This document shows, piece by piece, positions 1 to 48,733 of a stretch of DNA of 48,733 nt. The notes under the pieces are model-generated. The model was not told where the DNA came from and did no database searches. It worked only from the letters and a program-made list of their open reading frames with translations. The stretch's first letter is position 1; every line of letters starts with the position of its first letter. A program made the position numbers and the translations under genes. The stretch is from Candidatus Solincola quzhuomuensis (GTDB taxonomy: Bacteria; Actinomycetota; Geothermincolia; Geothermincolales; RBG-13-55-18), in assembly GCA_015711855.1 (NCBI GenBank), contig JACVJF010000009.1, forward strand, positions 1 through 48,733. Reading direction: 5' to 3'.

Positions 1-157
1 GGAGTTGAACCTCCTGGCGGATGAGTGGAATTACATCTACAATCACGTGAGGCCCCACCAGAGCCTGGGTTATCTCACCCCTGCCGAGTTCCTGAGGCGG
101 TGGCAGGAAAAGAAGCAGTGTGGGGATAAGGTGTCCACGATGTAGTGAACCAGCACA
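1..157 (+). mobile_element. Right end of an insertion sequence (IS3/IS481-type), truncated by the window edge
   Basis: The window opens inside an insertion sequence: the reading frame is the C-terminus of a DDE integrase/transposase. After its stop codon at 143-145, the bases up to about 157 end in ...CAGCACA, so read from outside the element the end would start TGTGCTGG, which fits the usual TG...CA termini of such elements. The exact end is inferred, because the left end and any target duplication lie outside the window. The -35 box of the next gene starts only about 6 bases beyond this end. Confidence 0.6.
2..145 (+). CDS. IS3/IS481-family transposase (integrase core), C-terminal fragment
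   Basis: This is a partial gene whose 5' part lies outside the window; 47 residues remain. The piece reads ...WNYIYNHVRPHQSLGYLTP followed by AEFLRRW. That is the highly conserved end of the rve integrase core of IS3/IS481-type transposases, where the N..RPHQ.L...TPAE.. stretch follows the last catalytic glutamate. The protein would cut and join element ends through a DDE active site. Whether the element is intact upstream cannot be seen. It shares no operon with the next gene, which has its own promoter. An alternative is a phage-type rve integrase, but the RPHQSLGYLTPAEF pattern is typical of IS elements. Confidence 0.85.
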   Translation, partial: ELNLLADEWNYIYNHVRPHQSLGYLTPAEFLRRWQEKKQCGDKVSTM

Positions 158-162
158 CTTTC

Positions 163-191
163 TTGGTAAGCACTGTCGCATATTGTATAAT
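163..191 (+). promoter_or_regulatory. Sigma-70-type promoter of the bS22 gene
   Basis: TTGGTA (163-168) and TATAAT (186-191) are separated by 17 bases. The start of transcription would fall near 198, leaving a leader of about 37 bases before the TTG start codon at 235. The promoter lies directly after the insertion sequence end, so the element did not separate the gene from it. Confidence 0.7.
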
Positions 192-234
192 TATCTCAGT
201 CGTGTAAGCAGAGCGAGCAAAGAGGTGAATGCGG

Positions 235-330
235 TTGAGTTCGGTGATCAAGAAACGGCGCAAGAAGATGCGCAAGAAGAAGCACAAGAAACTGCTCAAG
301 AAGACCCGCTGGCAGAGAAGGAACAAGTGA
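235..330 (+). CDS. Small ribosomal subunit protein bS22 (AURKAIP1/COX24-domain protein), 31 aa
   Basis: The product is a 31-residue, extremely basic peptide: (M)SSVIKKRRKKMRKKKHKK, then LLKKTRWQRRNK. This closely matches the short SVIKKRRKKM.KKKH.KLL..TR.QRR pattern of actinobacterial bS22, which mycobacterial ribosome structures place in the small subunit near the decoding region. The start is taken as TTG at 235, because AGAGGTG (221-227) lies about 8 bases upstream and the family normally begins M(S/G)SVIKK. An in-frame ATG at 229 would be only 2-3 bases from that ribosome-binding site. The gene is monocistronic, with its own promoter (163-191) and a likely terminator (359-383). It is short enough to be missed by ordinary gene callers. 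Confidence in the family is high and in the exact start moderate. Confidence 0.85.
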   Translation: MSSVIKKRRKKMRKKKHKKLLKKTRWQRRNK

Positions 331-358
331 GCTCTCACCCGTAACGGGTTTCCATCCG

Positions 359-383
359 CCCCGCAGGCCGGCGGGGTATTTTC
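359..383 (+). terminator. Probable rho-independent terminator after bS22
   Basis: CCCCGC (359-364), a 6-base loop and GCGGGG (371-376) are followed by TATTTTC. The stem is short and the T-run interrupted, but the position 28 bases after the stop codon fits. It also lies downstream of hyuB on the opposite strand (stop at 435), between convergent genes. Confidence 0.55.
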
Positions 384-434
384 ATGCTCCGGCCCATCCC
401 TCATGGGCATATTCCTAAGGATCGGCGCCGTAGA

Positions 435-2003
435 TCACGGCGAGCCGAAGCCCCCTCCACCGGGTGTCCTTAACTCCAGGACCTCCCCTTCTTCCACCTC
501 CAGCTCCACCTTGGAGGGAAGCCGTATCCTCTCCCCACCCTTACGGACCAGGTGGTCCTCGCCCGGCATTCCTGGCTCCCCTCCGGCGAGACCGTACGGC
601 CCGCGGCGCCTGCGCTCGGCGAGTAGGGAGACCTTGGCTGCTTCCAGGAATTGGAAGTGCCTCTCCAGGCCGTCGCCGCCCCTAAAACGGCCTCTGCCCC
701 CCGTGCCTCGGGCCACGGCGTAGCGCATCACCCGCAGAGGGAACTCGTACTCCAGCGCTTCCACCGGCGTGTTCATGGTGTTGGTCATGTGGTTATGAGT
801 GGCGTCCATGCCGTCCCGGTCCGGCCTTGCGCCGCAACCGCCAGCTATGGTCTCGTAATAGGCGAAGGGCCGGGGGGACTCCCCTCCCACAGCCAGGTTG
901 GTCATCGTCCCGTAACTGGCCGCGGGTATGCGTTCCGGAAGGGCCTGGGAGAGGGCTCCCAGCAGCGCGTCCACCACCCGCTGCGAGGTCTCCACGTTCC
1001 CGCCGGCCACCGCTCGCGGCCAGGAGGCGTCCAGGATCGAAGGCCGGGGGATCACCACCTCCACCCTCTCCAGGCATCCATGGTTGAAGGGAGCATCCTC
1101 CGGCAGCAGGCAGCGCAGCACGTAATAGACCGCGGAGAGAGTGACCGAACGCGGGCAGTTCAACGGCCCTCTCACCTCTCCGGCGGAACCGGAGAAATCC
1201 ACCCGCAGGCGGCCCTCTCCGGAGGTCACGGCCACCCTTATGGGTATGTCCTGTTCTCCCCGGCCGTCGTCGTCCAGGTAGTCGGTGAAGGAATAGGTCC
1301 CGGGCGGGATGCAGGACAGCGACTCTTCGGCAATCCGGCCCGCGTAACGGAGGAGCTCCTCCATAAAACGGGCCACCTCCTCCGGGCCGTGCCGGGAGAC
1401 CACCTCCCGGAAGCGCCTCACGCCCACGGTCAGTGATCCGTGTTGGGCTCGCAGATCCCCCCTCCTCTCCGCCGGGGTGCGCACGTTGGCCAGGATGAGA
1501 TCCTCCACCTCCTCCACTACGCGCCCCTCCCGCGCGTAATGGACCATGGGAATGACCAGCCCCTCCTGGAAGACCTCGCTGCCCAGGGCCATGGAGCCGG
1601 GCGCCCTTCCGCCCACGTCGGCGTGGTGGGCCCGGTTCACCACATAGCCCACCAGCCGACCTTCGCACCGGACGGCGGCGGCCATGGTCAGGTCGGGGAG
1701 GTGGGTACCTCCTCGGAAGGGATCGTTCCACAAGATTACGTCTCCCTCTCGGAGGACCTCTCCCCTGCTCTCCAACCACTCCAGGAGGAACCGCATGGAG
1801 GAAGGGAGGGCGCCCAGGTGCACGGGTATGTGAGCCGCCTGGGCGACGAGCCGCCCCCGGGCGTCGAAGACGGCGCAGGAATAGTCCTTCCTCTCCTTGA
1901 TGTTCGCCGAATGCCCGGAACGACCCAGGACCACCCCCATCTCCTCGGCCACTTCCGCGAGCTTGTTGTTAAATATTTCCAATAACGCCGCATCCACAGC
2001 CAT
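435..2003 (-). CDS. hyuB: Hydantoinase B / oxoprolinase family protein (HyuB)
   Basis: The 522-residue product is full length for the HyuB family (about 520-600 aa). The N-terminus (IFNNKLAEVAEEMG, then SANIKERKDYSCAVFD) carries the typical HyuB motifs, with IPVHLGALP and NDPFRGGTHLPD following; the C-terminus ends in the glycine-rich TPGGGGFG. HyuB proteins partner HyuA in ATP-dependent opening of hydantoin or 5-oxoproline rings; acetone carboxylase and acetophenone carboxylase subunits are relatives, so the substrate cannot be deduced. The ATG is preceded by AAGGAGAGG about 6 bases upstream. It lies 39 bases behind hyuA on the same strand, and the two are almost certainly co-transcribed from the promoter at 4107-4134. 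Confidence 0.9.
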   Translation of the reverse strand: MAVDAALLEIFNNKLAEVAEEMGVVLGRSGHSANIKERKDYSCAVFDARGRLVAQAAHIPVHLGALPSSMRFLLEWLESRGEVLREGDVILWNDPFRGGTHLPDLTMAAAVRCEGRLVGYVVNRAHHADVGGRAPGSMALGSEVFQEGLVIPMVHYAREGRVVEEVEDLILANVRTPAERRGDLRAQHGSLTVGVRRFREVVSRHGPEEVARFMEELLRYAGRIAEESLSCIPPGTYSFTDYLDDDGRGEQDIPIRVAVTSGEGRLRVDFSGSAGEVRGPLNCPRSVTLSAVYYVLRCLLPEDAPFNHGCLERVEVVIPRPSILDASWPRAVAGGNVETSQRVVDALLGALSQALPERIPAASYGTMTNLAVGGESPRPFAYYETIAGGCGARPDRDGMDATHNHMTNTMNTPVEALEYEFPLRVMRYAVARGTGGRGRFRGGDGLERHFQFLEAAKVSLLAERRRRGPYGLAGGEPGMPGEDHLVRKGGERIRLPSKVELEVEEGEVLELRTPGGGGFGSP

Positions 2004-2042
2004 ATCGCCTCTCCTTCCGCGACGGTTTCGGGGACCGTCGAC

Positions 2043-4043
2043 TCATCCGGACCCCCGCCTCTCCAGAAGCAGGCAGCCACGCTCGTCGACCCGACCGCGC
2101 CAGCCGGGCGGCACCACCGCCGTGGCGTCCTCCTCGCAGACCAGGCAGGGGCCGTCGAATACTTCTCCCGACCTCAACCAGGTACGACTCAGGACGGCGC
2201 ACTCCTCCTCCCACAACCTCCCGTCGGGGAGAACAAAAGCCATCTTCGCCGAGCCTACTCCCTTTTTCCCGCTCAAGCCCGTTCGCGTCGGGCGAGGGAA
2301 ATCGGCGTTCGAGGGGAGCACGGAACGGAGCCTGACGTTGACCACCTCCACCTCACCATCCTCCAGGTGGAATCCGTACCTCCTCCGGTGGGCTCGGTGA
2401 AAGAGCTCGATCACCCGGCGAAAGTCCCAGTCTCGCTCCACCTCCACCCGCAGCTCGTAGCCTTGCCCCCGGTAGCGCAGGTCCATGGCCGGGAGATGAG
2501 CTACGTCTTCCACCTCCTTCCAGGACGGCGGGAGACCCTCCCCCATCCTCCCCCACGCCTCCCTGGCGCGATCCATGGCCTCCGGACTCATCGGAAGCAT
2601 GAGGGTCAAGGAGGAATCGCGTACCCGGTCGGCCAAAAGCAGCCCGCAGGCGGAGAAGGCCCCCGGCCAGGGTGGCACCAGCACCCGGCGTATGCCCAAG
2701 AGCTCCGCCAGCTCGCAGCCGTGCATGGGACCGGCTCCCCCGTAAGCGACCAAGGTAAAAAGTGAGGGGTCGTGGCCGCGGTCCACGGTCATCAACCTGA
2801 CCGCCCGGGCCATGTTGTTGAGGACCACGGAGAGCACCCCGGCCGCCGCCTCCCGCGCCGAACACCCCAGGTTCCTTCCCAAGTCCCGCATGGCCTCCAG
2901 GGAACGCCCCGGAAAAAGGCGCATCCTCCCGCCCAGAAAGTACTCTTCCCGGAGCCTCCCCAGGACCACGTGGGCGTCGGTCACCGTGGGCAGTCGTCCT
3001 ATCCCGTAGCAGGCCGGGCCGGGATGGGCTCCGGCGCTCTCGGGACCCACCTTCAGGGCCCCTCCCCGGTCCACCTTGGCCAGGCTGCCCCCTCCCGCCC
3101 CTATGGAGTGGATGTCGATCATGGGAAAGCGAACCGGGTAACCGGCCACCGAGCCCTCGGCCGAGAGGCTTATCCCCCCGTCCACCAGGGAGACGTCGGT
3201 GCTGGTGCCCCCCATGTCCAGGGCCACCGCCCGAGGATGACCCGCGAGTGAAGCCAGCTTGGCAGTCGCCACCACCCCTCCCGCCGGGCCGGACATCAAT
3301 GTTCTCGCCGGGATGAGCCTGGCCTCGGCGGGCTCCATGGTTCCCCCGCCGGAATGCATGATCTCCAGCCGTTTTCCGGAAAGCCCTTCTTCCAGGACGG
3401 ACAGGTATCGGGACACCTTCCCCGAGACGTAGGCGTTGACCACCACTGTGCTCGCCCTCTCGTATTCCCGGTACTCGGGGAGGATGCGCGAGGACAGGTG
3501 GACGACCATCCCTCGCTCGGATAGGACCCTCCCCACCAGCTCCTCGTGCCGGGGGTGAAGGAAGGAGAAGAGCAGGCAAACCGCCACCGCCTCCACGCCG
3601 AGTCCCTCCATCCTCCGGGACAGGCCCTCGACCTCCTCCTCACGCAGGGGCACGATCACCTCCCCGCGGGAGCTCACCCTCTCCGCCACCTCGAAGCAGA
3701 GCTCGGGCGGTACCAAGGGGGCGATCTTCTCCACCGCCAGGTCGTAGAGGCGAGGCCGGGTCTGCCTGCCGATGGCCAGCAGGTCGGAGAAACCCTCCGT
3801 GGCCACGAAGGCCGTGCGGGTCCCCTTTCTCTCCAGAAGGGCGTTCACGGCCACCGTGCTCCCGTGGGCGATCCTGGAAGCTTCTTCCATGCCTCCCTCT
3901 TGCAGCCCCCGGAAGAGGGCCTCCTCGGGACTTTCGGGCGTGGAGGGGAGTTTGTAGACGCGCAGCTCGCCCCCCTCCGCGGCGACCAGGTCGGTGAAGG
4001 TGCCGCCGATGTCCGCGCCGACCGCCGTCTCCGTCACTTCCAC
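2043..4043 (-). CDS. hyuA: Hydantoinase/oxoprolinase family protein (HyuA), ATP-binding subunit
   Basis: The 666-residue product is of normal HyuA length. GADIGGTFTDLV near the N-terminus is the phosphate-binding motif of the actin/hexokinase ATPase fold, and ALDMGGTSTDVSLV near residue 270 is the second. HGSTVAVNALLERKGTRTAF and MSGPAGGV are further family signatures. The protein should activate the ring amide with ATP for hydrolysis with HyuB. The annotated start is GTG at 4043, with GGAGG only 4 bases upstream; a second in-frame GTG at 4037 has 10-base spacing, so the start could be two codons later. The N-terminal ATPase motif is intact in either case. A divergent gene starts about 230 bases away. 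Confidence 0.92.
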   Translation of the reverse strand: MEVTETAVGADIGGTFTDLVAAEGGELRVYKLPSTPESPEEALFRGLQEGGMEEASRIAHGSTVAVNALLERKGTRTAFVATEGFSDLLAIGRQTRPRLYDLAVEKIAPLVPPELCFEVAERVSSRGEVIVPLREEEVEGLSRRMEGLGVEAVAVCLLFSFLHPRHEELVGRVLSERGMVVHLSSRILPEYREYERASTVVVNAYVSGKVSRYLSVLEEGLSGKRLEIMHSGGGTMEPAEARLIPARTLMSGPAGGVVATAKLASLAGHPRAVALDMGGTSTDVSLVDGGISLSAEGSVAGYPVRFPMIDIHSIGAGGGSLAKVDRGGALKVGPESAGAHPGPACYGIGRLPTVTDAHVVLGRLREEYFLGGRMRLFPGRSLEAMRDLGRNLGCSAREAAAGVLSVVLNNMARAVRLMTVDRGHDPSLFTLVAYGGAGPMHGCELAELLGIRRVLVPPWPGAFSACGLLLADRVRDSSLTLMLPMSPEAMDRAREAWGRMGEGLPPSWKEVEDVAHLPAMDLRYRGQGYELRVEVERDWDFRRVIELFHRAHRRRYGFHLEDGEVEVVNVRLRSVLPSNADFPRPTRTGLSGKKGVGSAKMAFVLPDGRLWEEECAVLSRTWLRSGEVFDGPCLVCEEDATAVVPPGWRGRVDERGCLLLERRGSG

Positions 4044-4106
4044 GAAGCCTCCTATCTGGTGAACCGCCGGCGAGGCGGACCGCCTGCCAGATATAGCGAG
4101 ATATTT

Positions 4107-4134
4107 TATATATCGGGTCGGGAGGCATTGTCAC
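4107..4134 (-). promoter_or_regulatory. Promoter of hyuA-hyuB
   Basis: Read on the minus strand, GTGACA (4134-4129), a 16-base spacer and TATATA (4112-4107) lie about 60 bases before the hyuA start. The -35 box differs from TTGACA at one base. The surrounding sequence is unusually AT-rich for this genome. Confidence 0.5.
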
Positions 4135-4231
4135 CATGGCCGCCTTGCCGTCGATCCCGTGCATCCCACGGGAGAGGCGTCTTTTCTTGCGATCAACCCT
4201 ACGGGATGGGCAGCCGGATCGTCGCCAGGTG

Positions 4232-4260
4232 TTCATCCGCGGTCCGTTTTCTGGGATAAT
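4232..4260 (+). promoter_or_regulatory. Candidate promoter of the M61-like protein gene, possibly leaderless
   Basis: TTCATC (4232-4237), 17 bases and GATAAT (4255-4260) are present. Transcription would begin near 4267, at or just before the in-frame GTG (4268), TTG (4271) and ATG (4277) codons, which leaves little or no leader. The -35 match is weak. Confidence 0.4.
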
Positions 4261-4276
4261 GTGGCTGGTGTTGTGC

Positions 4277-5872
4277 ATGAAAAAGTTGTCGTGGGCGCCT
4301 GCGGCGGCGCTGGTGGCGTTCCTCCTCCTTCCGGCCGGCGTCCCTCCGTCGGCGCAGGTCCCCGGCCGGGGAATACGCTACGTGCTGGACCTCACGAGGG
4401 CGGCGGAGGGTGAGGTCGGCGTCACCCTGAGCGCGACTTCCGCCTCCGGGGGACTGGCCCTCAGGATGGAGGAGTCCTTCGGGAACGGGCTGGCGGTCGA
4501 CCTCCCTTCCCACGTAGAAGACCTACGGGCCGAGGACGGGAACGGCGCGAAGCTGGCCGTCTCCGGGGATGGGGACTCCTTCTACGTGCAGGGGAACGGC
4601 GAGATAACCGTGTCCTACCGAGTGCGTCTGTCCGACTACCGGGCGGAGACGCCCTACCTGCAGTCGATCGCAGAATCCGGCCCTCCCTGGCCCTACTTCC
4701 CCCACGCAAGCCGGAGCTTCGCCTACCTGCCCGGCTTCGCTATCCTCATGTATCCCGAAGGGCAGCGGGAGGCGGCGGCGGAAGTGCAGCTGGTGATGCC
4801 CGATGGTTGGGAGTTCCTTCCAGTTGGAGACGGAATCCCGGTGACCGCTCAGGCCCTCCTCGCCGACCCCATCCTGGCCGGAGAGTTCTACGTGCACCGG
4901 GAGGATTCCTTCGCGCTGGCTTTCCCCGGACCCACCGCGCCCGCGCCGGGAACCGTGCGAGAACTGGCCTCCCGGATGGCCCCTGTCCTGGAAAAGGCCC
5001 GCTTCCTCTCGGGAGGAGAGGGACGAGGCTCCGAGGATGAGCTCACCTTCTTCTTCCTCCAGGGGGGTGAAGGAGACCGCCTGGAGGACGCCTTTTATCC
5101 TTTGGAAAGTTATTCCAGAACGGTGGTCATCCCCATGCCCGCCGGCGCGGACGTCCTGTCCGACGCCTGCCTGGAGGCGGCGACCCGTGGCGCGATCCGC
5201 CTCTTCCTCGCTCGGGCCCCGCGGCTGAAGACGGAAGCCGCCTGGTTTTCGGAGGGGGCCTCCTGGTACCTCCAGGGCCTCCTTCCCTATCAAGCGGGGA
5301 TATGGGGGAACTCCCTCTTCTGGGACCGCTTCAGCCTGCGCTACGAAAGCTACCGGCAGGCGCGCGCCTCGGATATGACGTCCCTCGCCGAGGCGGGGGT
5401 CGGGGCCTCCCTTTCCCGGGAGGCGGCAGCGGTGCTCTCCTGCGGGGGAGCCGCGGCCTGCGCGGCCATCGACGCCGAGCTGCGCACCCTGCCCTTCGCA
5501 GGGGATCTCCCCTCGCTACTGCGCGACATATCCGGCCTTTCCGCCGGCAAAGAGGGGCTGGGGAACGCGGAGATCGCCTCCTTCCTGGAGACGAGGACCG
5601 GAAGGAGTTGGGCGTCCTTCTTCAGCGACTACGTCCAAGGCGGGAGGGAGATCCCGCCCTCTTCCTTCTCCACCCTCAAGGTGGCCCCAGGGGTGAGCTC
5701 CGCCCTGCCCGAACAGGGAAGCCCGGGCTCCACCTCTTTGCCGGAGTGGATACTTTTGGCCGCGGCCGTGGCCGTGGTGCTCCTCATACCTTTCCTGCTT
5801 GAGCCCTACACCATGCGCCCGCGCAAGCCCGGCTTCCTGGACAAGAAGCTGCGCGACTACGACCGCTCCTGA
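4277..5872 (+). CDS. Membrane-anchored M61/M1-like protein lacking the HExxH zinc motif
   Basis: About 531 residues. The N-terminus (MKKLSWAPAAALVAFLLLPA) is a signal peptide and a hydrophobic segment near the C-terminus (WILLAAAVAVVLLIPFLL) is a membrane anchor with a basic cytoplasmic tail, so the bulk is extracellular. The first half looks like a beta-rich domain; the second contains WFSEGASWYLQGLLPY, resembling the W.sEG.a.Y helix that follows the zinc site in M61/M1 (gluzincin) peptidases. No HExxH precedes it; the corresponding place reads EAATRGAIRLFLA. It is therefore probably non-catalytic, perhaps a binding protein. The reading frame extends back to 4136, but the promoter-like box at 4255 and the signal peptide favour a start at 4268-4277. 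Converges with the acyl-CoA synthetase gene, leaving a 9-base gap. Confidence 0.65.
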   Translation: MKKLSWAPAAALVAFLLLPAGVPPSAQVPGRGIRYVLDLTRAAEGEVGVTLSATSASGGLALRMEESFGNGLAVDLPSHVEDLRAEDGNGAKLAVSGDGDSFYVQGNGEITVSYRVRLSDYRAETPYLQSIAESGPPWPYFPHASRSFAYLPGFAILMYPEGQREAAAEVQLVMPDGWEFLPVGDGIPVTAQALLADPILAGEFYVHREDSFALAFPGPTAPAPGTVRELASRMAPVLEKARFLSGGEGRGSEDELTFFFLQGGEGDRLEDAFYPLESYSRTVVIPMPAGADVLSDACLEAATRGAIRLFLARAPRLKTEAAWFSEGASWYLQGLLPYQAGIWGNSLFWDRFSLRYESYRQARASDMTSLAEAGVGASLSREAAAVLSCGGAAACAAIDAELRTLPFAGDLPSLLRDISGLSAGKEGLGNAEIASFLETRTGRSWASFFSDYVQGGREIPPSSFSTLKVAPGVSSALPEQGSPGSTSLPEWILLAAAVAVVLLIPFLLEPYTMRPRKPGFLDKKLRDYDRS

Positions 5873-5881
5873 CCACGGAGC

Positions 5882-7459
5882 TTACTTTTCGAACTCCTTC
5901 TTCAGCTCCTCGTAGAGGGCGTGCTTGTGCACCTTCCCCAGGGGAGTTAAGGGGAGGGACTCCCGAAAGACCACCTGGTCGGGAACCTTGTACTCCGCCA
6001 GGTGTTGCTTGCAGAACTCCCTCAGCTCCTCCTCGGTGACCTCCGCTCCCGGCTGGGGCACCACGTAGGCCCTCCCCTTCTCGCCCAGGACGGGGTCCGG
6101 GTAGCCCACCACGGCGGCGAAGAGCACCTTGGGATGCTTCATAAGGACGTCTTCCACCTCCGGGGGATAGACGTTCTCCCCACCGCGGATGTACATCTCC
6201 TTCTTCCTCCCCAGGATGTGGAGATGCCCGTCCTCGTCGACGAAGCCCATATCCCCGGTGTAGAAGAACCCCTCTTCGTCGAAGACGGCGGCGGTGGCCT
6301 CCGGCTGCTTGTAGTAGCCCTTCATGACCGCCGCTCCCCGGATGGCTATCTCGCCGGTCTGGCCCTGCGGCACTTCCTTGCGCTCGGAATCCATGATGCG
6401 GATCTCGATTCCCGGGTTGGGTATCCCTATAGTGGTGGCGATCTTTTCCAGGGGGAAGTCCTGGCGGGTGAAGGTCACGGCCCCGCTGACCTCCGTGAGA
6501 CCGTAGCCGATGTAAGGTATGATGCCCATCCTCTCCTTTATCTGCGTGATCAGCTCCGGGGGCACCGGTGCGCCGGAGATCACCGCCGTCTTCACGCTGG
6601 AGAGGTCGTAGGAATCGAAATCCGGCTGCATGAAGAGGAGGATGTACTGGGCGGGTACCTGCCCCACGATGGTTATCCTCTCCTTCTGGATGGTCTGGAG
6701 CACCTGCTGGGGGATGAAGGTGTCCAGCATGACCAGGGTGGTGCCGTTGTAGACCATGCTGAGGATGGCCATAACCGCCCCGCCCACGTGGTTGTTGGGT
6801 ATGTCCATGAGCAGGCGCTCGTCGTCCGTCAAGTCCGAGGCGTCGATCTGCCCTTTCACGTACTCCACCAGGTTGCGGTGGGTGAGCATGGGCGCTTTGG
6901 GTACTCCCGTGGTCCCCGAGGTGAAGAGCTGGAGAGCCACATCGTCCTCCTCCACCTGCGCCTTGCGGGCCTCGAGCTCCTCGTCCAGCTCCGGCCCTTC
7001 CACCAGGAAATCCTTGTAGGATATGGCGCCCGGGACCTTGGACACGTCCTCGTCGCTACCGATGACCACCACTTGGCGAAGTTCCGGAAGCTGGTCGCGG
7101 ACGGCGTTGAGCTTGGCGATGAAGTCTGAGTCCATGAATCCCGGCTCCATGATCACCACGCAGGAGTCGGAATGGCCGAGGATGTACTTGACCTCATCCG
7201 GGGCGAAGCGCCAGGAGACGGGTACAGCCGCCGCCCCTACCTTGGCGCAGGCCAGATAACCGAAGACGAACTCGGGGTGGTTGGGGATGTATAGACCTAC
7301 CCTCTCTCCCCTCTTCACCCCCAGCTTGAGAAGGCCCTTGGCCACCTTGTTCACCTCGCGGTCGTAGTCGGCGAAGGTATAACGCCGGTCTCCGTAGACG
7401 AGGGCTTCCCGATCCGGCCTCTCCTTGGCCCACCTCTCCAAAGGCTCGAAAATAAGCAT
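5882..7459 (-). CDS. AMP-dependent acyl-CoA synthetase/ligase (FadD-like)
   Basis: 525 residues, a full-length member of the adenylate-forming superfamily. Motifs in order: LFTSGTTGVPKAPMLTHRNL (P-loop, A3), YGLTEVSGAV (A5), YTGDMGFVDEDGHLHILGR (A7/A8), GGENVYPPEVE and the C-terminal LTPLGKVHKHAL with the A10 lysine. It should activate a carboxylic acid to acyl-AMP and then acyl-CoA in the cytoplasm. The chain length cannot be read from the sequence; the closest pattern is medium/long-chain acyl-CoA ligases. The ATG is preceded by GGAGGTG about 4 bases upstream. It is expressed from its own promoter (7594-7622) with a leader of about 130 bases. A second, distinct member lies at 33468-35048. 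Confidence 0.9.
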   Translation of the reverse strand: MLIFEPLERWAKERPDREALVYGDRRYTFADYDREVNKVAKGLLKLGVKRGERVGLYIPNHPEFVFGYLACAKVGAAAVPVSWRFAPDEVKYILGHSDSCVVIMEPGFMDSDFIAKLNAVRDQLPELRQVVVIGSDEDVSKVPGAISYKDFLVEGPELDEELEARKAQVEEDDVALQLFTSGTTGVPKAPMLTHRNLVEYVKGQIDASDLTDDERLLMDIPNNHVGGAVMAILSMVYNGTTLVMLDTFIPQQVLQTIQKERITIVGQVPAQYILLFMQPDFDSYDLSSVKTAVISGAPVPPELITQIKERMGIIPYIGYGLTEVSGAVTFTRQDFPLEKIATTIGIPNPGIEIRIMDSERKEVPQGQTGEIAIRGAAVMKGYYKQPEATAAVFDEEGFFYTGDMGFVDEDGHLHILGRKKEMYIRGGENVYPPEVEDVLMKHPKVLFAAVVGYPDPVLGEKGRAYVVPQPGAEVTEEELREFCKQHLAEYKVPDQVVFRESLPLTPLGKVHKHALYEELKKEFEK

Positions 7460-7593
7460 GCTTCACCTCCCTGCTCAAAGACCCAAGCGGCTTTGCGAAT
7501 GCGTCCACCAAAATATGGGGCGATACAGGACGAAGCCCCACCTCTTCCGCTTTTTCCTCCCGGAACACCAATGCAGCCGGAGTGTTAAGCACT

Positions 7594-7622
7594 AGTTTAT
7601 GCTATCGGCTTCCGATGTTCAA
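7594..7622 (-). promoter_or_regulatory. Promoter of the acyl-CoA synthetase gene
   Basis: On the minus strand, TTGAAC (7622-7617), exactly 17 bases and TAAACT (7599-7594) are found. The predicted start of transcription is near 7587, about 128 bases before the ATG. The -35 box is identical to that of the por operon at 24575-24580. Confidence 0.6.
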
Positions 7623-7780
7623 CCGGATCTCCAGGATAAAAGGCCGTCGGCGTTCCTTCAACGGACGAAGCACGACCGCTTCCCTTTGACTTGCGTTCTT
7701 CCCGCCGCTTGTTTTCCGCCGCTTATTAACCACCGATCGGTACGCACCTCAAGTCGCCACATTTCATGAACTTTTAAGAG

Positions 7781-7809
7781 TTGACTGTCTGGTTACTTCG
7801 TAGTATTTT
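7781..7809 (+). promoter_or_regulatory. Promoter of the SdrD-like protein gene
   Basis: TTGACT (7781-7786), 17 bases and TATTTT (7804-7809) make a strong sigma-70-type match. Transcription would begin near 7816, about 320 bases before the start codon at 8135, so the message would carry a long leader. Confidence 0.6.
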
Positions 7810-7815
7810 AATGGT

Positions 7816-8134
7816 ACGGCTTTCCAGGAAAGAGGAGCGGTAAAAGGGGTGACGGTTCCGGCGCCGATGGGCGATCGGACTTAAATATAGGGCAGAACCG
7901 ACAAAAGGAGGAGGCAAACCGGGGCGGACTTCAATCGGGCGAAGAAGGGGAGCGAAGGGCCCCGCGTCCTGTTTCCAGGACTCACTCGGTGCAGCTATTG
8001 GGCAAACCCTCCCCGTCTCATCCATAAGAATGGTCCTCGTTGGCGTTTGTTTTGTGCCTCTGAGGTCCTCCCCTCGACCGTGGGGCAGGTATGACCCCGG
8101 CGGTACGACAACGGAAAAAAGGAGGTCGCAAGGG
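7816..8134 (+). other. Long structured 5' leader of the SdrD-like gene (riboswitch or attenuator candidate)
   Basis: This stretch of about 320 bases between the promoter and the gene has no convincing reading frame of its own. It contains a perfect small hairpin (TCCTG-TTTC-CAGGA near 7968-7981), several G-rich and C-rich blocks that could pair, and two GGCAAACC-type segments (near 7912 and 8000). I could not fit it to the c-di-GMP, c-di-AMP, cobalamin or T-box consensus by eye. It ends in AAAAAAGGAGGT (8115-8126), a strong ribosome-binding site 8 bases before the ATG. Confidence 0.35.
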
Positions 8135-9517
8135 ATGAGAAGGAGAGCGAAGTGGTTGGTCTTCGCGACCGTCGCGCTGTTGGTAGCGGTTCCCATCCTG
8201 TCGAGCTCTCTGGTGGCGGCGGAGGACACATCCGGCCAGAGCACCCTCAAAGGAAGGATACAGGCGCTGGTTTGGCAAGACACCGACGGTAACGGGACTT
8301 TCATCGTCAACGGCGTTTACACCGACGGAGAACTGATCGACGGCGTGGAGGTGAAGCTGTACAAGAAGGAGGCGGACGATTCCTGGAAGTATGTCGGCAG
8401 CAAGACGACCGGCGCAGGTGGCTACACGGAATTATTCACCCCCTATTATTTCCCTCACGGATGGGTGGGCTGGGATGACCTGGAAATCGCCGATCCCAAC
8501 GGCTTCACCTACTACAAGCTGGAGATCGCCACTGAAGAGAAGGTAATAGGAAGCAAAGAAAGAGTGGCGAGCCTCTATCTCTGGAACTACTACTCGGCGA
8601 GGTTCCTGCAGGCGGACTCGGGCTCGGAGGAGGCCGCCTTCCGCCTGGCGGACAAACCTGCTGAGCCCCAGCCCCTGCCCCAGCCCGAGATTCGCGACGT
8701 GGGGTCGGTCCAGGCGCTCGTCTGGGACGACATCAACAAGGACGGAAAGTTCGTCGAGCCCAACGGACAGTACAGCATCGAGGAGCTGATCGACGGCATC
8801 ACGGTCAATCTCTACCGCAAAGCGGGAGACGCCTGGGAATTCGTGGCCAGCGCCAAGACTGGCCCGGGTGGATACACGCCTTTCTGGTATCCGCACGGGT
8901 GGGTAGGGTTCAAGGATCTCCCCATCGCCTGGGACTTCTGCACCATCACCGATTACAGGCTGGAGCTGGTCACCGACAAGACCTTCAAGGTCATCGGGGA
9001 CTCCTTCCGGGCGGTTCCTCTAAATGCCTGGAACTCGTGGAGTCTACGCTATTTCGCGGTCGAGTCGGATTCGGCGGACAGGGCTTTCCTCATCCAATCC
9101 ACGAGCGTCTCCATCTCCGGAACCGTCTGGTACGACGCCAACGCGGACCAGGTCCGGGAGTGGCACGAACCGGGGTGCGCCGGTTGGACCGTGGTGATAA
9201 CGGACTGCTTCAACCGCAAGATCGCCACTGTGAAGACGGACGCCGGCGGCTACTACCGAATCCGCGGCCTCAAGGGCGGAACCGTCTATAAGGTCTGGAT
9301 CACGGCACAGAGCGGTTGGAAGCAGGTATATCCGTACTACAAACTGCTCACCATACCACCCTGGGGATGCGAGAAGGGCCACCATACCATCCGGGCGGAA
9401 GCCGGCAAATACTACATCAACAAGGACTTCGGCATGTTGAGCATGCAGGATTCCAGTTGGGCCACGCTCTACTACGTCCTCTGGTGGATAGGGCTGCTGC
9501 AATACCAGTTCCAGTAG
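8135..9517 (+). CDS. Secreted protein with three SdrD/Cna-B-like domains
   Basis: 460 residues from the ATG at 8135, chosen because GGAGGT (8121-8126) sits 8 bases upstream and a signal peptide (MRRRAKWLVFATVALLVAVP) follows at once; the longer frame from 8030 has neither. After export, the protein carries two related domains of about 135 residues (about 35-170 and 185-325), each with a VW.D...DG.F..NG.Y...ELIDG...LY sequence and a YFPHGWVG or YPHGWVG motif. A third (about 330-440) reads ISGTVWYDANADQ...TDAGGYYRIRGL, typical of SdrD B-like repeats. No LPxTG motif or membrane anchor is visible, and the C-terminus is aromatic (YYVLWWIGLLQYQFQ). A structural or adhesive surface role is inferred from the domain type only. 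Confidence 0.75.
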   Translation: MRRRAKWLVFATVALLVAVPILSSSLVAAEDTSGQSTLKGRIQALVWQDTDGNGTFIVNGVYTDGELIDGVEVKLYKKEADDSWKYVGSKTTGAGGYTELFTPYYFPHGWVGWDDLEIADPNGFTYYKLEIATEEKVIGSKERVASLYLWNYYSARFLQADSGSEEAAFRLADKPAEPQPLPQPEIRDVGSVQALVWDDINKDGKFVEPNGQYSIEELIDGITVNLYRKAGDAWEFVASAKTGPGGYTPFWYPHGWVGFKDLPIAWDFCTITDYRLELVTDKTFKVIGDSFRAVPLNAWNSWSLRYFAVESDSADRAFLIQSTSVSISGTVWYDANADQVREWHEPGCAGWTVVITDCFNRKIATVKTDAGGYYRIRGLKGGTVYKVWITAQSGWKQVYPYYKLLTIPPWGCEKGHHTIRAEAGKYYINKDFGMLSMQDSSWATLYYVLWWIGLLQYQFQ

Positions 9518-9540
9518 ACCGCCATACCGGGGGTGATAAA

Positions 9541-9572
9541 GGGCCCCGCCGATGGGCGGGGCCCTTTCTTTT
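9541..9572 (+). terminator. Strong rho-independent terminator after the SdrD-like gene
   Basis: A perfect 10-base stem, GGGCCCCGCC (9541-9550) and GGCGGGGCCC (9555-9564), with a GATG tetraloop is followed by TTTCTTTT. It starts 23 bases after the stop codon. Because AAA precedes the stem, it may also stop transcripts arriving from the convergent DUF3160-like gene. Confidence 0.92.
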
Positions 9573-9655
9573 GCGATCCACCGGGAGAAGGGAGGGTGAG
9601 CGCCAAGCCGTTTCTCAGAAGCCGGACATATGGACGATTTTCGAAACCGCTCAGA

Positions 9656-11761
9656 TCACTGCAGGAAGGAAGCGGTCCAAGCGGGGCTCTCCAGCCGCTC
9701 GCCGGAGGTCAGGGCCTCTCGCCAGGACTCGACGGTAAATCTGGCGGAAACGGTCCTAACCGTCTCGTAATAGGAGTAGCCGGCCCCAACCACCAAGGTG
9801 AGCTTGCCCCGCACGGGGACCACCGCGTAGTAGAGACAAGGCCTCCCCAGACCGAACTGCAGGAAGTCCCCGTAGCTCGGGTCCCGGTAGGCGTCCACCA
9901 CCACCACCGGAACGAAAGCCCTCTCTTCCCCTTTTGCATCCTCCCAGTCGAAGGAAACGAGGTCCCGGAGCGTTTTTCCGAACCCGCCGATGAGAGCGTA
10001 CTCTTCCTCCGTGAGAGGGTCTCCACGCAGCTCCCTCTCCGCGGCGCCCTTCAGGGCCAAGCACACGTCGTAGAATGATTTCAACTTTTCCTCCGCTCCC
10101 GCGTCCAAGAATCCCCTTTCCCGAAGTCCCCTACGCAGCACGTCCGCGTCGGCGGCCAGGCGGGCGTATATGGAAGGACGAGGCTCTACGTAACCCCCGT
10201 TCGCCGGCGAACCAAACTGCGCTCTGTCCTCGACCGCTATCCCTTGCAGGCCAATACCTCGAGCGAAGGCGAGGGCCCTCACCCAGGAGGAGAGAAAGAG
10301 GTAGACGTCCCGGTCCTGCCAGGCCTCGTTCCTCATAAAGGTGGGATAGCCCTCCCCCGGCGTCCGGAATAGCTCCCGGGCGTCGGAAACCCGGCTCCAG
10401 AAGAGGTTAGTCCGCGTCCGGGACTCACCCGCGTTCCCGTATTCCCCACGCATCCGGCGCATGCTCTCCGCGTAATCCTCATTCCCCGCCTCGCCGTAGA
10501 AGTCCTGAACGATGCGCAGGGCTCTATCGGAACCGAGCACTGCGGGCAGGTCCAGACCGCGGGGCATTTTCCGGCCGGGGACTTCCTCCCCCGTCAACTC
10601 CCGGAAAATCGCCTCTCCGGGATCGATGAACGTCTCCACCAGACGGAAGCCGGGGCTCCGTTCCCTTCCGAAAACTCCGCCGGCGGCCGCCCTCCCCGCC
10701 TCGTCGTGAAAGCGCCGGGCGAGGCGGCCCACGACCTCCTCTTCCTCCAAGCGCGAGACGGGAAAGGTCTCCCCCAACTCCTCCCGCATCAGGTGCCCGC
10801 AGGAGGCGACGCTCAGGCTTAGCGTGTTCCCGCCCAGGAAGCGGCTGACCTGATAGATCCTCTCCCAAACCAAGAGCGCCGGTTCGCCCTCTACCTCCCC
10901 ACGATGCAACGCTCCCACCAATAGGGCTGCCCGGCGGGTCATGTCCTTACCCGCCCGCTTATCCTCCTCGCTCTCCCCCCACAAAGGGCGGAAGTCCATG
11001 CCGCCCAGCCAGCTCATGGAGCGGTAGTACCCCTGGAGGGAACGATCCTCTAGGTACCCCTCCGGCGGTCGGAACTTCCGGTAATCCACCACGTATCCGA
11101 AAATGGGGGACATTCCGGACTCCGCCCCCTGCTCGTGAAGACGAATCTCCGCGTCCACCATCTCCCCGACCTCCGGGGGCAAGGAGACTTCGAGCCCCAG
11201 GAGGTACGCCGCCACCCCCAGGAAAGCCAGGTCCCTGCCGGCCGCCTCCTGGATCGCTCCCCTCGACACCGCATAGATGTCTTCCAGGACGGGTAGAAGC
11301 GAGCTCAAGAGCCTCTCCAAGTCCTCTCGCAACCTTCCCCTCTCCAGGCGCAGTCTTATGCCCGCACACATACCGTAAAAAGCCTCCAGGACGGCATCCA
11401 CGGTCACCAGGGGAGCTCCAGGTAAATTCTGGTATACACTGGAGAGGTGTTCGTGCTCCCAACCGACGGTGGCGGCAAATCCCCTCGCCTGCAGGGAGGA
11501 AATCACCTGCGGGGGAAGGGAAGACCGGTTCACGCCGGCCACCCCGGAAAGCCCATAGGGGATGGTGTAGGGCGCCGCCCGAGGAGCAGCGCTTACGGGG
11601 ATCGGATAATAGAGCGCCAGGGTCTCGGGGAGAACTGTCGAACCGCGAAGGGTTATGACCCCGATATCTTCAGCTCCGCCTCCCCCGCAGGACGGGCCCG
11701 ACAAAAAAAGGGAGAGGGCCAAAAAAAACGCCAAAGTCAGCCCATATTTGTCCTTCTTCAT
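9656..11761 (-). CDS. DUF3160-like lipoprotein
   Basis: About 701 residues. The start is taken at ATG 11761, where MKKDKYGLTLAFFLALSL leads to the lipobox ...LSGPSC (Cys25) followed by glycines, the mark of a lipid-anchored exported protein; the frame could extend 18 codons upstream but that would place a charged stretch ahead of the signal sequence. The mature part has features of the DUF3160 family: ...PLVTVDAVLEAFYGMCAGIR near residue 125, long helical stretches, and a C-terminal region (PVVVVDAYRDPSYGDFLQFG...) near residue 615. The function of that family is not established. It is transcribed divergently from the small lipoprotein gene at 11827, with overlapping promoters. Confidence 0.75.
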   Translation of the reverse strand: MKKDKYGLTLAFFLALSLFLSGPSCGGGGAEDIGVITLRGSTVLPETLALYYPIPVSAAPRAAPYTIPYGLSGVAGVNRSSLPPQVISSLQARGFAATVGWEHEHLSSVYQNLPGAPLVTVDAVLEAFYGMCAGIRLRLERGRLREDLERLLSSLLPVLEDIYAVSRGAIQEAAGRDLAFLGVAAYLLGLEVSLPPEVGEMVDAEIRLHEQGAESGMSPIFGYVVDYRKFRPPEGYLEDRSLQGYYRSMSWLGGMDFRPLWGESEEDKRAGKDMTRRAALLVGALHRGEVEGEPALLVWERIYQVSRFLGGNTLSLSVASCGHLMREELGETFPVSRLEEEEVVGRLARRFHDEAGRAAAGGVFGRERSPGFRLVETFIDPGEAIFRELTGEEVPGRKMPRGLDLPAVLGSDRALRIVQDFYGEAGNEDYAESMRRMRGEYGNAGESRTRTNLFWSRVSDARELFRTPGEGYPTFMRNEAWQDRDVYLFLSSWVRALAFARGIGLQGIAVEDRAQFGSPANGGYVEPRPSIYARLAADADVLRRGLRERGFLDAGAEEKLKSFYDVCLALKGAAERELRGDPLTEEEYALIGGFGKTLRDLVSFDWEDAKGEERAFVPVVVVDAYRDPSYGDFLQFGLGRPCLYYAVVPVRGKLTLVVGAGYSYYETVRTVSARFTVESWREALTSGERLESPAWTASFLQ

Positions 11762-11785
11762 CGTCTTTTCCCGCTTTCCACCGCC

Positions 11786-11820
11786 ATTATAAAAATCTCT
11801 TGCCCAAGAGGTCATATAAT
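11786..11820. promoter_or_regulatory. Overlapping divergent promoters with an inverted-repeat operator candidate
   Basis: A minus-strand TATAAT (11791-11786) serves the DUF3160-like gene, and a plus-strand TATAAT (11815-11820) lies 6 bases before the ATG of the small lipoprotein gene (11827), a leaderless arrangement. Between the two -10 boxes lies CTCTTG-CC-CAAGAG (11797-11810), a perfect 6+6 inverted repeat, well placed for a regulator acting on both genes. The -35 boxes are weak. Confidence 0.5.
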
Positions 11821-11826
11821 CAGTAT

Positions 11827-12423
11827 ATGAGCTTGAAGGGTTATCGTTCTCCGTTCGTTAAGAGATCTTTTCCGGCGAGAACCGTCGGCGTCTCGCTGGC
11901 GGTCTTCCTCCTCCTGGCCGTAACGGCGTGCTCCGGGTGCAAAGGTAGCGAGGAAACCCTCCCTTCTCCTCGGGAGGAAAGCGCCTCGGAGATCGCGCCC
12001 ATCCCCGGCCTCTCCCCGGACCAGAGCCGCGTCGTCTCCCAGTACGGGTACCCCGACCACTTCTTCATTTCCATCGACCCCCACACCCGTGTCAGGGTGG
12101 AGAAATGGATCTACTATTCGCTGGGCAAGTCCCTGGACTTCGACGAGGGGCGCCTCTTCGGCGAGGAAGCCGTGGAGGACAAGTCGGCGGAATACCCGCC
12201 GACCACCCTGCGCCCCCAGGACTTCGATTCCCTCCTTACCCCCGAGGAGGCCTCCAGCCTGCTCGGCGATCCCCTCTTCGTCCACGAGGTGGAGGAGAGC
12301 CTGCTTCCGGAAAACACCTTCATCGTCTACGAGAAAGCGGTGCTGCTTTACCGCAACGGGCAGCTCATCGGCGTCGACACCCAGGTGCATCCCCCCGAGG
12401 TGGGATCCGAGCTTAGGCTTTGA
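11827..12423 (+). CDS. Small lipoprotein of unknown function
   Basis: 198 residues. The N-terminus (residues 1-35) is a signal sequence ending in the lipobox LAVTAC, with Cys35 as the lipidation site. The mature part is acidic. One segment, YGYPDHFFISIDPHTRVRVE followed by KWIYYSLGKSLDF, resembles the G.P...R.E.W.Y....F.nG pattern of small BamE/SmpA-fold lipoproteins, but that link is weak. The start ATG 11827 is chosen because TATAAT lies 6 bases upstream, which would give a leaderless message; an in-frame start at 11800 would lie upstream of that promoter. The C-terminal half contains two LLTPEEA-like helical turns. It is probably anchored on the outer face of the membrane. Confidence 0.6.
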   Translation: MSLKGYRSPFVKRSFPARTVGVSLAVFLLLAVTACSGCKGSEETLPSPREESASEIAPIPGLSPDQSRVVSQYGYPDHFFISIDPHTRVRVEKWIYYSLGKSLDFDEGRLFGEEAVEDKSAEYPPTTLRPQDFDSLLTPEEASSLLGDPLFVHEVEESLLPENTFIVYEKAVLLYRNGQLIGVDTQVHPPEVGSELRL

Positions 12424-12648
12424 CGTCTCGCGCCAAGGGTGACATAGGGATAAAATGCCCCGACAACCGTCGCGCCTGCCCCTGATCGTTAGCGCTTCCG
12501 CTTCCGATACGCTCCGTCTGGCCGGAGGTTCCTGGGCAATAGCCTGGCTTCCCCACGAAATCCCGGCGAAGAAGACACGATCCGCATTCCGGGTGGAATG
12601 GAGGAAACGGGGTCAGGACGCGCTCGTTCTCTCGGGAAAACCCTTCCT

Positions 12649-13032
12649 TTAAAACGTTTCCGGCCAGTCGCAACCGTAATAGGGCTGGGCGTAAGGGGGC
12701 GCTTCGCGATAGAAATACACTATGGCCCGTACCCGGTGCCCGTCGTCCAGGAAGACCTCCGTCTCCCCTTTCTCGAAGCCGGCCTCCCCCTCGATGACGT
12801 CGATGATGCGCATCATCTCCTCGTAGCATCCCTCCAGGGGAACGAGGAGGACGCCGTTGACCATGGCGTCTTCCGTCCCGGTCCGCACCAGAAGCGGGTA
12901 TCCGAAGGGCGTCTCGTACAACCTCCCGGGCGTGCAGGCGGGAACGGCGTCCCTTACGGTATGGCTTATGTGGCGGAACATCTTCTCGCCCGGCTTCAGC
13001 GTGCCGTACACGAATACCGGAATCTCCTCCAT
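12649..13032 (-). CDS. Gamma-glutamylcyclotransferase-like (AIG2 fold) protein
   Basis: 127 residues, the usual size of the AIG2/GGCT fold. VFVYGTLKPGEKM at the N-terminus is the YG(S/T)LxxG substrate-binding loop. The segment MRIIDVIEGEAGFEKGETEV matches the conserved LD..Eg...Y.R..V region, and the chain ends with PPYAQPYYGCDWPETF. Members cyclise gamma-glutamyl amines to 5-oxoproline or act on similar small molecules; the substrate here is unknown. 5-Oxoproline would be a possible substrate for a HyuAB-type oxoprolinase such as the pair at 435-4043, but the two loci are 8 kb apart, so a link is speculative. The start lies 12 bases after the stop of the upstream flavoenzyme gene, so the two are probably co-transcribed. 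Confidence 0.85.
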   Translation of the reverse strand: MEEIPVFVYGTLKPGEKMFRHISHTVRDAVPACTPGRLYETPFGYPLLVRTGTEDAMVNGVLLVPLEGCYEEMMRIIDVIEGEAGFEKGETEVFLDDGHRVRAIVYFYREAPPYAQPYYGCDWPETF

Positions 13033-13044
13033 CTTAAAAACCGT

Positions 13045-14721
13045 CTATGGCGGTAAGAGCTTTCCCGGGTTCATTATATCGGCTGGATCCATGGCCTTCT
13101 TGACCGCCTGGAGGGCGCGGATGGAAACCTCTCCCACCTCTTCCCTCATCCAAGGCGCGTGCTCATATCCCACGCCGTGATGGTGGCTGATGGTCCCCCC
13201 ATGTTCCATGATGGCCTCGGAGGCGGCCCTCTTCACCCGTTCCCACTGCGCTTCCTCCTCACCCTCCCCGGCCATGGGAGCGAAAAAGGTGTAATAAAGG
13301 GAGGCGCCTTCCCGGTAGGCATGGGACACGTGGCAGGCCACCAAGCTCCTGTTCCCGCCTTCCTCCAGGGCTTCCCTTATGGCCCTGCGCACCTCCCCAT
13401 AGAGATGTAGGAGGTTGTCCCAGGTCGTGGCCGTCTCCAGGGTATCGACAAGCACTCCCCAGTTGATCAGCTGTTCCCGGAAATAAGCCGTCTCGTGGCG
13501 GCTCTTGTACCACTGCCTGCCGGGACTCGTGCCTAGGTGGAAACCGCCCAGCCGGCGGCAGAGGCGCAGGATGTTGGCCCGCAGGTAGTCCACCTCGTCC
13601 TCGGTACCCTCCAGACCCAGGACCATGAAGGCGCCATCGTCGAAGGAATAGCCGCGCCTGGCCAGCAGTCTGAGCACGGCCTCCTCTCCCTTTTTCTTCC
13701 ATACCGGTCCGGTGGTGCTGCGGAAGGCCTGGGCCAGGGCGGTCTCCGTGCGGTCGGATAGGCGCACGCAGGTGGGGATCAGGTTCTGCTGCATCATCTC
13801 CCGGATGGCGGAGACCCCGGCGGCGAAGTTGCGGAAGATCAGGCCCCGGTAATCCAGGACCTCGGGAACAGGCCTTATGCGCATCAGGGCCTCGGTGATG
13901 ACCCCCATGTATCCCTCCGAGCCCACGCAAAGTTGGAGGATGGACGGCCCGGCGGCGCTGGAGGGCACCTTTCGCGTGTCCACCACTCCGCGGGGCGTTA
14001 CCATGCGAAGGGCCAGCACCATGTCCTCGATGTCACCGTATCCGGTCGACTGGCGGCCGGAGGCCCGCGTGGCCAGCCAGCCTCCCAGGGTGGAATGGTC
14101 GAAGCTCTCCGGGAAATGACCCAGGGTGAACCCTTGGGCGTTGAGCTGCTCCTCCAGCTCGGGGCCCAGGGCCCCGGCCTGGATGAGGGCCGTCTGGGAG
14201 GTGGCGTCCACTCGCAGCACCCTATTCATGCGGGCCATGTCCAGGCTTATGTAACCCGCCTTGTCCCCCATGGGCTCCACGCCGCCGGTGACGCTCGAGC
14301 CTCCACCGAAAGGAATCACCGCCAGGTTCTCCTGCTCCGCCAGTCGTAGGATCTCCACGATCTCCCTTTCCTCCCGCGGCCAGACCACCGCGTCCACGGG
14401 CCGCTCGATGCGGCGCTGTCGGAAGCGGAGCAGGTCGCGGTAGCTCTTGCCCATGGAATGGCTCACTCGTTGGAACTTGTCCGTGGCCACGTTGCCCGGA
14501 CCGCACAGGCGGCGCAGGGCTTCCAGCACTTCCTCGTGCAGGCGCGGCTCCGGGAGTTCTATTTCCTCCAGGCTGGGATCGGTGAAGCGGTCCCGGTTCA
14601 GGGGCATACCCAGGCTCTCCCTCATAAAGGGCATTATGTTTTCTCGGTTCTCCACGTCGAATCTCTGGTCCAGGTTGCCCCATCCCCACCAGCGGGTCCT
14701 CCCCTCGACGTAATCGGACAT
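13045..14721 (-). CDS. FAD-binding oxidase, alkylglycerone-phosphate synthase (AGPS)-like
   Basis: 558 residues. The N-terminus RWWGWGNLDQRF is the W.GWG motif of alkyldihydroxyacetonephosphate synthases, and the body is a VAO/PCMH-type FAD-binding domain: VWPREEREIVEILRLAE, then VIPFGGGSSVTGGVEP, and HSTLGGWLATRASGRQSTGYG. Near the C-terminus HHHGVGYEHAPWM carries the histidine cluster found in AGPS, and MDPADIMNPGKLL closes the protein as in flavin oxidases of this class. True AGPS exchanges the acyl chain of acyl-DHAP for a fatty alcohol, the committed step to ether lipids. Many bacterial homologues are uncharacterised, so the reaction is a family-based guess. It is followed after 12 bases by the gamma-glutamylcyclotransferase-like gene. 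Confidence 0.85.
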   Translation of the reverse strand: MSDYVEGRTRWWGWGNLDQRFDVENRENIMPFMRESLGMPLNRDRFTDPSLEEIELPEPRLHEEVLEALRRLCGPGNVATDKFQRVSHSMGKSYRDLLRFRQRRIERPVDAVVWPREEREIVEILRLAEQENLAVIPFGGGSSVTGGVEPMGDKAGYISLDMARMNRVLRVDATSQTALIQAGALGPELEEQLNAQGFTLGHFPESFDHSTLGGWLATRASGRQSTGYGDIEDMVLALRMVTPRGVVDTRKVPSSAAGPSILQLCVGSEGYMGVITEALMRIRPVPEVLDYRGLIFRNFAAGVSAIREMMQQNLIPTCVRLSDRTETALAQAFRSTTGPVWKKKGEEAVLRLLARRGYSFDDGAFMVLGLEGTEDEVDYLRANILRLCRRLGGFHLGTSPGRQWYKSRHETAYFREQLINWGVLVDTLETATTWDNLLHLYGEVRRAIREALEEGGNRSLVACHVSHAYREGASLYYTFFAPMAGEGEEEAQWERVKRAASEAIMEHGGTISHHHGVGYEHAPWMREEVGEVSIRALQAVKKAMDPADIMNPGKLLPP

Positions 14722-14865
14722 CTCCTACCTCCCGCACCGGTGCCTGACGGGCTCGCCCTATCCCCTACGACCCCGCCTCATGGGCCTCAGACCGATCCAT
14801 AACCACCACGATCGAGACCCGGACTTTTCTCGGAAAACGAAACGGCTGGAGGGGCGACGGCCAAT

Positions 14866-15702
14866 TCACTTGTTAGTCGACGACTTTGTTTCCTTGGCCT
14901 TTTTCGCTTCCTCCGGAAGCCGGATGTGTATATCCGCGTTGTAATCGTAGACCTCCATGGACATCCGGCTCCAGATATCCCCCAATTGGGCCAGGTTCTT
15001 GAGCTCCATTACCTGCTCCATCCGCCGGATGAGGCGGTCGTCCTTTCCGATCCATATACGCATCTCGGCGCCGAAGTTCTCGGCCGATTCCTCGATTATG
15101 CGCAGCCATTCCTCTATCTGGCTTGACGAATCCTCGGTGTTCATCTCCCGGTAGTTGGCTAGAGAGTGGAGAAGGAATTCCTTGCCCATGCGCATAGAGA
15201 GTCCCTTCACTTCCTCGCTGTCCTCGATGACCGAGATCTCCTCCACGACCTCCAGTATGCGCCGCAGCTGCTCCGTGGCCATGAGGCCCGAAGTCCCCGT
15301 GGTCAGGTTCTGCGCCTGGAACTCGGCCAGGCTGATCTTCGACCAGCCCTGCCCCGGGATGTTCTGATAATAGTAACCCTCGTAGAGATAACCTTCCGTG
15401 GTCATGAAGCCCATGTCTATCCGTATATGCTGATTGGCGGCGTCTCCCAGATTCTCGACCTCGCTCTGCAGCTCCATGCTCAAGGTGTTTCCCGCTTGGT
15501 TTTCTCCGACACCCATGCGCATCTCCATGGACCCTTTCATACGATATCCCTTCAGTTGGGACATGGCCTGGATGGAATCCTCGACGAAGCCGAAGAGCGA
15601 TGCGGTCTCTTCCTCGCTCAACGTGGTCTTTCCCTCACCGCCGCATCCCAAGGAAGCGATGAGGAGAACGCAAATAAAAAGTATCGATGCCATTCTTCTC
15701 AT
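14866..15702 (-). CDS. Lipoprotein with LolA/LppX-like features
   Basis: 278 residues. MRRMASILFICVLLIASLGC is a signal peptide with Cys20 as the likely lipidated residue. The rest resembles small bacterial lipoproteins with a LolA/LppX/LprG-type half-barrel: an amphipathic region (SLFGFVEDSIQAMSQLKGYR), a strand rich in M/G (MKGSMEMRMGVGENQAG), then YLYEGYYYQNIPGQGWSKI and a late segment on conversion and stability (AEMRIWIGKDDRLIRRMEQV). In that family, members bind lipids or are simply structural. AAGGAGA lies 7 bases before the ATG. The next gene upstream is divergent. The specific role is unknown. Confidence 0.65.
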   Translation of the reverse strand: MRRMASILFICVLLIASLGCGGEGKTTLSEEETASLFGFVEDSIQAMSQLKGYRMKGSMEMRMGVGENQAGNTLSMELQSEVENLGDAANQHIRIDMGFMTTEGYLYEGYYYQNIPGQGWSKISLAEFQAQNLTTGTSGLMATEQLRRILEVVEEISVIEDSEEVKGLSMRMGKEFLLHSLANYREMNTEDSSSQIEEWLRIIEESAENFGAEMRIWIGKDDRLIRRMEQVMELKNLAQLGDIWSRMSMEVYDYNADIHIRLPEEAKKAKETKSSTNK

Positions 15703-15828
15703 GACTTCTCCTTTCCTCGCCTAAATCATAAACCCATGTCTCCGGGTAGTCCACAAGGGCGGCTCTGAGCGAACGACGGAGCATTCGCCGATTCCGGTCG
15801 TTGGTCGTTCCGCTGAACGGTTTGCGGA

Positions 15829-15834
15829 TATAAT
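15829..15834 (+). promoter_or_regulatory. -10 box (TATAAT) of the metallophosphoesterase gene
   Basis: TATAAT sits at 15829-15834 and overlaps an in-frame ATG (15833). Transcription starting about 7 bases downstream would leave that ATG out, which supports the TTG start at 15860. No good -35 box is visible. Confidence 0.4.
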
Positions 15835-15859
15835 GGACACGAAAAGAAAGGGGGCGTTT

Positions 15860-16624
15860 TTGAGGTTCGCCGTTTTCTCCGACGTGCATTCCAACTTGGA
15901 GGGACTGCAGGCGGTCATGGCGGAAGCGGAACGCCTGGATGTGGACGGATATCTCTGCTGCGGGGACATCGTGGGGTACAACGCCGACCCCGTGCCCTGC
16001 GTGGACCTGATCCGGGAAAGGAAGGTGGCCTGCATACGCGGTAACCACGAGCGAGGCCTGCAAGACCTGGAAGAGGGGCGTCTCCCCAACATGAACCCAT
16101 TGGCACTTGAGGCGCTCCACTTCACACGGGAACGCCTACCCGAGGAATACCGCAAGTGGCTGGCGTCCCTCCCGGACCATCTCCGCGTGGAAGACAGTTT
16201 TTACCTCTTCCACGGCTCGCCCGCCCACCCCGACGAATACATATTCGACCCCCTGGAAGCGGCCTACGCCTTCAGGTCCCTGATCGCCGACTATCCGCCA
16301 CCGGCCAATCTCCTCTGTTTTATCGGCCACACGCACGTTTGCGCGGCCTACTCCTATGAACCGGAAAAGCGTCGCCTCGTGGAACTGCCCGTCTCCGACG
16401 GTTGCTCGTGCCCCATAAGACCCGGCGCTCACTACATGTTCAACGTGGGCAGCTGTGGGCAGTACCGGGGGGGCATCCCCGCGGCTACCTTCGCCGTTTT
16501 GGACCTGGAGGAGATGACTTTGGAATATAGGTTTCTGTCCTATGATTACGCCGAAACCCAGAGGAAGGTGCTGAACGCCGGCCTCCCGGTCCCTCTCGCC
16601 CGGAGGCTGGGTTTGGGGCTATGA
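15860..16624 (+). CDS. Metallophosphoesterase (calcineurin-like)
   Basis: 254 residues from the TTG at 15860. This start is preferred over the in-frame ATG at 15833 because that ATG overlaps the TATAAT box, AAAGGGGG lies about 5 bases upstream of the TTG, and the family begins MRFAVFSDVHSN. All five metal-site motifs are present: SDVHSN, GDIVGY, RGNHE, HGSP and GHTHV. The two-metal centre would hydrolyse a phosphomono- or diester; the closest pattern is the YfcE/MJ0936-like group, whose physiological substrates are mostly unknown. An LVELPVSDG...MFNVGSCGQYR segment follows, typical of that group. The HEAT-repeat gene begins 25 bases downstream but has its own TATAAT box. Confidence 0.88.
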   Translation: MRFAVFSDVHSNLEGLQAVMAEAERLDVDGYLCCGDIVGYNADPVPCVDLIRERKVACIRGNHERGLQDLEEGRLPNMNPLALEALHFTRERLPEEYRKWLASLPDHLRVEDSFYLFHGSPAHPDEYIFDPLEAAYAFRSLIADYPPPANLLCFIGHTHVCAAYSYEPEKRRLVELPVSDGCSCPIRPGAHYMFNVGSCGQYRGGIPAATFAVLDLEEMTLEYRFLSYDYAETQRKVLNAGLPVPLARRLGLGL

Positions 16625-16639
16625 GAGCCGGTGATAGAA

Positions 16640-16645
16640 TATAAT
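16640..16645 (+). promoter_or_regulatory. -10 box (TATAAT) before the small HEAT-repeat gene
   Basis: TATAAT at 16640-16645 ends 4 bases before the ATG at 16650, and no ribosome-binding site fits between them, so a leaderless message is likely. No clear -35 box at the normal distance; a TG two bases further upstream (TGATAGAATATAAT) is noted. Confidence 0.4.
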
Positions 16646-16649
16646 CGAC

Positions 16650-17444
16650 ATGAAAGACAGGGAGGACCTGCACAAGATGGCCGCCCGGGGAGACCTTCGC
16701 TCCCTGGTGGAAGCCATGGGCCATACGCAGCCCTACATCCGCTTGACCGCTTCCGACCTTTTGGCCTCCCAGGGACAGAAAGCTTTTCCCCTGCTGATAG
16801 AGGCCCTCTCCCACGACAACCCCGATATCCGCAAGGGGGCGGCAAGGGCTTTGGGGCTCATCGGAGACAGCCGAGCCGTGCGCCCTCTCCTCGACCGCCT
16901 GGAGAAGGAAAGCCCCAGCGTGGGGCAGTTCATAGTCGACGCCCTGGGAGAAATAGGGGACGCCCACGTCGTCCCCGTCCTGTGCAAGACGACCCGTAGC
17001 CACAGCCTGTCCCTCCGCTACAGCGCAGTGCGGGCCCTGGGCAAGTTGGGCGACCGGCATGCCGTGCCCTTCCTCATCGAGGCTTTGAGCGACTCGGCCA
17101 GCATAGTCAGGCTGCGGGCGGTGGAATCCCTGGCCAACATGGAGGAACCCACCCTCTGGGCACCCATAAGCGAGATGCTGGCCGATCAATCCGCAGGAGT
17201 GCGGGCGGCGGCCGCCAGGGTCTTGGGAGAGATGCACTGCCTGCGGGCCATCGACTACCTCATTCCCCTCCTGGACAGCGACATCGAGAGCGACGTCCTG
17301 GAAACGGTGAGGGCGCTGGGCAGGATAGGCAGTAAGCGAGCGTTGGAACCGCTCCTCGCCGCGAGGGAGAAAGAGGGCAGGGAAAGAGTCCTCCAGGCCA
17401 TAGAGGCGGCCCTGGAGGCCATAAGCCATGGAACCCAGGAATAA
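16650..17444 (+). CDS. HEAT-repeat protein
   Basis: 264 residues, made almost entirely of PBS-lyase-type HEAT repeats of about 31 residues, for example DIRKGAARALGLIGDSRAV and LSLRYSAVRALGKLGDRHAV, each a pair of helices ending in A...LG.IGD..A. About eight repeats span residues 10-260. No catalytic motif, signal peptide or membrane segment is visible, so it is a cytoplasmic scaffold or binding protein. A much larger protein of the same repeat class is encoded at 43159-47277. The ATG immediately follows a TATAAT box. Confidence 0.85.
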   Translation: MKDREDLHKMAARGDLRSLVEAMGHTQPYIRLTASDLLASQGQKAFPLLIEALSHDNPDIRKGAARALGLIGDSRAVRPLLDRLEKESPSVGQFIVDALGEIGDAHVVPVLCKTTRSHSLSLRYSAVRALGKLGDRHAVPFLIEALSDSASIVRLRAVESLANMEEPTLWAPISEMLADQSAGVRAAAARVLGEMHCLRAIDYLIPLLDSDIESDVLETVRALGRIGSKRALEPLLAAREKEGRERVLQAIEAALEAISHGTQE

Positions 17445-17709
17445 AGCAGGATTCACGCCCTTTCCGCTTCTAGGTAAAAGTTCACCCCCATCGGGTTTTC
17501 TCCCCCTCAATCAAATCCTCCAAAATCGTAAACCACCGGGAACCATACAGCGAAAAAGACGGCGGGCGGCGGGTGCGGCTAAATCATGAAATGAGCCGGT
17601 TTTTGGAGGAAAAAAACGATTTTTGGGTTTATTATTGACAATTGCAGGGAAAATCAAAAAAGACACGAATAAATGTAGTGAAATGCGGGATGAAAGAAGG
17701 AGGTGAAAC

Positions 17710-17991
17710 ATGAACAAGGCTGAGCTCATCGATGCCGTGGCCAAGAGCACGAAGATGAACAAGAAGCAAGCAGCACTGGCTGTGGATCACACCATCGACA
17801 TCATAACCGGCGCATTGAAGAAGGGAGACAAGGTTACCTTGGTCGGCTTCGGCACCTGGGAGGTCAGGAAGCGCGCGGCCCGTAAAGGAGTGAACCCCAG
17901 GACCGGGGAAGCCATCAAGATCAAGGCCACCAAAGTGGTCTCCTTCAAACCCGGCGCAGCTTTGAAGAAGGCGGTCGCGGGCAAGAAGTAA
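17710..17991 (+). CDS. hup: DNA-binding protein HU
   Basis: 93 residues, the full length of bacterial HU. It opens MNKAELIDAVAKSTKMNKKQ and contains the DNA-gripping beta arm GFGTWEVRKRAARKGVNPRTGE, with the conserved intercalating proline (NPRTGE) and the KVVSFKPGAALKKAV ending. The dimer bends DNA and helps organise the nucleoid. AAGGAGGTG (17697-17705) is 4 bases before the ATG. A perfect -35 hexamer TTGACA occurs at 17635-17640, but the matching -10 is not clear. A strong terminator follows at 18031-18060, so the gene is monocistronic. Confidence 0.97.
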   Translation: MNKAELIDAVAKSTKMNKKQAALAVDHTIDIITGALKKGDKVTLVGFGTWEVRKRAARKGVNPRTGEAIKIKATKVVSFKPGAALKKAVAGKK

Positions 17992-18030
17992 AGAGCCGAT
18001 AAAACGACTCAGTAAGGTGATTCGGACCTT

Positions 18031-18060
18031 GCCGCCCCTGCCCGGGGCGGCGGTTTTTTT
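18031..18060 (+). terminator. Rho-independent terminator of the HU gene
   Basis: GCCGCCCC (18031-18038), a 5-base loop and GGGGCGGC (18044-18051) are followed by GG and seven T bases (18054-18060). The hairpin starts 39 bases after the HU stop codon. Confidence 0.92.
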
Positions 18061-18152
18061 GGAGGAAACCGCGCCGCTGCTTTAAGGGAAAGCGGCGGCC
18101 TTATTTCCCGACACGACGTCTTGTGAAGACGAAAACCCGCGGCAAGAACACC

Positions 18153-18181
18153 TTGCCTTTTACGTAAGCGAATCCCATAAT
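18153..18181 (+). promoter_or_regulatory. Promoter of tRNA-Lys
   Basis: TTGCCT (18153-18158), exactly 17 bases and CATAAT (18176-18181). Transcription would begin about 3 bases before the mature 5' end of the tRNA. Confidence 0.65.
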
Positions 18182-18190
18182 ATATGCCGT

Positions 18191-18267
<77 letters not shown>

Positions 18268-18276
18268 ATACTCAAT

Positions 18277-18445
18277 GGGGTCGTATCTTCGATCTTCGGT
18301 ATGTCCTTGGAAGTACGCTCATACGATACTTTTTCCATCCAAATACCGGAGATAAAACCGCTTTAAAAAAATTTTCCTCCAATAAGTCATATTTATGGTC
18401 CGCGAAGGGGGGTATCGGAAAACCGAATATCGAAGATACGACCCC
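18277..18445. mobile_element. 169-base element with 24-base terminal inverted repeats (MITE-like)
   Basis: The left repeat (18277-18300, starting GGGGTCGTATCTTCGAT) and the right repeat (18422-18445) are inverted copies that match at 23 of 24 positions. The interior (about 121 bases) is AT-rich in its middle and codes for nothing obvious. No target duplication is evident on either side. The size and end structure fit a miniature inverted-repeat transposable element; the parent transposase is not in the window. It sits directly after tRNA-Lys, and its right end overlaps the first base of the stop codon (18445-18447, minus strand) of the NuoG-like gene. Alternatively, it could be one long RNA hairpin ending the operon. 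Confidence 0.6.
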
Positions 18446-19176
18446 TAAAAACGGTGGTCGGGGCATTTGTCGAAGAAGGACCTGTCCTTGCCCGTCTTGC
18501 TCACGATCCAATCGACTTGAGCCTCCGGTATGTAAGGGGTGCCGCAGACGCTGCATCTGACCATTTTGAAATCCTTGTGCCATATACGGCGCACGCCGTC
18601 CTTCTCCTTGAGCTCGATGGCCCCGGTGGGGCAGGCGTAGGCGCAGGCGCCACATCCTATGCACACGTCCGAAGGCTTGTTGTAGGGGGTGGCGGGTTTT
18701 TTATCCGCTCCGCGTTCGACCATGGCTATGGCGTGAACGCCCACCACCTCGGCGCAGACGTTGACGCACAGAGCGCAGGCGATGCACTTGTAGCGCTCGT
18801 TCTCGCCTTCGTCCTTACGGAAGCGTACCTCGGTGACGCCTTCGGCAGCGGCCATCTCCCTGATCACTTCCGAATCCGGCACGCGCGCCAAGAGCAGCTC
18901 CAGCACGCCCCTGCGTATCCTGTGCACCAAGGGGGTGTCCGTCTTTACCTCCAGACCCTTGCGCACCGGATAGTTACAGGAAGTGACCAGCCTCATCCTG
19001 CCACCTTGGTGGGCCTCCACCAGGCACACGCGGCAGGAACCGCCGCTCGAGGTCACCTCGCTATTGTAGCAAAGGGAAGGGATGTAGATGCCGTTCCGGC
19101 GCGCTACTTCCAGCACGCAGGTGTCCTTTTCGGCCTCGAAGGTCCTCCCGTCGATGACCACGCTTATCTTTTCCAT
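18445..19176 (-). CDS. Iron-sulfur subunit resembling the NuoG/HydA N-terminus (BfuA-like)
   Basis: 243 residues. Residues 1-80 form a plant-type [2Fe-2S] domain with cysteines 36, 48, 51 and 67. Residues about 130-205 carry two [4Fe-4S] motifs, CIACALCVNVC and CIGCGACAYACP. The C-terminus has an extra cysteine set, RCSVCG...KCP, that may bind another metal. The His/Cys-ligated [4Fe-4S] motif that usually lies between these parts in NuoG and HydA (H...C..C.....C) is absent, and there is no hydrogenase H-cluster domain. It would pass electrons between the NuoF-like flavin subunit and a partner. It is the last gene of the por-nuo operon, 1 base after the NuoF-like gene. Its stop codon touches the terminal repeat of the 169-base element, so the original C-terminus could have been altered. 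Confidence 0.85.
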   Translation of the reverse strand: MEKISVVIDGRTFEAEKDTCVLEVARRNGIYIPSLCYNSEVTSSGGSCRVCLVEAHQGGRMRLVTSCNYPVRKGLEVKTDTPLVHRIRRGVLELLLARVPDSEVIREMAAAEGVTEVRFRKDEGENERYKCIACALCVNVCAEVVGVHAIAMVERGADKKPATPYNKPSDVCIGCGACAYACPTGAIELKEKDGVRRIWHKDFKMVRCSVCGTPYIPEAQVDWIVSKTGKDRSFFDKCPDHRF

Positions 19177-19177
19177 G

Positions 19178-21034
19178 TCACGAGATCCTCACCGCGTCGA
19201 AGGCGCATACGTCCTTGCACACGCCGCACTTTATACACTTGGACGTATCGATCACGTGGGCCTCCTTGCGTTTGCCCGTGATGCAGTTCTGCGGACAGTT
19301 CTTGGCACACAAGCGGCAACCGGTGCAGGCTTCGGGATCTATGGAATAGGTGATGAGCGCCTTGCACACTCCGGCCGGGCACTTCTTGTCCCTGATGTGC
19401 GCTTCGTATTCGTCGCGGAAGTACTTGACGGTGGAGAGCACCGGGTTGGCGGCCGAGGTCCCCAGGCCGCATAGGGCCCCCCAGGTCAGCAGATCGCAGA
19501 GCTCTTCCAGCATGTCCAGGTGTTCCTCCCTGCCGCGGCCCTCGGTGACCTCGGTGAGCAGGTCATATATGCGCGGCAAGCCGTCCCGGCAGGGAGTGCA
19601 CTTTCCGCAGGACTCCTCCACTAAAAACCCGGTGAAGTACTTGGCCACGTCCACCATGCAGGTGTCCTCGTCCATGACGATGATGCCGCCCGACCCCATC
19701 ATGGACCCGGCCTCGGTAAGGCTGTCGAAATCTATGGGCAGGTCCGCCAGGCGTTCGGGGATGCAGCCGCCGGAGGGACCGCCGGTCTGCACCGCCTTGA
19801 ACTTCTTGCCCCCCAGGACGCCTCCACCGATGTTCTCCACCAGCTCGCGTATGGAGATGCCCATGGGCACTTCCACTAGCCCGGTGTTGTTGACCTTGCC
19901 CACCAAGGAGAAGACTTTGGTGCCCTTGGAGCCCTCGGTGCCCATGCTAGCGTACCATTCCGCGCCCTTGAGGATGATCTCGGGCACGTTGGCCCAAGTC
20001 TCCACGTTGTTGAGTACGGTGGGTTTGTTGTAGAGGCCCCTCTCCACCGAGCGGATGTATTTGGCGCGTGGCTCGCCCACGTTGCCCTCCACCGAGCGCA
20101 TGAGTGCCGAGGACTCGCCACACACGAAGGCGCCCCCTCCGCGGCTGATCTTGATGTCGAAGGAAAAGCCGGTTCCCAGGATGTTCTCTCCCAAGAGACC
20201 CTTCTCGCGAGCCGCCTCGATGGCCGTGGTGAGGTTGCGTATGGCCAGAGGGTACTCGTCGCGCACGTAGATATACCCCTGGCGCGAGCCCACGGCGTAG
20301 GCGCCTATGATCATGCCCTCGATCACCGCGTGTGGGTCTCCCTCCATGATGGAGCGGTCCATGAAGGCGCCCGGGTCGCCCTCGTCGCCATTGCACATCA
20401 CGTAGCGGACGTCGCTATCCACCGCCGCACAGGAACGCCACTTGGTCCCGGTGGGAAAGCCGGCGCCGCCGCGCCCGCGCAAGCCCGAGCGCTCCACCTC
20501 GGAGATGATGTCCTCGGGCTCCATCCTCAGCGCCTTGGCCAGCCCGGCGTAGCCTCCCGCCAGTATATAGTCATCGATGCTGGTCGGGTCGATGGTGCCG
20601 ATATGCCTCAGGGCGATGCGGAGCTGGTGTTTGTAGAATGGGATCTCGCTGTAACGCGGGACGATCTCATCGGTGACCTTGTCCCGGTAGACCAACCTCT
20701 CCACTATGCGACCACCCTTTACGGATTCCTCCACGATCTCCGGCACGTCTTCCGGTTTCACCTTTAGATAGAGGATGTCCTGGGGTCGGAGCGCCACCAG
20801 CGGCCCATTCTCACAGTAGCCGTGGCACCCCGTGGTCTTGATGCCGATGTTCACGTCCACCTGGAGCCCCTGCTCCTTTATGATCTCCATGAAAGCATTC
20901 GCCACCAGCCGGGAACCGTTGGCCTGGCATCCGGTGCCGAAGCATACCAACACCGTGGGCAGGTCGGGTTTGGCCGTCGCGGCAAGCTCGCGGCGGTATT
21001 CCTCCAGTTGCTCTATGGAATTTATGACTCCCAT
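19178..21034 (-). CDS. nuoF: NuoF-like NADH-binding flavoprotein subunit with ferredoxin domains (HydB/BfuB-like)
   Basis: About 618 residues, larger than complex I NuoF because of extra domains. In order: an N-terminal thioredoxin-like [2Fe-2S] domain (CFGTGC...[12 protein letters not shown]); the NADH/FMN core with [16 protein letters not shown] and [14 protein letters not shown]; an SLBB domain; the [4Fe-4S] motif [12 protein letters not shown]; and a C-terminal pair [12 protein letters not shown] and [11 protein letters not shown]. This layout is that of HydB/HndC and the Bfu family, which exchange electrons between NAD(P)H and ferredoxin, in some cases by bifurcation. The ATG at 21034 is chosen (GAGG 9 bases upstream); a TTG at 21049 would overlap the NuoE-like gene by 11 bases. 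Here it follows a pyruvate:ferredoxin oxidoreductase instead of a hydrogenase. Confidence 0.92.
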
Positions 21035-21038
21035 ATCC

Positions 21039-21518
21039 CTAGCCCTCAACCTGTTTCCTGACGATATCCATGACCTTAGAGGGGCGGGTCTTTCCGTGAT
21101 ATACCTCGTCGACCAAGGTCACCGGGGCCATGGCGCAAGCCCCCACGCAGTTGACGCATTCCAGGGTGAACTCCCCGTCCTCCGTGGTTCCGTTGCGCTT
21201 CACCCTCAGCTCCCGCTCCAGCGTCTCCAGGATCTGGGGAGCACCCTTCAGGTGGCAAGCCGTCCCCGTGCAGACCTTGATGGTATGCCTGCCGCGCGGG
21301 GTGAGCGAAAGGGCTTTGTAGAAGGTGCCCATGGCATAGATCTTGCTCGCCGGGACTCCCATGACCTCGCTCAGGCGGCGTATGCCCTCCTCGGGCACGT
21401 AGTGGAACTCGCGCTGGAAATCCTGCAGGATGGCCAGCAGTGATTCCTCCGATCTCTCGTAACGGTCTATGATGCGGTCGAACCGGCTCACGTCCTGGAT
21501 CTGAGTCATCTCCTTCAT
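21039..21518 (-). CDS. nuoE: NuoE-like [2Fe-2S] subunit (HydC/BfuC-like)
   Basis: 159 residues, the normal length of NuoE/HydC. Residues 1-75 are the helical domain ([39 protein letters not shown]), followed by a thioredoxin-like [2Fe-2S] domain with cysteines in [12 protein letters not shown] and [12 protein letters not shown]. It partners the NuoF-like subunit in NAD(P)H/flavin electron transfer. The ATG (21518) is only 4 bases after the porB stop codon, and AGAGGT lies 8 bases upstream within the end of porB, so translation is probably coupled. This tight linkage is the main evidence that the NADH module and the oxidoreductase form one system. Confidence 0.93.
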
Positions 21519-21522
21519 ACCA

Positions 21523-22449
21523 TCAGACCTCTTCGCTGAGTTTCACCAGTTTCTCGTACTCCGCCGTGGTGCGTTCCTGGATGGCCTCGATGTCCTCGGG
21601 CGTCAGGTGCCGAAAGCGGCCCTGCCCCTCGATATACTCCCGCACGGGCAGGATGGGATTAGGCCGGTAGGTGAGGCGGTACTTCCCGTACAGGCATTCG
21701 TAGAGCGGGAAAACGCAGGTGTTCACGGCCAGTCGTCCATACTTGATGGCCTCCTCCGAGGGGATGCGCCATCCCGTGGGACACACGGACAGGATGTGCA
21801 GGTATGCCGGTCCCTCGACGGCGGCGGCTTTCTTCACCTTCTCCATGAGGTCAAAGGGGAAGCTGGGGCATGCCGTGGCCACGTAGGGGATGTTGTGGGC
21901 TATGGCGATCTTGGGCAGGTCCTTCTTCTGGGTGCGCTGGCCCTTGGACAACTTGCCGGCCGGACTGGTGGTGGTGCTGGCCCCCCAGGGAGTGGCACTC
22001 GAGCGCTGGATGCCGGTGTTCATGTAAGCCTCGTTGTCGTAGCACACGTAGACGAAGTCGTGCCCACGCTCCAGGGCCCCGGAGAGCTGACCCATGCCGA
22101 TGTCGGCGGTAGCTCCATCGCCTCCCATGGCCACGAAGTTGATTTTTTTGGGGGGCAGCTTCCCTTTGCGCATCATGGCCTTCATTCCCGATTCGCAGCC
22201 GGTGATCACGGCGGAGGCGTTCTCGAAGGCCACATGGATCCAGGGCACTTCCCAAGCCGTGGTGGGGAGCGGCGAGGAAACGATCTCCATACAACCCGTG
22301 GCCATGGCCACAATGGTGTCGCGCCCCAGGGCCTTCATGACCAAGCGGACGGCCAGCGCCTCGGCGCATCCCTGGCAGGCGCGATGTCCGGAGGCGAAAT
22401 ACTCGCCCTTTTCCACCAGTCTCGCGGCATAAACCGAGAACTTGTCCAT
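21523..22449 (-). CDS. porB: Pyruvate:ferredoxin oxidoreductase, beta subunit
   Basis: 308 residues from the ATG at 22449, which has AGGAGTT about 6 bases upstream; the frame could extend 17 codons but would overlap porA. GHRACQGCAEALAVRL carries the first two cluster cysteines. GGDGATADIGMGQLSGALER is the thiamine-diphosphate/Mg motif (GDG...), and YDNEAYMNTGIQRS, followed by ATPWGA..TTSPAGK, is the active-site signature that separates pyruvate from other 2-oxoacid enzymes. Together with the alpha, gamma and delta subunits it oxidises pyruvate and CoA to acetyl-CoA and CO2 and reduces ferredoxin, or works in reverse. It lies between porA (10 bases upstream) and the NuoE-like gene (4 bases downstream). 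Confidence 0.95.
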   Translation of the reverse strand: MDKFSVYAARLVEKGEYFASGHRACQGCAEALAVRLVMKALGRDTIVAMATGCMEIVSSPLPTTAWEVPWIHVAFENASAVITGCESGMKAMMRKGKLPPKKINFVAMGGDGATADIGMGQLSGALERGHDFVYVCYDNEAYMNTGIQRSSATPWGASTTTSPAGKLSKGQRTQKKDLPKIAIAHNIPYVATACPSFPFDLMEKVKKAAAVEGPAYLHILSVCPTGWRIPSEEAIKYGRLAVNTCVFPLYECLYGKYRLTYRPNPILPVREYIEGQGRFRHLTPEDIEAIQERTTAEYEKLVKLSEEV

Positions 22450-22459
22450 GTCCAACTCC

Positions 22460-23638
22460 TCACTCGCGCACGCCGTAAAGCGTGAACCCGGCCGTGTCAC
22501 CCGCAGCGGCCTTGGCCTTTCCTCCCAAGATGATGGCCTTGAAGTCCTCCACCGTAACGTCCCTTGAAGCCAGCCCCGCCACGTAATTCACGACCGTCGG
22601 AGCTTGTGGCCTGTTGTAGAGGGCGCTTCTCAGCTCCAGGGCCACCGGTCCGCCGGGACCGCCGAAACTTATGGCGCGGTCCAGCACGATCAGGACCCTT
22701 TTTCCGTCCACCACCCCGTAGAGGTCCTCGAACGGGAAGGGACGCCACAGCCGGATCTTGATCACGCCGACCTTCTCCCCCTGCTCCCTCAGCTCGTCCA
22801 CGGCCACCATGGCCGTCTCGCCGAGAGAGCCCATGGTAACTATACAGTAATCGGCGTCTTCGGCCCGGTAGGTCTCCACGGGATGGTATCGCCTCCCGGT
22901 GAGGACGGCCCATTCCTCCCATGCCTTGACGCAGGTGGCGTAGGAACCCACCAGGGCCTTTTCGCGAGCCATCTGCGCCTCCGTGTATATCTCCGGCATA
23001 CCGAAACACCCCATGGAAACCGGGTTGTCAGGGTGCAAGGCTTTCTCCATCTTGTACTCGGGGATGTAGCGCTTGATGAGCTCGTCGTCCTCGAACTCGA
23101 TGGGTTCGATCACGTGGGTGAGGATGAAGCCGTCGATGTTTATGGCCACCGGCAGGCGCACCGCGGGGTCTTCGGCTACGCGGAAGGCCCAGAAGACATG
23201 GTCGTAGGCTTCCTGTCCATTCTCGACGAACACGTGAATCCAGCCGCCGTCTCGCACCATCATGGTGTCAGTATGGTCGTTCCAGATGGACAGCGGCGCT
23301 GACAGGGAGCGGTTGGCCAGGGCCATGACCACGGGGAGGCGCATGGCCGAGGCGATGAAGAATATCTCGGCCATCAGGGCCAGCCCCTGCGAGGACGTGG
23401 AGGTGAAGGTGCGGGCGCCCACGGCGGCCGCGCCGCAGCACACGCTCATAGCCGAGTGCTCGCTCTCCACGGGCACGAATTCCGCATCCAGGTGACCATC
23501 GGCCACCATCTCGGAGAGGTGCTCCACGATATGGGTCTGCGGGGTGATGGGATAGGCGGCTATGACGTCGCAATCCGCCTGCCCCACCGCCTCCGCTATC
23601 GCCAGAGATACCTCTATTCCCCTGCGTTCCTTGGCCAT
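22460..23638 (-). CDS. porA: Pyruvate:ferredoxin oxidoreductase, alpha subunit
   Basis: 392 residues, the usual length of the alpha chain in four-subunit enzymes. N-terminal ...AAYPITPQTHIVEHLSE is the pyrimidine-binding (domain I) signature, VESEHSAMSVCCGAAAVGAR follows, and TSTSSQGLALMAE is the conserved helix. The C-terminal part is the domain II fold (VIKIRLWRPFPFEDLYGVV, then RAISFGGPGGPVALEL). It supplies half of the thiamine-diphosphate site with the beta chain. The ATG is preceded by GAGGAAAG about 8 bases upstream, within the end of porD, which stops 1 base before. The order gamma-delta-alpha-beta is the classical one for Thermotoga-type and archaeal enzymes. Confidence 0.95.
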   Translation of the reverse strand: MAKERRGIEVSLAIAEAVGQADCDVIAAYPITPQTHIVEHLSEMVADGHLDAEFVPVESEHSAMSVCCGAAAVGARTFTSTSSQGLALMAEIFFIASAMRLPVVMALANRSLSAPLSIWNDHTDTMMVRDGGWIHVFVENGQEAYDHVFWAFRVAEDPAVRLPVAINIDGFILTHVIEPIEFEDDELIKRYIPEYKMEKALHPDNPVSMGCFGMPEIYTEAQMAREKALVGSYATCVKAWEEWAVLTGRRYHPVETYRAEDADYCIVTMGSLGETAMVAVDELREQGEKVGVIKIRLWRPFPFEDLYGVVDGKRVLIVLDRAISFGGPGGPVALELRSALYNRPQAPTVVNYVAGLASRDVTVEDFKAIILGGKAKAAAGDTAGFTLYGVRE

Positions 23639-23639
23639 G

Positions 23640-23933
23640 TCAGCTTTCCTCGATCTCCATGGTTATGCAGCCTACCGGGCATTCCCTGGCGCAGATGCCG
23701 CATCCCTTGCAGTAATCCAGGTCGGCCTGGAAATGCCCATCCTCGGACCTGTCGATGGCCGCGTCCGGACAGTACAGCCAGCAGACGCCGCAACGGATGC
23801 ACTGTTCCCCGTCGACCACCGGACGTAGAGACCGCCAACTCCCCGTCTTGTACTCCCTGGAGCATCCGGGCTCGCTGACCGTCGCCCCTATTTCCAGGTC
23901 CTGCCACCTGATCTCTTCCATCGGCCTGGCCAC
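23640..23933 (-). CDS. porD: Pyruvate:ferredoxin oxidoreductase, delta subunit (2[4Fe-4S] ferredoxin)
   Basis: 97 residues. Two [4Fe-4S] motifs, CIRCGVCWLYCPDAAI and CKGCGICARECPVGCI, occupy the C-terminal half. The N-terminal half (...SREYKTGSWRSLRPVVD) is the conserved tail found in delta subunits. The protein carries electrons from the thiamine-diphosphate site to external ferredoxin. GTG at 23933 is taken as the start because AAGGAG lies 9 bases upstream, formed from the last codons and stop of porC; an ATG four codons later (23921) has no such site. The gene ends 1 base before porA. Confidence 0.92.
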   Translation of the reverse strand: MARPMEEIRWQDLEIGATVSEPGCSREYKTGSWRSLRPVVDGEQCIRCGVCWLYCPDAAIDRSEDGHFQADLDYCKGCGICARECPVGCITMEIEES

Positions 23934-23939
23934 GTCCGC

Positions 23940-24491
23940 TTACTCCTTCAACGTCAACTCGTTATAGGCCCGTTCCAAGGCCCTCATGTTCTTCTCTCCC
24001 AACTTAGGCCCGAAGCGCTCCATTAGGGGGTCGCGCATATCCTCGATTCCCAGCTGGCCGGTCGCCTTGATGACCGCTCCCAGCATGGTGGTGTTCACGA
24101 TGACTCGCCCCAGCTCCTCCCGCGCTATCTGGTCGGCGTTGACGGTGCCCACCCTGCAGGAGAAACGGCACTCGTTCATTATCTCCTCGTAGGACTTCTT
24201 GGTGTTGATGATGAGTATGCCGTCCGGCTTCAGTCCCTCGACCGGATCGATAAGCGTGAGGAGCCCCGAGTCGAGGATGACCACCACGTCGGGCTCATAG
24301 ACCTTCGCGCGGATGAGGATCCTCTTGTCGTCCAACCTACAGAAGGCCACTACGGGGGCTCCCCTGCGCTCGGGACCGAAGCTCGGGAAGGCCTGAGCAT
24401 ACATTCCCTTGTTTATGGCCGCCACAGCGAGCAGCTCGGCAGAGGTCACCGCCCCTTGTCCGCCTCTACCGTGAAACCTTATCTCCAACAT
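23940..24491 (-). CDS. porC: Pyruvate:ferredoxin oxidoreductase, gamma subunit
   Basis: 183 residues from the ATG at 24491, chosen because the family starts MLEIRFHGRGGQGAV and AGGAG lies about 8 bases upstream; the longer frame to 24563 would run through the promoter. It contains the RFHGRGGQG...A motif, PSFGPERRGAPV and NTTMLGA of the gamma chain, which binds CoA and shapes the active site. It is the first gene of the seven-gene operon porC-porD-porA-porB-nuoE-like-nuoF-like-nuoG-like, with a leader of about 55 bases from the promoter at 24553-24580. Confidence 0.94.
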   Translation of the reverse strand: MLEIRFHGRGGQGAVTSAELLAVAAINKGMYAQAFPSFGPERRGAPVVAFCRLDDKRILIRAKVYEPDVVVILDSGLLTLIDPVEGLKPDGILIINTKKSYEEIMNECRFSCRVGTVNADQIAREELGRVIVNTTMLGAVIKATGQLGIEDMRDPLMERFGPKLGEKNMRALERAYNELTLKE

Positions 24492-24552
24492 ACAGGAAAC
24501 TCCTGTTCGGTTTTTCGTCCTTTTAGCCTCTTCTGCTGATGAGATTTTCCAT

Positions 24553-24580
24553 ATTATATCCAAATCACCTACCAGTTCAA
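24553..24580 (-). promoter_or_regulatory. Promoter of the por-nuo operon
   Basis: On the minus strand, TTGAAC (24580-24575), 16 bases and TATAAT (24558-24553). The predicted start of transcription is near 24546. It is the only clear promoter seen ahead of the seven genes. Confidence 0.7.
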
Positions 24581-24599
24581 GTGCCCATCGTCAGAAGTC

Positions 24600-25218
24600 G
24601 GTGTCCATTAAAAATAGGCATCTCATCCCGACAAAACCTCAATACGCTATCTTGTCTTGCCCGCAAAGGCCTTGAAGACCTCTTTTTGTCCAGGAATCGC
24701 CGCTTCTTGCCTCGAGCAGCGGCGCGTGTTTACCGAGCCGGGCCGCCGTTACTTTTCGCCACCCTCCCGGGAGAAGTCTTGTCCGTGACACCCTCGTTTC
24801 AAAGGAGCATGCCTCTGCAGAGTTCCTTTCGCCTCCTTACCGAGAGAGGTCATACCCGGCTCACGCCTTCCTATTATCCTTCTTTTTTTCATGGAGGAAG
24901 GAAGAGAGACGCCCGCTCTCCCGGAGCTCTCTCCTCCGGCGCATGCGATTCGCGCCCGCGGCCTCCGGCTAGTGCTCCCCTTTAAAGCGGCAAAGCAGCT
25001 CCTCGAACTCGACTTCGACCATCACAACGAAAAAGCGGTCGCATCCTGCCGGAGATCCCTCTGTCAGGCGACGACCGCCACGGAAGGGAAAGCGCTCAAG
25101 GGGCCTTAAAGGATATCGCGCAAGGCCTTAAGACTTGATCCCGAAGCGCCAACAAATGTAGCCCAAGAAAGATCCGGGGGATCAAGACGCACTCGGATGA
25201 ACGTGGACGAAGGCGCAT
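24600..25218. other. 619-base gap between the corrinoid-fusion gene and the por promoter; no gene found
   Basis: Reading frames here show no family resemblance and run out of the codon usage of neighbours. Two small structures were seen: a direct repeat GGCCTTAA at about 25102-25109 and 25124-25131, and an inverted repeat CTTGATCCC (25134-25142) with GGGATCAAG (25178-25186) about 30 bases beyond the end of the corrinoid-fusion gene. The latter could be a weak hairpin after that gene, but no T-run follows. Confidence 0.4.
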
Positions 25219-27030
25219 CTACCTCTTGCCGGATAGGAAATCCCGACATATGTCTACGCCCTCCTTGGGGTTGAGGGTCCAGGCATCCGCCCCGACATAA
25301 TCTCTTACCAGGGGAGTGGTCGGGCCGCCGCCGATTATAACCAGCCGTCCCACGCGCAGGCCGCTCTCCTTAAGGGACTCGACGACCTTGCGCATGGACT
25401 CGAAAGCGGGGGTTATCAAGGCCGACATGGCCAGAATGGGCGCGCCGCTCTCGGAGACCTCCCTCACGAAGGACTCGGGCGCCACGTTCACCCCCAGGTC
25501 GCGAACCTCGAAGCCGCCCGCCTTGAGCAGGGACACTACTATATTCTTTCCTATATCGTGGATGTCGCCCTGAGGCGTGCCGATGACCACCGGGCCCAGG
25601 GACGTCCCGGGCCGGCTCCAAGCCAGAAGCGGCTCCAGGTCGGCCAATACCTCCTTAAAGATCTCCCCCGCCATGATCAACTCCGAGAGGAAATACTCTC
25701 CCGAGCTGTACAATTCGCCCACCATCTCCATTCCCGAACGGCATTCGTCGATAACCTGGAACACGTCCACGCCTGCGTCCAAGGCCTCTTTTATCAACCC
25801 TTTGACCTCGTCGTAGAGCAGGTTGCCCAAGGCCTCCGCTATCTTCCCTTTCGGACGCGAAACATCGGCGCTCTTTTCGGGAGCGCGCACCGGCTTCTCC
25901 GAAACCGGTGCGGCCTTCTTACCCCGGTAGTTCAAACCCGTCTCCACCATGGCCCTGAGGTTCTCCGGTTTCACGTTTACCGGGCATTCGCAACCCGTGG
26001 TCAACATGAAACCGCCGCCGTCCCCCACCTCGTCGATCAGCTTCCGGCAATAGGCCTCCACGTCGCCAGGACTGCCCAGGGTGAGCAGGGCCGCGGGGAC
26101 GTCGCCGCTGATGCACATATGGCCTTTCAGTATCTCCTTGGCCTGGAAAATGTCCGTCGTCCCGTCGAGATCACAGACGCACTTGCCCTTCGGCAACTTC
26201 TTGAGGTAGGGCAGGTTCATGCCCCAGTCGGTGTCGAAGTGCAGCCAGGGTAGGATGCCCTCCGAAACGAAAGCATCGACGTATCGCTTGAGGAAAGGCC
26301 ATTCGAAGCGCTCGAAGATCTCCAGCGGATAGTAGAACCCGGAACCGCGTTCCAGGACGATGAAGGCGGTCATCTTCCCGTTGTTCTTGCACACCTGTAT
26401 GGCGTTGGCGATGAGGTCGTCGCAGGAAGCCCGCATCGCCGCCTCCACCTTGTCCGGTATCTCATAAAGGTCCCGGGTGAATTCCACGAGGGTGCGACAC
26501 AGGGAGAAGGCCATCATCACCGAATCAACTGCCACGCCGAGCAGAATGGGCATTCCCCGCTCCTCGCAGATCTTCATGTCCTCGTTGTAGAGCTGGTTGC
26601 TAACCGTCTGCATGAACACCAACTTCTCCAGGCTCTTGCCGCTCATCCTCTCGTAATGCTCGTCCCAGAAAGCGTTCCACCCCATCGCGGCGATCTCGTC
26701 GTAGTCGTCCCGTTCGAAGAGCACCCTCTCATCTATTTGGTAGAGGTCGTCCTCTCCCAGCTGCTTCCCGGGAATAAGGTTGCGGACGGGCGCCCCGCAG
26801 AGTCTTCCCGGCAACATCGGATAGTAATAGTTCGGCTTACTCCCGTAATCGTAGCCGAATTCGTTGAAACACCAGATCAAGGCTTCCCGGGCAGCCGCAT
26901 GATCACGCCAGGCCTCTCCCTGGGTTATCCCGTAGAGCCTGGGGGCCGCGGTTACCAGAATGGGGAAAACGGGATGTCTGTCCACCGGCTCCAGGGCCAC
27001 GGCGGCCTTGAACCGTTCCTCCTTAGTCAT
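25219..27030 (-). CDS. UroD-type methyltransferase fused to a corrinoid (B12)-binding domain (CmuA-like)
   Basis: About 603 residues. Residues 1-360 are a uroporphyrinogen-decarboxylase/MtaA-type barrel (EPVDRHPVFPILVTAAPRL near the start, WLHFDTDWGMN and LTTGCECPVN as likely metal-ligand loops). Residues 390-600 are a cobalamin-binding domain: a helical cap, then GDIHDIGKN (lower axial His about 491), MSALIT (S-L) and IGGGP. The fusion of these two parts is known from CmuA of chloromethane degraders; here it suggests methyl transfer from an unknown donor to the protein's own corrinoid. The start is uncertain: the ATG at 27030 begins MTKEERF as in relatives, but GGAGG lies 7 bases before an in-frame TTG five codons upstream (about 27045). 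The second UroD protein is at 31262. Confidence 0.8.
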   Translation of the reverse strand: MTKEERFKAAVALEPVDRHPVFPILVTAAPRLYGITQGEAWRDHAAAREALIWCFNEFGYDYGSKPNYYYPMLPGRLCGAPVRNLIPGKQLGEDDLYQIDERVLFERDDYDEIAAMGWNAFWDEHYERMSGKSLEKLVFMQTVSNQLYNEDMKICEERGMPILLGVAVDSVMMAFSLCRTLVEFTRDLYEIPDKVEAAMRASCDDLIANAIQVCKNNGKMTAFIVLERGSGFYYPLEIFERFEWPFLKRYVDAFVSEGILPWLHFDTDWGMNLPYLKKLPKGKCVCDLDGTTDIFQAKEILKGHMCISGDVPAALLTLGSPGDVEAYCRKLIDEVGDGGGFMLTTGCECPVNVKPENLRAMVETGLNYRGKKAAPVSEKPVRAPEKSADVSRPKGKIAEALGNLLYDEVKGLIKEALDAGVDVFQVIDECRSGMEMVGELYSSGEYFLSELIMAGEIFKEVLADLEPLLAWSRPGTSLGPVVIGTPQGDIHDIGKNIVVSLLKAGGFEVRDLGVNVAPESFVREVSESGAPILAMSALITPAFESMRKVVESLKESGLRVGRLVIIGGGPTTPLVRDYVGADAWTLNPKEGVDICRDFLSGKR

Positions 27031-27099
27031 GGTCTCACCCACCAAAGAAATCGCCTCCCTCCGTCCCCTCAAGAACGACCCAATCCTGGAAACGTGCTC

Positions 27100-27366
27100 T
27101 CAGCTTTCTTTCTCCTTCAGGATCTTCATGAGTTCGTCCTTTTGGGTCTTGCCCTGCGCCGTCTTGGGGATGTACTCGAGGAATATATAGTCCATGGGAA
27201 TCTTGTACTTGGCCAGCTTGTCCACGAGGTATTCCCTTATCTCTTCCGCGTCCGCCTTCTCGCCCGGTTTCAGGGATACGAAAGCGACCGGTACTTCTCC
27301 CTTCACGGGATCGGGTTTGCCGACGAAGACCACCTCCGAGACCTTGGGAGGGATAAAAATCACCAT
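27100..27366 (-). pseudogene. Orphan C-terminal domain of an acyl-CoA synthetase (gene remnant)
   Basis: 88 residues matching only the C-terminal lid of AMP-dependent synthetases: VSEVVFVGKPDPVKGEVPVA, EIREYLVDKLAKYKIPMDYI and YIPKTAQGKTQKDELMK, with the catalytic lysine in the GKTQK position. The large N-terminal adenylation domain is missing: the frame meets a stop codon a few dozen codons upstream, and the other frames of the preceding sequence show nothing related. It is probably what remains after a deletion. Its lysine loop is intact, so a free-standing lid protein is possible but less likely. It lies 69 bases ahead of the corrinoid-fusion gene on the same strand. Confidence 0.6.
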
Positions 27367-27579
27367 TTCGGCCGCCCGTAAGGAAAGAAGGTCGGGCAGC
27401 GGCGTTCGCTATATGTCGATATCCTGCCAACGCGTTTCTCCGATTACTCTACTCGACGCGGATTCTCCAAAGGTTTCCAACTTACCATAAATATAAAGAT
27501 GTTCGGGGACAAGTCGTGGATGTAGATTCCGCGCCCGAAGTCATGGTAATCATTATCAGAACATGAGGTACGATCTTTT

Positions 27580-27792
27580 ATGGTGACCGGTGAATCTCCA
27601 CCCGCAATGCTGGCGTCGGGCGACGCTCGGCGGAAGGCCGGGACTATCGTTACAACGCCGAGGGGCAGGTTCGTCATGCTCAGGTTCGACGGCGGCTTTC
27701 TTACGGAGTGGGGAGACCCGGACCTCCTGGAACCGGACTGCCTGCACAAGACCGACACGGCGGCTTTGGAACCCGGAAGAATCCGGGATTAG
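27580..27792 (+). CDS. Possible small protein, function unknown
   Basis: 70 residues, in a gap where no large gene exists. The reading frame has the codon bias of neighbouring genes in its middle part, and GAGGT lies 10 bases before the ATG. The predicted chain ARRKAGTIVTTPRGRFVMLR...FDGGFLTEWGDPDLLE has alternating hydrophobic and basic residues as in small beta-barrel (SH3-like) proteins, but no family is recognised. No promoter is certain. It could be chance. Confidence 0.35.
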   Translation: MVTGESPPAMLASGDARRKAGTIVTTPRGRFVMLRFDGGFLTEWGDPDLLEPDCLHKTDTAALEPGRIRD

Positions 27793-27895
27793 AGGCGAGG
27801 TGTTATCCGGCGGAAACCCAAGGGACAGGGCAAGGTGGCCTGTCGCGTAATAGCGTAAGGTCGACGTAAGGTACCTGTTGGTCTGATGGACTTCT

Positions 27896-28984
27896 TCAGC
27901 CCGATCGCCCGTTTTCTAGACCGTGCTTGGAACGCTTCCTCTCCAAGATGGCCAGGCCCATGTCCACAACGCGTTCGAAGGGTTCCTCGCGGTCCTCGCG
28001 GAGGACGACGGAGATGGCCTCCGCCGGGCAAGTGCCCGCGCATAGGCCGCAACCCAAACATCTATCCCGGTCTACCTCCGCCGTCTCCTCCACCCTAACC
28101 GCCCCTACCGGGCAGCGTTCCACACAGGCCTCGCAACCGGTACATTTCTCGGCGTCCACCGTCGCCTCGAAGAGGGCGTTGAGGAAATAGCGTTTGTCCA
28201 GGCCTCTCTTGGTTATCCCTTTCATGGAGGCGCAGCAGCAAGGACAGCAGTTGCATATGTTGGAAAGATGCTTGGTGTTCACTCCGGCATGGATCAGGCC
28301 AGCTTCGTCGGCTTCGCGCAATATCCTCAGTGCCTCTTCCGCATCGATCTCCCGACCGATCCCGTTCTCGATATAGTACTCGGCGGCCGCCCCGAAGCTT
28401 AGGCAGGCCTCCCTGGGATAACCGCACGCGGAGCCGGTCAGGGCGGCTTCCTTGCGGCAGATGCAGTCGGCCACGGATATAACCCGCGCCTTCTTCACTT
28501 CCTCCACCAAGTTGAGGTAGGGATAGGCGGAAAGAGGCGCTTGCACGCGTTCTCCGATGGGGAGGACCTTGAAGCCGGGTATTCCGCTGGCAGCCATCTC
28601 CTCCAGATAGGCCGTCTCATAATACTCCCGGTAGAGAGCTGCCAGCTCCTCGTCCATCTTCTCCACAGAGTACTCGTAGAGCCCGATCATGAAGGGAGCC
28701 GTGTTATAGAAAGTCCGTCCTTCCCTCCGGGCGCGAAAGACCAGCCCCTTGCGAGACATATCCTCCAGTTTCGCCTCCAGGCAAACCGGATCCACCCCGG
28801 CGCGCGCCGCGATGCTCTCCACGTCCTCCGGAAGGGGTGAGAGTAAGGTGGCCAGCTCCGCCTCTTCCTCGCTGAAAAGCCTTTTCAGGATGAGTATCTC
28901 CACCCCGGAGGACGTGGTCGGAAAACCCAACGGCATGCGATCTAGGAATTCCCTCAACTTTTTGTATACTTCATCCCCGGCCAT
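27896..28984 (-). CDS. Cysteine-rich ferredoxin-like protein with CNCCPCCC motif
   Basis: 362 residues from the ATG at 28984 (GGGGTG just upstream). The N-terminal 110 residues look helical and winged-helix-like (SPLPEDVESIAARAGVDPVC then LEDMSRKGLVFRARREGRTFY). A middle part has CICRKEAALTGSACG and, near residue 245, NICNCCPCCCASMKG, a dense cysteine cluster. The C-terminus has two standard [4Fe-4S] motifs, CTGCEACVERCP and CLGCGLCAGTCP. No signal peptide is seen. Comparable proteins occur in anaerobes, but I know no established reaction. It is on the same strand as, and about 530 bases from, the orphan acyl-CoA synthetase fragment. A redox or sensor role is an inference from the clusters plus the winged helix. 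Confidence 0.7.
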   Translation of the reverse strand: MAGDEVYKKLREFLDRMPLGFPTTSSGVEILILKRLFSEEEAELATLLSPLPEDVESIAARAGVDPVCLEAKLEDMSRKGLVFRARREGRTFYNTAPFMIGLYEYSVEKMDEELAALYREYYETAYLEEMAASGIPGFKVLPIGERVQAPLSAYPYLNLVEEVKKARVISVADCICRKEAALTGSACGYPREACLSFGAAAEYYIENGIGREIDAEEALRILREADEAGLIHAGVNTKHLSNICNCCPCCCASMKGITKRGLDKRYFLNALFEATVDAEKCTGCEACVERCPVGAVRVEETAEVDRDRCLGCGLCAGTCPAEAISVVLREDREEPFERVVDMGLAILERKRSKHGLENGRSG

Positions 28985-29090
28985 CTTCACCCCTTTTTCG
29001 TGCGTCTTCCGTCACGATCAACTTCCCCAGCATGACCTGACCAAATATAGACCCTCCCATGTCGCCCGCCGGGGGATACTCTCCCCGGGC

Positions 29091-31232
29091 TCACTGAACG
29101 AGTAAGGCGTAAGGTTGAGGGCCGAAGGGGACGTCTCGAGCGCTTATCTCCACGGTATATGTCCCGGGGGTTGAGGAAACGTCGAGCACCACCCTTTCCA
29201 CGTTGTTGAGAGGGTCCCGCGAACTCCTCCCGTTTGGGTAGTGAAACCTACCATCCGGCCCGATGACTCTGAGATCGAGGTCGTTGGCCAGTTGCCGGCG
29301 GGACTGCGGCAAGGAGGGGTAATCGGTCCAGGCCAAGGTGACGCGCACCTCCCTCCCGGAGTCGATCTCCAGCCTGAATACGCGCGTGTCGCCGCTGCGC
29401 AATCCCCGGCTGTCGTCCAAGACCTTGATCCAAGGCTTTCGAGAACTGGCCAAGGAGACGTCCAGCCTTCCCCATCCCTCCACGGCGTTGGGGGCCGTCG
29501 GAATTTCCTGGATTCCCGGTCCGTACTGTCCCGGATGTAGATCGACGGCCGCGCTCACCAGGAAAGCCTTAACCAGGGCCGCCGAGGGAACCCAGCCGAG
29601 GGCGGATCGCAACCAGGCTCGTAAAGCTGCTGCCTTTCCCGTCACCAGGGCTGCGGCGTAACTGGTGCCGTAGACCGTAAGGCGTCCCTCATCCCCGGCG
29701 GGGAAAAGAACCGCCGAGGTCCCCGGGACGGCCGCAGAGGTAACGGGTAAACCGGTGGCCGGCGCCACCAGGTCGGGTTTTATCCTCCCGTCGGAGGTCG
29801 GGCCACGAGAACTGAAAGCGGCCATTCCCGGATGCGTCCCTACGGAGGGGTCCTCCCCGATGGGTGGGAAAGAAAACCCGCCCGGGAAGAACTGGTCCAG
29901 TTGGGCGTAGGCGGGATATTTCCCGGCGTCCGGCGAAAAACCCTCACAACCGCCGACGCTGATCACGTTCTTGGCGGTAGCTCCTGCGAGGAGGCTTCCC
30001 TCGTCCACCATCCCGTCCCCGTCGGCGTCATCTCCCCAGTTTCCCGCCGCTTCCACCATGACCATATCGGGATGGGTCCAGGCGAAATAATCCCGTTGCG
30101 AGGCATAAACGCCGTAGAGACAAAGCGACTCCCGACCCTCGGGGACGCTGCCATTGAGAAAAGTCCTTATCTCCCTGGCGTAGGCGTCGTTCAGAAGGGT
30201 GAGCATGCTGACAGGCTGCGGAAGGTCACTGATGCCGTAATCCGTGGCGTATACCACGAGGGAGAGGTCTTTTGCTTGTGCAGAAGAACCGTCGAGGAGG
30301 TCTCCGGTCAAAAGGACCTCGGCAACCGTCGTCCCGTGACCGTGCGGGTCGCCTCCGCCATCTCCCCTTAAGGAGACGACCGCCTCCATGCGGCCCCGCA
30401 GCCTAAGGGGAAGAACGGCGGCGTTGCCCTTTCCCACGCCGGTATCCGCGAGTCCCACCTTCTCCCGGAGGGAAGCCGGCTCGGGCGCAGGGAAAAAGGA
30501 GGTTCCCGATCCCTCTTTCCCGCGGGCGAAGAATATGCGGGTCGAGGCCAGAGCACCTCCGGTATAAAGCTCCATCCATTCCACGGCGGGTAGAGCGGCG
30601 ATTTCCTGGAGCCTTTCAACCGGAAGGTGCAGGACCAGGAGTCCGCACCACTCGTCGGAACCCCATCCCAGCGTCTCAATCCCTGCTTCTGCGAGGGCGT
30701 CCAGAGTGCTTTGTACCAGTCCCCCGTCGAAGAGCTCCACCAGCACCGTGGCCTCCCCTCCCTGCACCAGGCGTAGTTGCAGGGCGGGAGAGAGCTTAAA
30801 GTAAGGTTGATAAAGACCGCTCCAGGAAACGAACTCGAGCCTCTTCAGGCGGGTAAAGGAATGGCCGTCGGCGGACACCAGCAAGGTGGAATAGGCCACA
30901 TATCCCCTCGGTTCTCCCCCCAAACGGCGTATCTCCTCCATCCAGTATTCCTGAAAAGAACCCCTATACTGCAGGAGATACAGGTAGCGCTCTTCCGGCC
31001 GGTCTTCGTATCGGAAAGCGTCCGGAAGGTCTCCCGGCTCGTACTTGCCGGGGTAGATGGCACCGTTGACCAGCAGGACGGGAAGGGCTGGCGGGACATC
31101 CTCTTCTGCGGCACCGGCCGCGGCAGGAACAAAGGACAGAAGCAAGCAAAGTGAAAGCAGCCACGCGATCGCCGATTTCACGCCCCCACTACGGTGCCCG
31201 TTGACCTTCGGGGGAACCGGACCGATTTCCAT
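29091..31232 (-). CDS. Secreted subtilisin-like serine protease (S8 family)
   Basis: 713 residues from the ATG at 31232, which has GAGGAG 8 bases upstream; the frame extends to 31328 without a better start. A signal peptide (AIAWLLSLCLLLSFVPAAAG) follows about 18 residues in. The catalytic motifs are in order: LADTGVG (Asp about 263), GHGTTVAEV (His about 299), EAAGNWG (oxyanion Asn about 398) and GTSYAAALVTG (Ser about 524). About 200 residues before the Asp look like a propeptide or inhibitor region, and the C-terminal 130 residues form a beta-rich domain (VRVTLAWTDYPSLPQ...YTVEISARDV) like the C-terminal domain of proprotein-convertase-type subtilases. It is probably exported and matured by self-cleavage. 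It begins 29 bases after the UroD-like gene and may share its transcript. Confidence 0.9.
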   Translation of the reverse strand: MEIGPVPPKVNGHRSGGVKSAIAWLLSLCLLLSFVPAAAGAAEEDVPPALPVLLVNGAIYPGKYEPGDLPDAFRYEDRPEERYLYLLQYRGSFQEYWMEEIRRLGGEPRGYVAYSTLLVSADGHSFTRLKRLEFVSWSGLYQPYFKLSPALQLRLVQGGEATVLVELFDGGLVQSTLDALAEAGIETLGWGSDEWCGLLVLHLPVERLQEIAALPAVEWMELYTGGALASTRIFFARGKEGSGTSFFPAPEPASLREKVGLADTGVGKGNAAVLPLRLRGRMEAVVSLRGDGGGDPHGHGTTVAEVLLTGDLLDGSSAQAKDLSLVVYATDYGISDLPQPVSMLTLLNDAYAREIRTFLNGSVPEGRESLCLYGVYASQRDYFAWTHPDMVMVEAAGNWGDDADGDGMVDEGSLLAGATAKNVISVGGCEGFSPDAGKYPAYAQLDQFFPGGFSFPPIGEDPSVGTHPGMAAFSSRGPTSDGRIKPDLVAPATGLPVTSAAVPGTSAVLFPAGDEGRLTVYGTSYAAALVTGKAAALRAWLRSALGWVPSAALVKAFLVSAAVDLHPGQYGPGIQEIPTAPNAVEGWGRLDVSLASSRKPWIKVLDDSRGLRSGDTRVFRLEIDSGREVRVTLAWTDYPSLPQSRRQLANDLDLRVIGPDGRFHYPNGRSSRDPLNNVERVVLDVSSTPGTYTVEISARDVPFGPQPYALLVQ

Positions 31233-31261
31233 GGCGCATCTCCTCAGGGACGGCATCGGGA

Positions 31262-32233
31262 TCAGGATCGCGCTTCCTCCACAATGGCCTCCAGGTTGCG
31301 AAGGGGAGCGTCCGCCGGCACGTCGCACCCCGTGGAGATGACGAAATTACTGGATCCTCTCAGGGACCTGAGCAACCTCCTCGTCTCCCACCTCACGTCG
31401 TCTTCGCTCCCCCGTCTTAATAGCCCCCGCCCCAGGTTCCCGAGAAGGATCAGGTTTCGGGGCAGGCGTTCCATGTAGACCTGAAGGTCGGTGCCCCCGT
31501 CGAAAAGGATTCCGTCCGTGCCGATCGACATCATCTCCTCCAGGATGCGGGAGACGTCGCCGCACACGTGGTATATCCCCGCGGCACCCGCGGACCGTAT
31601 TATCCCGAAAAGGCCTTTGAGATAAGGCAAATAGAGCCTGCTGAACGTGCCCTTTCTCAGTATGGAGGCGACCGGGTCCATGACCATCACCAGGCCGGTC
31701 CGGTAAGCCAGCGCCGAGGCGTACTCCGCCACTACCGCGGTGGTGAAACTCAGCGATTCCCGGAGCAGGGATTCCGAACCAATACTTGCCAACCAGTTCT
31801 CCCCCCTTACTAGTAGGGAAAGCAGGGTCAGCGGCCCGGCCACAGTGACCCCCCACAAGAGGTCCTCCTCGCCGGACAGCTCCTCGGCAACGCGCAGGAA
31901 TACGGGCATGCGTGCGGTTTTTTCCGGGTCCGGATAACCGGTCCTCAGGATGTCCTGCAAACCGGGAGCCTCCCCGTCCGCTATTTCGGGCGGCCGGTCG
32001 TCGAAAAAGTCGACCCGCATACCCAGGGCTTCGGCCTCCACGGTCAGATCCGGAAGGGCGAAAACGATGTCGGGCTGCGACCGATCACGGAAGGCGCGTA
32101 AGGCCTTTATCTGCATCTCGGCGTCGCAGAGCGCCTCACGCACCGAGCAACCCGCCAGGACGACAGCCGGATAGCAGGAAGGAAAAGCCACCATACGCCT
32201 TCTACGGCTGACCACGAAATCGTAAAAGTTCAT
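31262..32233 (-). CDS. UroD/MtaA-family methyltransferase-like protein
   Basis: 323 residues from the ATG at 32233, chosen because MNFYDFVVSRRRRMVAFPSC begins as in the family and GGAG lies 9 bases upstream; the longer frame to 32458 reads through the divergent promoter region. It has the pattern of MtaA/MtbA: PDLTVEAEALG and RGENWLASIG loops, then a zinc-type motif, YHVCGDVS (H-x-C) and, about 75 residues later, STGCDVP (C). This H-x-C...C set binds the zinc that activates a thiol for corrinoid methyl transfer. Its partner is unknown; the corrinoid-fusion protein at 25219 is on the same strand 4 kb away. The subtilase gene follows after 29 bases. Confidence 0.8.
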   Translation of the reverse strand: MNFYDFVVSRRRRMVAFPSCYPAVVLAGCSVREALCDAEMQIKALRAFRDRSQPDIVFALPDLTVEAEALGMRVDFFDDRPPEIADGEAPGLQDILRTGYPDPEKTARMPVFLRVAEELSGEEDLLWGVTVAGPLTLLSLLVRGENWLASIGSESLLRESLSFTTAVVAEYASALAYRTGLVMVMDPVASILRKGTFSRLYLPYLKGLFGIIRSAGAAGIYHVCGDVSRILEEMMSIGTDGILFDGGTDLQVYMERLPRNLILLGNLGRGLLRRGSEDDVRWETRRLLRSLRGSSNFVISTGCDVPADAPLRNLEAIVEEARS

Positions 32234-32431
32234 GGTATCCGCTCCGGGTTCAGGACCACGAACAAATAATAACCCAACACCGCAAGGCAAGCCACGGAGG
32301 TCGCAGACGACGCCGGTGCCCGGCACGATTCCTCTTACGGAAAACTCATTCCATAAACATGTTAAAATCCGGCTGAGAAACGAATAAGGGGAAAACGTTA
32401 AGGCGGAAGCAACGGAAAGCGAAGAGATGAC

Positions 32432-32995
32432 GTGAACAACCATTTCCCGAAAAGTCATTCCTTTAAATCGGCCCTTCTCTGGGGACGGGTCATGGTGATC
32501 TCGGGTGGTCTCCTGGCGATAATCGCTTCCCTCTGTTTTACCTGGGCGGAAGCACGTATCAACCTGAAGGGGTTCTTCTCCCTCCTTCCCGGAGGCTTGA
32601 AAACTTCCGTCAAGCTCACGGGGATAACCTGGATGGCCGCCCTCGCCGTCTCCGTCGCCGGTGCCTGCCTGGCGGGGCTTCTGTGGAAAAGGGGTTCGGG
32701 GCCGATAGCCATAACCGCCTCCATAATACTATTGGGAATCTTCCTCGCCTACCTCGTCGAGCTGATCAACAGGGCTTACGAGGCCCTGGGGCTGTACGAT
32801 CGCGTCCTGGAGGCGGTGCGCAGCATCCCCCACCTGGGGGCGACGCTGGAATCCTATATCAGGGAAAACGTGGTTTTCTCCGCTTATCCTAAGGCCGGCT
32901 TATTCCTCTTCCTCTCCGCCTCCCTCGTAATGTTGGCGGGAGGAATGCTCATCCAGTCCCGAGCCGGCCGCGAGGAACCCGCTTCAAGTCCGTGA
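32432..32995 (+). CDS. Integral membrane protein of unknown function
   Basis: 187 residues starting with GTG at 32432; an in-frame ATG at 32492 is an alternative start. Four hydrophobic segments are visible: MVISGGLLAIIASLCFTW, WMAALAVSVAGACLAGLLW, IAITASIILLGIFLAYLVEL and LFLFLSASLVMLAGGMLI. A loop of about 60 residues lies between the third and fourth. No family is recognised. It is transcribed divergently from the UroD-like gene (start 32233) and ends 23 bases before the cupin start; the cupin has its own promoter inside this gene's end. Confidence 0.55.
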   Translation: MNNHFPKSHSFKSALLWGRVMVISGGLLAIIASLCFTWAEARINLKGFFSLLPGGLKTSVKLTGITWMAALAVSVAGACLAGLLWKRGSGPIAITASIILLGIFLAYLVELINRAYEALGLYDRVLEAVRSIPHLGATLESYIRENVVFSAYPKAGLFLFLSASLVMLAGGMLIQSRAGREEPASSP

Positions 32996-33011
32996 CCGCC
33001 GCGGATATAAT
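32983..33011 (+). promoter_or_regulatory. Promoter of the cupin gene, leaderless
   Basis: TTCAAG (32983-32988), 17 bases and TATAAT (33006-33011). The ATG at 33019 begins 7 bases after the -10 box, the distance expected for a start of transcription on the A of the start codon. No ribosome-binding site precedes the ATG. Confidence 0.6.
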
Positions 33012-33018
33012 AGAGCGC

Positions 33019-33360
33019 ATGAAGGTCGTCCATTATACGGAGGTCCCGGCGGAAAACCCCGGTGGAGACACCAAAGGGGTGACCATAAGATGGCTCATCT
33101 CCCGTGAGGACGGGGCTCCCAACTACTTCATGCGGGTCTTCGAGATAACTCCCGGAGGCTATTCGCCCCTTCACCGCCACGAATGGGAACACGAGATATA
33201 CGTGCTTTCCGGCGAGGGAGAGCTGGTCGGAGAGGATGGGGTGACTCGGGTGAAGCCGGGGACGGCCGTCTTCGTCCCCGGGGGAGAACTCCACCAGCTG
33301 CGCAATCCAGGAGAACAGCTGCTCCGCTTCATCTGTACCGTACCCTCCTCGGGACGATAG
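33019..33360 (+). CDS. Cupin-domain protein
   Basis: 113 residues, a single cupin_2 barrel. The first metal-site motif reads YSPLHRHEWEHEIYVLSGEG (G(X)5HXH(X)3-4E type) and the second, VFVPGGELHQLRN. The ligands H, H, E, H are all present. Such small cupins are sugar or polyketide isomerases, sensors or simple binding proteins; the substrate cannot be deduced. The in-frame codon at 32992 is rejected as the start because the TATAAT box (33006-33011) lies downstream of it; ATG 33019 gives a leaderless message. Confidence 0.85.
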   Translation: MKVVHYTEVPAENPGGDTKGVTIRWLISREDGAPNYFMRVFEITPGGYSPLHRHEWEHEIYVLSGEGELVGEDGVTRVKPGTAVFVPGGELHQLRNPGEQLLRFICTVPSSGR

Positions 33361-33467
33361 AACGGGCGTACTTTTAAAATCCTCGGGGATCTTGTCTTGC
33401 AGGCCCTGTGTCGTTTGGGGAAAGAACCCGGAAACCGTCTGGGCAGAGAATGGAGAGGAGGCAGGAA

Positions 33468-35048
33468 ATGGGGTACCAGGAAGTCCGTCTGGCCAATATG
33501 CGCCAACTGACTATCGGCGAGATGGTGGCCCGCAACGCCGCGAAGAATCCCGACCGCGAGGCCCTGGTCTTCGAGGGTAAGCGCTTCAGCTACCGCGAGT
33601 TCGACGCCCGGACCAACCGGCTGGCCAACGCCCTCCTGGGGCGAGGTTTCGCTAAAGGCGACAAGTTTGCCCAGCTCCTTTTCAACTGCAACGCCCTGGT
33701 GGAGAGTTACGTAGGAGTGGCCAAAGCGGGAGGGATCAGCGTTCCCCTCAACTTCAGGCTGAAGGCCGGCGAGATACTCTACCAGCTCGAGAACAGCGAT
33801 TCCAAAGCCCTTCTTTTCGGGGAGGAGTTCGCGCCCGTGGTGGACGAGATCCACGAGAAAATGCCCCACCTTGTTTACTTCTGCGAGGGTGTCCATATCC
33901 CCGACTTTGCCCGGCCGTATGAGGAACTGCTCGCCGAGGGCGGGGAGGAATATCCCGAGGTCGTGGTCCTCGACGACGATCCCGCCTTCATCATGTACAC
34001 CTCGGGAACGACGGGAAAGCCCAAGGGCGCGGTGCTCACCCACAAGAACCAGCTCATGAACGTCATCAACTGCCTCTTCGAGGTCTCCAAGGAGCTCAGT
34101 TGGCTGGAGCACGAGCGGGTCCAGTTCGTCGCCCCGCTGTTCCACGAGGCTGCGTTGGCCCTGGCCTTGGTAACCCTTTACGTGAGCGGGACGCTCTTTA
34201 TCCTCCGCTTCTTCGAGCCCGAGAAACTCATAAAGCAGATCGAGGAGGAGTCCATAACCGTGACCTTCATGCCCCCGGTTATGTCCACCTTCCTCCTGAA
34301 TTCCGTGGAAGTGAGCAATTACGACACCTCCAGCCTGCGCATCCTCCTTTCCGGGGCGGCCATCCTCCCCACGGAGACCAGGAGACAGATCAACCGGGCC
34401 TTCCCCCACGTGCATCTCTTCGACGCCTTCGGACAAACGGAGATGAGCCCGGTGACCACCCTGCTCAAACCATCCCAGGCCGCCGATCATCCGGCCTCGG
34501 TCGGCCAGGCGGTGATCAACGTGGAGATAAAGGTTGTGGACGACGACGACAACGAGGTCCCCGTGGGCGAAGTGGGGGAGATCGTCTATCGGGGGCCTAC
34601 GGTGATGAAGGAATATTACAAGGACCCCGCAGCCACCGCCGAGGCCCTGCGGGGCGGGTGGTTCCACTCCGGCGATATGGTGCGCATGGACGAGGACGGG
34701 TTCGTCTACGTGGTGGACCGCAAGAAGGACGTCATCATATCCGGAGGCGAGAACATCTATCCCGCGGAGATAGAGGACGTCCTTTACCGTCATCCCAAGA
34801 TCCTGGAGGCCGCAGTCATCGGGGTTTACGACCAGGTCTGGGGGGAATCGGTCATGGCCGTGGTGGTCCCCAAGCCCGGAGAGACCCTCACCAAGGAGGA
34901 GGTCGTGGACTGGTGCGCCCAGCACCTAGCCGGCTACAAGAAACCCAAGTACGTGGAGTTCATGGAGGCTTTGCCGCGCAACGCGGCCATGAAGGTGGTC
35001 AAGGGCGAACTGCGCGCGCTCTACGGGAAGTCGGTACGCTACGAGTGA
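33468..35048 (+). CDS. AMP-dependent acyl-CoA synthetase/ligase, second copy
   Basis: 526 residues from the ATG at 33468, preceded by GAGGAGG 6 bases upstream; the frame could start at 33408 or 33450 but without a good site. Motifs: MYTSGTTGKPKGAVLTHKNQ, FGQTEMSPV, FHSGDMVRMDEDGFVYVVDR, GGENIYPAEIE, and the C-terminal ALPRNAAMKVVKGELR with the catalytic lysine. It forms acyl-AMP then acyl-CoA. It belongs to the fatty-acyl-CoA synthase group near class I ligases such as FadK/MenE-like enzymes; the acyl chain is unknown. It is only moderately similar to the enzyme at 5882-7459 and not a recent duplicate. Confidence 0.9.
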   Translation: MGYQEVRLANMRQLTIGEMVARNAAKNPDREALVFEGKRFSYREFDARTNRLANALLGRGFAKGDKFAQLLFNCNALVESYVGVAKAGGISVPLNFRLKAGEILYQLENSDSKALLFGEEFAPVVDEIHEKMPHLVYFCEGVHIPDFARPYEELLAEGGEEYPEVVVLDDDPAFIMYTSGTTGKPKGAVLTHKNQLMNVINCLFEVSKELSWLEHERVQFVAPLFHEAALALALVTLYVSGTLFILRFFEPEKLIKQIEEESITVTFMPPVMSTFLLNSVEVSNYDTSSLRILLSGAAILPTETRRQINRAFPHVHLFDAFGQTEMSPVTTLLKPSQAADHPASVGQAVINVEIKVVDDDDNEVPVGEVGEIVYRGPTVMKEYYKDPAATAEALRGGWFHSGDMVRMDEDGFVYVVDRKKDVIISGGENIYPAEIEDVLYRHPKILEAAVIGVYDQVWGESVMAVVVPKPGETLTKEEVVDWCAQHLAGYKKPKYVEFMEALPRNAAMKVVKGELRALYGKSVRYE

Positions 35049-35071
35049 TCCCAGGCGGAAAAGGCTTTCTC

Positions 35072-35968
35072 TCATCTTGGGTGTCGGCCGAGGAAATCCT
35101 CCCCTTCAATAAGGTGGATTACCTCCAGGCATTCTTTTACCAATTCCTGGTAGCGACGATGTTCCCGCCTCAGGTATCCGACGGGGCAGCGTACGGCTCT
35201 CACCCCGCCGACAACCACATCATGCCGGCTGTGGATGTGCCCGGAGATGGAGACGGTCACCTTCCGATGCGAGGATAGGATGTCTCCCAGCTCCCGGCTT
35301 CCGCAAAAAGGCATCCCCTCCAGGGACATCTCGGGGAAAGGGGGATAGTGGGTGACCACCACTATCTCTCGAACCCCGGCGTCGAGTGCGAAAGCCTCTA
35401 TGTCCTGGTCCAGCCTGAGGTTGAACTCCCGAGCCACCTCGGAGTCCGGCCTCTTTACCGGCTTCGGCCTGCCCTCAACCATAGTGGAGATGTCCGCCCA
35501 GCACGCCCACCTCATGTCGTTCCAGATGCTGTCCAAAAGATAGTGGTGTTCGCGGGAGAAGGACGGCACGACCTCCGTGCCGGGACCGAGATCGTACCAT
35601 CCTATGCTCCCCACGAACCCCACGCCTCCGTATACGGTCGGTTCCATCCAGAGGGGTACGAAATTGTTGCGGCGGCAGGCTTCGGGCAAGTAAAAATAGT
35701 ATTTCTCGTACGAATCATGCCCCAGGCTCTGCATATCCTCGGACAGCACCCAGACGTCCTGATTCCCAGGTATGAAGAGCTTGAGGCTGCGCAGATTGGC
35801 GAAGCAATCCAGGGCATATTCCAGGTCGCCTATCTCAGGGCTTATGTCTCCCGCCACCACGAAGACATCGGGATCGACGATCTTCACCACTTCCGCCAGA
35901 TAGGGAACCAGTTCCCAGTTCCGCTGCGAGATGTCGACGTGAAGATCGCTGGTGTATGCGATTCTCAA
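35072..35968 (-). CDS. Metallophosphoesterase with GNQD in place of GNHD
   Basis: 298 residues from the TTG at 35968: GGAGGT lies 6 bases upstream and the chain then begins (M)RIAYTSDLHVD as expected; the frame extends to 36067 but into non-coding sequence. The motifs are SDLHVD, AGDISPE, PGNQDVW, THYPP and GHIHSRHD. The metal ligands are present, but the catalytic histidine of the GNH(D/E) motif is replaced by glutamine (GNQD), which usually lowers or alters activity. It is 152 bases behind the histidine kinase gene on the same strand. Confidence 0.85.
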   Translation of the reverse strand: MRIAYTSDLHVDISQRNWELVPYLAEVVKIVDPDVFVVAGDISPEIGDLEYALDCFANLRSLKLFIPGNQDVWVLSEDMQSLGHDSYEKYYFYLPEACRRNNFVPLWMEPTVYGGVGFVGSIGWYDLGPGTEVVPSFSREHHYLLDSIWNDMRWACWADISTMVEGRPKPVKRPDSEVAREFNLRLDQDIEAFALDAGVREIVVVTHYPPFPEMSLEGMPFCGSRELGDILSSHRKVTVSISGHIHSRHDVVVGGVRAVRCPVGYLRREHRRYQELVKECLEVIHLIEGEDFLGRHPR

Positions 35969-36120
35969 GCCCCACCTCCAGCCGCTTCCTCCCCTCCATC
36001 CGGATGCCTCTCGAAGCCGTCCAAAGCCGCGACCATCTGGGCAAAAGACACCAGTGCCCTTCTTCACCGGGACCGTAATACACCGGGAGCCTACCCGGGA
36101 CGGCCCACCGGTCGGCTATC

Positions 36121-39100
36121 TCAGGCCTGCATGGCGTCGGGGTGAGAAGTGGAGAGAGGTGTTTCTCCTCCGGGTTGTGGTAATCGCACGAGGAACAATG
36201 ACCCCTTTCCGTGCTCGCTGCGGACCTCGATGCGGCCTCCGAGCGCATCGACCAGTCGGCTCACGATATAGAGACCGAGACCCATGCCCTTGATGGAGCC
36301 GCGTTCCTCACCACCGACCTTATGGAAAGGCTGGAAGATGAGGTTGATGTTCTCCTGGCTGATTCCCTGCCCCTGGTCCCTCACCCCTATAAGGACTTCC
36401 TCCCCGGACCGCCTGGCGAACACCTCCACCTTTGAACCGGGAGGAGAATACTTGACCGCGTTGTCCATCAGGTTGAAGAGGATTATCTCCAGCTTGTCGC
36501 GGTCGCAGATCATCCTTTCCGCCGTTTCGTCTACGTCCAGTTCCACGAGGTGTTCGGTGGAACGAGACCGCAGCTCCTCCCTCAGTCCCGAAAGCACCTG
36601 GACCAGGTCGACCTCTTCCAGATCCACAGCCAGTTTTCCCGACTCCAGCCGAGATATCTCCATCATGTTGACCACGCTGCGGCGGAGGCGGTCGGCGGCC
36701 CGGTTTAGTTTCTCCACCACCTCCCGGCTCTCTCTGGTGTTCAACCATTCGCGGTAGTCGCGGAGAACCTCGGAAAAGCCCATAATCAAGGTTAGCGGGT
36801 GACGTATCTCGTGGGCAGCCAGGTTTATGAGGTCCGTCTTCATGCGCAGTTTCTCCTCCTGGACACGGCACATGTCCTCCAGGAGATCGATACGCGCTTG
36901 CATGCCCTCCAGCCTCAAAGGAACGGCGAGGGAGCCCGCCAACAGCTCAGATGCCTTTTTTGCCAGCTCCGCTTCACGGGTACCGAAGGCGCCGGCACGG
37001 GTACTCCCCAATAAAAGCATACCTTTGAAACCCGCCCCCAGCACGGGAACGGCAAGATAGGACCTTATACCCTTCAAGGCCAACTCGTCCTCTCCCGGCT
37101 CCCTGAAAAACGTGTTCAGATTGTTGCGCGTAACCTGCCCCGCCCGCTGGGCCGAAATGGCCAACCAGCCCTCGGGATCGGCAAAAGTTCCCAGCTCCTT
37201 CTCCTCCAGTTTCTCCCCCTGCATCCAACCCAGCCTCTTCATCCCCGTCTTGCCGTGGAGGGCGATGACCAGAAGGTCGGCCCCGGCCGATTCCCTCATC
37301 TCCTGATACATCACGCCTCCCATCTCCTCCAGAGAGGCGGACGCCGACAACCGCCTAGAAACGTCCAATAGATTCCGGTATTCCGAGGTTGTCACCTCGC
37401 TCCTCGCCCTATCCTGCAAAGATTCCAGGGTCGCTGTCGCCTGCCCGGCCAGAAAATACAGCAGGCGTTTCTGATAATCCATGAACGCGCTCTTGCCCTC
37501 CTCGCGTTCAACGAACAGTAGGCCGAGGGTCCCCCTCCTTCCCACCAGGGGAACGGCGATGCGTTGGGAAGCTCGCTCTCTCGCTTCCTGCGCCTCCCTA
37601 ACCGGCGCAGCCGGACTCCCTCGCTCGTCAGATTCCATCTTCTCCCAATAAGCAAGAACGGAAAGATCCAGCTCCCTTGATCCGTTTCGGGTTTCCAACG
37701 CGCCCCTGAACGTTCCCTCCTCCTGATCCACGACCAAGACCACGGCTCTATCGCAATCGAGCATATCCCTGCTTCCCTTGGCCATGATCCGCAAGGCGCG
37801 CTCCTGGTCATCACAGGCCGCCAGTTCTCCCTCCAGCTCGGCCAGCTTCTCCAGCGCACGCCGGTAACCGTCGGCGAGCATCCTCTCGTGGACGCCCCGG
37901 GCCAGCCCGAGGGCCAACCGCAGAAGGGGAGAAAGGGAGTTTAGCTCCGCCTTGGTCAGTCGAGAATGGCTGTGGAGGTAAAACCCTCCCAGAAGAAAGC
38001 GGTTCCCCTCCCGGATCGGCACCAGCAAAAGAGTGAGGCCCTCGGAGGCGGCCTGTTCCCCGGCCGGCATCTCTCGCATGATGGCGTTCTCCGGTTTGAC
38101 CACCGCCATGCGATGCAGGTTTTCCGCCGTCTTCTCCAAGGCCGGCGTGGTCTTGAAGAGGCTCTCCCCCCCGTAAATTGAGCCCGCATACCAGAGGAAA
38201 TCCCTCGTGTCGTCTTCCCAACCCGCGTAGAAAAAGGCCATGGCCGAGTTCAGTTCCAGGGAAAAATCGCGTAGAGCCGAGGAAAGGAAGTCCTTCCTGT
38301 TCGCAGCCCTGTCGGCCATTCTGGAAAACTCCTCCACAAGGCTCATGAACCCACTGGGCGAACGGACGGCCTTTCCGGCTTCCTCCCCCGCTTCCTCGCC
38401 GGAGAAAAGCGCTGCCAGGCGGTGGGTCACCTGCACCAGAAGGTCCATGTCCTGCGGCTCCATGGCCGCGTAGGAGCGGCCGAAGAGGGTCAGCAGCCCT
38501 ACCAGCCGGTCGTCCTGATATATGGGTGTCAAGAGAAAGGACTTTACCTGGTTGGCGTGAAAATACGGCTTGACCACCGGAAAGTACTCGCTGATCCTCA
38601 CGGCGTCCAGGCTGAACTCCCTTTCCCCGGATAGGCGCATGCTCTGAAGCAGGTCGAGAAGCCCGTCCTCGAAAAGTTGCTCGATGATATCGGGCATCCC
38701 TCCCCATCCCCGTGAGGCGATCAGGGTGGCCATGCTCTGACCGCCCACGCTACGCACTCGGTGGATGGTACCTCCCTCCATGTTCAAGAGCTTAATAAGA
38801 AGGTCGAGGCTAAGGGAGGCAGCCTGTACGCAATCCGCCTTCCCGATGAGGTAATCGGAAAGAATTCCCAATTCCACCTCGGGGCGGCCCACTTTCTCCA
38901 CGGCCTCCTCCAGCCTGTCTTCTATGGTAAACATTTCCACCATACGCTCCAGGACGACGCCGACCGCCGCGGCCTTGAAGGACTGGGGATCGGGAAGGGG
39001 CTTATCCCGCGGGATGCTTATCACCAGGGCCGCCCTAAGATAGGCGTGGGTGCGGATGGGGAAGAGGACAAGGGTGTCCGTAGGTGCGGTTATCTCCTCC

Positions 39101-39402
39101 AGTCCCAGTTCGGACACGGCCATGCTTTCCAGAACCAGGAAGCGACGAGCCGGTTGTCGGTAGACCCATTCCACGGGGAGCAACCTGCCCCGTACGGCTT
39201 CCTTTTCCCGCTGTCCCAGCTTCCAGGTCAACCTCGGTTCCAGGAAGGAGGATGCCGAACGGCGCATAAACAACACCGCCCGCTCGCCTCCCACGGCTTC
39301 CACCACCGTCCCCAGGACCTCCTCCAGGGAAAACCCCTGAGAATATCTCCTGAGGGTCTCCCGGTAGAGATCCACTGCCTCCTTCAGTTCCATCTTTTCC
39401 AT
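36121..39402 (-). CDS. Cytoplasmic sensor histidine kinase with five GAF-like domains
   Basis: 1093 residues, no signal peptide or membrane segment. Five GAF-like domains occupy about residues 15-160, 185-340, 360-520, 545-690 and 700-860. The kinase core follows: the H-box AAHEIRHPLTL (His about 864), the dimerisation helices, the N-box MDNAVKYS, and the G1, F and G2 motifs VRDQGQGI, FQPFHKV and GMGLGLYI. It would phosphorylate itself on the histidine and pass the phosphate to a response regulator, but none lies in the window, so it is an orphan. The many GAF domains suggest it binds several small ligands or cyclic nucleotides. The start ATG has GAGGGTGA upstream. Confidence 0.92.
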   Translation of the reverse strand: MEKMELKEAVDLYRETLRRYSQGFSLEEVLGTVVEAVGGERAVLFMRRSASSFLEPRLTWKLGQREKEAVRGRLLPVEWVYRQPARRFLVLESMAVSELGLEEITAPTDTLVLFPIRTHAYLRAALVISIPRDKPLPDPQSFKAAAVGVVLERMVEMFTIEDRLEEAVEKVGRPEVELGILSDYLIGKADCVQAASLSLDLLIKLLNMEGGTIHRVRSVGGQSMATLIASRGWGGMPDIIEQLFEDGLLDLLQSMRLSGEREFSLDAVRISEYFPVVKPYFHANQVKSFLLTPIYQDDRLVGLLTLFGRSYAAMEPQDMDLLVQVTHRLAALFSGEEAGEEAGKAVRSPSGFMSLVEEFSRMADRAANRKDFLSSALRDFSLELNSAMAFFYAGWEDDTRDFLWYAGSIYGGESLFKTTPALEKTAENLHRMAVVKPENAIMREMPAGEQAASEGLTLLLVPIREGNRFLLGGFYLHSHSRLTKAELNSLSPLLRLALGLARGVHERMLADGYRRALEKLAELEGELAACDDQERALRIMAKGSRDMLDCDRAVVLVVDQEEGTFRGALETRNGSRELDLSVLAYWEKMESDERGSPAAPVREAQEARERASQRIAVPLVGRRGTLGLLFVEREEGKSAFMDYQKRLLYFLAGQATATLESLQDRARSEVTTSEYRNLLDVSRRLSASASLEEMGGVMYQEMRESAGADLLVIALHGKTGMKRLGWMQGEKLEEKELGTFADPEGWLAISAQRAGQVTRNNLNTFFREPGEDELALKGIRSYLAVPVLGAGFKGMLLLGSTRAGAFGTREAELAKKASELLAGSLAVPLRLEGMQARIDLLEDMCRVQEEKLRMKTDLINLAAHEIRHPLTLIMGFSEVLRDYREWLNTRESREVVEKLNRAADRLRRSVVNMMEISRLESGKLAVDLEEVDLVQVLSGLREELRSRSTEHLVELDVDETAERMICDRDKLEIILFNLMDNAVKYSPPGSKVEVFARRSGEEVLIGVRDQGQGISQENINLIFQPFHKVGGEERGSIKGMGLGLYIVSRLVDALGGRIEVRSEHGKGSLFLVRLPQPGGETPLSTSHPDAMQA

Positions 39403-39678
39403 CCCTTCACCCTCGAGGGAACCCTATCAGCCTTAAGGGATAACCCGTTTTGCCTCATGTCGGACCAGGGAAACCTCCCGGTTCTCATCATATATATATT
39501 TAACTTTCACGGCCTTAATCCTTCCCTCCGGGCCGATCGTCAACTTTCGCCCTGCGGGACTCGGGGAAGGATTAGACGGTGCCTCTGCCATCCTGGAGCA
39601 GCCCTTTAGACCAAAGTATCACCAATCGGCGGCGGAAGCACGTACGCCTACACCCCCAAGGTCACAGACGTTCCTCTT

Positions 39679-42627
39679 TCAGCCGATAACCGGATAGCGC
39701 CTGAAGACCAGGTATATCCCCGTTATGGAGAGGATGAACAGGACGGAAAGGCCCGCCGCCACCAGCAGACTGACCCGGTTGCCCTGCTTGTAATTATAGG
39801 TGGCCGGGGTCTGATATATGAAGGTGAGCGTGTTCACCTCTGCGTCCGGCACGCGTCCCAGGATATGGTCGAACCGTTCGCCCCGCACCTTGATGGCCTC
39901 CAGCTCCGCCTGCGTGAGATACAGTCCCGCGAGGTTTTCCGCCAGACCCGCGTACATTACCGCCGTCCCCTCCTCCATAGCCCTGGTCAGTCCCTCCTTG
40001 ACCTGTCTCACGCCGCTGTTCACCTGGTCGGCGCCGTAGATGAGGGTGTCCGGCGTGGAGGCGCTACCCAGACCGGCCACGGCTTCTCCCAGCCCGGCAG
40101 AGATCATGAGCAGACCCTCCTTTATCCCGGGTGAGTCCATGTTCCCGGAAGAAAGGCCGGTCTTCACCTGGAAGAGTCCGCTCTGAACCTGGGCCATGGC
40201 GTAGAGGAGGGTGTCCGGAATCCCGGCATCCCCGATGCCCGCCTTCATCAACTCCAGTCCGTTCTGTACCTGGGCCACGGCATATAAGAGGGTGTCCGCG
40301 GTTCCCGCGGAACCGATGCCCGCTTTCATCTGTTCCAGCCCTGATCTCATGGCCGACATGGCGTAGAGCATGGTGTCCGAAGAGTTCTCCGCACCTATAC
40401 CCGCCTTCATCAACTCCAGCCCCGCCTCCACCTGGGCCACAGCGTAGAGGAGGGATTCCTCCGCCACCGGGTTGCCTATTCCGGCGAGCATACGGTTCAG
40501 CCCTCCCTGCACCTGATCCACGGCGTAGAGGAGGGTGTCCGATGTCGTCTCCGATCCTATGCCCGCCTTGAGCATCTCCAATCCCCCTTGAACCTGGGCC
40601 ACGGCGTAGAGGAGGGTGTCCGAAGTTTTCACGGAACCGATGCCCGCTTTCATCTCCTCCAGTCCACCCTTGATCTGGGCCGTCCCATAGAGCAAGGTGT
40701 CCGGCGTGGTGGAGGAGCCGATGCCCGCGATTATCTGGTCCGCCCCGCTCATCATCAGCTCACAGCCGTAGTGGATGGAGGGGTTTTCCGGATCGGTGCT
40801 CAGGACTATTCCTTGCTCCAGTTGGTCGACGATGGGTCCGGTCCAGGGGGCCAGGAGACGTATTATGTTCAAGGCCTGGTAGATAAGGCCAGTGGTGGCG
40901 GTGTTCACCCAGATCTCGTACAATCCGTCTCGGATCTGCTGCACACCCTCCAGCACGCCCGGGTTTTCCGGATCCCCGCTGCTGAGCCCCTTGCTGATCT
41001 CACTTATTCCGTAAAGCAGCGTGTCCGGGGTGGTTTCGCTTCCGATGCCGGCGAGCATCCGACTCAGTCCGTCGGCCATGGCCGCCAAGCCGAAGAGCAT
41101 GGTGTCCGGCGTAGTGGAGCTGCCGATGCCTTGAAGCGCCTGGTGAAGCCCGTTCTGCATGGCTGCCATGGCGTAGAGGAGGGTGTCGGGGGTTCGCGCG
41201 GAACCTATACCTTCCTTCATCTCTTCAAGCCCGGCTCCCATGCGGTCCATGGCATAGAGCAGGGTGTCCGGCATGGCCGCCTCACCTATTCCTTCCCTCA
41301 TAGCCCCTAAGCCCAAGGCCACTTGATCCGCGGCATAAAGGAGGGTGTCGGGGATGGTCTCGCTCCCGATACCGGAGAGCATCTGCTGCAGGCCTCCGCG
41401 CATGGCCTCCATGGCGTAGAGAAGCGTGTTGGTCACGGCCGGGCCCCCTATACCCGCTAGCATCTGTGCTAAGCCTTTGGAGGCCTCGCTAACCCCGAAG
41501 AGCAAGGTGTCCGGCGTATCTGGCGAGCCCACGCCGCCAACAACCTGGTCTATCCCCGGAATGAGCTGGGAATCGAGGTTGGCTTTGGCATAGGGAAGGC
41601 CGCTCCGGGCATCGGCCATTTGCTTCAGGCCTTCCAAGATGGCCGTGGTCCCATAGAGCAGCGTGTCCTCCTCCTCCGGGCTCCCTAAGCCCCGCAAGCC
41701 CTCCGTGAGCCCTTCGTGCAACTGCTTGACCCCGCCGAAGAGCGTCTCCAGGCCAGCCACGAACTCGGTGAGGGGGTCCCGCTGGTTGGTCTGGGGGAAG
41801 ATGAAGTTCACCGACAGCACCAGGGGCGGTTTTCGGAAATTTCTTACGTCCGCCTCGACCCAAATGGTGTGGGTGTCATCGGTGGCGGGAGGGAATAGCG
41901 GTATGGACCACCCCACCTGCCAGTGATCCGGCAAGGGGACCACCAGACCCGTGGGGTCGGCCTTTACGTTGAAGAAGACGTCGTTGTCGAAGTACCAGTC
42001 GTAGGGGAGGATGACCAAGGGCAGGTATACCTCCACTTCCTCTTCCCTGAGCTCTCCCGTCTCCGGGTCACGGTAGGAGACCTTGGTCTTCTCCTTGCTG
42101 GTGTTGGTCATGGTCAGCTCCAGGCGGAAGTGCCCGTCCCTGCCGGTGATGTCGTTGGGGTCCTCGACCTTTTGGCCGTCAAGAAAGTACCTGTACTGTA
42201 GTTTCAGGGGGATCTTCAGGCGGACCTCTTCGGCCGTGGCTCCGCTGAACTCCATGGAGCTCAGGAGGTTGCGGTTACCGGCGACTTTCACGTCCCTCCA
42301 CACCAGGGCACCGTCCTCCAGCCGGGGGACGGTGAACCCGTGTACCCCCTGCCATTTTCCATCTCCTTCCAAGTCTTTCTCCTTGAAGACATCTGCTTCT
42401 CCGGTACCGGTCAAGCTTATGAAGGAGATCACCCTGCCCTTTTCAACCTCGCCTCCGAAGTCGGTTTCCAGGATCACCGCCTCGGAGCTCATGATCTCGA
42501 TCCCTCCCTCCTCGGACTCCGCTTCCGCCGCGGGGAAGAAGTTCAACATGATCATGCAAAGCGATCCCGCCAGAGCGGCCACTATGAGGGACCTCGCCGG
42601 ACCGCGTCCCTTTCTCACCCCTACCAC
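39679..42627 (-). CDS. Membrane-anchored surface protein with 16 copies of a 27-residue repeat
   Basis: 982 residues. A signal peptide (SLIVAALAGSLCMIMLNFFP) is followed by a beta-rich domain (about 40-290), then an array of 27-residue repeats (about 310-865), an intervening segment, and one membrane helix near the end (VSLLVAAGLSVLFILSITGIYLVF) with a short cytoplasmic tail. The repeat consensus is GIGS..TPDTLLYA...V..GL..MKA, with G, D-T-L-L-Y and G-L most constant; it resembles the helical X-repeats of YhgE/Pip-type proteins in layout but not in length. The family is not one I know. It is probably an extended, stalk-like surface protein. The gene lies between the histidine kinase and the giant HEAT-repeat gene, all on one strand, with separate gaps. 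Confidence 0.7.
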   Translation of the reverse strand: MVGVRKGRGPARSLIVAALAGSLCMIMLNFFPAAEAESEEGGIEIMSSEAVILETDFGGEVEKGRVISFISLTGTGEADVFKEKDLEGDGKWQGVHGFTVPRLEDGALVWRDVKVAGNRNLLSSMEFSGATAEEVRLKIPLKLQYRYFLDGQKVEDPNDITGRDGHFRLELTMTNTSKEKTKVSYRDPETGELREEEVEVYLPLVILPYDWYFDNDVFFNVKADPTGLVVPLPDHWQVGWSIPLFPPATDDTHTIWVEADVRNFRKPPLVLSVNFIFPQTNQRDPLTEFVAGLETLFGGVKQLHEGLTEGLRGLGSPEEEDTLLYGTTAILEGLKQMADARSGLPYAKANLDSQLIPGIDQVVGGVGSPDTPDTLLFGVSEASKGLAQMLAGIGGPAVTNTLLYAMEAMRGGLQQMLSGIGSETIPDTLLYAADQVALGLGAMREGIGEAAMPDTLLYAMDRMGAGLEEMKEGIGSARTPDTLLYAMAAMQNGLHQALQGIGSSTTPDTMLFGLAAMADGLSRMLAGIGSETTPDTLLYGISEISKGLSSGDPENPGVLEGVQQIRDGLYEIWVNTATTGLIYQALNIIRLLAPWTGPIVDQLEQGIVLSTDPENPSIHYGCELMMSGADQIIAGIGSSTTPDTLLYGTAQIKGGLEEMKAGIGSVKTSDTLLYAVAQVQGGLEMLKAGIGSETTSDTLLYAVDQVQGGLNRMLAGIGNPVAEESLLYAVAQVEAGLELMKAGIGAENSSDTMLYAMSAMRSGLEQMKAGIGSAGTADTLLYAVAQVQNGLELMKAGIGDAGIPDTLLYAMAQVQSGLFQVKTGLSSGNMDSPGIKEGLLMISAGLGEAVAGLGSASTPDTLIYGADQVNSGVRQVKEGLTRAMEEGTAVMYAGLAENLAGLYLTQAELEAIKVRGERFDHILGRVPDAEVNTLTFIYQTPATYNYKQGNRVSLLVAAGLSVLFILSITGIYLVFRRYPVIG
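40035..41695 (-). repeat. Tandem 81-base coding repeats (16 units)
   Basis: Each unit encodes one 27-residue GIGS..TPDTLLYA repeat. Fourteen units are in two blocks of seven, separated by a non-repeat segment (about 40740-41005), with one degenerate unit before and one after. The DNA keeps a strongly conserved GTAGAGGAGGGTGTCCG-like core (plus strand). The repeats are divergent at their ends, so the array is old, not a recent expansion. Confidence 0.85.
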
Positions 42628-43158
42628 CTCCTACGCCAAGGCCTTCAATCCTCGCCTCTTCCCGTCTACGCCGCCCCGGGATCCGCACCGGAGAACAGCG
42701 GAGAAACCCCCGGCACGGAAACCGACAACGGGGTTCAACATATGGCCGCTTTGATGGTGATCTTCCGGGGAAAGCCCAGCCGTGCCGGTGGGAAAAAGAA
42801 TTGCCGCGGATGAAATCACTGCTAGATCAAGAAAACCAGGTTCGAGGAATGCGGAAAGGTTTATCGCCCCTCTTTGCAAGGCATCCCCCTTTGCCGGGAT
42901 TCCCTCGTGCACCCTCACCGACGTGCCCTAAAGGCAAGATAGAATAAATATCCGTTTAAATTCCTCGGGGAGCGTAGAACATCGAGGGGTACGAGATAAC
43001 CGGCACTATGCTTGTCATCCCCCCAAGCTCGTTTTCGTAATGATCATAACGAAAAATGGGCCTCACGACAAGATATGTGGATATATGCGGCTTCGATCCT
43101 CATGTGCCACGGTGAAAGACCCGAGGTTTCGCTTCGGAAAGCTTACTTGCAAGTCGCC
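42628..43158. other. 531-base gap upstream of the repeat-protein gene; no gene found
   Basis: No convincing reading frame. It contains the palindrome at 43032-43055, described separately, and an AT-richer zone around 42940-42960. The promoter of the repeat-protein gene must lie here, but no clear -35/-10 pair was found. Confidence 0.4.
43032..43055. promoter_or_regulatory. 24-base near-perfect palindrome (operator candidate)
   Basis: TTTTCGT-A-ATGATCAT-A-ACGAAAA: the two 12-base halves are inverted copies with one mismatch pair. It lies about 105 bases beyond the HEAT-repeat gene and 405 bases before the repeat-protein start. No T-run accompanies it, so a protein-binding site is more likely than a terminator. 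Confidence 0.45.
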
Positions 43159-46100
43159 TCATTCCGCGCGGCGCAAGACCTCGCCCAGCTTACGCGCGCT
43201 CCGGATATCCTCCAGGAGGCACTGGGCCATCTCCCTGACCTCCGGATCATCGTCCTCCGACCTCGCCTCGAGCGGTCCGACGGCGGCCTCTCCCAGCTCC
43301 GCTACCTTGCTCCACTGCTTGGTGGCCAGGTAGAAGAGGGCTTTTTCCTCCTCCCCGGACGCCACCCAACCCAGCTTTTCCAGAGAGACAGCGGCTCTGG
43401 CCCGCACGTCGGCATCCTCGTCGGCCAGGGTTTTCACCAGGGAGGCGGCGGCCTTCTTGTCCCCGATCTTCCCCAGGGCCCAAGCGGCTCTCATCCTTAC
43501 TTCCCGATCGGAATCCTGCAGGCTGGAAAGGAGCGGCTCCACGGCCAAGGGCTCCCCTAAGGTGCCCAGGATCGTAGCCGCCATGCGCCTCTTTTCCACA
43601 TCGGGATTGTTCAGATTGCGAAGGAGCGGTTGAACCGCGGGTTTGCCCAGCCTGGCGACCTCCTCCCATTTCTTCTCCCGGATAAGGCGTTCGGCCAATT
43701 CCTCCTCTTCGCCCGTTTCAAAGCCGAGATTCTTCAGTATACCGGAAGCGAGATCGCGCACTTCCTCGCTTTTGTCCTGTAAGAGAAGGCGTAGATGAGC
43801 CGCGGCGGGTATGCCGATCTCCTGCAATATCCAGGCCGCCTTCCTGCGCGCGCCTCGATCGCCACCGCGCAGGGTGTCCAACAGAGGGATTATCGCCGCC
43901 TCCCCGCGGGCCAGGACCTCGCTCCAACGCCGCTGCTTGATAAGTTCCCGGATGTCCTCCTTCTCCACTGCAGGAGCAGCCGCCGCCTCTCTCCGCTCCA
44001 CCGCGGGGGCCGCCGCCTCTCCCGCCAACTCAGGTACGGCCTCCGCCTGGGCCTCCTCAACAGCGGCCTCCACCACTTCCTCGAAAGGCTTCTCCGCCTC
44101 CCCGACGGCGACCTGAGGTTCAGTTGCGGCGGATACCGGGGTCTCTTCCGGCAGCGCCGCTTCCCTTTCCGTAGATATGACGACCTCCGGCCTCCATCCA
44201 ATTTCTTCCAGAGCGTGGGAGGCAGCGGATCTCACCGCCTCTTCTTCGTCTTCGACAGCCTTTAAGAGCCCTTCCGCCGCTGCCCCCTCTCCGAGTTTGC
44301 CCAGGGCGAAAGCGGCTTTTTCCCGTACTCGGGGCTCCTCGTCGTCCAGCGCGTCGAGGAGCGGCCTTAAAGCCCTCTTGTCCCCTATCTCTCCCAGGGC
44401 CCAGGCGGCTTTGGTGCGCGTCTCTACGTCTCCTGAGGCCAAGGCCTCGATGAGAGATTCCACGGCCACGTCACCCATCCCCGCCAGGCGGTCCCATTGC
44501 CTGCCGGCGATGAGTTTGGCGACTTCTTCCTCCTCACTGGGCTTCCATCCCAGTTTCTCCAGCACCAGCAGGCTCACCCGCCGGACATCCTCATCGGGAT
44601 CCTTGAGGCAAGAGACCAGTTTATCCACGGCTCTTTCATCGCCGATCTCTCCCAGAGCCCAGGCCGCCTTTCTCCGGACCTCGGCATCATGGTCATCCAG
44701 GGATCCGATCAACGCGTCTACCGCCCGTCGGTTTCCGATAACCCCCAGGGCCCAGGCGACCCCACTGCGCACGGAGGCATCCTCGTCCTCGAGATGGGAT
44801 ATGAGCGGTTCCATGGCCCTGTCATCTCGAATCACCCCCAAAGCCCAAGCGGCGCCGCGCCGCACGTCGGCTTCCTCGTCGTCCAGGACGGCTAGCAGCG
44901 CGTCCAAGGCCTCCGCGCCCAGTGCGGCCACCTGCTCCCATTTCCCGTCCAGGATGAGCTTCCTCGCTTCTTCTTCCCCGAGCTTACCGGCGATGGGCAC
45001 CTCTTCTTCCTCGATGATGCCGGCAGAGACCTCCTCCTCCGCCTCCACCAGCTCCGGAGGCTCGCATCCGAGTTTTATCAACAGTGAGGATATTCTCTCC
45101 CGCAACTGCGGATCCCGCTTCTCCAAATAGGCCTCCTGGAGGGCTTCCAGGGCGGGTTCTCCGATCTTCTCCAGGGCGTCGACCGCTCTCGACCTCACCC
45201 TCTCATCCGGATCCTCCAGCGCCTTGATAAGGGGTGCTATAGCCCGCAGGTCCCTCATCTCGCCCAGTACCCTGGCCGTCTCCCGGCGTATCTCCTCGTT
45301 ACCTTCATGCAGCGCCTCGATAAGGGAATCGGTGCATATTGGACCGATTTTCTTCAAGGCTCCTGCCGCCTTTATCCGCACGTCACGTACAGGATCCTCT
45401 AGCGCCCGGATTAGGTATTCGACGGCCTGGGAGCTTCCTACAACCCCCAGGGCCCAGGCGGCCTTGGACCTGACCTCCTCATCCTCGTCCTCAAGGGCCC
45501 GGATGAGAGAGGGCACCGCCTGTTCTCCCAACTCCGTGACCTTGTCCCATTCCCGTTTGCGGATATGCTCCTCCGCCTTTTGCACTCCCTCAGGCCTCCA
45601 GCCCAGTTTCCCGAGCACCTCGGAAACGCTGGGAAAGGGTTCGAGTCCCTCTTCCTCCGTCACGGTCTCCTCCCCGCTCGGCACCAGCTCTTCCGGCTCG
45701 CCGGGTACCAGGGGCATCTTCTCTCCGAACACGGATTCCTCGGCTTCGGCCTCCGCCTCCGCTTCTTCCCTGGCCTTGAGTTTTTCCAATATTTCCTCCG
45801 CGATTCGACTGGTGTCCTCCTCCTCCAGGGCCTTGCTCAGGGAGGGCAAGGCCTCCTCCCCCATCTCTCCCAGGGCCCAGGTGGCGGCGCGGCGCACGTC
45901 CTCGTCCTCATCCTTCAGGGCCTGGACCAAAACCTCGCCGGCCCTTCGGTCCCCGGTAACCCCGAGAGCCCAGGCGGCCCCGCGCCTTTCTTCCACGTCG
46001 CCCGCCTGCAACACCTCAAGGAGCGGTTCGACGGCCAACGCCCCTATCCTGCCCAGGGCCCAAGCGGCGGCGCGGCGCACATCCTCGTCCCTGTCCTTCA

Positions 46101-47277
46101 AAGCGCCTATGAGGGCCTCCACGGCCCTTTCGTCCTGTATCTCTCCCAGAGCCAAAGCGACGCTACGGCGCACGAACCAGTCCTCGTTCTTCAGTGCCTC
46201 CAGGAGCAGGTCCAGATATCCCTCATCCCCGATCTCCTTGACCAAAAGGGCTGCCTCCCTGCGTATGTCCTCATCCTCGTCTTTCAACGCCTCCATGAGA
46301 GACCGGAGCATATCCTCGTCTTCCTTGATCATGCCGGCCACCTTGCTCCTGACCTCCCAGCCCTCTTTTTTCAGGGCCTTTAAGAGATAGGGCATGGACG
46401 CTATCCCGAGTTCCGTCAACTTTTCCCATTGGCGGTTCGCCAGATAGAAAGGAGCCCTGTCCTCCTCCCGCTTCGGTTGCCATCCCAGCTTGTCCAGCAC
46501 CACCGCCGACAGGCGCCTGAGCTCGTGGTCCTCGCCACGGAAGTAACTCTCGAGCGGGGGCACCGCCCTCCTGCTGTTGATGCTTATAAGCGCTGCGGCA
46601 GCCTCCCTGCGCACCTCCTTGTCCTCGTCCTTCATGGCCTCCACGAGGTGGTCGATGGAGGATTCGTCGCGGATGATCCCAAGGGCTATGGCCGCGTCCT
46701 TTTTGGCCTCCTTGTCCTCCCCGTAAAGCGAGTTGATCAGGGATTTGACCGCTGTCGGTCCCAGCTTTTCCAAAGCCCAGGCCGCCGCCCAACGGACGTT
46801 GTCGTCCTCGTCCTTCAGGGCCTGCACGAGGGGACGCACGGCGCGCACGTCACCTATGGAGCCGAGAACCAGGGCCACCTTGGCTTTTACCTCACCTTTT
46901 TCAGTGCGAATGGCTTCCATCAGTGAATCCACTACCGCCTTCCCTATCTTCTCCAGGGCCCAAGCCGCTTTCCACCGAACGTCGCCATCCTCGTCGTGTA
47001 AGGTCTGGATGAGGGGGCGCGCCGCAGGTTTGCCTATCTCGCCCAAAGCCCAGGCCGCCGCCCAACGGACGTCCTCGTCCTGATCGTGTAGGGCCTCGAT
47101 AAGGGGAGCGACCGCTCTGGCCCTTTTCAGTTTCCCCAAGGCCAATGCCGCATTTATGCGGAAATTGACGTTATCGCTCTTCAGGGCCTGTATAAGGCCG
47201 GGAACGTCGCGCTTGGCTTCCAGTTTCTCTATGTTGGGCTTGATAAGTTTGCTTTTGGAGGACTTGAAGATTTTCAC
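43159..47277 (-). CDS. Giant HEAT-repeat protein (1372 aa)
   Basis: A cytoplasmic protein of 1372 residues built from roughly 35 PBS-lyase-type HEAT repeats of about 31 residues (for example DVRRAAAWALGRIGA and EVRSKAAWALGVVGS). The arrays are broken at seven places by a motif of the form LGW.P......A...I..R.W..V..LG..AV..L (variants include LGWQPKREEDRAPFYLANRQW and LGWRPEGVQKAEEHIRKREW), and by two acidic/alanine-rich linkers. No enzymatic, signal or membrane motif is present, so it should be a large solenoid scaffold. GTG at 47277 has GGAG 8 bases upstream. The small HEAT protein at 16650 is the same repeat class but lacks the LGW motif. Confidence 0.9.
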   Translation of the reverse strand: MKIFKSSKSKLIKPNIEKLEAKRDVPGLIQALKSDNVNFRINAALALGKLKRARAVAPLIEALHDQDEDVRWAAAWALGEIGKPAARPLIQTLHDEDGDVRWKAAWALEKIGKAVVDSLMEAIRTEKGEVKAKVALVLGSIGDVRAVRPLVQALKDEDDNVRWAAAWALEKLGPTAVKSLINSLYGEDKEAKKDAAIALGIIRDESSIDHLVEAMKDEDKEVRREAAAALISINSRRAVPPLESYFRGEDHELRRLSAVVLDKLGWQPKREEDRAPFYLANRQWEKLTELGIASMPYLLKALKKEGWEVRSKVAGMIKEDEDMLRSLMEALKDEDEDIRREAALLVKEIGDEGYLDLLLEALKNEDWFVRRSVALALGEIQDERAVEALIGALKDRDEDVRRAAAWALGRIGALAVEPLLEVLQAGDVEERRGAAWALGVTGDRRAGEVLVQALKDEDEDVRRAATWALGEMGEEALPSLSKALEEEDTSRIAEEILEKLKAREEAEAEAEAEESVFGEKMPLVPGEPEELVPSGEETVTEEEGLEPFPSVSEVLGKLGWRPEGVQKAEEHIRKREWDKVTELGEQAVPSLIRALEDEDEEVRSKAAWALGVVGSSQAVEYLIRALEDPVRDVRIKAAGALKKIGPICTDSLIEALHEGNEEIRRETARVLGEMRDLRAIAPLIKALEDPDERVRSRAVDALEKIGEPALEALQEAYLEKRDPQLRERISSLLIKLGCEPPELVEAEEEVSAGIIEEEEVPIAGKLGEEEARKLILDGKWEQVAALGAEALDALLAVLDDEEADVRRGAAWALGVIRDDRAMEPLISHLEDEDASVRSGVAWALGVIGNRRAVDALIGSLDDHDAEVRRKAAWALGEIGDERAVDKLVSCLKDPDEDVRRVSLLVLEKLGWKPSEEEEVAKLIAGRQWDRLAGMGDVAVESLIEALASGDVETRTKAAWALGEIGDKRALRPLLDALDDEEPRVREKAAFALGKLGEGAAAEGLLKAVEDEEEAVRSAASHALEEIGWRPEVVISTEREAALPEETPVSAATEPQVAVGEAEKPFEEVVEAAVEEAQAEAVPELAGEAAAPAVERREAAAAPAVEKEDIRELIKQRRWSEVLARGEAAIIPLLDTLRGGDRGARRKAAWILQEIGIPAAAHLRLLLQDKSEEVRDLASGILKNLGFETGEEEELAERLIREKKWEEVARLGKPAVQPLLRNLNNPDVEKRRMAATILGTLGEPLAVEPLLSSLQDSDREVRMRAAWALGKIGDKKAAASLVKTLADEDADVRARAAVSLEKLGWVASGEEEKALFYLATKQWSKVAELGEAAVGPLEARSEDDDPEVREMAQCLLEDIRSARKLGEVLRRAE

Positions 47278-47752
47278 CTGCTGTCTCCCCTTGTCTTTCC
47301 AGCGTCTACTTCCCTCGGTGAAACGGAAGAAGGTTACTCGTCCTCATCCACCCGGAGACCGACCCTGGTCCAAATCCACCCCGATCACCTTATACCCGCC
47401 CATCAACCCCTCGGTGAATCGGGAACCCACCTTCTACACCATTATGGCAATAAGCCCCTTGGTAAACAATATCTCGTCAGAAATTCGGAATGGGTCGAGG
47501 GCGAGAACCCGGCCGAAGGGCGCCTGTCGGGGTACCGAACGGCCAGGACCTCGCTACGCAAGCGTGCGAGTGGTGGATGTTGCGCCGCTCCCTAAACTGT
47601 TTTATAAATAAATGGGCCCGTTCATCAGACGACGCGATCGGTCGCGCATTTCGTCCCGATCTTGTAGCCAAAGAGGGGGAGAAACCTTATACTTCTATGA
47701 TAAGGCGGTGGGTTGCCCTTTCAGGGATGGATCTTCAAAGGAGGAGATGGTA
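47278..47752. other. 475-base divergent gap between the HEAT-repeat and DivIVA-like genes
   Basis: No gene is supported. The promoters of both genes must lie here. A TATACT (47688-47693) and an overlapping TATGAT (47696-47701) precede the DivIVA-like gene by about 50-60 bases but lack a clear -35 box. No repeat or RNA structure was recognised. Confidence 0.4.
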
Positions 47753-48412
47753 ATGGCGATCAGCCCGATGGACATCCATCTTAAGGAATTCAGCGTGGTC
47801 AGCGTGGGGGGTTACGATAAGGAAGAAGTGGATTCCTTCATGGACGCCGTTGCCGAGGAGCTGGAAAGATTAGGTACCCGCAACAAGGAATTGGAGGACA
47901 TGATCTCCACCATGCGACAGAAGGTGGCCCATTTCGAGGACATGCAGAAGACCCTGCAGACCGCGCTGACCAACGCTCAGAAGAGCGCCGGCAACATCCT
48001 CCAGGAAGCCAGGAGTCAGGCAGAAGCCATCATCAAGAAAGCTCAGGAACGCAGCAAGCGCATCCAAGAAGAGATGGAGCGCGAAAGGGAGCGCATCCTC
48101 TCCTCCCTTAACTCCGTCCGAGGGCAACTGATGGAGCAGATCCCCGCCTTAAAGGAACTCCTGGAGAAGAGCCGAAACTTACTCGAAGAGTACGAGGAAA
48201 AAGCGCGTAAAATGGGCGTCGACCTTACCGCGGAGACCGAGGAGATAGAGAAGGTCGAAGCCACGACCCCCGCAGCTTCCACTACCCCCGAACCCTCTTC
48301 GATAGAGGTAGAAACAGAAGCTACGAGGGAGGAAGAGGAAAAGGCGGAGGCTGAAGAGAAAGAGGCCGGGGCGGGCCCGGAGGAAGAGAAGGAGAAGTAC
48401 GTCTGGGACTGA
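47753..48412 (+). CDS. divIVA: DivIVA-domain coiled-coil protein
   Basis: 219 residues from the ATG at 47753, preceded by AAAGGAGGAG; an ATG two codons upstream (47747) is too near that site. The N-terminus MAISPMDIHLKEFSVV...GYDKEEVDSFMDAVAEELERL is the DivIVA lipid-binding domain (normally I...D...KEF....RGYD..EVD.FLD.V). A long coiled coil (about 40-160) follows, and the C-terminal 55 residues are an acidic, low-complexity tail (EEEKAEAEEKEAGAGPEEEKEKY). DivIVA/Wag31 proteins recognise curved membrane and organise polar growth or septation. The RGYD arginine is glycine here (GGYD). It converges with the gene at 48456. Confidence 0.85.
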   Translation: MAISPMDIHLKEFSVVSVGGYDKEEVDSFMDAVAEELERLGTRNKELEDMISTMRQKVAHFEDMQKTLQTALTNAQKSAGNILQEARSQAEAIIKKAQERSKRIQEEMERERERILSSLNSVRGQLMEQIPALKELLEKSRNLLEEYEEKARKMGVDLTAETEEIEKVEATTPAASTTPEPSSIEVETEATREEEEKAEAEEKEAGAGPEEEKEKYVWD

Positions 48413-48455
48413 CCTTTATTCGCTTCCTTCATCGTGCCCGAGGTTCACATGAGGG

Positions 48456-48733
48456 TCAGGTCTCGAAAACGGTCATGTCTATGACTGCGGCTTTTCCGCT
48501 TCTCTCCGCCCTTTCCAGCGTGACGGCCAGCTCGGCCGGCGAGCGCGCTTCACCGCCGAAGAGCCCGAACCCCTCGGCCACTTCCTTCCAGCCGAATCTT
48601 TCTCCCACCACGCAGACGATCACCCTTAAATCCTCGCGTCTGGCCGTGTCCAGCTCTTGGAGGTGATGGAGGAGGGCTTCCGTATCGCAAAGGGCCAGGA
48701 CTCGCTCCCGCGGGCGGGCCAGCTTGATGCCCA
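48456..48733 (-). CDS. Thiamine-diphosphate-dependent enzyme, C-terminal fragment
   Basis: A partial gene that runs out of the window; the last 92 codons are present. The chain ...RVIVCVVGERFGWKEVAEGFGLFGGEARSPAELAVTLERAERSGKAAVIDMTVFET has the closing pattern of acetolactate synthase/benzoylformate decarboxylase-type enzymes: A..FG..g..a.sp.EL...l..A..sGk.avID..v. The thiamine-binding motif lies upstream, outside the window. The substrate is unknown; a glyoxylate carboligase or sulfopyruvate/phosphonopyruvate decarboxylase-like enzyme is equally possible. It converges with the DivIVA-like gene. Confidence 0.7.
   Translation of the reverse strand, partial: GIKLARPRERVLALCDTEALLHHLQELDTARREDLRVIVCVVGERFGWKEVAEGFGLFGGEARSPAELAVTLERAERSGKAAVIDMTVFET

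Follow-up and report, generated by a model that had tools for sequence, protein, structure and literature searches.

Elongated extracytoplasmic heptad stalks on a membrane anchor are the common plan of the YhgE/Pip and EsaA/YueB proteins. EsaA and YueB can reach across the wall, and SPP1 uses YueB as its receptor (PMC9600267). Another arrangement is given by MmpS5-MmpL5 of Mycobacterium tuberculosis, where a coiled coil within MmpL5 extends into the cell wall (PMC12501195).

The stretch analyzed here, in the following called the window, covers positions 1 to 48,733 of contig JACVJF010000009.1 of Candidatus Solincola quzhuomuensis. Its open reading frame 39679-42627 on the reverse strand (982 aa) encodes what we term the window protein. 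It resembles YhgE/Pip and EsaA/YueB in carrying an elongated stalk on a membrane anchor, but has another N-terminal domain and a single C-terminal transmembrane helix (TM) rather than a polytopic region. As in MmpS5-MmpL5, the family pairs the gene of an MMPL transporter with that of an extracytoplasmic partner bearing a beta domain (PMC12501195). However, the coiled coil there belongs to MmpL5, whereas in the family it is the partner protein that carries the stalk, and in Geothermincolia DUF1097 stands in place of the transporter. The likeness to DUF1097 (PF06496) is seen in the upstream partner at locus L053, which scores above the family cutoff (29.2 versus 24.6 bits, E 1.2e-6).

We propose, at a probability of roughly 0.55, a two-part membrane module in which the stalk protein is the extracytoplasmic stalk or adaptor subunit; the stalk family would probably form the outer arm of a membrane machine that is widespread but undescribed. 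The original prediction, made from the window alone, had overlooked both the neighboring membrane gene and how broad the family is. The openly accessible literature that we searched on the heptad repeat, on DUF1097 and on YhgE with MMPL yielded no account of the pair of stalk gene and membrane gene, nor of a stalk partner for DUF1097.

Domain layout and repeat array of the window protein

Table 1. Features of the stalk gene in the window; residues are counted from the listed open reading frame.
Feature	Position	Strand	Residues	Evidence
Probable GTG start codon	42616..42618	-	4	AGGAGG at 42632-42627, 8 nt upstream
Signal peptide, hydrophobic core 13-31, AEA/ES site, cleavage expected after AEA (residue 36)	42520..42618	-		Hydropathy
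N-terminal all-beta domain	41806..42498	-	44-274	AlphaFold2 pLDDT mostly 70-92; conserved in 48/296 Actinomycetota genomes
Single 27-residue unit	41611..41691	-	313-339	Unit HMM
Block 1, seven 27-residue units	40969..41535	-	365-553	Unit HMM, exact 27 spacing
Inter-block region, degenerate units including 29-residue unit 606-634	40726..40968	-		Sequence; helices in model
Block 2, seven 27-residue units	40159..40725	-	635-823	Unit HMM, exact 27 spacing
28-residue variant unit GLSSGNMDSPGIKEGLLMISAGLGEAVA	40075..40158	-	824-851	Sequence; conserved in relatives
Last 27-residue unit	39994..40074	-	852-878	Unit HMM; 55-residue spacing conserved in relatives
C-terminal juxtamembrane domain, conserved	39793..39966	-	888-945	Alignment of relatives
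Single C-terminal TM helix, cytoplasmic basic RRYPVIG tail	39700..39777	-	951-976	Hydropathy; model helix

Translation probably begins with the GTG at 42618, which has a good Shine-Dalgarno sequence: the AGGAGG precedes it by 8 nt and overlaps with the GTG listed at 42627. Hydropathy and AlphaFold2 agree with the signal peptide, beta domain and C-terminal membrane anchor that had been predicted; hydropathy puts the TM segment at residues 953-971, and the AxA sites of the signal peptide are conserved among relatives. Judged from this order of signal peptide, ectodomain and C-terminal TM, the window protein appears to be a type I membrane protein. Searches against Pfam, NCBIfam and PDB sequences gave chance matches only, among them IagB and EF-hand library matches, which were rejected.

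The unit HMM confirms 16 copies of the repeat, arranged in two blocks of seven plus single units, and autocorrelation confirms the 27-residue period. The layout is 1 + 7 + 7 + 1, with unit starts at residue 313, at seven positions each within 365-527 and 635-797, and at 852; spacing is exactly 27 within both blocks. BLOSUM autocorrelation reaches +1.33 at lag 27, followed by lags 54, 81, 108, and 135, while 300 shuffles, over all lags, reach no more than -0.36. The periodicity is far above chance. The consensus is GIGSxxTPDTLLYAxxQVxxGLxxMKA, whereof G1, G3, L12, G21, and L22 are invariant in all 14 block units. Variant units of 28-29 residues (GLSSGNMDSPGIKEGL...), overlooked before, follow each block.

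Mean identity between the units is 51% (30-78%) at the amino acid level and 58% at the DNA level, low values which argue that the array is old. A recent tandem duplication or an assembly artefact was rejected on account of the 58% mean DNA identity and the 7+7 layout shared by orthologues.

AlphaFold2, run for the whole protein on a 28-sequence alignment, yielded a model with a pTM of 0.43 and a mean pLDDT of 73. It shows nearly every unit as a 19-residue helix followed by an 8-residue loop (pLDDT about 75-88, in places lower). Of the 'stacked helical stalk' that had been suggested, the helical part is thus borne out by the model, but stacking is not, given the pTM of the whole and the poor fold obtained when one block was modelled, as originally proposed: block 2 in isolation (14 sequences) reaches a pLDDT of 48, and hence we make no claim on the packing of the helices. 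The beta domain gave weak Foldseek matches to the mu-homology domain (AP2 mu2 C-terminal; E values between about 1e-5 and 1e-4, a target TM of about 0.45 and 9-11% identity). In the predicted model, this likeness to clathrin adaptors would be a resemblance of elongated beta-sandwiches only. The beta-domain profile found no match among PDB sequences, and Foldseek matches to Aminopeptidase N (TM 0.1) were discarded as meaningless.

Spread of the family and relation to heptad stalks

Of 59 relatives, 27 carry homologues of the window protein, and almost all of these belong to the same class; the named records are Candidatus Solincola, Geothermincola, and Geohydrothermomicrobium. The family is conserved across Candidatus Geothermincolia with pairwise matches throughout the class, where many genomes carry two paralogues; in the tree, the Geothermincolia stalk proteins constitute one group (support 100/99). 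A profile of the N-terminal beta domain detects relatives in 48 of the 296 sampled Actinomycetota genomes, and tblastn adds one homologue on a Subdoligranulum (Clostridia) plasmid. Against the A2 profile, of which the window itself is a row, the window's beta domain reaches E 1.4e-123. Thirty-nine alignment columns are invariant, nearly all of them N-terminal; by this measure, the beta domain evolves more slowly than the rest of the stalk protein.

The repeat had been put forward as not recognised. This holds for the window protein, which has no library match at cutoff, but not for its homologues, several of which reach the heptad model TIGR03057 (X-X-X-Leu-X-X-Gly, NCBIfam). At the curated cutoff of 18.6 bits, the distant homologue L066 (30.1 bits) and several Geothermincolia homologues are above, while the best score of the window protein is 13.8 bits and lies outside the blocks. 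Its unit contains V-x-x-G-L-x-x-M-x-x-G, which equals two such heptads; it differs in the period of 27 and in a 13-residue insert, IGSxxTPDTLLYA. Five distant homologues tested display a heptad period (lags 7, 14, 21, 28), with lag 7 as top lag in four of them, and none has a 27-residue period. In the window protein, lag 7 exceeds all 300 shuffles over the whole stalk region, and is no higher than shuffles when the blocks are analyzed separately.

The window repeat elaborates a known kind of heptad stalk in a new way. We infer that the 27-mer arose in Geothermincolia from a heptad stalk, as two heptads plus a loop, and was multiplied afterwards. Geothermincolia proteins contain 3 to 18 recognisable 27-mers; most members keep the first and last units, and expansion has occurred in the middle. 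Among the intact close orthologues, L037-L040 have 16 units and L042 has 18. Units at the same position are 61-73% identical between closer orthologues, as against 51% between units within the window protein, and therefore the array is older than the split of these genera. The family illustrates how a common heptad stalk could become a regular 27-residue repeat, with the length of the protein set by the number of copies.

Partner membrane genes and the proposed two-part module

Nearly all intact homologues directly follow a polytopic membrane gene. Among Geothermincolia, 17 pairs have a DUF1097-like gene whose end lies at -20 to +31 nt from the start of the stalk gene. An MMPL/RND transporter gene is found directly upstream in about 15 distant Actinomycetota homologues and in Subdoligranulum, mostly overlapping or a few bases apart; larger negative gaps are a product of over-long ORF starts. 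At L065, L132, L134-L137, and L142, a small multi-TM gene abuts the stalk gene. Taken as a set, these small partners show a relationship to those of Geothermincolia (profile E values as low as 3e-13), and several match them by profile in one or both directions, several being individually below the DUF1097 cutoff. At L141, a multi-TM domain and the beta domain are fused in frame within a single ORF, which has no repeats. No multi-TM gene is present at the junctions of L067, L143, and L139.

The partner type goes along with the form of the stalk. Stalks beside MMPL genes have no C-terminal TM, and an FWxRFxxLF-like tail closes many of them, while most stalks beside DUF1097-like genes retain the C-terminal TM. 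The MMPL-linked stalks are one side of a 100/99 branch. With full-length ORFs, their MMPL partners are only 685-732 aa long, which makes it plausible that the stalk is supplied in trans.

The chief argument for what may be a physical complex is that the pairing is kept with two types of partner and in one fusion. Against it stand the window gene and L041, neither of which adjoins a DUF1097 gene, the junctions of L067, L143, and L139, and the small partners below the DUF1097 cutoff. In the proposed module, the beta domain would be held off the membrane by the helical-repeat stalk, and the second part would be the polytopic protein encoded directly upstream, DUF1097-like in Geothermincolia and some other Actinomycetota, MMPL/RND in others and in the Clostridia member. 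The complex would handle hydrophobic or lipidic cargo, or a signal, through the stalk across the cell wall; this transport-like role is suggested by the MMPL association and by analogy to MmpS5-MmpL5 (PMC12501195). DUF1097, a domain of unknown function, hereby gains a probable partner and a link to MMPL transporters via a common external subunit, and both roles become testable. A farther-reaching version, which we consider rather unlikely, is a new class of cell-wall-spanning machines in which a small DUF1097 protein replaces the MMPL/RND transporter while the homologous external stalk is kept; DUF1097 would then be a stalk-coupled translocator or lipid handler, and stalk length would be tuned by the number of 27-residue units.

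Somewhat unlikely, too, is that the protein works on its own at the surface, as an adhesin, a ruler or a fibre resembling phage receptors. The stalk would then raise the beta domain over the cell wall for binding, and the membrane gene would be only an insertion helper or chance neighbor. The variation from 3 to 18 units is as in reach-setting stalks, the window copy has no adjoining partner gene, and the heptad-stalk relatives EsaA/YueB include a receptor (PMC9600267). However, adjacency or overlap with the membrane gene persists in divergent lineages with two unrelated partner kinds and one fusion, and the slow evolution of the beta domain is unlike a typical adhesin tip.

A divergent YhgE/Pip/EsaA member in a type VIIb-like secretion apparatus appears improbable. 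Besides the common plan and the TIGR03057 scores of some relatives, the heptad region of L066 aligns with proteins annotated YhgE/Pip. Against it, the N- and C-terminal YhgE/Pip models TIGR03061 and TIGR03062 find no match in the window protein at E<=10, a single C-terminal TM takes the place of the polytopic domain, and the neighbors examined include no recognisable type VII gene.

The window copy, its paralogue and neighboring genes

The window stalk protein falls into a clade with L045 and L037-L043, and is a lineage-specific paralogue with a longer stalk. L045 and L038 retain the DUF1097 gene, which is absent next to the stalk gene in the window and at the nearest orthologue, L041; a hidden or decayed DUF1097 gene was sought upstream of the window stalk gene and not found. 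The single PF06496 match in the window's genome lies beside the other paralogue (locus C28). For both paralogues of the genomes G013, G006, and G014, the contig breaks off immediately upstream of the stalk; the sequence at these ends is 97-100% identical between the paralogues, as expected if near-identical DUF1097 copies were located there. G010 has two such copies (L038 10261-10869 and L053 5939-6490), 99% identical over 589 bp, beside stalks that are 73% identical, which suggests gene conversion or recent copying. The window lineage probably lost its second DUF1097 copy. Within the two-part module, the window copy would then most likely share the one DUF1097 protein encoded beside the other paralogue.

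Downstream of the stalk gene, on the same strand, 36121-39402 (-) encodes a 1093-aa histidine kinase with several GAF domains, and several relatives keep a kinase of the same cluster on the same strand downstream of their window-type stalk gene. That the stalk protein is a sensor which perceives an envelope signal and feeds this kinase is nonetheless very improbable, since the two genes are 276 nt apart, the kinase, HEAT-protein and other genes track the locus and not the stalk family, and the other paralogue lacks this gene directly downstream.

The HEAT protein is encoded at 43159-47277 (-); its 1372 aa consist almost entirely of HEAT/PBS-lyase-like repeats, and it is near the stalk gene also in the orthologous loci L038 and L041. 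Lipoproteins of one cluster occur near stalk genes at L046 (7501-8415), L051 (5758-6651), and L055 (3266-4138), the L051 member matching DUF6612. At L041, a frameshift around 9419-9495, either real or an assembly error, splits the orthologous stalk gene of G001.
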